DNA from: an uncultured Olsenella sp.
GTDB lineage: Bacteria > Actinomycetota > Coriobacteriia > Coriobacteriales > Atopobiaceae
DNA length: 41,694 nt
Direction: 5' to 3'
Assembly: GCA_900314495.1 (NCBI GenBank)
Contig: OMVJ01000022.1
Coordinates: forward strand, 1-41,694
Made by a program: the position numbers and the translations under genes
Part shown: piece by piece, positions 1 through 41,694 of the stretch
Layout of the letters: every line of letters starts with the position of its first letter
Numbering within the stretch: the stretch's first letter is position 1
The notes under the pieces: generated by a model
Seen by the model: only the letters and a program-made list of their open reading frames with translations
The model's database searches: none
Told to the model about the DNA's origin: nothing

Positions 1-1
1 C

Positions 2-64
2 CCGGGTCGCCCGGTGAAGGCGAGGAAGAAGGGCGTGAAGGGAGCGAAGAGCGTTGCTGCCTAG
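2..64 (+). CDS. C-terminal tail of a gene entering from the left edge
   Basis: The second frame is open from the window edge to a TAG at 62-64. It encodes a short tail rich in lysine and arginine (ending KGAKSVAA). Such basic Ala/Lys tails are common at the ends of actinobacterial DNA- or RNA-binding proteins, but only about 20 residues are visible and the family cannot be named. The next gene is on the opposite strand, so this gene and the hydrolase converge. Confidence 0.45.
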   Translation, partial: PGRPVKARKKGVKGAKSVAA

Positions 65-98
65 GCTAGCCCCTTGTCACACAAACTACCGAAGCCTC

Positions 99-122
99 AA
101 AAAAGGGCACCCCCTTCTGCCC
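99..122 (-). terminator. Rho-independent terminator of the hydrolase gene
   Basis: Read on the minus strand this is a GGGCA/TGCCC stem with an 8-nt loop followed directly by six T. It lies about 60 nt past the stop codon of the minus-strand hydrolase. There is no U-tract in the plus direction, so it should serve the minus-strand gene. Confidence 0.7.
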
Positions 123-181
123 GCCTGCCCCCCAGCCTGCGAAATCGCGTTCGTTCCAGTCCGGGTTTAACAGCGCTTCTC

Positions 182-937
182 CTATTCCGTGGCAGGGCCC
201 AGGAGGGCTTGGGCCATGAGCGGGACGTACTGCGCGGGGTGGTCAAACATGAGCTCGCCGTGGCCAAAGCGGCCCGTACAGACCTGTCGCATGCGGGGGA
301 GACGACGCGCCACGATCTGCATGCCCTGACGGATGGCCCACTCCCTCTGGCCGTAGAAGAAGGTGGTCGTTGGCGCGTCCAGCAACTCCAGGTTGTCGGG
401 CAGCCGGTAGGTCATGCAGGAGTACTCGCACGCATAGATGGACTGGTAGCTGGCGGTACGGCAGACCTGGTCGGGTTTGAAGGCATAGCCCATGAGCCAT
501 CGCATGCCCAGTTGGGCAACGGGGTTGTCGCTCCCGGCAGCGACCTTGCCAAAGCCCCAGGCCACGAGGTGCGAGAAGGGCCGGGGAAAGGGGAGGGGCC
601 GCACGTAGCCGGAGTCGTACACAAACCGGCCCACGGCCATGCCCTCCCGGCAGACCAGGTCCATGCAGATGAAGCCACCCATGGACATGCCCAGGCAGGC
701 ATCCAGCCGTGTGATTCCGCAACTCCGGAGGTGACGGGCGATCTGCGCGGCCTGGCTGCGGATGGAGCCGAAGGTGGTGCCGTCGTCTGCATGGCCGTCC
801 AGATCCACGCCAATCACGCGCCGCGTCTGGGCTAGGGTCTCGATCAGCGGCGAGAAGGACCTCTCGCAGGTGCAGGCCATGCCATGGACCAGAAGAATTG
901 CTGGCGCGTCCCCGCTGCCGTACTCGTGGAACCTCAC
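182..937 (-). CDS. Alpha/beta hydrolase
   Basis: A 251-residue soluble alpha/beta-hydrolase-fold protein. The oxyanion HG motif is at residues 18-19 (LLVHGMA) and the nucleophile elbow GMSMG puts the catalytic serine at residue 85. A late histidine near residue 226 (FGHGE) fits the third triad member. The start is GTG with a GAGGGG ribosome site 8-10 nt upstream. The substrate is unknown; relatives include esterases, haloperoxidase-like enzymes and proline iminopeptidase-like proteins. It is a single-gene unit with its own terminator. A TATAGT -10-like box lies upstream (991-996, minus strand) inside a degenerate GTTAG-type dyad described in the findings. Confidence 0.85.
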   Translation of the reverse strand: MRFHEYGSGDAPAILLVHGMACTCERSFSPLIETLAQTRRVIGVDLDGHADDGTTFGSIRSQAAQIARHLRSCGITRLDACLGMSMGGFICMDLVCREGMAVGRFVYDSGYVRPLPFPRPFSHLVAWGFGKVAAGSDNPVAQLGMRWLMGYAFKPDQVCRTASYQSIYACEYSCMTYRLPDNLELLDAPTTTFFYGQREWAIRQGMQIVARRLPRMRQVCTGRFGHGELMFDHPAQYVPLMAQALLGPATE

Positions 938-1138
938 GATGCCCGCCCCTCGACCGTGACTTTACGACCCTGCCGCATGTACTGAAGTTCACTATAGCTA
1001 ACAGTCCTTCCACAAGTCTGAGCCCATACGGACTGAAGCCCCCCAAAGGTGCCAGGCGCTCTCAGACACGGAGCCCGCTCTGTGCTTGGATGGGCGCCAT
1101 TTCAGGTCGAAGTGTCCGCCGGCATGCCGCCGCCGGGG

Positions 1139-3412
1139 CTAGCCCGTGAGCCTCCTCAGCCAGGCGCCTGTCTTGGACGTCCTGCATCCCGCCAGCTGTT
1201 CGGGCGTGCCCTCGAAGACCACCTGGCCGCCGCCAGTCCCGCCCTCGGGTCCCAGGTCGATGACCCAGTCTGCCTGGGCAACGAGCTCCATGCGGTGATC
1301 CACCATAATCACGCTGTTGCCGCCCTCGACCATGCGCCGAAGCAGCGTTAGCAGCACCTCCACGTCGCGTGCGTGCAGGCCCGTGCTGGGCTCGTCGAGC
1401 ACGTAGACGCCGCCGGTCTTGGCGAGCTCGCTCGCCAGCTTCACGCGCTGGACCTCCCCGCCCGAGAGCGTGCTCGTGGGCTGGCCCAGGGTCAGGTAGC
1501 CCAGGCCCACGTCGGAGAGGCCCTTGAGCGGCCCTGCGATCTTGGGGTCGCCGAAGAACTCAATCGCCTCGTCGACGGTCAGCCGCAGGGCCTCCTCGAT
1601 GTTCAATCCCTTGTACGTATATCCGAGTGCCGTGGGGTTGTAGCGCCTGCCCTGGCACTCCTCGCACACCACCTCCACCGGTTCGGCGAAGGCCATCTCG
1701 TAGGATATGGTGCCCTTTCCCTTGCACGCCGGGCAGCCGCCCTTGGAGTTGAAGCTGAACCAGGAGGCCGCGACGCCGTTCGCCTTGCCGAACGCCTTGC
1801 GGATCTCGTCCATGGCGCCGGTGTAGGTCGCGGGCGTCGAGCGGACGGAGGTGCCGATGGGCCGCTGGTCGATGACTACGGCGTCGGGGCGCACGCGCGG
1901 CAGCTCGTAGCGGGCAAGGGTGGACTTGCCCGATCCCGCAACGCCCGTGATGGCGACGAGCACGCCGAGGGGCACGTCCACGTCCACGTGGCGCAGGTTG
2001 TGGGAGCGCGCGTCGCGGATGCGGATGGCGTCGCCCCATGGCAGCGGTTTCTTGTTGAGCGCGATGGGCTCGGCCAGCGCCCGCGCCGTGGGTGTTCCTG
2101 CAGTGAGCAGGCCCGGAAGGTCGCCCTCGTAGACCACTTCGCCGCCTTTGGTGCCCGCGCCGGGTCCCATCTCGACCACGTGGTCCGCAAGTTCGAGCAT
2201 CTGGCGTGAGTGCTCCACCACGAGCACGGAGTTGTGCCGGTCGCGTAGCTCCACAAGCATCCGGCCTATGCGCTCGGCGTCCGCCGGGTGCAGGCCCGCC
2301 GTGGGCTCGTCCAGCACGTAGGTGATGTCGCTAAGCGGGCTTCCCAGGTGGCGCACCATCTTGAGGCGCTGGGCCTCGCCGCCCGATATGCTGTCGGTGC
2401 GCCGCGACAGCGACAGGTAGCCCACGCCCACGTCCACCATGCGTCGCAGGTAGGCGCAGATCTGCCGGGCGAGCGAGGCTCCGCGCGGGTCGTCGAGCCG
2501 TTCCAGCACGCCGATCAGGTCCTCGGCGGGCATCGCGCACATCTCCTGGATGTTCATCCCCAGCACCTTGGAGGCGAGCGCCTTCGGGTTGAGGCCGCTC
2601 CCGCCGCAGGCATGGCAGGGACCGTGGCCCACGTGGGAGAGTATTTCCTCCTGCAGGCCCTTCCTGAGCTTTGAGATGTCGCGGCTCATGTAGAGCCGCC
2701 TGAAGCGCGGGACGACGCCCTCGTAGTCCACCGTGTCCACGCGCCCCGTGTTGTTGGAGCGGATCTCGACCTTGGGCGGCGTGCCGGAAGGCCCCTCGCG
2801 CAGGAAAGCCCATTCCTCGGGGGTGTAGTCCGCGAGCCTCTTGTAGGGGTCCAGCACGGAGTTGGCCTGGTAGAGGTAGGTCTGCCAGCCGCTGCTGAAC
2901 TGGCTGAACAGGATCGCCCCCTCGGCCAGCGACCGTTCAGGGTCGAAGAGCGAGTCCTCGTCGAGCACCAGCTCCTCGCCCAGGCCCGAGCACACGGGGC
3001 AGGTGCCCGCCGGGTGGTTGGGCGAGTAGGCCATGGAGCCCCCGGCGCTCGGCTCGCCCACGCGGCTGAACAGAAGGCGCACGAGGGGCGCCACGTCGGT
3101 GGCGGTGCCCACGGTGGAACGGGCAGACGCGCCGAGCGGCTTCTGGTCCACCACGACGGCGGGCGTCAGGTTGCGCAGCTCCTCGGCCTCGGGCCGCTCG
3201 TAGTGCGGCATCTTGTTGCGAAGGAACAGCGGGTAAGACTCCTGCCAGGCCCGCTGGCTCTCCCGCGCGATTGTGTCGAAGGCCAGAGAGCTCTTGCCCG
3301 AACCCGACACGCCGCAGAACACGACGAGCCTGCCCTTGGGGACGGTCACGCTCACGTTCTTGAGGTTGTTCTCCGAAGCGCCTATGACCTCGATGTCGTT
3401 GCCAGTCGCCAC
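1139..3412 (-). CDS. UvrA-like ABC-ATPase (drug-resistance type, class II UvrA)
   Basis: A 757-residue protein with two ABC modules and UvrA-type zinc motifs: a Walker A near residues 34-42 (GVSGSGKSS), CPVC and CHACGG zinc knuckles, a signature with SGGEAQR and a Walker B VLDEPTAGLHP. The second module has GVAGSGKST, CPAC/CEECQG, LSGGEVQR and VLDEPSTGLH. It is shorter than housekeeping UvrA (about 940 residues), which matches UvrA2/DrrC-like proteins linked to DNA-intercalating drug tolerance. The GTG start at 3412 has an AGGGGG site; longer upstream readings lie inside the marR gene. It begins 10 nt after marR ends, so the two form one operon and MarR probably controls it. Confidence 0.9.
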   Translation of the reverse strand: MATGNDIEVIGASENNLKNVSVTVPKGRLVVFCGVSGSGKSSLAFDTIARESQRAWQESYPLFLRNKMPHYERPEAEELRNLTPAVVVDQKPLGASARSTVGTATDVAPLVRLLFSRVGEPSAGGSMAYSPNHPAGTCPVCSGLGEELVLDEDSLFDPERSLAEGAILFSQFSSGWQTYLYQANSVLDPYKRLADYTPEEWAFLREGPSGTPPKVEIRSNNTGRVDTVDYEGVVPRFRRLYMSRDISKLRKGLQEEILSHVGHGPCHACGGSGLNPKALASKVLGMNIQEMCAMPAEDLIGVLERLDDPRGASLARQICAYLRRMVDVGVGYLSLSRRTDSISGGEAQRLKMVRHLGSPLSDITYVLDEPTAGLHPADAERIGRMLVELRDRHNSVLVVEHSRQMLELADHVVEMGPGAGTKGGEVVYEGDLPGLLTAGTPTARALAEPIALNKKPLPWGDAIRIRDARSHNLRHVDVDVPLGVLVAITGVAGSGKSTLARYELPRVRPDAVVIDQRPIGTSVRSTPATYTGAMDEIRKAFGKANGVAASWFSFNSKGGCPACKGKGTISYEMAFAEPVEVVCEECQGRRYNPTALGYTYKGLNIEEALRLTVDEAIEFFGDPKIAGPLKGLSDVGLGYLTLGQPTSTLSGGEVQRVKLASELAKTGGVYVLDEPSTGLHARDVEVLLTLLRRMVEGGNSVIMVDHRMELVAQADWVIDLGPEGGTGGGQVVFEGTPEQLAGCRTSKTGAWLRRLTG

Positions 3413-3422
3413 GTTGCGCCCC

Positions 3423-3878
3423 CTATGCCTCGTTTGCCATCTCGGATTGCACCGCCTCGCGGAAGCGACGGTAGAGGCCCACGAAGCTACGCATGCCTTC
3501 ATCCCCGAGAGAGGCCAGGGCCCGCTCCTCGGCCGCCCGCATGCGCAAGACCGTCGCGTCGGCCAGCTTGCGCCCCTCCGCCGTGAGCGCGACGGACTTG
3601 CTGTTGCGCGCGCCCGGGATTCCCGCAAGCTCCACAAGCCCCCTGTCCACCAGCTTCGCCACCGAAGAGTTGATGGTCTGCTTCGGGTACATCATGAGGC
3701 CGCAGAGGCCTTGCTGGGTGACGGGCTCCTCTGAGATCGCGAGGAAGTAGAGCACCCACATGGCGCAGTCGGGCAGGCCGAAGCGCCTCGCCGCCTCGCG
3801 GTAGAGGGCGTCCAGCAGCCGCTCCTCCTCGGCTATCTCCGACAGCAGCGCCGAGGCGGCGTTCTCGTTGTCCGGCAT
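3423..3878 (-). CDS. MarR-family transcriptional repressor
   Basis: A 151-residue winged-helix regulator. The helix-turn-helix covers roughly residues 50-80 (TQQGLCGLMMYPKQTINSS), followed by the wing (GARNSKSVALTAEG), the usual MarR layout with long N- and C-terminal dimerisation helices. The ATG at 3878 has an AAGGAG site 6 nt upstream. It heads an operon with the UvrA-like ATPase and lies directly under two copies of a TCCGATATCGGA palindrome. It most likely represses itself and the ATPase and is released by a small toxic ligand. Confidence 0.9.
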   Translation of the reverse strand: MPDNENAASALLSEIAEEERLLDALYREAARRFGLPDCAMWVLYFLAISEEPVTQQGLCGLMMYPKQTINSSVAKLVDRGLVELAGIPGARNSKSVALTAEGRKLADATVLRMRAAEERALASLGDEGMRSFVGLYRRFREAVQSEMANEA

Positions 3879-3885
3879 CGCATCT

Positions 3886-3943
3886 CCTTGACATCGTCCG
3901 ATATCGGACGCATTGTATAATCCGATATCGGACGATGTCAAGG
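3886..3943. promoter_or_regulatory. Symmetric double operator and divergent promoter of marR
   Basis: Two copies of the perfect 12-bp palindrome TCCGATATCGGA (3897-3908 and 3921-3932) are embedded in a larger perfect inverted repeat with 23-nt arms (3886-3908 and 3921-3943) and a 12-nt spacer. The arms include the AAGGAG ribosome site on both sides. A TATAAT box sits at 3916-3921 on the plus strand. The layout fits autorepression by MarR bound as two dimers. See findings. Confidence 0.85.
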
Positions 3944-3946
3944 AGG

Positions 3947-4180
3947 TCACGCCGCCGTGAGGTATCCGGACTGCCCGGCCTTGTCGATGCGCATGTACGT
4001 GTACGCCACGTTCGAGCTCGACCAGGCCGTGCCGTTGCCGCCCGCGAGCGACCGGCAGCTGTAGAAGCACTGGGATCCGGTCAGCCCGCTCGTCGGCAAG
4101 GTCGAGCTCGCGTCCGCGTAGTGGTCACCAGCTTGCTGCAGCCCGAGAAGGCGCCAGCTGTTCCCTGCCCCCCGAATCAC
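3947..4180 (-). pseudogene. Fragment of an unrecognised protein
   Basis: A minus-strand frame of up to 77 codons ends in a protein-like tail (GGNGTAWSSSN then YTYMRIDKAGQ). It has no ribosome site of its own at a plausible start, and its stop lies inside the right arm of the marR operator region. It resembles the C-terminal end of a surface or phage-tail type protein, but I cannot assign a family. The remaining 4181-4232 holds nothing recognisable. Confidence 0.3.
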
Positions 4181-4232
4181 TGCCGTTTTCGAGGGCTCGA
4201 AATCGCAAAAGCGCAGGTCGGGATAGAAGGCA

Positions 4233-4262
4233 AAATCTGTCAGATTCGTCGAGATTTAGTAT
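4233..4262. repeat. Left flanking repeat of the ATPase unit
   Basis: A 30-nt element matching 4953-4982 in 22 of 30 positions, with identical ends (AAATCTG and GAGATTTAGTAT). Each copy is itself an inverted repeat (AAATCT with AGATTT). It overlaps the stop codon of the broken ATPase gene. Confidence 0.6.
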
Positions 4263-4931
4263 GGAACGGATGCCTGAGCCAGTAGGTCCTCTGCCGTCAC
4301 GACCGACTGGAACCTGCCGGAGTAGGCGTTCTGCGTCAGCCCGTACGTCGTGATGAGAACCATGTGTATGGCGTCACGGGCCTTGGTCGCCCTCCGAAAG
4401 TCCTCTGCCTTCCCCCTCAGCTTCTGGTCGTAGGCTTTGGTCATGGCATAGTCCGTACTCGCGTACTTCATCTCGCAGATGTCTATCACCCGGTCCTGGC
4501 GAGCTATGAGGAGGTCGATCTGGCTACCGCTGATTCCCCCGTCTGGGTTAGCCTTGCAGCGCCAGGAGTGCGCGTGCGTCACGACGCCAGAGATGCCGAG
4601 CGCCTGCTTGATTTGGGGCAGGTGCTCGAGGCAGACCAGCTCGAAGGCGAGCCCGCACCAGGTATTCCTCCTGGGCGTGCCGAGCAGGTGGGTCTGTCCT
4701 TGGGGGATTGAACCCCGCATCCCCAAGCGAGTCGCAGAAATGTGCGAGTTGCTGGGCGAGGCTGCCCCTGGCGAGGCCGGAGTGCTCGAACGCGAAGTGG
4801 TACCCAAACGACTCGCGGATGAGGAAGGTCTTGCCCACGCGGCGTCGGCCGTAGACCGCTATGAACTGGGAGTATTCAGATCGAAGCGTTCCCTGGAGCA
4901 GGGCTTTCTCCCTGGTGCGGGCTATGAGCAC
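4256..4931 (-). pseudogene. Decayed AAA ATPase with DUF234/PD-(D/E)XK-like C-terminus
   Basis: The N-terminal part begins at 4931 and carries a P-loop in GRRRVGKTFLIRES, typical of the archaeal-type ATPase family that also occurs in gut bacteria. The C-terminal part, in another frame and ending at 4256, has the nuclease-like core QIDLLI then DICEMKYAS, as in DUF234/DUF4143-type proteins. Intact relatives have about 400-500 residues; here only about 220 remain. The middle, including the Walker B/sensor region and the winged helix, is missing, and the two parts meet near 4700 out of frame. It therefore looks like an internal deletion plus frameshift. Confidence 0.75.
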
Positions 4932-4952
4932 GGTTCCTCCCCTGGAGATACT

Positions 4953-4982
4953 AAATCTGCCAAGATGAGTGAGATTTAGTAT
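4953..4982. repeat. Right flanking repeat and inverted repeat upstream of the ATPase
   Basis: Second copy of the 30-nt flanking repeat. Here it is part of a perfect inverted repeat with 11-bp arms (ATACTAAATCT at 4948-4958 and its complement at 4972-4982). It lies about 17 nt upstream of the ATPase start, where an operator or an element end would be expected. Confidence 0.6.
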
Positions 4983-5069
4983 ACGGCAGAGGAGCTCCTG
5001 TGGATACCCCTAGGCCCCGCGGCATGCTCCTCGGCATGCTCTGCCACTCGTTGTTGTTAAGGAGGACGT

Positions 5070-5246
5070 TCATGCTAAGCTCTCCTTCCCCTTGATGCCG
5101 ATGTCCTCGATGCTGTTCTTCACCACGGGCATGTCCTTATCGAGCGTATAAAGGTCCGATACCCTCTGCCAGAGAGCGTCGGTCCGCGTCACGTACGTCA
5201 TGACGCGCGTGCCTCTAGGTATCTTCGAGATGAGCGTGGGCCTCCG
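5070..5246 (-). pseudogene. C-terminal remnant of an unrecognised gene
   Basis: The minus frame is open from the thioredoxin stop codon down to a TGA at 5070-5072 and reads protein-like (TLISKIPRGTRVMTYVTRTD then LWQRVSDLYTLDKDMP). An ATG at 5201 would give 43 residues, but no ribosome site supports it. A second short frame starts at the overlapping ATG (5071). I read it as the tail of a lost gene; the family is unknown. Confidence 0.4.
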
Positions 5247-5639
5247 TCAGTCAAACGCGATGCGCATCGCCCTTTCGAGCCTCTCGAGGGCGAGGTCGAG
5301 GCTGAAATAGCCCCGCGCGCTCACGACAAGGGAGCCCTTAACGTAGGCGAGGACCGTCGGGGTCGAGAGAACCCCGAACTGCGCAGATTGTTCCACGTAC
5401 CGCTCGATGGAGACGTATCGGCCCGCAACGCCTGGATGGTGTGTGAGCCAGGTGTCGATGCGGCCCCGCAACGCTCGGCAGGGAGGGCAGGCCTCGGACC
5501 CGAACTCCAGGATAAGTACCTCGTTTTCCTCTGCGAGCTGGGTAAGGTCCTCGCCGTTGCCCAGGTTCAGCATGGCTGGTCGGTCGGAATCGGGCGCTTC
5601 CCTCTTGAAATTGCCATCGGTGATGGTGATGGGCTTCAT
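5247..5639 (-). CDS. Thioredoxin-like protein with CPPC active site
   Basis: A 130-residue thioredoxin-fold protein. The active-site CPPC is at residues 51-54 (EFGSEACPPCRAL), followed by a cis-proline STPTV segment. The ATG at 5639 is preceded by GGAGGGAGG. The first 22 or so residues (MKPITITDGNFKREAPDSDR) closely match the start of the trxA product at 37695-38006, but then a second thioredoxin-type N-terminus begins (EDLTQLAEENEVLILEFG). The gene therefore looks like a fusion of a trxA 5' end to a different thioredoxin. CPPC differs from the CGPC of TrxA and would shift the redox potential. Confidence 0.75.
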   Translation of the reverse strand: MKPITITDGNFKREAPDSDRPAMLNLGNGEDLTQLAEENEVLILEFGSEACPPCRALRGRIDTWLTHHPGVAGRYVSIERYVEQSAQFGVLSTPTVLAYVKGSLVVSARGYFSLDLALERLERAMRIAFD

Positions 5640-5828
5640 GCAAACCTCCCTCCGCCCGTTGAGGCCGGGCATCTCGTTCGGACGCATCCGATAATGGCAG
5701 ACAAGGAGGACGCCTTCCGTGGTTTGGTCACAAAGCGGTTAGCCCATATGCCAGGTGCTCCTCGCAGGCGGGCTCGTCCCATACTACTGGTGCGCCGAGA
5801 ACTCGCGTGGCGAAGTCTGGCGGCGCCA

Positions 5829-5834
5829 TATAAT
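5829..5834 (+). promoter_or_regulatory. -10 box of the flavin reductase gene
   Basis: A consensus TATAAT 34 nt before the start codon in an otherwise GC-rich gap. No clear TTGACA-like -35 box is visible at 16-18 nt. Confidence 0.4.
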
Positions 5835-5868
5835 TTTGCGTATAAGAATCGAGAGGATGTGAAGGGCG

Positions 5869-6366
5869 ATGAAGGAGAGACTGGACAACTCCGTGGCTGC
5901 TATCGTGCCGTTGCCCCAGACAATCATTTCGGTGCGCGGAAGCGATGGCCGCAACAACGCGCTCGACGTGGGCTACGTGGGAAATGCGAGCCATGACCCA
6001 GCCATGGTCATGATCGGCATCGAGCCGTCGCGCTACAGCCATGCCATCGTCAAGGAGACGGGCTGCTTTGTGGTGAACTTCCCTCCCAAAAGCCTCAGGC
6101 GCGAGTATGGCTTTATCGGCACGAAGTCGGGCCGCGACGTTGACAAGTTCGCGGCGCTGGGGCTGCGTTGGGCGGATGGTGACGCGGTTAACGCTCCGGT
6201 CCTGCTCGACTGCCCGGTGAACTACGAGTGCACCGTGGTTGCCTCCGTCCTCCCCGAGGGAGGCTCCAATGAGCTGTTCATCGGGAGGGTGGACGCCGTG
6301 CACGTCGATGAGGAGTTCGTGTCGCCCGCGGGGAAAATCCTCTGGGGAAAGCTCGACCTCATCTAG
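5869..6366 (+). CDS. Flavin reductase-like protein (FMN-binding split barrel)
   Basis: A 165-residue protein of the flavin-reductase-like/flavoredoxin family. It has the N-terminal substrate segment, then the GNASHDPAMVMIGI strand region and a VKETGCFVVNFP segment typical of these split-barrel FMN proteins. The C-terminus has LFIGRVDAVHVDEEF. Such proteins bind FMN and pass electrons from NAD(P)H or reduced partners. It is followed 16 nt later by an FMN-reductase remnant, so the two once formed a flavin-redox operon. Confidence 0.85.
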   Translation: MKERLDNSVAAIVPLPQTIISVRGSDGRNNALDVGYVGNASHDPAMVMIGIEPSRYSHAIVKETGCFVVNFPPKSLRREYGFIGTKSGRDVDKFAALGLRWADGDAVNAPVLLDCPVNYECTVVASVLPEGGSNELFIGRVDAVHVDEEFVSPAGKILWGKLDLI

Positions 6367-6382
6367 AAAGGGGCCCAAGAGA

Positions 6383-6654
6383 ATGAAAAAGGTAATCCTG
6401 CTCAATGGCAGTCCCCGCAAGAACCACAACACCCACAAGCTGCTGCTCGAGGCGGAGGCAGGCGCGCAGACAGCGTTGGGCTGCTCATGGGCAGCTGTGA
6501 GACCCTGTTCTCCTGCGACACCTACCAGTTCGACGACTACTCCAAGTACCGCTCGTCCATGTTCGACGAGGCGCACAAGCGCGCCGTGCGAGAGGAGCAG
6601 TTCCCACGTGACCTGCAGGCGGCGCGCGAGCTTGGCATGAGAATAGGCTCGTAG
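6383..6654 (+). pseudogene. NAD(P)H-dependent FMN reductase, internally deleted
   Basis: The ATG at 6383 opens with the flavodoxin-fold FMN loop (KKVILLNGSPRKNHNT). After about 33 residues the frame is lost, and the true C-terminus continues in another frame from about 6481 to the TAG at 6652-6654 (TYQFDDYSKYRSSMFD then FPRDLQAARELG). That TYQFDDYSKY segment is characteristic of this family. About 100 central residues are missing. The gene is non-functional unless the deletion is an assembly artefact. Confidence 0.8.
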
Positions 6655-6816
6655 TCTCATGGCAATGCCGCTTGTCTTGAGATGTTCCTCGCGCTCTGGG
6701 ATTATTCGGATGGAAGAGTTCACTGAAGCGGGGCTTGCATCCGCCCCGTGGGCATAATGGGTGACGAGCGTGCCGGCGCCCGGTCATCGTGCGCGCATGC
6801 GCGCGTCGCATCGCGG

Positions 6817-7374
6817 CTACCGGCCCAGCTCCTCCAGGTATGCGGCAGGCAGTGCGTCGCAGAGCCAGACCCGCTCGTTGCCCGTGGGGTAGAAGGCGAC
6901 GCCGTCGGCGTGGGCCGCGGCGGCGTCCACGCGCAGAATGGCGGGCGGGTCGTGCCGGTCGTGGCGCGAGCCGACCTGCCGGGCCATGTCCATGTCGGCG
7001 GAGAGGTGCACGTACTGGCGCGACATGGGCCTGAGCCCCTCCTCCATGATGGAGGGGAGGAAGCGCCTGGCGGTGCCGTGGTAGAGGGCCGCGGGCGGCT
7101 CGGCGGGCTCGAAGTCCACCCGCATGGGGAAGGAGTGCCCGTAGAGCGCGCGGATGCGCCCGTCGCGGATCTCGTGGCGGCGCTTGCCTGGCGCGCTCAC
7201 GACGGCGTCCAGGTCTGCAAAGGTGACGGGGCGGCTGTAGTGGCCCGTCTCGTTGAGGGCGTCGACCAGCTGTCCCACGGGCACGAACCCCTCGGCGTCC
7301 GGCTCCAGCTCGTACTCCCAGGGCGCGTGCCTGAGCACGTACGACATTTCCTTGCTGAGTCTCGTCAGGTCCAT
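6817..7374 (-). CDS. kptA: RNA 2'-phosphotransferase (Tpt1/KptA)
   Basis: A 185-residue enzyme that moves a 2'-phosphate from RNA to NAD+, giving ADP-ribose 1'',2''-cyclic phosphate and nicotinamide. The N-terminal winged-helix part has LSKEMSYVLRHAPWEYELE and GFVPVGQLV. The ADP-ribosyltransferase-like half has LYHGTARRFLPSI, GLRPMSRQYVHLS and a final FYPTGNERVWLCD. The chosen ATG (7374) matches the family start; an in-frame start at 7431 would add 19 unconserved residues. It stands alone. Its bacterial role is unclear, since these bacteria lack the yeast tRNA splicing pathway. Confidence 0.92.
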   Translation of the reverse strand: MDLTRLSKEMSYVLRHAPWEYELEPDAEGFVPVGQLVDALNETGHYSRPVTFADLDAVVSAPGKRRHEIRDGRIRALYGHSFPMRVDFEPAEPPAALYHGTARRFLPSIMEEGLRPMSRQYVHLSADMDMARQVGSRHDRHDPPAILRVDAAAAHADGVAFYPTGNERVWLCDALPAAYLEELGR

Positions 7375-7773
7375 GGCTACCTGGTCTCCAGCTCCTCTGT
7401 CCGGGGGCGATTCCCGTTGGTCTGACAACATAGCACAATCATCCGCCCGTTCCCTCCCCCGGCTGTGACTGGATGGCGCGTCCAGAGGGTCCGATGGGAT
7501 CCATCCGGGCCTAGTGGCGGAGACATCACCTCCCCAGTGTGGGGCGGGCTCGCATGCTGCGGGACGTGTCCGATATGGATTAGTCGTAACAGGTAATCGT
7601 GGGCGCCAGGCTACGCCCGCGAGGATGGTGGCGTCTCACGTAACGCCTTCTGTAGCCACTGCAGCAGCATCGGCCAGCTTGCCTGGGAGCGCTGGCGGGG
7701 GCTTCTGCAAAACCTGTTCCGGAAGAACGTTGCCGTCACGTACGAGAGGAATTCCCTTCCGGTGTGCGCATGC
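7375..7773. other. Gene-poor spacer
   Basis: No gene can be supported. One plus-strand frame (about 7597-7770) reads protein-like for some 55 codons (NAFCSHCSSIGQLAWERW) after a stop and without a start, so it may be a fossil of a mobile-element protein. It runs into the left arm of repeat family A. Confidence 0.4.
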
Positions 7774-8200
7774 GGCACCCCCAAAATCCGTCCCTATAAG
7801 TCCACATAATCAAGGATGGAATTAGATTTATCTGGGCTTTTGTGGGGAGTATCAAAGTTATAGGGACGGATTTTGGGGTGCCGATGATGTGTATGGACGG
7901 TTTCGCGGTCGACAAATTCGCAGGTAGGGACCCACGGATTCTGATGCCTTCCCCGCCCGATGGGGAAATCGCACCGAAGAACCAGGCCATCTAGCTGGGA
8001 TTTCCCGGGTGCGCCTGCGCCACCGTGGAGGCGGGGCACGCCTGGAGGCATCTGCGGAAGCATGCTATGAGCCGTCTAGCTGGGCAAACGCGACAGAGGC
8101 GTTTTGCGGCCCCTCTCCGTCCCCAATGGGATAAGAGTCCATCGTCCCTCGGAACGACCGTCCTGCGCCTTCTGCTGAGGTCGCTCTTCTCGGGCGGGGC
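7774..8200 (+). repeat. Repeat family A, copy 1
   Basis: A hairpin core (7774-7882) is bounded by near-perfect 25-bp inverted repeats, the left beginning GGCACCCCCAAAATCC and the right ending GGGGTGCC. A loop of about 58 nt holds the conserved TTATCTGGGCTTTT. A further roughly 300 nt to the right also matches the other copies, for example CCATCTAGCTG at about 7986 and CCGTCTAGCTGGGCAAACG at about 8070. The left flank is not shared. The minus strand has an open frame through the core in all three copies (see findings). Confidence 0.8.
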
Positions 8201-8260
8201 TTGGGGTGGGACGAGGGGGGTTCCTGCGAGAGCCATAGTGGGAACCCGCGGAACTGGCAG

Positions 8261-9193
8261 CTACTTCTCTGCCCGCCGCTTTGCCAGGGCGTTCGCCCGG
8301 AATTCCGGCACCTGTGCCATCATTACCGCCGCGAAGACGAGTCCGCACCCCAGCAGCTCAATGGGCGCGAGTGACTCCGAGAGAATCAGCCAGCCGCCCA
8401 GCCCGGCGAACACGGATTCCAGACTCATCAGGATTGCCGCCACGGTTGGGTCGGTGGTCTTCTGCGCCACGATTTGGCATGTGTAGGCAATGCCGTCCGA
8501 GCAGATGCCGGCGTAGAGAATCGGCACCGCGGCTGCGTAGATTTGCGCGAGCGTGGGGTGCTCGAAGACAAGCGTGCACACAAGCGCGACAGCCCCCGAG
8601 GTCAGCAGTTGCAGGCGCGAGAGGCGCACGCCGTCTACCTGCGTAAACCTGTCAATCACAATGATGTGGGCGGCGTAGCCAAACGCGCAGAGAAACACGA
8701 GGACGTCTCCGAAGTACAGGCTGCCAAACCCGTTTGGAACGCAGAGCAGGTACATGCCCACAACGGCCACGGCGACGGCAAGGAGCACGATGGGGTGCTG
8801 CCTCTTTTGCGTGAACCCGCCGTAAAGGGCGACGATAACCATGTAGAGCGCGGTGATGAAGCCCGAGCGCCCGCTGGCGGCGGCGCCTGCGGGGTACGCG
8901 TTGATGCCGGCTTGTTGCAGCCACGCCGCGAGGAAGAGCACGATGCCGCACGATGCGCCGGCGATGAAGAGCGTGCGGCGGCTGTATCCGTCCCCGTCGT
9001 CCGTGGGCGGCTGGTCGATGCCCGTGCGCTTGCGCCACGCGATGACGCCGGTCAGGAACAGCACGCCGATGAAGTTGCGGGACGCGTTGAACGTGAACGC
9101 ACCGACCGTGCCACCGCCGACGGTCTGTGCGACGAACGCCATGCCCCATAGCGTGGCGGTAATAAGCAGCAGGACGGGGCCCTTGTACTTCAT
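8261..9193 (-). CDS. DMT-superfamily (EamA) transporter
   Basis: A 310-residue membrane protein with about ten hydrophobic segments in two EamA halves. The first half opens LLLITATLWGMAFVAQ and contains the conserved ASRNFIG and GRSGFITALYMVIVA; the second half has AYTCQIVAQKTTDPTVAAIL and LESVFAGLGGWLILSE. These proteins export or import small metabolites such as amino acids or nucleotides; the substrate is not predictable. The start at 9193 has a GGAAGG site. It is a single gene, flanked on both sides by repeat family A in the same orientation. Confidence 0.88.
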   Translation of the reverse strand: MKYKGPVLLLITATLWGMAFVAQTVGGGTVGAFTFNASRNFIGVLFLTGVIAWRKRTGIDQPPTDDGDGYSRRTLFIAGASCGIVLFLAAWLQQAGINAYPAGAAASGRSGFITALYMVIVALYGGFTQKRQHPIVLLAVAVAVVGMYLLCVPNGFGSLYFGDVLVFLCAFGYAAHIIVIDRFTQVDGVRLSRLQLLTSGAVALVCTLVFEHPTLAQIYAAAVPILYAGICSDGIAYTCQIVAQKTTDPTVAAILMSLESVFAGLGGWLILSESLAPIELLGCGLVFAAVMMAQVPEFRANALAKRRAEK

Positions 9194-9385
9194 AACGTGA
9201 ACCTTCCGACGTTTGGCGCGAGCTCAACACTGTACGGAGTCATCAGGACTGCGGCCGTGGGCTTGGGCAAAGCTTAACGGCAAGTTATTGATTGGCGGCC
9301 TCCTGTGGGACGCGGCCGGTTCAGTGGTGGAGCCCCATCCCCGAGACTGCATCCCCTTGCTGCGCCCCCCTGCGATACAGCTCGT

Positions 9386-9436
9386 GCGCCTACGCAACGG
9401 GCTCGATGCTATCGAGAGTACGCGTTGCGTAGGCGC
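9386..9436. other. Nested perfect hairpin in the upstream gap of the transporter
   Basis: Outer 14-bp arms (9386-9399 and 9423-9436, GCGCCTACGCAACG and its complement) enclose an inner 6-bp stem (CTCGAT/ATCGAG) with a 3-nt loop. There is no U-tract, so it is not a standard terminator. The rest of 9194-9506 holds no supportable gene, although the minus frame ending at 9390 reads weakly protein-like. Confidence 0.6.
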
Positions 9437-9506
9437 TCACGGAATCGCGGTTGATCTGCAACGGTTCGGAGATGACCGGGTTCATCGCCTCCCAGTACGT
9501 GTTTAA

Positions 9507-9780
9507 GGCACCCCCAAATCCGTCTCTATAAGTCCACAACAGCATCAGTGGAGCCAGCGTTATCTGGGCTTTTATGACGAACATCAAAGTTATAGAGACG
9601 GATTTGGGGGTGCCGCAGGTGCGCATAGGCGGTTTCGCGACCTGCAAATCCGCAGGTTGGAAGCCATGAATGCGGGTGCTTTTCCCGCCCGTGGGCGAAA
9701 ATGTATTGGTGAGACAGGCCGTTTAGCTGCGGTTTTGCGGGTGCCCCCGCCCCGTCGTGGCCATGTGCGACCGGAGCAAG
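9507..9780 (+). repeat. Repeat family A, copy 2
   Basis: The core is 9507-9614 with a perfect 25-bp inverted repeat at its ends (9507-9531 and 9590-9614). The right-hand tail, including CCGTTTAGCTGCGGTTTTGC at about 9719, aligns with copies 1 and 3 to about 9780. Same orientation as copy 1; the two copies bracket the DMT transporter gene. Confidence 0.8.
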
Positions 9781-9841
9781 CTGAGCGACCGTGTTTGCGC
9801 GGCTGCGACAAGAGAGAATCGGCCCCTCTTGTCCTATCGCC

Positions 9842-10453
9842 TCACTTGGTGAAGAGGAAGTCGCAGGGCTCGCCGTCCTTGCAGAGGGTGTGGTTGCGCG
9901 TGAAGGTGACGCCGGGGATCGAGCCGTAGTTGATGTCGTCGGCATGGCAGAAGATGGTGCCCAGCTTGCGGACGCCGTACTTCCCGAGGATCTGCGCGTA
10001 GATGCAGCTCGTGCACTCGAACTGCAGGTACTTGCTGGTGGACTTGTCCTGATGCCACACATAGCTCCAGCCGTAGCCGCTGCCCTTCTTGAAGCCGGCT
10101 GGCACGATGCGGCTCATCAGCTTGAGCATGCCGGGCTTGGAGAGCAGCTTGCGGTACATGCCCGCCGTGCTCTTTTCCACAAAGGCCCACATGGGCTCGC
10201 CTGTGGCCTGGATGGCCTCGTCCTCAGAGAGGTCGCGCTCGCGCCACAGCTCGTAGAGGGCCAGCGCCGTGAGCATGTTTGCCAGGTGGTCGTAGTTGCC
10301 TTGGTCGCAATACTCCTTGTTGTCGGCTATGAGCTCGTCCACCCGCGCGGCCACGCGGTCCTGGTCTGCCTGCGGAATCGTGGGCAGGTACTCCTGGTAG
10401 CGGCTCGCCGCCATGAGCGCCCGACCCTTGTACTCGCGCTCCTTCTTTGCCAT
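9842..10453 (-). CDS. ATC hydrolase-like protein (L-2-amino-thiazoline-4-carboxylate hydrolase family)
   Basis: A 203-residue soluble protein of the PF14196 type. The diagnostic C-terminal pattern is present: a Cys-rich middle (FECTSCIYAQILGKYG), FCHADDINYG, then TRNHTLCKDGEPCDFLF. The named founder opens a thiazoline ring to S-carbamoyl-cysteine, but most members are uncharacterised. The ATG at 10453 has AAGGAGA 6 nt upstream. It starts 10 nt after the tetR stop and is surely co-transcribed with it. A second member occurs at 33105-33749. Confidence 0.78.
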   Translation of the reverse strand: MAKKEREYKGRALMAASRYQEYLPTIPQADQDRVAARVDELIADNKEYCDQGNYDHLANMLTALALYELWRERDLSEDEAIQATGEPMWAFVEKSTAGMYRKLLSKPGMLKLMSRIVPAGFKKGSGYGWSYVWHQDKSTSKYLQFECTSCIYAQILGKYGVRKLGTIFCHADDINYGSIPGVTFTRNHTLCKDGEPCDFLFTK

Positions 10454-10463
10454 TGCTATCTCC

Positions 10464-11093
10464 TTATGACCGTTCTTGTTCCTGTGCGCCTTGCCGCCTT
10501 TGGGCAAGGGCGAGAATCCCCGTCTGAAAGACGATCTGGACGTCGCGCATCTTCGCGACGATCTGGTCCTTCGCGTAGTCGCCCGTCGCGATGCGGACGA
10601 GCGTGCCGTAGTAGGCGGTCATGAGCAGCCGGTAGGTGTCGGGGTCCACGCCGCCCAGGCCCATCCGCGCGAGCATGGGCTCGATGCGCTGGGTGTTGTT
10701 CTCGACCAGCGACTCCAGAAAGCCCTCGTAGCGGGTGCCCTCGGAGTGGGTGAGGATGAGGCGCAGATCGTCGCGGTGGGCGACGATAAAGTCCGCCAGC
10801 TCCGGGAGCTGCGCGAAGAAGGCCTCGTCCAGATGTTCGGCCTGCTCTCCCACCTGGTAGCCCGCCCAGCCAGCGGTAATGTTGCCCATCACCTTGGCCA
10901 GTCCCTGCGACGTCTGGGCTACGAGCGCGTCGAAGAGCTCCTCCTTGCTGGCGTAGTAGCCGTAGAAGGCACCCTTGGTAAAGCCGGCGTCCGCCACGAT
11001 GCGGTTGAGCGACGCGCTCTTGAAGCCGTGCTCCATGAAGTGCCGCCGCGCGCTTGCCAATATGGCCTGCTGTGTTGCCGTGACCTCTGCCAT
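10464..11093 (-). CDS. TetR-family transcriptional regulator
   Basis: A 209-residue regulator. The N-terminal helix-turn-helix is standard TetR (ILASARRHFMEHGFKSASLN then ADAGFTKGAFYGYYASKEEL). The C-terminal ligand domain follows without motifs. I chose the ATG at 11093 (MAEVTATQQ), which has a GGAG site 9 nt upstream. An ATG at 11108 abuts the operator palindrome and would leave no room for a ribosome site. It heads a two-gene operon with the ATC-hydrolase-like gene. Confidence 0.88.
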   Translation of the reverse strand: MAEVTATQQAILASARRHFMEHGFKSASLNRIVADAGFTKGAFYGYYASKEELFDALVAQTSQGLAKVMGNITAGWAGYQVGEQAEHLDEAFFAQLPELADFIVAHRDDLRLILTHSEGTRYEGFLESLVENNTQRIEPMLARMGLGGVDPDTYRLLMTAYYGTLVRIATGDYAKDQIVAKMRDVQIVFQTGILALAQRRQGAQEQERS

Positions 11094-11110
11094 GCCTTGC
11101 TGCTCCATGT

Positions 11111-11132
11111 ACCGATGGTATATACCACCGGT
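11111..11132. promoter_or_regulatory. Probable TetR operator
   Basis: A 22-bp palindrome with two mismatches: ACCG-N3-GTATATAC-N3-CGGT, centred on GTATATAC. It lies 17 nt before the chosen tetR start, where it would overlap the transcription start. This placement suggests autorepression. Confidence 0.65.
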
Positions 11133-11135
11133 ATG

Positions 11136-11195
11136 TTAGCACAGGCAGATAACCAGGCGGGCCTCTGATGTGACTGGCGCGATCTTCTTTGCCAT
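11136..11195 (-). CDS. 19-codon ORF upstream of tetR (leader peptide or remnant)
   Basis: The ATG at 11195 is preceded by AGAGGAAAC, a fair ribosome site, and the frame reads MAKKIAPVTSEARLVICLC before a TAA located just before the TetR operator. It may be a leader peptide or the stump of a truncated gene. A GGGTCCT/AGGACCC hairpin lies at 11212-11233. Otherwise 11196-11338 shows nothing. Confidence 0.25.
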   Translation of the reverse strand: MAKKIAPVTSEARLVICLC

Positions 11196-11338
11196 GGGTT
11201 TCCTCTGAGCCGGGTCCTCCGCGCGAAGGACCCAGTCTTTCTAGCGCGTGGAGCAGGGAAAGTGCTTCTCAGCATTCACTATCGATTTGGAGTAAGAAAG
11301 GCTTTTCGGAGTAGGATCATCCCTCGCGATATGCAATA

Positions 11339-11354
11339 GTTAGCTACTACTAAC
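11339..11354. promoter_or_regulatory. GTTAG-N6-CTAAC dyad upstream of the AraC-ABC operon
   Basis: An exact GTTAG-CTACTA-CTAAC dyad, extended to AGTTAG and CTAACT on both sides, 14 nt before the start codon of the AraC regulator. The same dyad occurs before both methyltransferase genes and, with one mismatch, before the DUF3793 gene. Confidence 0.7.
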
Positions 11355-11368
11355 TTCGAGGTGATCGA

Positions 11369-12373
11369 ATGAATGCTGCAGCAAGTACTCTGGAAAAAGG
11401 TCTTATGCGGATGGTTTATGGGCAGACAGAGAATTTCGTTCTCTGTGCTCCGCTCTGGGACGGTATCTACCTCTGCGCCAACCACATCCGCTGTAACCAC
11501 ATCAAGAATACGGGGCCGGGCAGCGACTGGATACCGGTCCTAAATTGCTGCATCGACGGCCGATGTGAAACAGCGCTGCCGAGGGATACCTATATCTATA
11601 TGGAGAAAGGCTTCATGGCGGCAGGCAATGCGGACGGCACGACCACTGCAGATGAGTTTTCTTACCCCGGCGGATTCTATGACGGGATCGAGGTCTTTGT
11701 CACAGAACCCGATATGGATACCTTGGAAGAATTCGGACTGGATCTTTCCTTTCTGAACGAGATGGCCGCCGGCGTGCCGGTATCCGCCCTGTTCCGGATG
11801 ACGCAGAGACAAATGGGGTTGGCTTCCGACCTCTTCGAGCATCTCGTGCAAGCCGACCTGGAACTGCCCCAGTACCGGTTCCTGGCCCTTCAGTTCCTCT
11901 ACGAATTGAAGACGCACGGCGCCACGGCATTGGAAAAGACTGCCTTCGTGACGAAAGGGCAGCGGCAGATCGCTTCCGAGATTGAATCCCTTATCTCCGC
12001 GGATCTGTCAAGGCGTTACACCCTGCAGGAATTGGCAGGGCGGTTCGGCCTCGGTGAGATCACTTTGAAAAAATACTTCCGGCTGGTATACGGCGAGAGC
12101 ATTTCCGGCTACATGAGGCGGAAGCGCATCGCCTTTGCCCGGCAGGAACTCGTCTGGACGCGACGCAGCGTCGGCGAGATTGCCGCTGCCTGCGGCTATG
12201 AGAACCAGGGGAAATTCGGCGAAGTATTCCGTCGGGAGACTGGTGTGACGCCATCGGAATACCGGTGTCAGAACATTGCGGAGAAGACAAAGGAAGGGCC
12301 AGGCCAAGCCTTCGTGAGCACGTGTGGGGCGGAACATCTTCAGTTGTCCGGCAGTCGGGAGGACTCTAAATGA
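11369..12373 (+). CDS. AraC-family transcriptional regulator
   Basis: A 334-residue regulator with an N-terminal sensor region of unknown ligand and a C-terminal double helix-turn-helix (residues about 218-312: LQELAGRFGLGEITLKKYF and then VGEIAAACGYENQGKFGEVF, TGVTPSEYR). Regulators of this shape often sit beside YbtPQ/IrtAB-like ABC pairs and respond to iron or siderophores. The start ATG has an AGGTGA site. Its last codons overlap the ABC gene start (ATGA), so regulator and transporter are translationally coupled. Base composition is visibly less GC-rich than that of neighbours, suggesting transfer. Confidence 0.88.
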   Translation: MNAAASTLEKGLMRMVYGQTENFVLCAPLWDGIYLCANHIRCNHIKNTGPGSDWIPVLNCCIDGRCETALPRDTYIYMEKGFMAAGNADGTTTADEFSYPGGFYDGIEVFVTEPDMDTLEEFGLDLSFLNEMAAGVPVSALFRMTQRQMGLASDLFEHLVQADLELPQYRFLALQFLYELKTHGATALEKTAFVTKGQRQIASEIESLISADLSRRYTLQELAGRFGLGEITLKKYFRLVYGESISGYMRRKRIAFARQELVWTRRSVGEIAAACGYENQGKFGEVFRRETGVTPSEYRCQNIAEKTKEGPGQAFVSTCGAEHLQLSGSREDSK

Positions 12374-14169
12374 AAGAAAAGAAACAAAATGATATATCCG
12401 CGTTGCTCGGCTACGCGGGCCGGTACAAGGGGCTGATGTTTCTTGGACTTGGCTTGTCCGGGGTCGCCATGGTTCTGGGCATGGCGCCGTATATTTGCAT
12501 TTGGCTTGCAATCCGGGATCTGGTCGCCGTTGCTCCCAATTGGACAGAGGCAACGGGCATAGCTCGGTACGGCTGGATGGCGTTTGCCTTCGCATTTGGC
12601 GGGATTGTCGTGTATTTTGCGGCGCTGATGTGTACGCATCTGGCGGCTTTTCGCACGGCGTCCAACATTCGCAAGCAGGGAATGGCGCACCTGATGAAGG
12701 CGCCGCTGGGGTTCTTCGACTCCAATGCCTCAGGGCTTCTGCGAAACCGGCTGGACGGCGCGGTCGCCGATACCGAGACCTTGCTCGCCCACAACCTCGC
12801 GGACATCGTCGGCAGCCTTGTGATGCTGATTGCGATGATCGTGCTGATGGTTGTGTTTGACTGGCGCATGGGCGCGTCGTGCCTGCTTGCGGCCGTTATC
12901 TCGATTCTCGCCATGTTCTCCATGATGGGGGGCAAGAATGCGGGACTCATGGCGGAGTATCAGGAGGCACAGGATGTGATGAGCAAGGCCGGGACGGAAT
13001 ATGTGCGTGGAATACCCGTTGTAAAGGTGTTCCAGCAGACCGTCCACTCCTTCAAGGCCTTCAAGCAGGCGATTGAGAATTACAGCGACAAGGCGGAACA
13101 CTATCAGGGGGATGTATGCAAGGTGCCTCAGTCTGTGAACCTCACCTTCACCGAAGGCGCGTTCATCTTCCTCGTTCCGGCGGTATTGCTCATGATGCCG
13201 AAGGCATTGGCATCCGGAGAGTTTGCCGGGTTTGTCACCGATTTCGCATTTTATGCGGTATTCTCAGCAGTCATTTCCACCGCCCTTGCGCGGGTAATGT
13301 TTGCGGCAAGCGGAACCATGCTCGCGCAGACCGCCATGGGACGCATCAACCAGGTGATGAATGCGCCGGTCATGGAGGTAAGCGACCATCCTCAGACGCC
13401 AAAAGACAATGGCATCGAATTCAAGGATGTTAGCTTCACCTATGAAGGTGCCGAGCAGCCTGCGCTCTCCCATGTCTCATTTCGGGTGGAGCCGGGGCAG
13501 ACTGTGGCTCTGGTTGGTCCCTCCGGTGGCGGAAAGACCACAGCGGCCTCATTGATCCCGCGTTTCTGGGACGTGAGCGAGGGTCAGGTTCTTGTTGGCG
13601 GCGTGGATGTCCGGCAGGCCGACCCGCACGCGCTGATGGATCAGGTGGCCTTTGTGTTCCAGAACAGCCGTCTGTTCAAAGCATCGATTCTTGATAACGT
13701 GCGCGCTCCAAGACCTGATGCAACCCGCGAGGAGGTCTTGGCGGCATTGGCCGCGGCGCAGTGCGGAGACATCATAAGAAAGCTGCCGAATGGCGTTGAT
13801 ACCGTGATCGGCTCGGGGGGCACCCATCTTTCCGGCGGCGAACAGCAGCGCGTGGCGCTGGCGCGGGCCATTTTGAAGAACGCGCCTATCGTCGTGCTGG
13901 ACGAGGCAACTGCCTTTGCCGATCCCGAAAACGAGGTGCTGATTCAGAAGGCCTTCGCCGAACTGACAAGAGGACGCACCGTCATCATGATCGCCCATCG
14001 CCTCTCTACCGTGGTGAACGCGGATGGGATCGTTGTCCTCAACGAAGGGAAGGTTGCCGAGACGGGAACGCACGACGAGCTTGTCCGGAAGGGTGGCCTG
14101 TACTCCGAGATGTGGGCGGATTACAACCAAGCCGTTACGTGGAAGATTTCGGCGAAGGAGGCGATGTAG
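12370..14169 (+). CDS. ABC transporter half, fused permease-ATPase (YbtP/IrtA-like)
   Basis: A 599-residue half-transporter. Six transmembrane helices fill about residues 15-310. The ATPase has Walker A GPSGGGKTT (about 383), signature LSGGEQQR (about 487) and Walker B IVVLDEAT (about 506). The D-loop reads AFADPENE instead of the usual ASLD; that variant is common in the siderophore-linked YbtP/IrtA group. It probably pairs with the next gene as a heterodimer. Direction, import of a ferric metallophore or export, cannot be told from sequence alone. Start ATG overlaps the araC stop. Confidence 0.88.
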   Translation: MKEKKQNDISALLGYAGRYKGLMFLGLGLSGVAMVLGMAPYICIWLAIRDLVAVAPNWTEATGIARYGWMAFAFAFGGIVVYFAALMCTHLAAFRTASNIRKQGMAHLMKAPLGFFDSNASGLLRNRLDGAVADTETLLAHNLADIVGSLVMLIAMIVLMVVFDWRMGASCLLAAVISILAMFSMMGGKNAGLMAEYQEAQDVMSKAGTEYVRGIPVVKVFQQTVHSFKAFKQAIENYSDKAEHYQGDVCKVPQSVNLTFTEGAFIFLVPAVLLMMPKALASGEFAGFVTDFAFYAVFSAVISTALARVMFAASGTMLAQTAMGRINQVMNAPVMEVSDHPQTPKDNGIEFKDVSFTYEGAEQPALSHVSFRVEPGQTVALVGPSGGGKTTAASLIPRFWDVSEGQVLVGGVDVRQADPHALMDQVAFVFQNSRLFKASILDNVRAPRPDATREEVLAALAAAQCGDIIRKLPNGVDTVIGSGGTHLSGGEQQRVALARAILKNAPIVVLDEATAFADPENEVLIQKAFAELTRGRTVIMIAHRLSTVVNADGIVVLNEGKVAETGTHDELVRKGGLYSEMWADYNQAVTWKISAKEAM

Positions 14170-15915
14170 GTGTTCGGGAAGGATTTCCAGCGCACATACG
14201 CCCTTACGGATCAGGGTGTGAAGAATGTAAAAGCCGGCGCGTTTTGGACGGTCATCGTCAATCTTGTGGTCATGGGCGGTATAGGCATTCTGTATCTGCT
14301 GATGTCGCACTTCATGGACACGCTGACCGAGAATGCACCCCTGCCTGCCGCATGGCCGTTACTGGTGATGCTGCTCGTCTTCATCGTACTCTCGCTTGTC
14401 ACGCACATCCAGCAGTACAACGCGACGTACGGATTGGTGTATGGCGAGGTTAAGAATGTGCGCATCCGTCTGGCAGAGCGTCTCCGCAAACTCCCGCTCG
14501 GATTTTTCGGGAATCGCGATCTGGCAGATCTGACCGAGACGCTCATGGGGGACGTGAACCGGCTGGAGCACGTCTGGTCCCACTGCCTGGGATATCTGTA
14601 TGGCTCGTATATCTCTACAGCCGTCATCGCCGTGGCTCTGATTGCGTATGACTGGCGCCTGGCCCTGGCCGCCCTATGGGGAGTTCCGGTGGCGTTCGCG
14701 TTGCTCTTCGGGAGCAGGGAGCTGGCTAAGCGCAATTCCGAGATTGCCAAAGCCGCCGGGCTGCAGGCTTCCGACGGTATTCAGGAGACGATCGAGAACA
14801 TCCGCGAGATTCGTGCCACCAATCAGGAGAACCGGTTCCTGCAGCAGTTGAACGACAAGATCGATCACCACGAGAAGACTTTGATAAAGGGCGAGCTGAG
14901 CACCGGCATCTTTGTCAATGCCGCCAGTGCCATCATGCGCCTGGGTGTGGCAACCACGATACTCACGGGAGCAAATCTGATCCTGAGCGGCAAGATCGAC
15001 TTCATGCTGCTGTTCATGTTTCTCTTGGTCATTACCCGTGTGTATGCGCCCTTCGACCAGGCCTTGGCACTGATCAGCGAGATGTTCATCTCGCAGGTTT
15101 CCGCCTCCAGGCTGATGGAGATCGAGGACACTCCCGCAGCCGACGGCACTGAGGACTTCAACCCGGCTGGGCATGACATCGAGTTCCAGAACGTGAGCTT
15201 CTCCTATGACAACAAGGAAGTCTTGCATGATGTGAGCTTCATGGCGAAGGAGGGCGAGGTGACTGCCCTGGTGGGACCCTCCGGCTCGGGCAAGAGCACC
15301 TGTGCGAGACTTGCCGCACGGCTGTGGGATATCGACGGCGGCAGGATTTCCGTCGGCGGGGTGGATGTCTCCACGGTCGATCCCGAGGTGTTGCTGAGCG
15401 ACTATGCCATGGTGTTTCAGGACGTGATGCTGTTTGACGATACCGTCATGGAAAACATTCGCCTCGGAAGGCACGGGGCAACGGATGAGGAGGTTCTGGC
15501 GGCGGCACGAGCGGCAAATTGCGACGAGTTTGTCCAGAAGCTGCCAGACGGATACCAAACGCCCATTGGCGAGAACGGTTCAAAGCTATCCGGCGGCGAA
15601 AGACAGCGGATCTCCATCGCCCGCGCACTGCTGAAGAACGCGCCGATCGTGCTTCTGGACGAGGCGACGGCATCCCTGGATGTGGAGAACGAGACCAAGG
15701 TGCAGGCCGCCCTCTCCCGGCTGCTTGCGGGAAAGACCGTTCTGGTCATTGCGCACCGCATGCGCACGGTGCAGTCTGCGGATAAGGTCGTCGTACTGTC
15801 GGGAGGCAAAGTCGCAGAACAGGGCTCTCCCGCGGAGCTCTTGGCCATGAATGGCATCTTTGCCCAAATGGTGAGGTTGCAAACGCAAGGACAGAGCTGG
15901 ACGATCGGCAAGTAG
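14170..15915 (+). CDS. ABC transporter half, fused permease-ATPase (YbtQ/IrtB-like)
   Basis: A 581-residue partner of the preceding protein. Six transmembrane helices fill about residues 20-300. The ATPase has Walker A GPSGSGKST (about 369), signature LSGGERQR (about 472) and Walker B IVLLDEAT followed by a canonical SLDVENE D-loop (about 493). The start is GTG directly after the previous stop codon, with GGAGG 9 nt upstream. The stop lies only 10 nt from the stop of the convergent Cys-rich gene, and no U-tract terminator is visible between them. Confidence 0.88.
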   Translation: MFGKDFQRTYALTDQGVKNVKAGAFWTVIVNLVVMGGIGILYLLMSHFMDTLTENAPLPAAWPLLVMLLVFIVLSLVTHIQQYNATYGLVYGEVKNVRIRLAERLRKLPLGFFGNRDLADLTETLMGDVNRLEHVWSHCLGYLYGSYISTAVIAVALIAYDWRLALAALWGVPVAFALLFGSRELAKRNSEIAKAAGLQASDGIQETIENIREIRATNQENRFLQQLNDKIDHHEKTLIKGELSTGIFVNAASAIMRLGVATTILTGANLILSGKIDFMLLFMFLLVITRVYAPFDQALALISEMFISQVSASRLMEIEDTPAADGTEDFNPAGHDIEFQNVSFSYDNKEVLHDVSFMAKEGEVTALVGPSGSGKSTCARLAARLWDIDGGRISVGGVDVSTVDPEVLLSDYAMVFQDVMLFDDTVMENIRLGRHGATDEEVLAAARAANCDEFVQKLPDGYQTPIGENGSKLSGGERQRISIARALLKNAPIVLLDEATASLDVENETKVQAALSRLLAGKTVLVIAHRMRTVQSADKVVVLSGGKVAEQGSPAELLAMNGIFAQMVRLQTQGQSWTIGK

Positions 15916-15925
15916 AGCTAGGAAA

Positions 15926-16240
15926 TCAACACGTTGCCTGCAGGCATCTCTTCGGAGGGCCTGCAGGCATATGTATACGCTGAGACGACTGGCGCGCGTT
16001 GGGGAAGAGCTCCAGGTAGCAGGTGCCGCAGTGGTGGCACACCATGCAGAAGCAGGCGATCCGGCAGGTCTCGCACGCCTCGTCCACGAGGTTCACGAAG
16101 CCCCAGTCCATCTGGAACGCCTCCCCGGGCTCCGTGCTGTACCTCTGGTCGCGGCCCCCCCCGGGGCCGAAGCCCATCTCGGCGAGCGCCTTGCCTATAA
16201 TCTCCTGCAGGTCATTGCGTTCGTTGATGTCTCCGCTCAT
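15926..16240 (-). CDS. Small cysteine-rich protein
   Basis: A 104-residue protein with a perfect AGGAGGT ribosome site before the ATG at 16240. Residues about 55-75 hold a dense cluster: CETC, CFC and CHHCGTC, eight cysteines that could bind zinc or an iron-sulfur cluster. The N-terminal half is acidic and Gly-rich (MGFGPGGGRDQ). The last 20 codons run through two GCCTGCAGGC palindromes and look unlike the rest, so the original C-terminus may have been replaced. No family recognised. Confidence 0.65.
   Translation of the reverse strand: MSGDINERNDLQEIIGKALAEMGFGPGGGRDQRYSTEPGEAFQMDWGFVNLVDEACETCRIACFCMVCHHCGTCYLELFPNARQSSQRIHMPAGPPKRCLQATC
15932..15969. repeat. Two GCCTGCAGGC palindromes
   Basis: The 10-bp palindrome occurs at about 15935 and 15959, separated by 14 nt. 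The two copies can pair with each other or each with itself. They sit between the ends of the ABC operon and the Cys-rich gene and could act as a weak bidirectional terminator, though no U-tract follows. Confidence 0.45.
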
Positions 16241-16297
16241 GGACCTCCTAACACTGGCGCACTTGGCAGAGCCAGTGTAGGTCGGCTCGGCGGCGCA

Positions 16298-16456
16298 ATG
16301 CCCTCCTCCACCTTGCCGTGGTTGGCTGTTTTTGTTCGGCCGGGTTGGCCAAACTCTGACGAGCCGGAGCTATGGGATGGATTCTACGCTGCGTATCGTT
16401 CTGCTACGGGTTGGTGCTTCGATGAGGAGAGGAAGGTGGCCTACTATGCGTGGTGA
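16298..16456 (+). pseudogene. Possible C-terminal fragment before the lipoprotein gene
   Basis: A 52-codon frame ends 13 nt before the lipoprotein start and reads protein-like at its end (DGFYAAYRSATGWCFDEERK then VAYYAW). The ATG at 16298 lacks a convincing ribosome site. It could be the tail of an upstream operon gene that was otherwise deleted. Family unknown. Confidence 0.35.
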
Positions 16457-16469
16457 TAGGAGTCGAGTC

Positions 16470-17042
16470 ATGAAGTCAATCCTGGGAACCGCTCTCGCCG
16501 TCTTGATCACCCTTACGGGCTGCTCCCACGAGACGCCGCAGGGATATGGCCCGCGCTCCACGATGTTGGACGAGGAGGCCAGCGCGGACCGGCTGGAGCA
16601 GATCTCAGAGCTCATCGCAGACTCTGACACGGATGGTCTCGTGGCCGAGTTCTCCGACGCTGCCAAGGGCGAGTCGGATGGCCTGTCCGGACGGATTGCC
16701 ACCCTCATGTCCGTAATTGGCGGTGGAACTCTCACCGACGGGGATCTCTACGTGAGGGTTGGAACGTTGAGGAGTGGCGAGATGTGGGTCGTGAGCTCCG
16801 CCACCATCACCGCTGCCGACGGGACGCGGTGGCAGGCGCACGTGACCGACTGCACGCTGAACCGCGACGATCCGTCGCAGCTCGGCATCAGAGGAATCGA
16901 AGTCATACCATACTCCGACCATGAAGCTCCTCAGGGGTTCTGCTGGCACGACGAGAACGGCCAATGGCCTCCCGGCATCCGTTTCATCAGGAGCTGGAAC
17001 GGCTGGGATCCCTACACCAGCCCCAACAGTCAGGACTGGTAG
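16470..17042 (+). CDS. Lipoprotein, DUF5104-like
   Basis: A 190-residue secreted lipoprotein. The signal peptide ends in a lipobox LTGC (Cys18). The mature part begins with the DEEASADRLEQISELIADSD helix typical of DUF5104-type lipoproteins, which resemble NTF2-like folds and have no known function. The ATG has AGGAG 8 nt upstream. An in-frame start at 16332 would place the signal peptide internally, so I reject it. Neighbours give no functional clue. Confidence 0.75.
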   Translation: MKSILGTALAVLITLTGCSHETPQGYGPRSTMLDEEASADRLEQISELIADSDTDGLVAEFSDAAKGESDGLSGRIATLMSVIGGGTLTDGDLYVRVGTLRSGEMWVVSSATITAADGTRWQAHVTDCTLNRDDPSQLGIRGIEVIPYSDHEAPQGFCWHDENGQWPPGIRFIRSWNGWDPYTSPNSQDW

Positions 17043-17167
17043 AGACGCCGAGGTTTGGTGATAGCTCGTGTCACGCGATCAGACATCGGTCTTGCCACCA
17101 TTTCCACCATCGTCACAAGGAGAGGATCGCCCATGTCATCTGACGCCACAGCATCGAGCGGCGGCTG

Positions 17168-17296
17168 ATGGACCTGGAGGACCAGCAAGCCAGCCTGCGG
17201 AGACGCATCGCAACGCTGGAAAGTGACATGCAGGACGTCGACGCCTCGGTGCGCGCGGTACTGGGCCTGGCCTGGAGCGGTGAGGACATGGGCTGA
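17168..17296 (+). CDS. Short coiled-coil ORF, probably a remnant
   Basis: A 42-codon frame (MDLEDQQASLRRRIATLESD then DASVRAVLGL) with a heptad-like pattern. An AAGGAGAGG ribosome site at about 17117 belongs to an ATG at about 17133 in another frame that stops after ten codons, right at this ATG. A further frame downstream (to about 17475) also reads partly coding. The block 17043-17460 seems to hold the wreck of one or two small genes. Confidence 0.35.
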   Translation: MDLEDQQASLRRRIATLESDMQDVDASVRAVLGLAWSGEDMG

Positions 17297-17463
17297 CTCC
17301 CGACGAGATTGAGGAGGCGCAGCAGCCTGCAGGAGCACCTGTGGGAGAAGCGGCAGGCTTCTGCTGAGGCGGGCAGCTCTCTCGGCAGCCCGCGGGTTGG
17401 CCAAGAAGCGGTAGGGGGCATCGCCGTGGACTCTTGCGCCTTCCTTTGTGTTTCAGTAGCACC

Positions 17464-17469
17464 TATAAT
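17464..17469 (+). promoter_or_regulatory. -10 box of the first methyltransferase gene
   Basis: A consensus TATAAT three nt before the GTTAG-N6-CTAAC dyad. The expected transcription start falls inside the dyad, the classic arrangement for repression. No clear -35 box. Confidence 0.55.
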
Positions 17470-17471
17470 TA

Positions 17472-17487
17472 GTTAGATGACCCTAAC
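17472..17487. promoter_or_regulatory. GTTAG-N6-CTAAC dyad upstream of methyltransferase 1
   Basis: Exact dyad GTTAG-ATGACC-CTAAC, extended by A and T to AGTTAG/CTAACT, 24 nt before the start codon. It shares CTAACTCAT with the site at 34672-34687 read on the minus strand. Confidence 0.75.
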
Positions 17488-17511
17488 TCATTATAGGCTG
17501 GAGAGAAGCGC

Positions 17512-18360
17512 ATGGAGCCGGGCATGGGGAGCGAGAGGGTGCACATCGAGAAGAACACCGTCCAAGAGACGCTGGTGCTGCCGCTCTACGGTCGCAAGGT
17601 GTGCTCGGAGCGCTTCCCGCAGATCTTCCACGACGAGGAGGCCGACCGCCTGGTCCAGAGCCTCGACTACGACTTCTCCGAGTACGGCAAGTCCCTGACA
17701 AGCTCGACGGGGCTTCTCGGCGCGCTGGAGGTGGCCCAGCGCCAGAACGACGTCGCCTCCGAGATTCGCGACTACCTGGCCACGCACGAGCGCGCGGCTG
17801 TGGTAAACATGGGCTGCGGTCTGGACGGGAGCTTCAGGCGGTGCGACAACGGCACGGTCCGCGGCTACAACGTGGACATGCCCGATGTCATCCAGGTGCG
17901 CGACCGCCTGCTGGGCGCGGGGGAGCGCGAGCGCAACATCGCGAGCGATCTCAACGACTTCTCCTGGATGGACCAGGTGGACGGCAGCGAGGGCGCGATC
18001 TTCTTTGCCATGGGCGTCCTCTGCTACTTCTCCGTCCAGCAGGTACGCGCGCTGCTGACCGAGATTGCGCGCCGGTTCCCCGGTTCCGTAGTGGTGTTCG
18101 ACGTCTTCAACAGGCTTGGCGCCCGCATGTTTGCCAAGACCTGGCAGAAGGAGACGGGCATCGATGGCGTGGGCATCGGCTTCTACCTTGATGATCCCGC
18201 GGAGCTGGTGCAGTGGGGGCCGGAGTTCGGTCGCGTCTCCTCGCGTAGCTACATGCGCGGCTACCAGGACATCTGCCCGGAGCTGGGCCTGGTCCTGAGG
18301 GTCATGGTCAAGGCCTGCGACCGCGGCATGGGCATGCGCATCGTCAAGGTGCAGTTCTAG
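17512..18360 (+). CDS. SAM-dependent methyltransferase, LCM/Tcmp-like (copy 1)
   Basis: A 282-residue protein of the leucine-carboxyl-methyltransferase-like class I family (PF04072). The SAM-binding glycine motif is VVNMGCGLDG (about residue 98), followed by YNVDMPDVIQVRDRLL, the usual acidic ribose-binding and substrate segment. Middle and C-terminal parts have FFAMGVLCYFS and VFDVFNRLG. Members methylate carboxyl or hydroxyl groups of small molecules; the substrate here is unknown. GGAG lies 8 nt before the ATG. A distant paralogue is at 33800-34618 under the same type of operator. Confidence 0.82.
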   Translation: MEPGMGSERVHIEKNTVQETLVLPLYGRKVCSERFPQIFHDEEADRLVQSLDYDFSEYGKSLTSSTGLLGALEVAQRQNDVASEIRDYLATHERAAVVNMGCGLDGSFRRCDNGTVRGYNVDMPDVIQVRDRLLGAGERERNIASDLNDFSWMDQVDGSEGAIFFAMGVLCYFSVQQVRALLTEIARRFPGSVVVFDVFNRLGARMFAKTWQKETGIDGVGIGFYLDDPAELVQWGPEFGRVSSRSYMRGYQDICPELGLVLRVMVKACDRGMGMRIVKVQF

Positions 18361-18422
18361 TCGCTGGCTCGGGTCAATCAGTGGGCCCCCTCGCGGTGGT
18401 GGATGAGCCCCAAACCGGTGCT

Positions 18423-18498
18423 GGCCAATTGGGCGTCACATCGGCCAGTGCAATTCGGCACTTGCAAGTGCCGAATTCATGCGATTGCGCAATTGGCC
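18423..18498. terminator. Cruciform between convergent genes
   Basis: A perfect 26-bp palindrome (18452-18477, half-site AATTCGGCACTTG) sits inside an outer 9-bp inverted repeat (GGCCAATTG at 18423-18431, CAATTGGCC at 18490-18498). It lies between the methyltransferase stop and the LuxR regulator stop, so a bidirectional terminator role is likely even without a long U-tract. Confidence 0.55.
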
Positions 18499-18502
18499 CG
18501 GC

Positions 18503-19132
18503 TCAGTACTTGGGCAGGACCAGGCGCTTGTCCACGGCCTCGACCACCAGGGCCAGCGTGCTCTCAAAGCCCGTCTTGGCCAGCAAGTTCCTCACGTGGT
18601 ACTTCACGGTGTTGAGCGAGATGCCCAGCTCGGAGGCTATCTGCTCGTAGCTGAGGCCGCGCGCCAGCTGGTGCAGGACGTCAAACTCCCGGGCCGTCAG
18701 CTCAGTGCTCCTCGCGAGGCCCAGCATGACGGGCGGGGTCTCGCGAGGCCACACCCGCTCGCCCTGCAGCGTGCGTCCCACCACGTCGAGAAGGCCGACC
18801 GCCTGCAGGTCCTTGTACCAGAAGCTGTCGCAGCCGGCGACCTGCGCCTTTGCCAAGAAGGTGTGCTCCGGCATGGAGGTCATGATGACCACCTTGGTCG
18901 AGGGGCTCTCGCGCTTGATGCGCGCGGCGGCCGCCAGCCCGGATTCGTCATCGCGGGTGCACACGTCCATGAGCACGAGGCCGATGCTGCGCCGCGCGCA
19001 GGCTACCACCGCGTTGGCCGCATTCTCCAGCGTGGCCACAACCTGGATCTGCGGCGGCTGGGCCAGGCGGCTGACCACCGCCTCCCTGGTCAGGAGCGAG
19101 TCCTCGACCACTATGGTCCTCACCACGCCCAT
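18503..19132 (-). CDS. LuxR/NarL-family response regulator
   Basis: A 209-residue regulator. The receiver domain has the acidic pair E10-D11 and the phospho-acceptor Asp56 (LVLMDVCTRDD). The C-terminal LuxR helix-turn-helix is complete (ELTAREFDVLHQLARGLSYE then LGISLNTVKYHVRNLLAKTG). The ATG at 19132 overlaps the kinase stop (TGATG) and has GGAGG upstream. It is the third gene of a coupled sensor operon. Its likely targets are the CCACCC-N4-GGGTGG sites at 21681 and 23324. Confidence 0.9.
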   Translation of the reverse strand: MGVVRTIVVEDSLLTREAVVSRLAQPPQIQVVATLENAANAVVACARRSIGLVLMDVCTRDDESGLAAAARIKRESPSTKVVIMTSMPEHTFLAKAQVAGCDSFWYKDLQAVGLLDVVGRTLQGERVWPRETPPVMLGLARSTELTAREFDVLHQLARGLSYEQIASELGISLNTVKYHVRNLLAKTGFESTLALVVEAVDKRLVLPKY

Positions 19133-20208
19133 CACCCTGCCTCCGGGATTCTCACGGCCAGCAGCACGCCCTTGTCCAGGTGCAGCTCGAGTACGGCGCC
19201 CTCGCCTTGGATCCTGCGCCTCAGGTCGGCCAGGCCAGCGCCCTCCGTCAACGCCAGGGGAGTGGCTCCGGCCTTGGCATCGTCGCCGTCGTCCCAGATG
19301 TGCGCCACAGTCCACCCGCCCTCGCGCTCGCAACTCACGGTCAGGACCGTGGCGTGGGCGTGCCGAGCCGCGTTGCTCAGGGCCTCCCGGGCGGTGGCGA
19401 GTACCAGCGACCTCGCGACCTTATCGGTGGGAAGCGCACCCTCCCACACGATGCGGCAGCCAATAAGGGCGGCCACGTCCTCGAGCTCCGCCGTGTCGGA
19501 GGAGGCACCCTCTGCGGCCGGCTCAGCGCAGCCAAGACCCCGCAGGACCCCGTCCCACCTACTTACCAGCTCAAGGAGAAGGTTGTTCCGCTCCTGTGTG
19601 CTTGCCCCGGCCGTCACCTCCTCCAGGGCCTTGCGCGTCATGAGCAGGCATTCACCTAGGTTGCGATGCGCCTGCATGCGTGCGGCGAGGAGCTCCCGCT
19701 GGCGGCTGATGCCCTCGACGTCCTGCAGGAGCAGCTGCTGGCGGGCGTTCTGTTCGCGCAGGAGCTCGTTTGCGGCGGAGGTCTCCGCTCGCGCGCGGGC
19801 GATTGCGGTCACGTCTGCGGCCTGAATCTGCAGGTAGCTGGGTCTGCCCAACGTCTTGCAATGCGCAAACTGCCAGACGCTCCCGTCTGCGGTGGTCACC
19901 TCCAGGGTACGTGCGTTGGCACCACGCCCGTCGAGCGACCGCGAGCCGGTCAGCTCCGAGAGCTCCTGCCAGAAGGCCCTCGCGTCCAGGATGGAATGGC
20001 CGACCAGCGCGCAGGCGAGCTCGTCCATGCGGTGGTTCACCAGGATGGGCACCCCTCTCTGGCTGCCCAGGCAGATGCCGGCGGGGAGTGTGTCCACGGC
20101 GGCGCGGGTGAGGGACGCAAGGCCCGCCACCCGGGCTGGCCGTGCACAGATCCAGACCACCACGGCGCATGCCAGAGTCACGCAGGCCATGCAGGCGAGA
20201 GGGTCCAT
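19132..20208 (-). CDS. Sensor histidine kinase, NarX/DesK-like
   Basis: A 358-residue kinase. One N-terminal membrane helix (about residues 2-22) is followed by a PAS-like segment (LPAGICLGSQRGVPILVNHR) that ends in a coiled coil. The likely phospho-histidine lies in AHRNLGECLLMTRKAL, and the HATPase has EALSNAARHAHA (N box) and AHIWDDGDD. The start overlaps the stop of the membrane sensor gene (TGATG), which implies coupled translation and a stable ratio of the proteins. Confidence 0.85.
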   Translation of the reverse strand: MDPLACMACVTLACAVVVWICARPARVAGLASLTRAAVDTLPAGICLGSQRGVPILVNHRMDELACALVGHSILDARAFWQELSELTGSRSLDGRGANARTLEVTTADGSVWQFAHCKTLGRPSYLQIQAADVTAIARARAETSAANELLREQNARQQLLLQDVEGISRQRELLAARMQAHRNLGECLLMTRKALEEVTAGASTQERNNLLLELVSRWDGVLRGLGCAEPAAEGASSDTAELEDVAALIGCRIVWEGALPTDKVARSLVLATAREALSNAARHAHATVLTVSCEREGGWTVAHIWDDGDDAKAGATPLALTEGAGLADLRRRIQGEGAVLELHLDKGVLLAVRIPEAG

Positions 20209-21587
20209 CACGCACCCCCGCTCGTGTGGGGCTGGCCTGGGCCCTCCCCAGCCGACCCGCCTTCGGTAGCGAGAAGCACCTCCATGCAGGTGGCCTTGAG
20301 CTGGGTGCCCTGGGCCAGCACGCGTTCGAGCGCCTGCGCGCATTCCTCTCGGCCGATGGGATGGGTGTCGTCGCGCAGCCGCTGCCCCAGCCCGACCAGC
20401 AGGCGCTCGAGTTCTTCTCGCTGCGGGTCTATCTGCTCCTCGAGTGCCTGGTAGATGATGACGCGGCTGCGTACGCGCTCAGCCTCGCCCCGCACCTTGA
20501 GCTCCTGCGCCAGGGTGTCGCCGCGCTGGGCAAGCTCCTCGCGTGCGTCCTCCAGCTCGGCGAGGGCCCGCCGCTGCTCGCGCACGTCCTGGCTCCAGGC
20601 GCACCAGACGTCCCGCATCCGGAATGCCCTCAGCTCGATGCCCGGGCTTGTTTCCACGCATTCGCCCCGTGCCAACGCCAGGAACTCGCTCTTGCCTATG
20701 CATGGGGCGTCCGCAGAACCGGTCAGGCGAGTCCCGTTGGCGTCCAGGAGCTGCAGGGCAATCGTGGAAGCGTGCAGCACGTCCTCGTAGCCCGAGTTAG
20801 CAGGCACGAGCCCGGTGGCGATGCAGCTCTCCCACAGCAGCGCCTCAAACACAAAGACGCGGGCGAAGAACTCCACGAAGTCCGGGTCTGGCGCAAAGGA
20901 GGTGAGCAGGTAGGGCATGGCAACCGCCGCCATGCACATGCCTACGAGCAGGGTAGGCCAGGGGTTGCGGGTGGCGCCTAGCGCCCGGTTGCGGGCGACC
21001 ATGAGGCCTATGCGCGCGAGCGTGAGCGCGATGTACCAGACCGTGAGCAGGTAGGCGCCAAAGCCGGGATGGAAGAGCAGGTTGGGCTGGGGGTCTGCGA
21101 GGTCCACCACGCACATGAGGTGGAGCTGCGAGTCGCTGAGGGCAAGAAAGACCATCACCAGCACCGGCACCGCCAGCCAGCGCCAGCGGGGATCCGGTCG
21201 GTACCCGCTGCTGTGTCCCAACCCCAGCGTGCCCAGCCAGCCGAGCGGCGGGATGACCATGAGGGGGACCAGCGTGAGGTAGCCGCTCTCGCGCATGAGG
21301 ACGATGTCCTCTACCAGGATGGCATCCTGCACAAACCGAATGGTTGCCCCGGCAAACATGAGGAGCCCCTCTGCGCAGACGCATCGCCTCATGACCTGCT
21401 GTGTCATGCACCGGCGGACCGATCGTATCCATAGGCAGATGAGAAGCACGTAGGTGGCGTACATGACGTAGGGGACGAACCACCCGCCGCCGGACGTCAG
21501 CATCCACCGCCGCCAGGCCGAGACCGCCAGCAGGAGCGCCACTGCGGCGCAGGCCCATGCCATGCGTCTGCGCTGCGTCTTTCCCAT
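20208..21587 (-). CDS. Polytopic membrane sensor without kinase domain
   Basis: A 459-residue protein with seven or eight transmembrane helices in residues about 10-270, resembling the 7TM sensor part of some histidine kinases, then a PAS-like/coiled-coil region (WCAWSQDVREQRRALAELED) and a Glu/Arg-rich tail. There is no HATPase, so it cannot phosphorylate by itself. It probably senses a signal and hands it to the coupled kinase downstream. AGGAGG lies 7 nt before the ATG. The tail AHPIGREECAQALERV-like segment (DTHPIGREECAQ) may be a degenerate dimerisation domain. Confidence 0.72.
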   Translation of the reverse strand: MGKTQRRRMAWACAAVALLLAVSAWRRWMLTSGGGWFVPYVMYATYVLLICLWIRSVRRCMTQQVMRRCVCAEGLLMFAGATIRFVQDAILVEDIVLMRESGYLTLVPLMVIPPLGWLGTLGLGHSSGYRPDPRWRWLAVPVLVMVFLALSDSQLHLMCVVDLADPQPNLLFHPGFGAYLLTVWYIALTLARIGLMVARNRALGATRNPWPTLLVGMCMAAVAMPYLLTSFAPDPDFVEFFARVFVFEALLWESCIATGLVPANSGYEDVLHASTIALQLLDANGTRLTGSADAPCIGKSEFLALARGECVETSPGIELRAFRMRDVWCAWSQDVREQRRALAELEDAREELAQRGDTLAQELKVRGEAERVRSRVIIYQALEEQIDPQREELERLLVGLGQRLRDDTHPIGREECAQALERVLAQGTQLKATCMEVLLATEGGSAGEGPGQPHTSGGA

Positions 21588-21680
21588 GTGGGCGCCTCCT
21601 GGCCTTGTTGCGTCCGGCGCGTTGGCACGCGACCACCCGCGCGGTTGCTTACAAGATATATCAGCGCCGCCCTTGGTGGG

Positions 21681-21696
21681 CCACCCGTACGGGTGG
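21681..21696. promoter_or_regulatory. CCACCC-N4-GGGTGG palindrome, site 1
   Basis: A perfect 16-bp palindrome (CCACCCGTACGGGTGG) in the divergent gap between the sensor operon and the small peptide gene, about 70-80 nt from each start. A closely matching site lies at 23324-23339. Probable binding site of the LuxR-type regulator. Confidence 0.6.
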
Positions 21697-21764
21697 GGTC
21701 ATGCGCGCTCCGCCGTGATTCAATACGGCCCAACATCCGCAATCCGACAACGGGAGGCAGGCAC

Positions 21765-21926
21765 ATGGAATCAGTCATCAAGTCGAAGATGCTCAGCTAC
21801 GGGCTGGTGGAGGTGCGCGACGCGGGGGCAACGTCGCCGCGCTACCGGCTCTACGTGGCCGGGCAGCTCAAGAGCTACTCGGACGACCTGTACACAATAC
21901 TGGCCGAGTTCGACCGTCTCAACTAG
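21765..21926 (+). CDS. Small peptide gene beside the sensor operon
   Basis: 53 codons with a good GGGAGG ribosome site before the ATG. The product (starting MESVIKSKMLSYGLVEV, then SPRYRLYVAGQLKSYSDD) is soluble, mixed-charge and has no Cys or signal peptide. The frame continues in register past the TAG for another 13 codons (PWEDFYQKRSFM) to a TAA, which reads like real protein. Either the TAG is a recent nonsense mutation or the ending is as shown. It is followed by a strong terminator. Function unknown; being alone and co-located with the signalling operon suggests a regulated small protein or peptide substrate. Confidence 0.6.
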   Translation: MESVIKSKMLSYGLVEVRDAGATSPRYRLYVAGQLKSYSDDLYTILAEFDRLN

Positions 21927-21995
21927 CCCTGGGAGGACTTCTACCAGAAGCGGAGCTTCATGTAATACGGGCCAAGCGGCAACGGCGTGGCATTT

Positions 21996-22030
21996 GAGCG
22001 GGCACCGGGGACTCTCCGCGGTGCCCGCTC
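21996..22030. terminator. Bidirectional terminator after the peptide gene
   Basis: A perfect 12-bp stem (GAGCGGGCACCG and its complement) with an 11-nt loop followed by TTGTTGCT. It lies between the peptide gene and the convergent membrane-protein gene. Confidence 0.8.
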
Positions 22031-22036
22031 TTGTTG

Positions 22037-23269
22037 CTATCCCTTGGCCATCCGCCTCCGCAGCGCCAGCCCCGCGCTCACCGCAAGGGGCATGAGGACG
22101 AGGGCCAGGATGCCGGAGGTGAGCGTGTCAAAGATGGCGCGCCCGGGGCCCTCCAGCGTGGAGGCCAGCGCCACGAGGTCCACGTGTTCCCTGGCTATGA
22201 AGGAGATAAGGGCCCCCACCAGGCTAAGCGCGAGGTCCGTTAGCGTGCCAAAGCTCAGCCACACCTGCGTCGCGGGGCCGGCCAGTGCCGCGGCGACGGG
22301 GTTCATGCTCAGGAGCGCCATGCATCCGTGCACGAGCATGGAGAAGTCCAGGGCAAAGGCATGAAAGGCCACGCAGAGCGAGGCCTGCTCCAGCAGGAAG
22401 CCCACCGCAAAGGGCACCAGCATGAGGATCGGGGACGCCTTGCCCCGCGTCAGCGCCTCTGGGGCGAAGGCCGTGATCGCCACCAGTCCTGCCAGCATGG
22501 GCAGAAAGCTCATGGGGAGCAGGGTGCTTACCAGCATGAGCCCGTAGCCGAGGGCGAGAAGGGCGCCGGCCCCAGCGAGCCACACGCCGACGTTCTTGTC
22601 GCTGCCCTTGTTGCCGGCGCGGCCGCTCGTGGTGCCCGCACGGCTGCCGATGCCCTTTGCCGCGTGGTATCCCCTCGTCACCAGCCCACCGACGACGCCC
22701 AGCCCCACCTGCAGCAGCATGATGCGCAGGGCCAGCTCAAAGCCATCGCTGGGATCGTCCGTGAACACGCAGAACCAGGTGATCACAAGGGCTATGTACA
22801 TGGCTACCATGAGAACGAAGTCGAACGTGGTGGCGTCATCGTCCAAGGTGGCAAAGGGCAGGAACAGGCCCACGATGGCAAAGCCAAGCCAGCCAAAGAG
22901 GGCCATGACCTTCCCGTCGCTCATGCCCTCGACTGTCATGATGACCCCCAGCGCCGCGACGAGGTTGCCCCATGCGTACCAGAGCACGAGCCGCATGACG
23001 GCCCTCGCGGCAATCGGGCCCAGCAGGGCGCCCAGCACCGCGGAGACCAGGAGCCCTAGGGCGATGCAGACGGCCGCGGCAAAGAAGGCGTAGCCCGCCA
23101 TGAGCATGCCGCCGATTACGAGGCCCGCGCAGAGGAGCAGCACGAGACCGCCGCCAAGGTCGTCGAAAGGACCCGAGGGATAGGCCACGTAGCCCCCAAA
23201 GCCGTCGGGCACGATCTCTATCCAGTCGCCGCCGAGCCCCACCCAGCCGTCGTCAAGGTCAACCCACAT
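22037..23269 (-). CDS. Polytopic membrane protein of unknown function
   Basis: A 410-residue protein with about ten transmembrane helices. The first 38 residues are unusual: acidic, Trp/Gly-rich and soluble-looking (MWVDLDDGWVGLGGDWIEIV). A short Gly/Ser/Lys loop near the middle splits it in two halves (GIGSRAGTTSGRAGNKGSDK). I recognise no family. AAGGGAG precedes the ATG at 23269; an upstream ATG at 23296 lacks a site. It is divergent from the decayed radical-SAM locus and shares that intergenic palindrome. A transport, immunity or sensing role is a guess only. Confidence 0.7.
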   Translation of the reverse strand: MWVDLDDGWVGLGGDWIEIVPDGFGGYVAYPSGPFDDLGGGLVLLLCAGLVIGGMLMAGYAFFAAAVCIALGLLVSAVLGALLGPIAARAVMRLVLWYAWGNLVAALGVIMTVEGMSDGKVMALFGWLGFAIVGLFLPFATLDDDATTFDFVLMVAMYIALVITWFCVFTDDPSDGFELALRIMLLQVGLGVVGGLVTRGYHAAKGIGSRAGTTSGRAGNKGSDKNVGVWLAGAGALLALGYGLMLVSTLLPMSFLPMLAGLVAITAFAPEALTRGKASPILMLVPFAVGFLLEQASLCVAFHAFALDFSMLVHGCMALLSMNPVAAALAGPATQVWLSFGTLTDLALSLVGALISFIAREHVDLVALASTLEGPGRAIFDTLTSGILALVLMPLAVSAGLALRRRMAKG

Positions 23270-23323
23270 GCCTGCTCCCTTCGTCGGGTTGATCAATTAC
23301 ACCACGCACCGCACGGATCCGCC

Positions 23324-23339
23324 CCACCCGCAGGGGTGG
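23324..23339. promoter_or_regulatory. CCACCC-N4-GGGTGG palindrome, site 2
   Basis: CCACCCGCAGGGGTGG differs from site 1 only at two central positions. It is placed 55 nt before the divergent membrane-protein start and 57 nt before the RiPP-type start. Both sites are followed 19-22 nt later by a TTSAAT motif on the plus strand. Confidence 0.55.
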
Positions 23340-23395
23340 GGTGCGGCCCGCCCCGTGCTTGAATGGCCGTAACGGAACCCGAAGGGAGGTGCGCC

Positions 23396-24113
23396 ATGGA
23401 GTACACAAAGCCCCAGGTAGTGGCATGGACCTCTATCGCGGCATCCTGGACCAGGGCGACCAGATGGGGCTTCCCGCCCTCACGCTCTCGGGCGGCGAGC
23501 CCATGGCGCACCCGGACTTCTGTCGCATGCTCGACATGACGCGCGAGCACGACCTCTCGGTCCGCATCCTCTCCAACCTGACCCTCCTGGACGAGAGGAT
23601 CCTCGCCTCCATCAGGGCAGCGCGCATCGCAAACATCAAGGTTTCGCTCTACAGCATGGATCCCCAGGTGCATGACGCCATCACCCAGCTGCCAGGATCG
23701 CATGCCCGCACCGTGGCTGCCGCGTGCTGGAGGCCGACCTGGCGGCGGAGCGCGCCAGGGACATCAGCTGTGACCCCGTGTGCGGCGTCTGCGTGTCGTC
23801 GCTGTCCGTGGTCTCCGACGGCACCGTCTACCCCTGCGCCGGCTGGCAGAGCAGGGTGCTGGGTAACCTGCGGGAGCAGAGCCTGCGCCATATATGGGAG
23901 GAGTCGCCCGAGGTGCTCTACCTGCGCAGACTCCGCATGCGCGACTTTCCCCAATGTCTGGGCTGCCAGAACAAGCCCTTCTGTGCCATGTGCATGGTGA
24001 GAAACGCCAATGAGAGTCCCACGGGCAACCCGCTGGAGGTGAACCCCCACTTCTGCCGCATCGCCGCGCTCAACCGCGAGGTGGTGGAGGGCTGGCTGCG
24101 CGGACAGAGGTGA
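23396..24113 (+). pseudogene. Decayed RiPP locus: precursor start joined to a radical-SAM/SPASM enzyme
   Basis: After an AAGGGAGGT ribosome site the ATG at 23396 opens MEYTKPQVVAW, which looks like the leader of a small ribosomal peptide precursor. It then runs out of frame into a radical-SAM barrel lacking its N-terminal CX3CX2C part (LDQGDQMGLPALTLSGGEP then ILSNLTLLDERILASI). Near 23720 a second break shifts to the SPASM domain, which is intact: SCDPVCGVC, DGTVYPCAGW, CLGCQNKPFCAMC and a final FCRIAALN, ending at 24113. Two deletions thus removed most of the precursor, the SAM-cluster motif and part of the middle. The enzyme cannot work. Confidence 0.75.
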
Positions 24114-24237
24114 CGGCTGGCGCGTGCGGTCAGCGGCCTATGTGCACGCCTCGAGCGCGAGGCCGATCAGCTTGTCTGTCCAGTTAGCCATGAAGAGCGG
24201 GATGCAGAGGACGTCCCCATCAAGTCGCAAGTTGTGA
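24114..24237. other. Gene-poor spacer with a possible fragment
   Basis: A minus-strand frame ending at 24138 reads CIPLFMANWTDKLIGLALEA before a TGA and resembles the end of a real protein. It is cut off at its 5' side by the repeat at 24238. Nothing else is visible. Confidence 0.35.
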
Positions 24238-24380
24238 GACACTAGGGGACGTTTCCATTTTGTCTCATTAAAAAATGATGTGGTCGGGCCTGTTGCGGTC
24301 CGCCCTTTCTTTATGAGACAAAAGGGAAACGTCCCCTTGTCACCCCTCTTGTCACCCCCCTTGTCATCCCCTCTTGTCAC
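24238..24380. repeat. Repeat family B, inverted pair with tandem tail
   Basis: Two copies of the GGGAAACGTCCCC core face each other (24238-24268 and 24313-24343), making a stem of about 30 bp with a 44-nt loop. A tail of four tandem units of CTTGTCAYCCC type follows (24337-24380). Confidence 0.75.
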
Positions 24381-24385
24381 GAAAG

Positions 24386-24415
24386 GCCCCGCGCGATATC
24401 GCTGTCGCGCGGGGC
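24386..24415. terminator. Strong hairpin terminator
   Basis: An 11-bp GC-rich stem (GCCCCGCGCGA and its complement) with an 8-nt loop, preceded by AAAG and followed by CTTTCC. Located 30 nt past the end of the large surface-protein gene (minus strand), so it most likely ends that transcript and blocks read-through from the left. Confidence 0.75.
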
Positions 24416-24445
24416 TTTCCTCATTTCCCGTCTCGGTAAGACTGC

Positions 24446-27400
24446 TTATTCTATGGGGCTCACTATGACGGAGAGACCCGCATCTTCCTGGACGTTGCTC
24501 ACCGTGACCGTACTGGTATTGGTGGCTTCGTCGTTGGCGATGGCGCTGGGGTCGAGCTCGACATCGCCTATCCAGCCTCCGGTGATCTCGTAGCCCTCGT
24601 TCAGGACGTAGGTCACCGTGGCATCGGACCCGACCTTGTACAAAGCGCTATTTCCGTCGCTGCTCACGAGGCCTTCGCCAGCGAACGTGACTTCTTGCAT
24701 AGTGCTATCCCAATACACGCTAATCCTACGGGCGTCCTTTGGCCGGATCGCGAGGTTGATGCTGTAGCCCGTTCTATCGCCATCCGTGTTGCTGACGGTG
24801 AGGACGCCGTTTTCGTACGAGCAGCTGGCATTGTAGACCTCGACCGAGACCTCCAGGCCTTCTTTCTCCTCCGAGATGTTGAATCTCGCAGTCTGCCCGA
24901 CCTTCACGTAGAGGGTTGGCCAACCGCCTGTGTACTCAACAAGGCCATTGCCGTCGGCAGCGGTGATCAGCAGGCCTTCCGCTTCGCCACCATCCAATCC
25001 GACATTCACGCTGACGTATCCGGCCCGCTCGGTCGTGATAGAGACACTCGTGTCTTCCTGGACGTTGCTCACCGTGAAGGTATAAGAGTTGGTCGATTCG
25101 TCGTACACGGCAGCGCTGGTGTCGAGCTCGACATCGCCTATCCAACCGCCCTTGACGCCGAAGCCCTCGTCCAGGGTAAAGGTCACCGTGGCATCGGACC
25201 CGACCTTGTATACGGCAGTTTCCCCTTCGGAGCCGCCGCTCACGAGGCCCTCGCCGCCAAAGCTGATCCTGGCATGCTCGCCATACGCAGAGACCTCGCG
25301 CGTGCCCTTCGGCCTCACCTCGATATTTACGGTGGCCCCCGCATCTTTGCTCAGGCCGCTCACGGTAAGGACGCCGTCCGCGTAGGAGAAAATGTCGTCC
25401 GCCTCGCCGGATTCGACCCGCCAGCTCGTGTCCTTGATCTCGGTTTCACCACCGGTATCGATATTGAATTTCGCGACCGTCCCGAGCTTCACGTAATAGG
25501 AAAGCGAGCCGTCATCATATCCGCTGTCGTTGACGGCCAAGGCGTTGCTGTCGGCGGCAGTGATCCTCACGTTGTCCGCGCCGGCACCCCATACGTCAAT
25601 GATTACGGGAGCATACCCGGCCCGCCCGACCGAAACTTCGATCTCTGCGTCCTCGCTCACCTTGCCGAGCTTGAAGGTATAGGAATTGGCGGCGCTGTCG
25701 TATGCGGCATCTGAGAGACCGAACTCCTGCCGATCGCCGGTCTCGCTACCGCTTATCTGAACTTTGGTCACCTCGTAGCCTTGGTCCAGGGTATATGTCA
25801 CCGTGGCCTCAGCACCTTTTTTGTACTTCGCCCGCTTTCCACTCACAGTGTCATTCGACTGTTCGAGCGCCCCGGCGAAATTCGCCTCTTTTACATGAGA
25901 CGTGCTGCGGCTGTCGAGGATGCGCGTGCCCTGCTGGCGTACGTTGCAGACAACCTGCATATCACCAGTCACGTTCTCCAGCGGGATAAGGTAGTTGCCG
26001 GACCCATCCTTTTGGAGCTCGGAGATATCCAGCTCCTCTCTGATGCCCGCAGGCCAGTTGCCCACTGTGACTGACTTCAGTTCATATCCCGCCTTGAGCG
26101 AGAGGGTCAGCACGGGAGAGCTGCCTTTCTGAGCGTAGTAGCCCCGGACGCCATCAGATATGGGAATGAGGGTGCTCGGTACCGTGATGCTTCCGGCATC
26201 CTCTGCCTGGGACGGACCCACGGTATCGCAGTCGAAGTATGCAAAGATTTCCGCATAGTCGACCGGCTTGTAAGATATGCTCACGTACGTATCGCCAACC
26301 GGGAGCGCATCGAGCGTGATGCTGTTGTTGCTAAGGGAAATGTTTTGCGCGTCCCCGCCGCTGTAAGTGACGATGCCATTGGCAAAGGTATAGGGCTTGC
26401 CCCAGGCGCTCTTTGGCGTGAAGGTGATCGTCGGCCTGTCACCCTTCTTGAAGGTGTAGGTCACGCTGCCGTCCTCGTTTTGCTTGGCCGTCACACCACC
26501 CGTCACCTTGGCGGTCGCTCCCACCACTTCTAGCGTGAGCGAAGCCTCACCCGCTTTGTGGAATTCGAACCTCGCGGCCACGTCTTCGGTGATGTTCTTG
26601 AATTCAAGGGTGTATGTAGAGGGGTTCGTGATTGTCTTGCTCTCGCCTTCAACATAGATGCCGGAGATCTCGTATCCTTTGTTGGGCGTCACGGTAAACG
26701 AAGCAGAGCTATTTTCTTTGACCTCGTACGTATATAGCACGCCGTACCAGTTGTTTTCATCCGTTGCGATGAGCTTTGCGTTGGACCCGACGGTCGGCGT
26801 GATCTTTCCGTTTTTGCTGTCGGTGAAAATCCGGATTGTCTTGTAGCCCGGGTGGGTAAGTTCGAAGACCACGCTGCTGCCGTCTTTTGTGAGCGAGTTT
26901 GCTTCAAAGGTGTACGTGAAGGTGGATTTGCCGATCGCCTCGTCACGCTCTTCGCCGTCCACAGTCACACGCGAGATCACGTATCCCTTGGGAGCCGTGA
27001 TGGTCAGCTTGTGCGCACTGCTGATCGCGACGTTGTACGAGACTACACCGTCATCGTCTACTGTTGTCTTCACAGCTCCGGTCATGGATGAGCACGTAGC
27101 GGCGGTGATGCTCTGATTGCTGGCGTTGACCGCAACCTTAACTTGCGCCTGGGCATCGTCCACCCACTGGGCATAAAGCGTCACTTTTTTCCCGGCAAAA
27201 CGGGCGGTGTCGGTCCAGTCTTGGTCGATGTAGCTTGTGCCCGACCCGTCAGCCCTGGTGTTCCAACCGACGAAGCGCTTGCCGGCGTAAGTGAAGGTGT
27301 TCTTGGGCAGCTGCACGGATTGTGAGTTCTTGTAGGTCTTGCTCGCCATGGTGCCCTTGCCGCCGTTGGCATTGAAGGAGACCGTGTAGGTGGTCTCGGC

Positions 27401-28024
27401 CGGCTTCCCCGGCTTCGTCGGCTCAGTTGGCTTTGTGGGCTCGGTTGGCTTTGTGGGCTCGGTTGGCTTTGTGGGTTGCGTGGGCTTTTTGCTCGTGTCC
27501 ACGCCGTACCAGCCTATGCCCTCGGCGCGCCAGCCGACGGAGACCAGGCTGTCGTTCTCGGACTTGCTGGTGGTGTAGTTGTGGGAGCCGGAGTTGTTCC
27601 TCGGCGCGCTCGGGTCGACGTTCGGGTTGAACTGGCGGTACAGGGGCACGCCCTTGGCATCGTCCGAGTACCAGCCGATTCCTTCGTCCTTCCAGCCCAC
27701 GGAGACCAGGTGGTCGCGCTCCTCCTTGGACGTCGTGTAGTGGTGGTCGGTCCCGGAGTACAGGCGGTACACGGGGGTGTTGGACTTCGTGGGTGCCGTC
27801 CAGCCGATGCCCTCGTAGTTCCAGCCAGCCCGAGCCACGCTGTCGCGCTCCGCGGCATTGGCCGTGTAGAAGTGCTCGCCGCTGTTGGGGTTGTACAGGC
27901 GGTACATGGTGTTGGTGCCCGCCGCCAGCGCCGGAGCCGGCGCCAGCGCGCACACCGATAGCACCGCCACCAGGGCTACCACAGCTGCCCTCAGGCGTCG
28001 CAAGCCCCCGCACTTACCTCGCAT
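24446..28024 (-). CDS. Large secreted repeat protein with DUF5648 and InlB-type repeats
   Basis: A 1192-residue exported protein. Signal peptide: residues 1-35 ending in an ALAA cleavage site. Three repeats of about 50 residues follow (YRLYNPNSGEHFYTAN then WNYEGIGW), as in DUF5648 domains found in lectin-like or muramidase proteins. Next comes a Pro/Thr linker with tandem KPTEPT units, then one Listeria-Bacteroides (InlB B-type) repeat (VSFNANGGKGTMASKTY ... YAQW). The rest is beta-rich, with at least three degenerate repeats of about 180 residues built on KVGSDATVTYVLNEGYEITG and TVSNVQEDA. No LPXTG or membrane anchor is seen; it ends in VSPIE. The start at 28024 has GAGGAG. Confidence 0.82.
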   Translation of the reverse strand: MRGKCGGLRRLRAAVVALVAVLSVCALAPAPALAAGTNTMYRLYNPNSGEHFYTANAAERDSVARAGWNYEGIGWTAPTKSNTPVYRLYSGTDHHYTTSKEERDHLVSVGWKDEGIGWYSDDAKGVPLYRQFNPNVDPSAPRNNSGSHNYTTSKSENDSLVSVGWRAEGIGWYGVDTSKKPTQPTKPTEPTKPTEPTKPTEPTKPGKPAETTYTVSFNANGGKGTMASKTYKNSQSVQLPKNTFTYAGKRFVGWNTRADGSGTSYIDQDWTDTARFAGKKVTLYAQWVDDAQAQVKVAVNASNQSITAATCSSMTGAVKTTVDDDGVVSYNVAISSAHKLTITAPKGYVISRVTVDGEERDEAIGKSTFTYTFEANSLTKDGSSVVFELTHPGYKTIRIFTDSKNGKITPTVGSNAKLIATDENNWYGVLYTYEVKENSSASFTVTPNKGYEISGIYVEGESKTITNPSTYTLEFKNITEDVAARFEFHKAGEASLTLEVVGATAKVTGGVTAKQNEDGSVTYTFKKGDRPTITFTPKSAWGKPYTFANGIVTYSGGDAQNISLSNNSITLDALPVGDTYVSISYKPVDYAEIFAYFDCDTVGPSQAEDAGSITVPSTLIPISDGVRGYYAQKGSSPVLTLSLKAGYELKSVTVGNWPAGIREELDISELQKDGSGNYLIPLENVTGDMQVVCNVRQQGTRILDSRSTSHVKEANFAGALEQSNDTVSGKRAKYKKGAEATVTYTLDQGYEVTKVQISGSETGDRQEFGLSDAAYDSAANSYTFKLGKVSEDAEIEVSVGRAGYAPVIIDVWGAGADNVRITAADSNALAVNDSGYDDGSLSYYVKLGTVAKFNIDTGGETEIKDTSWRVESGEADDIFSYADGVLTVSGLSKDAGATVNIEVRPKGTREVSAYGEHARISFGGEGLVSGGSEGETAVYKVGSDATVTFTLDEGFGVKGGWIGDVELDTSAAVYDESTNSYTFTVSNVQEDTSVSITTERAGYVSVNVGLDGGEAEGLLITAADGNGLVEYTGGWPTLYVKVGQTARFNISEEKEGLEVSVEVYNASCSYENGVLTVSNTDGDRTGYSINLAIRPKDARRISVYWDSTMQEVTFAGEGLVSSDGNSALYKVGSDATVTYVLNEGYEITGGWIGDVELDPSAIANDEATNTSTVTVSNVQEDAGLSVIVSPIE

Positions 28025-28217
28025 ATCGTGCTCCTCTCTTCGCCGTGCCGAAATTGGCATGGGTCGCTTAATCTCAAAGGTTACAAAGGTTACGTCCCGA
28101 TGCCCGCCGCAATGGGCAAGGACTGAGCGGTTGGCAGAAATCACCCCCCCCAGCGGCATGGGACGTAATCTGCAGGAAATAAGGATGGTGCGGATCCGAG
28201 ATGACGCGCGACGGAGG
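28025..28217. other. Upstream region of the surface-protein gene
   Basis: About 190 nt without a gene, presumably holding the promoter and leader. I cannot mark a convincing -35/-10 pair. It ends at repeat family B. Confidence 0.4.
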
Positions 28218-28221
28218 GGAA

Positions 28222-28306
28222 ATGAGACAAAAGGGAAACGTCCCCTCCTTGTCACATCTCCTAGTGTCAGATATGACAAAAGGGAAACGTCCCCTTTTGA
28301 CTCACC
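28222..28306. repeat. Repeat family B, two direct copies
   Basis: Two copies of the GACAAAAGGGAAACGTCCCC unit (28224-28254 and 28274-28300) in the same orientation, separated by a CTAGTGTCAG spacer. They lie just past the flavodoxin stop codon on its minus strand, where a terminator would sit. Confidence 0.75.
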
Positions 28307-28327
28307 CTTTTACTCGTGCGGGATCGC

Positions 28328-28738
28328 TTACTCCGCGAGGCTCGCGCCGAGGGCTTTCAGTGCCTCGAGGGCCTCGTCGTCTGGCTCGAGGTTCGCGATG
28401 ACCGTGTCCTTGATATTGACACCGGCGCCCTCGGCCGCTTCCTTCCAGGTCTCCATCCAATCGCCGGTGCCCCAATCGTAGGAGCCGAAGAGCGCGACGG
28501 GCTTGTCGCCGAAGGCCGGGACGCACTCCTCCCAGACCGGCTCGAACTCGTCGTGGTCGAGCTCCTCGCTGCCCATCGCGGGGCAGCCGAAGGCAAAGGC
28601 ATCGTAGTCCGCGACCTTGGCCGCGCCGAAGTCGGATACCTCGAAGACGTCCGCGTCGCCCGCGCCCTCGGCGATGGCCTGCGCCATGGTCTCGGTATTG
28701 CCCGTCATGGACCAATACACCACTGCTACCTTGCTCAT
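28328..28738 (-). CDS. Flavodoxin
   Basis: A 136-residue short-chain flavodoxin. The FMN phosphate loop is SMTGNTETMAQ (residues 10-20). Two further FMN loops are CPAMGSEEL and SYDWGTGDW; the latter supplies the stacking Trp/Tyr. It carries electrons in the cytoplasm and commonly replaces ferredoxin under iron shortage. GGAGGT precedes the ATG. It follows the DUF3793 gene by 95 nt on the same strand, a pairing often seen in iron-regulated (Feo-linked) loci of anaerobes. The gap contains no terminator, so co-transcription is likely. Confidence 0.92.
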   Translation of the reverse strand: MSKVAVVYWSMTGNTETMAQAIAEGAGDADVFEVSDFGAAKVADYDAFAFGCPAMGSEELDHDEFEPVWEECVPAFGDKPVALFGSYDWGTGDWMETWKEAAEGAGVNIKDTVIANLEPDDEALEALKALGASLAE

Positions 28739-28833
28739 ACGTACCTCCAAATCCGAAAGCTCTTATTACCCAAGCCGGCACCGCCGACCTGTTGCCGTAG
28801 GGATCCCGCATGTGTCGGGAGTTTGGGCGCGCG

Positions 28834-29595
28834 TCACCAGAGGACCCCGCCCGTCGCGGTGGAGAATCGTGTCACTGGCAGCGCGAGAAGCTCGCCCAGT
28901 GTCTCGCCGCTGCGGAAACGGTCGCCGCATCGGCGCGAGCACTCCTTGATGAAGCGGAAGCGCGCCTGCTCCGTCTCCCGGTCGCCGTACGCCTTCCAGG
29001 GGCCGATGCAGGTCTCGCGACCCTCTCCCGCGATGAAGGAACGGACGTCGTCGAGGGGGTAGCCCAGCAGCAGGCCTATCTCGTGCGGAAAGGCGGTCGC
29101 CTTGCCCTGGTCGCCGTAGTGGGCGGCCATGCGGCGGCGCAGCTCGCGGATAACCGCATCCGTACTCGAGGTGTCGTAGCCGTGCTCCGCAAGAAAAGCG
29201 GCGCGCTCCCGGTCCTGGACGATTGCGCTCAGGCGATCGGTCTTGTAGGCGAGGAGCACCATCTTGCTCTCGCGGCGAAAAAGGACGACGAGTTCGACGC
29301 CGAACCTCCTGAGCCCCAGCGTGCAGGCGCGAATGGCCTCTCGCTCGGCTTTGCGGAGACTGCGAGGGTCGTAGCTCTCGATGTGCGTGGTGACTCCGCT
29401 GTGCAGCGTATGGTCCCAACGCCTGCTGCGCGGTATGTAGTTGAAGAGGGAGGCCGGCTTCGCGCCAGAGATCACGCCCGATGCCCCCGAGACGAGACAG
29501 GCGACAAACTCGCAGGCGACGTAGCCCTCGGGCTCGGAGCACCCGGTGACGTGCGTGTCACCGCAGCGGATGTCGAGTATTTGCTGCTCGCTCAT
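28834..29595 (-). CDS. DUF3793 family protein
   Basis: A 253-residue soluble protein of the DUF3793 family. Key conserved stretches are KMVLLAYKTDRL and the C-terminal core FPHEIGLLLGYPLDDVRSF followed by GPWKAYGDRETEQARFRF. Function unknown; in Firmicutes and Coriobacteriia it accompanies flavodoxins and ferrous iron transport genes. The ATG at 29595 has only a weak GGGG site. A longer frame up to 29715 would add residues encoded by repeat B, so I reject it. A near-perfect GTTAG-type dyad sits 40 nt upstream. Confidence 0.85.
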   Translation of the reverse strand: MSEQQILDIRCGDTHVTGCSEPEGYVACEFVACLVSGASGVISGAKPASLFNYIPRSRRWDHTLHSGVTTHIESYDPRSLRKAEREAIRACTLGLRRFGVELVVLFRRESKMVLLAYKTDRLSAIVQDRERAAFLAEHGYDTSSTDAVIRELRRRMAAHYGDQGKATAFPHEIGLLLGYPLDDVRSFIAGEGRETCIGPWKAYGDRETEQARFRFIKECSRRCGDRFRSGETLGELLALPVTRFSTATGGVLW

Positions 29596-29634
29596 GCGAC
29601 CCCATGAGCTTGAAGTAATATATGTATAACAATA

Positions 29635-29650
29635 ATTAGAATGTACTAAC
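29635..29650. promoter_or_regulatory. GTTAG-N6-CTAAC dyad (one mismatch) upstream of DUF3793-flavodoxin
   Basis: Reads ATTAG-AATGTA-CTAAC on the plus strand, GTTAG-N6-CTAAT on the minus strand. The surrounding 40 nt are strongly AT-rich (TTGTTATACATATATTAC on the minus strand), as expected for a promoter. Confidence 0.6.
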
Positions 29651-29672
29651 TTTTCAAGTCCAAACTTTGGTG

Positions 29673-29727
29673 TGACAATAAGGGATGACAATAGGGAAAC
29701 GTCCCCTATTGTCATCCCTTATTGTCA
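29673..29727. repeat. Repeat family B, perfect 24-bp hairpin
   Basis: Perfect inverted arms of 24 nt (starting TGACAATAAGGGATGACAAT) with a 7-nt loop containing the AAACGTC core. It begins two nt after the stop codon of the minus-strand membrane protein gene and probably acts as its terminator. Confidence 0.85.
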
Positions 29728-29729
29728 GG

Positions 29730-30437
29730 CTACGCCTTGCGCCGGAGGGCGGCCAGCCCGCGAGCCGCGCGCACGATGGACCAGACGGCGACCGCCATGC
29801 TGGCGATGGCAACCACAATGCCGAGCGATCGGGCGCCTATGTCCACGATGCCCCATACCGGCTTTTCTGCCGACCCAAAGGTGAAGGCAGCGGTCACCGT
29901 GAGGAAGACGAGCGACATAAGGGCCTTGCAGACCGAGACCGCCTTGGTGGTGGAGAGCAGGAAGGAGGGGCCGCGTACGTAGAGGGCGAAGCCGCGTACG
30001 GTCATGACCACGAGGACCGTGGAATACAGGGCAAGCACGATGAACTGGATAAGGGTGCTGGCGCGCCCGTCGCTTCCGCGCACGAGGCCCTTGACCACAA
30101 GTGCGATTGTGGCGTTTGCCACGAGCAGGAGCACGCCGGCCGCGAGCGTGGCTCCCAGCTCCACAAGGCGGGTCTTCTCGGGCGCCACCTTTCGGGCACC
30201 GCGGAATCCCAGCGCCAGGGTTCCCGAGACAACCGCCATGACCAGGTAGTAGCGCCCCATGCCGAGGAAGTGCAGGCTGTTGTTGCGCACGCCGGTAAGG
30301 AGAAGATTGAGACCATAGCCCAGGCCCCAGCATGTCGATGCGGCGAGCGTGGCCTCGGTCCGGGAGGTTACGTCCAGAAGTATGGTCACGGCCTGTCCCA
30401 GGAGCTCATCCAACTTGGGACCTTGCAGTCTGTCCAT
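29730..30437 (-). CDS. Membrane protein of a two-component operon
   Basis: A 235-residue protein with six or seven predicted transmembrane helices and no recognised family. It is the third gene after a kinase and an OmpR-type regulator, and its ATG overlaps the regulator stop (TAATG), with GGGGGG upstream. An alternative ATG at 30443 would add two residues. A role as accessory sensor or as the output of the pair is possible. The stop is directly followed by the long family-B hairpin. Confidence 0.7.
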   Translation of the reverse strand: MDRLQGPKLDELLGQAVTILLDVTSRTEATLAASTCWGLGYGLNLLLTGVRNNSLHFLGMGRYYLVMAVVSGTLALGFRGARKVAPEKTRLVELGATLAAGVLLLVANATIALVVKGLVRGSDGRASTLIQFIVLALYSTVLVVMTVRGFALYVRGPSFLLSTTKAVSVCKALMSLVFLTVTAAFTFGSAEKPVWGIVDIGARSLGIVVAIASMAVAVWSIVRAARGLAALRRKA

Positions 30438-31144
30438 TAGCATGCACCCCCCGAGGTCTCCAGGCCGCCATCCTCCACGACCTCCACGCGGTAGCCCAGC
30501 CCCCGCAGGTTGGCCACGCGCAGGGGGCACCCAAGGTCTGCCAGGTGAGACCTCAGACGGCTCACGTGGGTCTTGAGGGTCACGATGTCGCGCTCGTCAT
30601 GCACGCCCCACACGCGGTCCAGCAGCTGGTCCTTGGTGAAGACTTGCCCCGGGTAGGACATGAGGAGGAAGAGCAGGTCGAACTCCTTGCGGGGCAGGTC
30701 GAGCGTGCGGCCGGAATAGATGGTTCTGTGCACGTCGGCGTCCAGCTCCACCCCGCCCAGGCTTACCTTGCGGCTCTGGACGATGTGCGCCCGGCGCAGG
30801 AGGGCTCGTACACGCAGGAGCAGCTCCTCGGCGTTGGCCGGCTTGGTGAGGTAGTCGTCAATGCCGGAGTCGAAGCCGTTGCGCATGGAGTCCATCGTGT
30901 CCAGCGCCGTGAGCATGAGGACGGGCAGCTCCTGGTTGGTGGCGCGCAGGTGGCGCACCAGCTCGTAGCCGTCCATCCTGGGCATCATGGCGTCCACCAC
31001 GGCCAGGTCCACGGGGTGGCGGTCCATCACCTCCAGGGCCTGCTCGCCGTCTCGTGCCACACGGACGTCGTAGAAGGACTTGAGCCGCGCCTTCGTGAGC
31101 ATGCGGCTGGCGTCGTCGTCCTCCACCACCAAAATCGTGGGCAT
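30437..31144 (-). CDS. OmpR/PhoB-family response regulator
   Basis: A 235-residue regulator. Receiver: acidic residues 9-11 (VVEDDDA), phospho-acceptor Asp51 (VVDAMMPRMDG), Thr/Lys switch residues in MLTALDT and YLTKPAN. The C-terminal winged helix has LPRKEFDLLFLLMSYPGQVF and TLKTHVSRLRSHL, then RGLGYRVE. It starts 1 nt after the kinase stop. A likely target is the 11-bp-spaced direct repeat before the divergent HdeD-like gene. Confidence 0.92.
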   Translation of the reverse strand: MPTILVVEDDDASRMLTKARLKSFYDVRVARDGEQALEVMDRHPVDLAVVDAMMPRMDGYELVRHLRATNQELPVLMLTALDTMDSMRNGFDSGIDDYLTKPANAEELLLRVRALLRRAHIVQSRKVSLGGVELDADVHRTIYSGRTLDLPRKEFDLLFLLMSYPGQVFTKDQLLDRVWGVHDERDIVTLKTHVSRLRSHLADLGCPLRVANLRGLGYRVEVVEDGGLETSGGAC

Positions 31145-31145
31145 G

Positions 31146-32246
31146 CTAGCTCCTCTCCGTTGCGTCGTCCCTGTTTGCGGGCGCAAGCGGCAGCTCGACC
31201 GAGAAGGTCGTGCCCTTGCCGGGCATGCTCTCCACCGCAATGGTGCCCCCGTGCAGTTCCACAATGCGGTGGGCTATGGCCAGGCCCAGGCCGTTGCCCT
31301 TGGCCGCGTGAGAGGGGTCGCCCTGCCAGTAGCGGTCGAAGACGTGGGCGCACTGGTCGGCCGTCATGCCACAGCCAGTGTCGGCAACGCGCACGGTCAC
31401 GGTTCCAGCTGCTGGGTCCACCGCCGATGTCACGCCTATCCGGCCGCCTTCCGGCGTGAACTTGAGGGCATTGCCCACCAGGTTGATCCACACCTCGGCA
31501 AGCTGCGACGCATTGCCCAGCACATGGGCCGGCGCCAGGTCCAGCCCCAGCTCGACCCCGCCCTCGGCCACCTGCGGGTAGAGGGTGGCCATGGTCTGAC
31601 GAACGTTCTCGTCCACAGCCAGCTCCTGCCGGTTGGGCAGGATGGCCTGTGCGTCCAGGCGGCTCAGGGTCAGGGTGTTGGTGGCAAGGCGGGCCAGGCG
31701 GTCGGACTCCCGCGCTATTATCCGCAGGTACTCGTCGCGTTCGTCGGCGTCCACGTCGCCCTCTATGAGGAGGTTGGCAAAGCCGTTGATGGAGTTTATC
31801 GGCGTCTTGAACTCGTGCGAGAAGTCCGACACGAAGCCCTCGCGCAGCTCCTGGATGCTGCCCAGCTCCTGGACCATGGTGTTAAAGTCCTCGTAGGTCC
31901 GGGCGAGGGGCGCCTCCGCGTGCGCGGGGTCCAGCCGTACGGAGAAGTCACCTCTTGCCACGCGATGCATGGCGTCGCCGAGCTCCGCCATGGCGCGCAG
32001 GGTCACCCGACGCACAGCAATCATGAGAAGCAAGACGATGAGCCCCATGGGGGCAATCATGCCCGCCATGATGACAGAGGGCAGACGGGTCTCGTCTGTG
32101 TACATGTTGTAGCCGGCAACCATGATGCCCAGCGCCGCCACGGAGGCGAGCACGAGGGCCAACCAGGTCCAGAAGAGGCTCTGATCCAATGCGCGGCGGT
32201 AGCCCTTGTCGCCCTGCGCCCGCATCGTGCCCTTATCGTCAGCCAT
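31146..32246 (-). CDS. Sensor histidine kinase (HAMP-HisKA-HATPase)
   Basis: A 366-residue membrane kinase. Two transmembrane helices (about residues 25-45 and 57-78) enclose only a very short outside loop, which suggests sensing inside or at the membrane. A HAMP segment follows ([15 protein letters not shown]). The H box is [17 protein letters not shown], the N box [14 protein letters not shown], then VADTGCGM and [10 protein letters not shown]. First gene of the three-gene operon; the start at 32246 has a GGGGATGG site, and an internal ATG at 32225 is possible. Confidence 0.9.
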
Positions 32247-32365
32247 GATCAGACCATCCCCGTCGTCCGCCCCGATCCTCCAGAGCGCAGATACGTGTTT
32301 CTACGTGTTTGGGAGCTAGGTTACGCCAAGACTGCAGGGATTCTTAGACACATCGGGCATTAGAT

Positions 32366-32384
32366 GTCACCTTCGCGTCACCTT
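32366..32384. promoter_or_regulatory. Direct repeat, OmpR-type box
   Basis: GTCACCTT occurs at 32366-32373 and 32377-32384, one helical turn (11 bp) apart, the usual spacing for OmpR/PhoB-type dimers. It is in the divergent gap between the kinase operon and the HdeD-like gene. Confidence 0.5.
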
Positions 32385-32400
32385 GCCCCTGCAGAATGCC

Positions 32401-32428
32401 CTTGTCGCGGGAAGAAGCTCGCGACAAG
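32401..32428 (+). promoter_or_regulatory. Hairpin in the leader of the HdeD-like gene
   Basis: A perfect 9-bp stem (CTTGTCGCG/CGCGACAAG) with a 10-nt loop, 19 nt before the start codon and just upstream of the AAAAAGGAG ribosome site. It could stabilise the mRNA or control translation. Confidence 0.5.
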
Positions 32429-32447
32429 ACAAAAAGGAGCGTTACTC

Positions 32448-32942
32448 ATGGCTGGTACCGATATCAACAAGCGTCAGAAGCTCATCTCTTGCATCCCGGG
32501 CATCGTCCTGGGCATTATCCTCGTGGCGTGGCCCGGCGGCACGCTCGAGGCGGCTGGCGTGGCCACCGGCATCTCCTGCGCCGTGGAGGGCCTGCTCTGG
32601 GTTCCCGGCGCAATCAAGGAAAAGGACTCCAAGCAGGGCATCCTTGCGGCAGTGCTCGTGGTGGTCGGCATCCTGATGATGCTCAACTCCAAGGCCTTCG
32701 CCAGCTTCCTGCCTGTGCTTATCGGCCTCGCTGCCATCGTCTACGCCGTCCGGAACCTTGTGGGGCTCCAGAACACGAAGGGCAAGCAGCGTGTGGTCAC
32801 CATCATCGTCGCCGCGCTTTGCCTCGTGCTCGGCGCTGCCGTGATCGCCTTCCCCTTTGCCACCGCTTCCGTAGCGCTGGCAGTGTGCGGCATCGCACTT
32901 CTCCTGGGCTCTCTGCTTGGCATCATCGACGTCCTGCTCTAG
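32448..32942 (+). CDS. HdeD-like (DUF308) membrane protein
   Basis: A 164-residue protein with six transmembrane helices arranged as repeated hydrophobic pairs (IPGIVLGIILVAWPGG, LAAVLVVVGILMML, LVLGAAVIAFPFA). This is the DUF308/HdeD layout, linked in enterobacteria to acid stress, although the mechanism is unknown. AAGGAG is 8 nt before the ATG. It is divergent from the kinase-regulator operon and probably controlled by it. Confidence 0.82.
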   Translation: MAGTDINKRQKLISCIPGIVLGIILVAWPGGTLEAAGVATGISCAVEGLLWVPGAIKEKDSKQGILAAVLVVVGILMMLNSKAFASFLPVLIGLAAIVYAVRNLVGLQNTKGKQRVVTIIVAALCLVLGAAVIAFPFATASVALAVCGIALLLGSLLGIIDVLL

Positions 32943-33104
32943 ACCTTCCCACGACGGCATGCTCAAGTACGGTGCCGAGAGGCGCATGGGGGATATCGAG
33001 GCGACTCCCGAGGAAGATTGCCGTCGATCGTTATGGTCATCGAGTCGCGCATGGCTCGTCCCCTCACGCGCTGGGGTTCGTTGCGTGGCTGGTCCTCAAG
33101 CACT

Positions 33105-33749
33105 CTACTCGGGGTTCTCCACCTTGTCGCCCACAATCCAGAAGTCGCAGACCGGCCCGCCCTGTGCCAGCGTGTGCTCGCGGTGCAGGATGCCGTGCTC
33201 CAGGCGGCAGCTGGGGTAGTCGATCGCGCACATGGCGGGCAACAGGTGCAGGAGGCCGTTCGCGCGGCAGAAGTCGTTGATGGGGCAGCGGGTGTAGTAG
33301 TAATAGACGCCGTCCTTGTGGGCGGACTCGTCGAAGTGATACTCCCAGCTGCAGTCGATTTGGTCCAGATGGTCCAGGCGCCACTGCTCGTCGGCGTGGA
33401 AGGTCTTGTCGTATTTTGCCAGCGTCTTGGGGTCGTTGAAGTCCCTGCCGATACCCATGAGGCGCATGATGGGGAGGGCCATCATATCCTGCGCACAGGC
33501 GGAGAAGTCCTCCACGGAAAGCTCGCCGTTGGAGGCCAACTGCATGGAGAAGAGCGCGATGGCCATATAGATGTTGTGCTCCATGGGGTTGTTGCGTCCG
33601 ACGTTGGGCGCCTTGGCCAGGAGGTCTCGATAGATGGGTCGGGCCCCGCGGGCGCAGGTGCGGGCCAGGTCGCGTCCGCAGCGCTTGGCTATGGCGCGGC
33701 GCATGAGCGGCACCACTATGTTGAAGTATGAGGACTTGTACTCGAGCAT
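33105..33749 (-). CDS. ATC hydrolase-like protein, second copy
   Basis: A 214-residue member of the same PF14196-type family as 9842-10453, with low identity. Shared traits are the final HREHTLAQGGPVCDFWI (compare RNHTLCKDGEPCDF) and the Cys-containing middle YYYTRCPINDFCRANG. It lies 50 nt after the second methyltransferase on the same strand with no terminator between, so the two form an operon. Start at 33749 has only an AGAGG-like site. Natural substrate unknown. Confidence 0.75.
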   Translation of the reverse strand: MLEYKSSYFNIVVPLMRRAIAKRCGRDLARTCARGARPIYRDLLAKAPNVGRNNPMEHNIYMAIALFSMQLASNGELSVEDFSACAQDMMALPIMRLMGIGRDFNDPKTLAKYDKTFHADEQWRLDHLDQIDCSWEYHFDESAHKDGVYYYYTRCPINDFCRANGLLHLLPAMCAIDYPSCRLEHGILHREHTLAQGGPVCDFWIVGDKVENPE

Positions 33750-33799
33750 GCTTTAGCCTCTGGTCCTGTTGAGGTGCGTTTCTCTGGGCGCTTCTCCCG

Positions 33800-34618
33800 T
33801 CAGCGCGACGCAGGGTTAAGCAGCATGTGCACCACCTTCACGCGGCCCCACTTGTCGGCGAAGTACATGAAGACACGCGTGCGCAGGGAGAGCCTGCGTC
33901 CCAGCTTGAGCGCATCGGCGTAGAAGCCGTCAACGCTCAGCAGGTCGGTGCCAGCGCGCTCGGCAAAGTCCTGCGGGTCGTCCAGACCGAAGTACATCAT
34001 CGCGTCGGTGTTGCCGGTCTTCTCCACGTACTTGTTGGTGAATTTGAGGCCTTCGGTGTCGGTGGCGTCGAAGACCAGCTCGCCCTGCGGGAAGGCCCGC
34101 TTGAGGTCGGCGATCATCGCCAGGATCTCTTCTTCGTGGAAGTACTGCCACACGCCCGAAACCACAAGCAGGGTGGGCAGGCTGGCGTCCATGCGGGAGG
34201 CCCACTGCATGGCAAACATGTCGCCCGCGATGAGCTCTTCGTTTGCCGCCTGGCCGATGGCGCGGCGGCGCACCTCGACGACCTCGGGCAGGTCCACCTG
34301 GTAGCAGCGAGCCGTGGGCACGCCCACGCGGCCCCAGGTGGTCTCCAGCCCGCCGCCCAGGAAGGCAACGTTGCCAGTGGGGTGCTGGGCGAGGAAGGCG
34401 CTCACCTTGCCGTCGATCACGTGGCTGCGCGCGACCGAGGCCATGCATTCGTACTCGCCCGAGTTAGCCTGGATGGCTTCGCCCGGAATCTGGCTCTCCA
34501 GCGCGAGGGCCTGCTCGTCGCGGAAGTAGTCGGGGAAGCGCTTTGAAACGTAGATGCGTGCGACCAGCGGGATGTAGGTCGTGTCCGGCACGCCGGCGAG
34601 GGTTCGCTCCTGGGGCAT
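33800..34618 (-). CDS. SAM-dependent methyltransferase, LCM-like (copy 2)
   Basis: A 272-residue LCM-type class I methyltransferase. The SAM loop is VAFLGGGLETTWGRVG, followed by CYQVDLPEVVEVRRRAIG and LLVVSGVWQYFHEEEI. It shares the fold and order of motifs with copy 1 (17512-18360), but identity is modest, so it is an old paralogue. The start has GAGGTG upstream. Two GTTAG-N6-CTAAC dyads lie in its promoter. It is co-transcribed with the ATC-hydrolase-like gene. Confidence 0.82.
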   Translation of the reverse strand: MPQERTLAGVPDTTYIPLVARIYVSKRFPDYFRDEQALALESQIPGEAIQANSGEYECMASVARSHVIDGKVSAFLAQHPTGNVAFLGGGLETTWGRVGVPTARCYQVDLPEVVEVRRRAIGQAANEELIAGDMFAMQWASRMDASLPTLLVVSGVWQYFHEEEILAMIADLKRAFPQGELVFDATDTEGLKFTNKYVEKTGNTDAMMYFGLDDPQDFAERAGTDLLSVDGFYADALKLGRRLSLRTRVFMYFADKWGRVKVVHMLLNPASR

Positions 34619-34635
34619 GGTGTCACCTCGATGTG

Positions 34636-34651
34636 GTTAGGTGGGTCTAAC
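34636..34651. promoter_or_regulatory. GTTAG-N6-CTAAC dyad, promoter-proximal site of methyltransferase 2
   Basis: Exact dyad GTTAG-GTGGGT-CTAAC, extended to GGTTAG/CTAACC, 17 nt before the start codon, where it would overlap the transcript start. Confidence 0.7.
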
Positions 34652-34671
34652 CTCTAAAGCATAGCACATGA

Positions 34672-34687
34672 GTTAGAGATGCCTAAC
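34672..34687. promoter_or_regulatory. GTTAG-N6-CTAAC dyad, distal site of methyltransferase 2
   Basis: Exact dyad GTTAG-AGATGC-CTAAC, 36 bp from the proximal one. Read on the minus strand it ends CTAACTCAT like the site before methyltransferase 1. Confidence 0.75.
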
Positions 34688-34709
34688 AACTTGGACGTCC
34701 ATGGCGAAT

Positions 34710-34916
34710 CTAGCGGCTGCCGTCTCGCGCCGCCCCAGAACCCTGCGCGCCTTCTGACCCGCTCCCGCTCGGCAGCCGTCCAGCGCGGCGGAGCGCGTCG
34801 CGCAGGATGAACTCCACCTGCGCGTTCGCGCTCCGCATGTCGTCCTTGGCCCAGACCTCCACGGCCTCCCACACCTTTGGGTCTATGCGCAGAGGGTACT
34901 GTTTGCGCGCGGCCAT
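34710..34916 (-). CDS. Ribbon-helix-helix (Arc-like) protein
   Basis: A 68-residue protein with an Arc/CopG-type fold: the beta strand [19 protein letters not shown], then helix [20 protein letters not shown]. Small RHH proteins of this kind regularly follow SPFH genes in actinobacteria, and here it starts 9 nt after the SPFH stop. It may regulate that pair. The tail is Gly/Ser-rich. Confidence 0.8.
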
Positions 34917-34925
34917 GGTCGCGGC

Positions 34926-35950
34926 CTACTGGTAGAGGGAGCCGGTGTTGAGCACGGGCTGGGCGTCGGACTCGCCGCAGAGCACCACCATGAGGTTGGA
35001 AGCCATGACGGCTTTGCGGTCCTCGTCAAAGTCCCCACGATGCCGTCGTCGGAGAGCTGGGTAAGCGCCATGTCCACCATGGAGACTGCGCCCTCCACGA
35101 TCTTTTTCCGGGCGGCGATGATGGCTTCGGCCTGCTGGCGGCGCAGCATGGCCTGGGCAATCTCCGGCGCGTAGGCCAGGTGGGTGAGGCGCGCGTCATC
35201 CACGGCCACGCCCGCGGGGGCGAGCCTGCGGCCAAGCTCCTCGCGCAGGGCCTGGCTCACCTCCTCCACGTTGCTTCGCAGGGTGATGGCGTGGTTCTCG
35301 GTGTCGTCGCCCTCCATGTGGTCGTAGGCGTAGAGGCTGGCCACGTGGCGCAGGGCCGTCTCGGCCGTCATGTCAACAAAGACCTCGTAGTCGTCCACGT
35401 CGAAGAGCGCCTTGGCGGTGTCGGCCACGTGCCACACCACCACGGTGGCAATCTCAATGGGGTTGCCCATGCGGTCGTTCACCTTTATGCGCTCACCGTT
35501 GAGGGTGCGGGCGCGCACGGAGATCTTGGAGCTGCGGCTCTGAGTGGCGGTTGCGGCCTCCAGGACGGACTTGACCGGATCGCTGACCGTTGTCTCCGAC
35601 GGGGCGGCCTTGGCCACTTTGCCCAGCTCGCCGGAGTAGAAGGGGTTGGCCCAGAGCAGGCCTTGGGCGCGCACGGTGCCCTCGTAGCTGCCGAAGAGCA
35701 CGCACACGCGAGCCTGGCCCGGCTGCAGGGTGAAGAGGCCGGCGAGCACGATGATGCCCAGTACAAGGAAGGGGATTGACGAGAAGAGCGCGACAAGTTT
35801 GATGCCTGGTACAGGCTCCCCCATGTCGTCCGCCGCGATGAGTCCGGCGAGTCCCCACACGAATACACAGACGGTAACGACCAGGATGGCGATGCCTGCC
35901 AGCAGGAACGGCCAGCCCGACCTTGCGGATAGTTGCTTCTCGGTGCTCAT
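34926..35950 (-). CDS. SPFH/band-7 protein, frameshifted near its end
   Basis: A stomatin/flotillin-type membrane scaffold of about 341 residues. Two N-terminal hydrophobic helices (about residues 12-36 and 52-75) precede the SPFH domain, with [34 protein letters not shown] and the C-terminal [20 protein letters not shown]. Translation in one frame is correct to SDDGIVG. The family ending ([19 protein letters not shown] ... NTGSLYQ) follows in another frame, so one base is missing in the CCCC run at 35033-35036. I give the full span. Real mutation or sequencing error is undecided. Confidence 0.8.
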
Positions 35951-36014
35951 GGTGCGTCCAATCACGTGCGAGGCGCCTTCCCCGGCGGAGGGCTTCCCTC
36001 GTTGTGAGACCAGT

Positions 36015-36024
36015 GTGATATCAC
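36015..36024. promoter_or_regulatory. GTGATATCAC palindrome upstream of the SPFH gene
   Basis: A perfect 10-bp palindrome about 65 nt before the SPFH start, within a TGTGATA direct repeat of 11-bp period (36014-36031). A possible operator for an unknown regulator, GntR- or Crp-like in look. Confidence 0.35.
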
Positions 36025-36187
36025 TGTGATACGTAATCCAGCACCCTGCGCGTAATGTGTTGGTAAGCGTGCTGGTGTCTGCGCGGCGGAGGAAGCGGCT
36101 GACCGTGGCAATGGTCGAATGACCCTGACAAACGACAAGGTTATCCTGCTGTCCGCACGGGCTTGTCTCCCCCAGCACGAGCAGGTA

Positions 36188-36620
36188 GCACCCCAAAATC
36201 CGTCCCTATAAGTGCCGTTTATCAAATATCTAAGCAAATTTATCTGGGCTTTTGTGGTGGGTATCAGAGTTATAGAGACGGATTTCGGGGTGGCGCAGGT
36301 ACGTATGGGCGGCTGTGCGACCGACAAACCCGCAGGTGGGAGGCCATGGATTTTGGAGCCCCTCCCGCCCGGTGGAGGAACCGCTCTGTGGCGCAGGGCC
36401 GTCTAGCTGCGGTTTTGCGGGTGCCTTTGCGCCGCAGTGGAGAGACGGCACACCTGGGAGTGGCTCGGGAAGGGCGCTCTTAAGGCCGTCTAGCTGGGCA
36501 AACGTGTCAGAGCCGATTTGGGCCTCGTCTGCGTCCCTGGTGGGCTTGAGCCCCACTGCCCGCCAGAGCGACCGCCACACGCCTTCTGGTGAGGGCGTTC
36601 TTCCTGAATGGTCCAGCCCG
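36188..36620 (+). repeat. Repeat family A, copy 3
   Basis: The core is 36188-36293 with imperfect 24-bp inverted ends (GCACCCCAAAATCCG left, CGGATTTCGGGGTG right). The right-hand tail contains CCGTCTAGCTGCGGTTTTGC (about 36400) and CCGTCTAGCTGGGCAAACG (about 36486), and aligns with copy 1 to about 36620. The rest of 35951-36705 holds no gene I can support. Confidence 0.8.
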
Positions 36621-36705
36621 ATTACGGTAGGACGGGTCGGCATCACCTCTGGTGGCTCCCATTAGACTTCGGCTGCGTGACGGCGGGGGGTGCAGCCCCG
36701 CGGTG

Positions 36706-36900
36706 CTACTCCTCCCAGAAGAGGTCGTCCAGGGTGCGGTCCAGCGCGCGGCAGATGGCCACGCAGAGCTTGATGGTGGGGTTGTAGTCGCCGCGCTCGA
36801 TGGTGTTTATGGTCTGGCGCGACACGCCCACGAGGTCGGCCAGCTTCTGCTGCGAGTAGCCCTTCTCAGCGCGCGCGGCCTTCATGCGGTCGTTGCTCAT
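36706..36900 (-). CDS. XRE-family (Cro/CI-like) regulator
   Basis: A 64-residue minimal helix-turn-helix protein (MKAARAEKGYSQQKLADLVG, VSRQTINTIERGDYNPTI, then LCVAICRALDRTLDDLFW). Its ATG overlaps the stop of the membrane-protein gene (ATGA), so the two are coupled. Such pairs are common in Gram-positive bacteria, where the membrane protein modulates the repressor. Likely binds the two TGTCAA-N6-TTGACA type sites upstream of the operon. Confidence 0.9.
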   Translation of the reverse strand: MSNDRMKAARAEKGYSQQKLADLVGVSRQTINTIERGDYNPTIKLCVAICRALDRTLDDLFWEE

Positions 36901-37391
36901 TCTGCGTCGTCCCCGCTCTCGCCGGCATCCTCCGCCGCGGCCTCACGCGCGTCGAGCCACAGCCGTACCAGGATCACGATGCCAGCTGTCAGGAAGCAGA
37001 GCCCAAAGGCGATGCCCCACAACTCGACTTCCTGGAGCGCGAGGACGAGGTTGAGTGTCCCAGCGATTGCCAAGAGGATTCCAGCGATTCGAGCGTTCTT
37101 CTCGTGCAGGCGGAAGTAAGCCCCGTGCCAAACGTTATAGACCATGAAGATGACACTGCCGACGACGAGCGTGATGAACATGTAGTCACCAGCGCTTACG
37201 GATAGGCCGGTAGGTTCGTCGTAGATTACGCCGCCAACGCCCATCAGCCCGACCATGGCGAACACGGCAAGCTTGTACCCCTCGCCCCTGACGGCCACCT
37301 GCCGCTCGTCGTAGTCGTCGCTCCTGTCTTTGGAGGCAATGAATACGGCGATAAAAGCTGCAATTACCACGATGATGCCAATGATATCCAT
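36897..37391 (-). CDS. Membrane protein coupled to an XRE regulator
   Basis: A 164-residue protein with four transmembrane helices. The N-terminal helix MDIIGIIVVIAAFIAVFIAS is followed by a DDYDERQ motif often seen in XRE-partner membrane proteins of Gram-positive bacteria. The tail is acidic (DAREAAAEDAGESGDDAE). GGAGG precedes the ATG at 37391. First gene of the two-gene operon. Confidence 0.8.
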   Translation of the reverse strand: MDIIGIIVVIAAFIAVFIASKDRSDDYDERQVAVRGEGYKLAVFAMVGLMGVGGVIYDEPTGLSVSAGDYMFITLVVGSVIFMVYNVWHGAYFRLHEKNARIAGILLAIAGTLNLVLALQEVELWGIAFGLCFLTAGIVILVRLWLDAREAAAEDAGESGDDAE

Positions 37392-37411
37392 GAGGGCCTC
37401 CGGTCTCTCGA

Positions 37412-37475
37412 TGTCGGATATACTTGACATTTAGAGAGTACGGCGCGGTGGTGCGAGTGTCAACTATATTTGACA
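37412..37475. promoter_or_regulatory. Two operator palindromes upstream of the XRE operon
   Basis: TGTCAA-N6-TTGACA (37458-37475) is perfect in its 6-bp arms; TGTCGG-N6-TTGACA (37412-37429) matches in four of six. Their centres are 46 bp apart, and the TTGACA arms can double as -35 boxes. They probably mediate autorepression. Confidence 0.6.
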
Positions 37476-37510
37476 ACCTTACCGAGACCTTACCGTGCCG
37501 GAAGGACCGC

Positions 37511-37645
37511 GATCAGTCCGTCGAAGTGCCACAATCATTCCGTTCGGCAAAGAATTGATGACGTCGAAGTACGAGCTAGAAGGCCGGAAATGGGCCCTCT
37601 AGCTCGCGGATGAACGTAATCAATTATTGAACGAACGGACTGATC
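37511..37645. other. Long imperfect hairpin between trxA and the XRE operon
   Basis: Perfect 11-bp ends (GATCAGTCCGT at 37511-37521 and its complement at 37635-37645), a perfect 9-bp inner stem (CGAGCTAGA at 37572-37580 and complement at 37598-37606), and paired blocks between them (AATTGAT/ATCAATT, TCG/CGA). Nearly the whole 135 nt can fold into one rod apart from a 22-nt bulge on the left side. It could be a MITE, a small RNA or the trxA terminator. Confidence 0.6.
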
Positions 37646-37694
37646 CAAACGGCGGATTGATTGCCGGCGCCGCGCCGCGCGGCTACCAGCCTGC

Positions 37695-38006
37695 CTACGC
37701 GATCATTGCCTCAAGGCTCGCCTTGTCGCGAAGGCCGACCGACGTGTTCTTGACCTTGCCGTTCTCGAATACGTACACGGACGGGATGCTGAAGATGCGG
37801 AATGCCTTAGCGAGTGCGCGGTTCTGGTCCACGTTGACCTTGCCCACCTTCACGGTGTCGCCGCGCTCGTTGGCAATCTGCTCGACCACGGGCCCGAGCA
37901 TGCGGCAGGGTCCGCACCAGGGCGCCCAGAAGTCAACAAGGACGGGGCGGTCGGACTCCAGAACCTCGCGCTGGAAGTTGGCCTCGGTGAGTTCGATGGG
38001 TTTCAT
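37695..38006 (-). CDS. trxA: Thioredoxin
   Basis: A 103-residue standard thioredoxin. It has the WCGPC active site (FWAPWCGPCRMLGP, about residues 28-41), KVGKVNVDQN and the cis-proline loop IFSIPSVYVF. It reduces disulfides in the cytoplasm with thioredoxin reductase, which is not in the window. GAAGGAG precedes the ATG. It follows a Crp/Fnr regulator on the same strand, with a GTGAC-N3-GTCAC box between them. Its first 20 residues resemble those of the hybrid thioredoxin at 5247-5639. Confidence 0.95.
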   Translation of the reverse strand: MKPIELTEANFQREVLESDRPVLVDFWAPWCGPCRMLGPVVEQIANERGDTVKVGKVNVDQNRALAKAFRIFSIPSVYVFENGKVKNTSVGLRDKASLEAMIA

Positions 38007-38089
38007 ATTTGTTCTCCTTCTCGTATTCCCGCGTGTGGCGGGGCTTCTCTTGTGCAACTGAATAATCCCAAATCGGAAGATGCCGTTCC

Positions 38090-38102
38090 GTGACTGGGTC
38101 AC
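38090..38102. promoter_or_regulatory. GTGAC-N3-GTCAC box upstream of trxA
   Basis: A 13-bp palindrome flanked by CC and AC, i.e. TGTGA-N5-TCACG on the minus strand, similar in half-sites to Crp/Fnr boxes (TGTGA-N6-TCACA) but one base shorter. It lies 84 nt before the trxA start and after the Crp/Fnr-type gene. Confidence 0.4.
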
Positions 38103-38165
38103 ACAAGGGGAGGGAGAACGCCTGGGGCCGAGCTGGCCCGTCGCTCGGCTAGCGCAAAGCCCGAC

Positions 38166-38831
38166 CTAGCCTGCCAAGGCGTTGAGCGCGCTGTAGTCCA
38201 GCAGCTGGATGCAGCCGCGGTTCATTTTGATGACGCCGTCCTGCTCCATCCGCTTGAGGGAGCGAGAGACGACTTCCCGCGCCGAGCTGATGTTCTTGGC
38301 AATCTGCTCCTGCGTGAGGTGGATGTGGGGGTCGTTTGTGCGGGCGTACTCGTCCAGCAGGCCGTTGGCCACGCGCTGCTCGGCAGTGAGGAAGAGCACC
38401 TGCTGCAGTGCCCACATTGCGTCCGAGAACCGCGCGGCGGTGAGCTCGTACACGTAGGAGTGCACGTAGATGTTCTGCTGCTCCAGGCGCTTGAGCGTGC
38501 GCGAGGGGATGACGAAGACGGTGGAGCTGGCGTCGGCCACCAGGGACGTGTCGAAGGTGAGCTGGGTGATGACGCATGACGCCGTGAGCGGGTCGACGTC
38601 GCCCGGCTCCAGGGAATACAGCGTCACCTCGCGCCCGTCGATGGACTGCATGACCGTGCGCAGGCGGCCGCTGGCCACGATGACCATGCCCAGGCACTCC
38701 GAGTGGTTGTCCAGCAGCATGGCGCCGCGCTCGTAGTGCCTCTCGAACGTGTCTTGCTCGAGCTGGCGCCTCTCGTCGGTAGAGAGGTGCCCAAGGAAGG
38801 GGAGCCTCTGGAGCGCTTCGATCTTGCTCAT
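38166..38831 (-). CDS. Crp/Fnr-family transcriptional regulator
   Basis: A 221-residue regulator. The N-terminal cyclic-nucleotide-like barrel includes FLGHLSTDERRQLEQ and VTLYSLEPGDV but lacks the cAMP-binding RTA(T/S) pattern. The C-terminal winged helix has HIHLTQEQIAKNISSAREVV then RSLKRMEQDGVIKM. A single Cys (ASCVITQLTF) lies where several redox or oxygen-responsive members have one, but no FNR iron-sulfur Cys set is present. The neighbouring trxA suggests redox control. Start at 38831. Confidence 0.88.
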   Translation of the reverse strand: MSKIEALQRLPFLGHLSTDERRQLEQDTFERHYERGAMLLDNHSECLGMVIVASGRLRTVMQSIDGREVTLYSLEPGDVDPLTASCVITQLTFDTSLVADASSTVFVIPSRTLKRLEQQNIYVHSYVYELTAARFSDAMWALQQVLFLTAEQRVANGLLDEYARTNDPHIHLTQEQIAKNISSAREVVSRSLKRMEQDGVIKMNRGCIQLLDYSALNALAG

Positions 38832-39004
38832 GCTGCGCCTCCGTGTTGGAAAACGACGGCGGCCATGATACCACCCTCCTGTGGCTGGGGTCTTGCGGGA
38901 GAAAGGCTTGCTTGGCCGGCTGCAGCCCAGTGGGCGAAAGGCTTGCTACCATGAGAAAGATTTATGCAAGTTACCGTCAATACTGTGGATGATGCCAGGG
39001 GATT

Positions 39005-40094
39005 GTGGTGGCAAATAGGAATTCGCGTCGCAGGTGGCCATGGGTCCTGCTGGTAGTGGCGGTGGTTGTGCTGGTGGTCGCGCCCGCGGCCATCACCTTT
39101 TACGTGCACATGGAAAGCTACGCCCGTCCGCCGGCATTTCGCGATGCTGCGGACATCACTTACGCGGACGTTGATGCAGCGAAGTACCCCCCGGCAGGAG
39201 GTCAGCTTCCCCAGCGGCGGCGTGACGCTGGCTGGCTACGTGTACCCTGCGCAGAACACCGGCGCGCCCGTTGGCCTGGCCATCATCGTGCACGGCCTCA
39301 ACAGCAATGCCGACAAGATGCTGCCCCTCATCACCTACTACCAGGAGCGGGGCTGGACCTGCTTCGCCTTCGACGGAACCGGCGCGGGCGCAAGCGAGGG
39401 AGACTCCGTGCGCGGCCTCAACCAGCAGCGACTGGACCTGGAGGCGGCCATCAGCTACGTTGCCGGCCAGCCCGAGCTTGCCAGCCTGCACTGCGTGCTC
39501 GTGGGCCACAGCATGGGAGGGCACGCAGTGACCAGCGCCTTTGCCGACGGTATAGACCAGCAGCTGGACATTCGGGCGGTCGTGGTCTTCTCGGCTTTCA
39601 ATTCCGGCGTCGAGACAACCGACGTGCTCTTCGACGAGTACCTAGGTCCAGCGGCAACCTTGCTCAAGCCTTGGGTCTGGGTTGCCTACCATACGACTTT
39701 CGGCCCGGCGGCTGACGTGACGGCGGTTGACGGCATCAACGCCACAAGCACGCCCTTCATGTGCGTCTACGGGACTGAGGACGAGGCCGTGCCTGCTTGG
39801 ATGTCGGGCATTCCCGCGCACGCGAGCGAGATCACCAACACCAACGTGGAGCTGGTGGAAGTGGAGGAGAAGTACCGCAACACCCACTCCACCCTGTGGC
39901 TCACGGCCGATAGCGCGCAGTACGCCCTAGAGGTCTGGGACAAACGTGATGCGCTGCTGAATGCCCTAGACGGAGACCCCACGAACGACCCATTCTACCT
40001 GCAGTTTATTGAAGGCGTGGACAAAGATCGCATGTCGCGGACGGACCCCGACCTCATGCAGCGGGTGGAGTCCTTCTGCCGCGATCGCGTGTGA
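39005..40094 (+). CDS. Membrane-anchored alpha/beta hydrolase, frameshifted
   Basis: A signal-anchor hydrolase of about 360 residues. The GTG at 39005 (AGGGGAT site) opens a short Arg-rich N-terminus and one transmembrane helix (WPWVLLVVAVVVLVVAPAAI), then FRDAADITYADVDAAKYP. At the C run 39187-39192 the frame shifts: five C instead of six would join KYP to RQEVSFPSGGVTLAGYVYPA. The catalytic part is intact: oxyanion IIVHGLNSN, FDGTGAGAS, nucleophile elbow VGHSMGGH, acid in YGTEDEAVP, His in NTHSTLW. The TGA stop is the first codon of a family-B repeat. I list the full span; the shift may be a real mutation or an error. Confidence 0.8.
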
Positions 40095-40134
40095 CAATAG
40101 GGAATGACAAAAGGGAAACGTCCCCTATTGACAC
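40090..40134. repeat. Repeat family B at the hydrolase stop
   Basis: TGTGACAATAGGGAATGACA then AAAGGGAAACGTCCCC and CTATTGACACA. The hydrolase stop codon TGA is part of the repeat. Confidence 0.8.
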
Positions 40135-40152
40135 ATCAGCGGAGGAGCGCAC

Positions 40153-41340
40153 ATGGATGCAAACACGCACGACATCGCCCGCGACGCCTTCATGCTCGCC
40201 GGCGCGTTCGCACGGCAGGGCTACGACTGGTGGTGGCACTCCTTCACGGCCCACCACGCGGTAACGGGCCAGGAGCGTCAGTTCTTCGTGGAGTTCTTCC
40301 TGGTGAACCCGGCGCTTGCCCACGAGGGCGAGCAGGGTAAGCGGGGCCTGCCTGTCTTGGGCCAGCTTCCGGAAAACAAGGTCGCTGGCGTGCGCCCCTC
40401 CTACCTCATGGTCAAGGCTGGCACGTGGGGCAAGGACGCCCGTCAGCTGCACCGCTTTTTCTCGTGGGACGACGTTGAGGTGGGTGCGGGCGCGCCCTTC
40501 TACGTGGCGGTGGACGACTGCATCTGCTGCGAGACGGACCTTATCGGCCGCGTGGAGGTGACGCCGGAGCAGGCCAGCGCCCACCCGGAGTGGATGAGCG
40601 ACGCGGGCAGCATGCTGTGGGACCTTCGCCTGCAGAAGGATATCGCTTTCAACGTGGGGTACGGCGCCTCTGCCCCCATGCGCGCAGCGGAGGCCTTCCA
40701 GATGTACTGGCACGCGGAGGGCATGAAGACCCGCTTCAGCGGCACGGTGGCGCTGGACGGCCAGACCTACGAGGTGGAGCCGGACACGAGCTACGGCTAC
40801 GCCGACAAGAACTGGGGCAGCGACTTCACGTCCCCTTGGGTGTGGCTGGCATCGTCCCGCCTGACCAGCATGAACACGGGCAAGCGGCTGGAGGGGAGCG
40901 CCTTCGACATTGGTGGCGGCAGGCCCAAGGTGGGCCCCGTCGCGCTGGACCGCAAGCTCCTGGGTGCCATGGTGTACGAGGGGCAAACCTACGAGTTCAA
41001 CTTCTCCAAGCCGTGGACTGGCTCGCAGACCAGGTTCGACTGCGGCGAGGCGGGCGACCAGATTGTTTGGCATGTGGAGCAGAGCACCTTTGACGCGTGC
41101 ATGATCACCGACGTTACCTGCAAGAAGGAGGACATGCTCCTCATTAACTACGAGGCGCCCGACGGCGCCAAGCGCTACAGCCGCCTGTGGAACGGCGGCA
41201 ACGGCGTCGGTACCGTGCGGCTGTACCAGAAGTCGCGCGACGGGCTTACGCTGGTGGACCACATTCGTGCGGAAAGCGTTGGCTGCGAGTGGGGCGAGTA
41301 CGACCTGTCAAAAGGGGACGTTTCCCTATTGACACGCTAG
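40153..41340 (+). CDS. Tocopherol cyclase-like protein
   Basis: A 395-residue soluble protein resembling the tocopherol-cyclase-like (PF14249) family, which also occurs in gut anaerobes that make no tocopherol. Characteristic stretches are GYDWWWHSFTAHHAVTGQER, RFSGTVALDGQTYEVEPDTS, YGYADKNWGSDF and WVWLASSRL. In this family the protein is a lipocalin-like barrel pair; the bacterial substrate is unknown. GGAGGAG precedes the ATG. The last ten residues (SKGDVSLLTR) are encoded by a family-B repeat, so the native end is probably lost. Confidence 0.78.
   Translation: MDANTHDIARDAFMLAGAFARQGYDWWWHSFTAHHAVTGQERQFFVEFFLVNPALAHEGEQGKRGLPVLGQLPENKVAGVRPSYLMVKAGTWGKDARQLHRFFSWDDVEVGAGAPFYVAVDDCICCETDLIGRVEVTPEQASAHPEWMSDAGSMLWDLRLQKDIAFNVGYGASAPMRAAEAFQMYWHAEGMKTRFSGTVALDGQTYEVEPDTSYGYADKNWGSDFTSPWVWLASSRLTSMNTGKRLEGSAFDIGGGRPKVGPVALDRKLLGAMVYEGQTYEFNFSKPWTGSQTRFDCGEAGDQIVWHVEQSTFDACMITDVTCKKEDMLLINYEAPDGAKRYSRLWNGGNGVGTVRLYQKSRDGLTLVDHIRAESVGCEWGEYDLSKGDVSLLTR
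41306..41334. repeat. Repeat family B shared by two convergent gene ends
   Basis: A reversed copy (TGTCAAAAGGGGACGTTTCC and CTATTGACA). It supplies the last codons of the tocopherol-cyclase-like gene (plus strand) and the TAG stop of the Sir2-type gene (minus strand), whose ends overlap by 15 nt here. Confidence 0.8.
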
Positions 41341-41694
41341 CTTGTGGAGCACCTTGGCGAGGTCGCCGGCAACTGCCAGCCCCCGGTCACCAAGCTGCTC
41401 TGGCGCGTTGGCCTTTACGACGTTTACGCTGCAGTATCGCGCATTGCTGTTGTCGCCCGTCATCTGCCAGAAGGGCAGCTTGATGACCGTAGGCGTCATG
41501 TCGCCAACGCCGAGTTCCAAGAACAGGATCTTCTCGCCGCCAAGCAGGTGACGCTGGAGAAACTCCTCGTATCGGGCGCGCCCCTCGTTCCAGTACGTGC
41601 CCTCCAAGAACGTCTCATCGCGGACCCAAGGCCGCATGATGCGATGACAATGGGGGCAGCGTGGAAGCAGCTCGGTGGGGCAGCGAAGCTCCTC
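41326..41694 (-). CDS. Sir2-family protein, C-terminal part (5' end outside the window)
   Basis: The minus frame is open from the right edge to the TAG at 41326-41328, about 122 residues. It holds the zinc-ribbon portion (CPHCHRIMRPWVRDETFLEG) and the final Rossmann part (ILFLELGVGDMTPTVIKLPF then QLGDRGLAVAGDLAKVLHKL), as in NAD-dependent deacetylases of the Sir2 type found with macrodomain proteins. The N-terminal NAD-binding half lies beyond the window. An internal ATG at 41637 is not the start. Confidence 0.82.
   Translation of the reverse strand, partial: EELRCPTELLPRCPHCHRIMRPWVRDETFLEGTYWNEGRARYEEFLQRHLLGGEKILFLELGVGDMTPTVIKLPFWQMTGDNSNARYCSVNVVKANAPEQLGDRGLAVAGDLAKVLHKLACQ

Follow-up and report, generated by a model that had tools for sequence, protein, structure and literature searches.

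The remnant and its deletion junctions

The window, i.e. the whole stretch of 41,694 nucleotides that was analysed, is contig C37 of a draft assembly of an uncultured Olsenella sp. (G000; 2.80 Mb, 65 contigs). Positions 23396-24113 are a pseudogene made by two deletions. An ATG at 23396 opens the remnant of a precursor leader, MEYTKPQVVA (23396..23425, plus strand), which runs on into unrelated, out-of-frame sequence with a stop after 47 codons; the remaining part of the 37-aa precursor, including all three of its cysteines, is deleted. The 5' region of the precursor gene (23322..23395, plus strand), with GAAGGGAGGTGCGCC directly before the ATG, is conserved and shares 84% identity with the intact copy on contig C26 of the same assembly and 85% with those of two other genomes, G007 and G351. 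Downstream lie two fragments of a 479-codon radical-SAM/SPASM enzyme, both in frames other than that of MEYTKPQVVA. The radical-SAM fragment (23428..23721, plus strand) aligns without gaps to codons 173-270 (89% nucleotide identity, codon alignment), and the SPASM C-terminal fragment (23718..24113, plus strand; 91% nucleotide identity) extends from codon 351 to the stop, 23718-24103 aligning to codons 351-478. The latter scores above the cut-off of the Pfam SPASM model (E 1e-10) and retains all seven cluster cysteines (C372, C390, C430, C433, C439, C442 and C463, numbering of the intact enzyme), as a first-pass annotation of the window had noted.

Alignment to C26 yields three collinear blocks, 23322-23424 (84%), 23408-23721 (89%) and 23716-24103 (91%), and makes both deletion ends visible. 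The two enzyme matches to C26 (89% identity over 315 nt, E 5e-116; 91% identity over 388 nt, E 4e-155) are far too strong to be due to chance. At junction 1 (23425..23428) the distance from the precursor ATG to enzyme codon 173 measures 771 bp in C26 but 32 bp in the window, so that 739 bp net have been lost, and with them the core of the precursor, the stretch between the two genes, the PqqD-like RRE and the CX3CX2C motif. Junction 2 (23716..23722) lacks 244 bp, i.e. codons ~271-350, and shifts the frame; neither loss is divisible by three. The annotation's two structural claims, a precursor-like start joined by deletion to the middle of a radical-SAM/SPASM enzyme and a second deletion within the enzyme, are thus borne out, with the addition that the fusion, at codon ~173, is out of frame. 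No in-frame stops are found within the two enzyme fragments; the lesions are the two junctions. With two frameshifts and without the precursor core, the RRE, the CX3CX2C motif and codons 271-350, the window copy contains neither a complete precursor nor a complete enzyme.

Short homologies occur at both junctions, i.e. AAGCCCCAGG near the precursor side and AAGACCCAGG on the enzyme side of junction 1, and GC-rich short repeats of the GC[GC]GCC / GC[TCG]GCC type flanking junction 2. The remnant very probably arose by two short-homology deletions, one removing the precursor core, the RRE and the catalytic cluster motif, and then one removing an internal piece of the enzyme. The deletions are known from this one assembly, a 65-contig draft in which C26 and C37 resemble each other, a situation that can mislead short-read assemblers, and the organism might therefore carry an intact cassette at the site of the remnant. 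We regard such an assembly artefact as very improbable, as both junctions coincide with short homologies typical of real deletions. Moreover, substitutions specific to the window are spread over the whole of the retained fragments, which differ from C26 by 9-11%, so that the sequence is no chimera of the two copies.

Intact copies of the cassette

A search of the window's own assembly with the C-terminal fragment identified a full-length relative on C26, where a 37-aa ORF, MEYAKPQVVAESKESKTYAASCLQPSTKPNSCCEMTY (L002 3085-3231, minus strand), is followed by a 479-aa radical-SAM/SPASM enzyme. Two MAGs of rumen Coriobacteriaceae from other genera, G007 (RUG13628; precursor at L013 9703-9849) and G351 (RUG11916), carry intact cassettes as well. 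The precursor proteins of C26 and G007 are identical, the genes having two synonymous differences only; among the intact Coriobacteriaceae versions there is a single, identical 37-aa precursor, MEYAKPQVVAESKESKTYAASCLQPSTKPNSCCEMTY. In this search of relatives, which the annotation had proposed, a MEY-x-KPQVVA precursor was found directly 5' of a SPASM enzyme with the same C-terminus, in the same order and next to the same LuxR and kinase genes.

As only ten leader codons remain in the window, MEYTKPQVVA might belong to an unrelated short gene that lies next to the enzyme remnant by accident, which the annotation had named as the finding that would overturn its reading. The relatives contradict this. 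In C26, G007 and G351 alike this leader stands before the enzyme, together with conserved 5' sequence, and the leader motif precedes the enzyme in 33 of 40 loci across phyla as well as at both plasmid loci described below, making the probability of an accidental neighbourhood practically negligible.

C26 (L003, L017) is collinear, in reversed orientation, with positions 9844-36067 of the window in many blocks of 80-92% nucleotide identity. By tetranucleotide composition C26 and the window are closer to each other and to the local region of G007 and G351 than to sampled G000 contigs. C26 may be a true second copy that goes back to an old segmental duplication, or it may stem from a related organism and have been binned in; either way an intact version exists.

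Window-only changes, defined as positions at which the window departs from a state shared by C26, G007 and G351, comprise 26 synonymous and 7 non-synonymous substitutions over 226 codons. Together with the lack of in-frame stops this ratio argues that most of the divergence accumulated under selection and that inactivation was recent. The annotation's claim of recent decay is thus supported by the substitution pattern, a test that gives no date for the deletions themselves.

The precursor-enzyme cassettes of G007 and G351 are 99.5% identical over 1763 bp, whereas the flanking blocks share 84-88% identity; the simplest reading of this contrast in sequence identity is a recent transfer of the cassette between genera. 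G007 also contains a second decayed SPASM C-terminus (L013 1732-1809), which adjoins the response-regulator gene and indicates that enzyme copies were lost at the locus more than once.

Neighbouring genes and a repeat-bounded exchange site

On the minus strand lie genes for a 419-aa membrane protein of unknown family (22037..23296), divergent from the cassette and syntenic in C26, G007 and G351, a 459-aa putative membrane sensor without a Pfam match (20208..21587), a histidine-kinase-like protein with a weak HATPase_c_2 match and an uncertain ORF start (19132..20343), and a NarL/LuxR-type response regulator composed of receiver and GerE domains (18503..19126), which shares 89-91% amino acid identity with its copies in C26, G007 and G351. 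All of these genes, and a methyltransferase gene near the remnant, have counterparts in C26, G007 and G351. Close copies of the regulator number one each in G007 and G351 and two in the window's assembly. On the other side of the remnant, positions 24446-28279 (minus strand) encode a repetitive protein of 1277 aa, apparently secreted, whose internal repeats lie at 24471-24679 and 25041-25255.

A functional link between the two-component genes and the cassette is possible, with synteny as its sole support. In its most far-reaching form the neighbouring two-component system would sense the mature peptide, i.e. the locus would encode modified-peptide signalling in a pheromone circuit. The regulator, kinase and membrane sensor do occupy the same place by the cassette in C26 and G007, and in G351 across a contig break, where the contig with the regulators breaks off within the ATPase gene adjoining the cassette. 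However, sensor and regulator genes are absent next to the cassette at the family loci examined outside the Coriobacteriaceae, so that the linkage is not conserved across the family. Moreover, G013 possesses sensor and regulator homologues with no family enzyme found there, the sensor gene beside the intact cassette of G007 is split into two frames (C19:5661-6973), and the regulator ORFs of the window are intact despite the loss of the cassette. We thus consider a pheromone circuit rather improbable. Of the annotation's expectation that relatives carry a complete system with the same LuxR cassette, the first part holds for C26, G007 and G351, whereas the association with LuxR is positional and confined to a few Coriobacteriaceae.

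A hairpin repeat, CCCACCCGCAGGGGTGGG, is located 5' of the precursor at 23323..23340 as a single copy in the window. In C26 (L003 10966-10983 and 12576-12593) and G007 (C19:9990 and 11659) it occurs twice, ~1.6-1.7 kb apart, on either side of an ATPase gene, and in G351 once at each of two matching contig positions. The ATPases between the repeats of C26 and G007 are only 42% identical, indicating that the content of this repeat-bounded site has been exchanged, and the left edge of the 99.5%-identical block of G007 and G351 coincides with a CCCACCCGCAGGGGTGGG repeat. With its one repeat and no ATPase the window has either lost the ATPase or never gained it. An RNA element or attenuator at the hairpin is unsupported (folding z-score -1.07, no credible Rfam match), and a scan of the region for sigma-70 promoters found none.

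Another repeated element, GGGGACGTTTCC, is distributed over positions 24241-24340, 28234-28294, 29673-29727, 40089-40133 and 41314-41325 of the window. It is present in 7 exact copies, with 11 matches at ≤2 mismatches versus 3.65 expected, is REP- or MITE-like, and forms in one spot a 35-nt imperfect inverted repeat 128 bp 3' of the pseudogene.

Distribution of the cassette family

When one genome per species was scanned with an alignment of three enzyme sequences as query, ~40 full-length relatives emerged in Coriobacteriaceae, Atopobiaceae, Treponema and other Spirochaetota, Bacteroidota, Bacillota, Pseudomonadota, Verrucomicrobiota and Acidobacteriota. A Cys-containing M-x-[YF]-x-K-P ORF lies upstream of the enzyme gene at 33 of 40 loci, but downstream at 0 of 37 and never upstream on the antisense strand; the pairing of leader and enzyme proposed for the window thus recurs across phyla. 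Radical_SAM and SPASM domains were detected in 29 of 29 enzymes each and PqqD in 28 of 29, the PqqD scores of the Coriobacteriaceae members (22.1 and 20.9) being slightly below the Pfam gathering score of 23.4. The cysteines of the CX3CX2C motif, C152, C156 and C159, are invariant in the family.

The precursors comprise 32-51 amino acids with an M-x-Y-x-K-P leader and contain 3-5 cysteines in those from the family scan and 2 in those encoded on plasmids. Three types can be distinguished, with which the enzyme tree groups, i.e. YAAGCPA....C..CERTK in Spirochaetota and Bacteroidota, Y[AV]ASC......CC in Coriobacteriaceae and two Ruminococcaceae, whose enzymes are sisters (support 96/92), and AKCGDGPCGRPC in Bacillota, Atopobiaceae and Anaerobiospirillum. 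Related enzymes (38-39.5% identity) are also encoded on conjugative plasmids of E. coli (CP099011.1; cassette at L116 6809-8437) and Photobacterium (L117 6807-8428), on both of which the precursor is an identical 38-aa peptide, MSYSKPTVLAKSSTYMAQCRPNSKPSGRPCNPPGPSGR, and an annotated recombinase gene is located just upstream. A phage or virus origin of the enzyme was rejected, as no match was found in phage records or viral contigs.

Relation to known maturases

The branch formed by the family is far from every NCBIfam equivalog. None of the equivalog cut-offs of the named maturases (AlbA, SkfB, StsB, PapB, PqqE, mycofactocin and others) was reached, the best score being that of ScmE (102.8 bits versus a cut-off of 400) and the others shown being far below theirs as well. 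Seven precursors had no match among the NCBIfam models up to E 1 or E 10, short peptides giving HMMs little signal, and the C26/G007 precursor had none in Pfam. In the openly accessible literature we found no description of the family, also with the exact strings of two precursor types. The intact cassette family is unnamed in the curated profile libraries used, but may already be contained, without a name, in published radical-SAM RiPP atlases.

The modelled G007 enzyme (pLDDT 88.7) has its nearest folds, by Foldseek, in CteB (E 1.9e-17) and SuiB (E 4.4e-17), whereas the closest PDB sequence match to the family profile is SkfB (E 1.7e-26); identity to every solved enzyme is 14-18%. SkfB, CteB and SuiB are RiPP maturases that all combine an RRE and a radical-SAM domain with an auxiliary-cluster domain (PMC6231123).

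With the SKF sactipeptide system of SkfB (PDB 6efn) the family shares the N-terminal RRE, the radical-SAM core, the C-terminal auxiliary Fe-S domain and a short Cys-containing precursor encoded directly upstream. In contrast to SkfB, whose Twitch domain holds one auxiliary cluster (PMC6231123), the family has the full seven-Cys SPASM set; moreover, its cassette lacks skf-like exporter and protease genes, and it reaches 47.8 bits against the NCBIfam model rSAM_skfB versus a cut-off of 300. CteB, the thioether maturase of SCIFF (PDB 5wgg), is the top fold match and likewise combines RRE, radical-SAM and SPASM domains with a Cys-containing peptide. The identity is, however, 18% over the fold alignment. 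In appearance the precursors of the family are presumably unlike that of SCIFF. PapB-type ranthipeptide maturases (NF047865), too, are radical-SAM/SPASM enzymes acting on Cys-containing precursors, but with a score of 62 bits versus a cut-off of 340 the family is not a member of this group. SuiB (PDB 5v1q-5v1t), finally, is likewise a radical-SAM/SPASM enzyme of a RiPP system; it possesses an RRE and resembles the family in overall fold. Its product streptide carries a Lys-Trp crosslink, whereas the family precursors have conserved cysteines and those of the C26 type contain no Trp. Streptide operons are quorum-regulated; Rgg/SHP-RaS-RiPPs are reviewed in PMC13361665. The regulators by the Coriobacteriaceae cassette are two-component regulators and not of the Rgg type.

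Proposed mechanism of the intact cassette

The remnant is very probably what is left of a two-gene radical-SAM RiPP cassette that was inactivated recently, and it yields no functional product. The pseudogene structure, the intact homologues, the pairing of precursor and enzyme and the domain set are seen in the sequences, whereas leader binding, thioether chemistry, secretion and biological role of the intact form are inferred. In the simplest mechanism the leader of the 37-aa precursor (MEYAKPQVVA...) would dock on the PqqD-like RRE of the adjacent enzyme, an interaction that we assume; the leader of SuiB, for comparison, is not bound via its RRE (PMC6231123). The enzyme would then cleave SAM at the CX3CX2C cluster, and the resulting deoxyadenosyl radical would abstract a hydrogen from a core residue. 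The SPASM clusters may help to crosslink the core cysteines (AASCLQPSTKPNSCC) to neighbouring residues, most likely as thioethers. As no protease or exporter genes are present in the cassette, leader removal and export would depend on genes outside it.

The products of intact cassettes are most likely thioether RiPPs, i.e. sacti- or ranthipeptide-like. The core peptide contains cysteines, as in these classes, every precursor found has them, fixed per subfamily (AAGC, ASC and KCGDGPCGRPC), and the nearest solved enzymes, SkfB by sequence and CteB by fold, form thioethers. Nevertheless, SuiB, which makes a Lys-Trp carbon-carbon bond, is nearly as close in fold as CteB, and both the 14-18% identity to solved enzymes and the distance from the NCBIfam equivalogs leave room for another modification (C-C, C-O or epimerisation), in which case the peptide would be neither a sacti- nor a ranthipeptide; we consider this unlikely, though a serious competitor of the thioether reading. 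As precursor and enzyme together comprise only ~1.7 kb, the chemistry is directly testable.

Possible mobility of the cassette and its accessory genes

Although the remnant itself is without function, it led to a family of radical-SAM peptide cassettes that are intact and very small. The plasmid copies and the 99.5%-identical cassette in two genera with flanks of 84-88% identity suggest that the cassette moves as a unit. In the window such cassettes can be seen in the course of being gained and lost. We tentatively propose, as one possible view, that the intact parent represents one branch of a class of minimal two-gene thioether-peptide cassettes that is undescribed and horizontally mobile. 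This class would extend across gut Spirochaetota, Bacteroidota, Bacillota and Actinomycetota and onto enterobacterial conjugative plasmids, its accessory genes would be swappable (an amidohydrolase, or a UvrA-like protein and a second radical-SAM enzyme), and in rumen Coriobacteriaceae it would sit next to a dedicated two-component system at an exchange site bounded by hairpin repeats.

Conserved neighbours within the family vary with the precursor type and are an Amidohydro_2 protein in 20 loci and a UvrA-like ATPase together with a second radical-SAM protein in 8 loci, neither set being found next to the Coriobacteriaceae-type enzyme. The AKCGDGPCGRPC-type precursors lie in an operon with the UvrA-like ATPase and the second radical-SAM protein (L057, L058, L059, L061, L062, L064, L066 and L068), which is unusual company for a RiPP.
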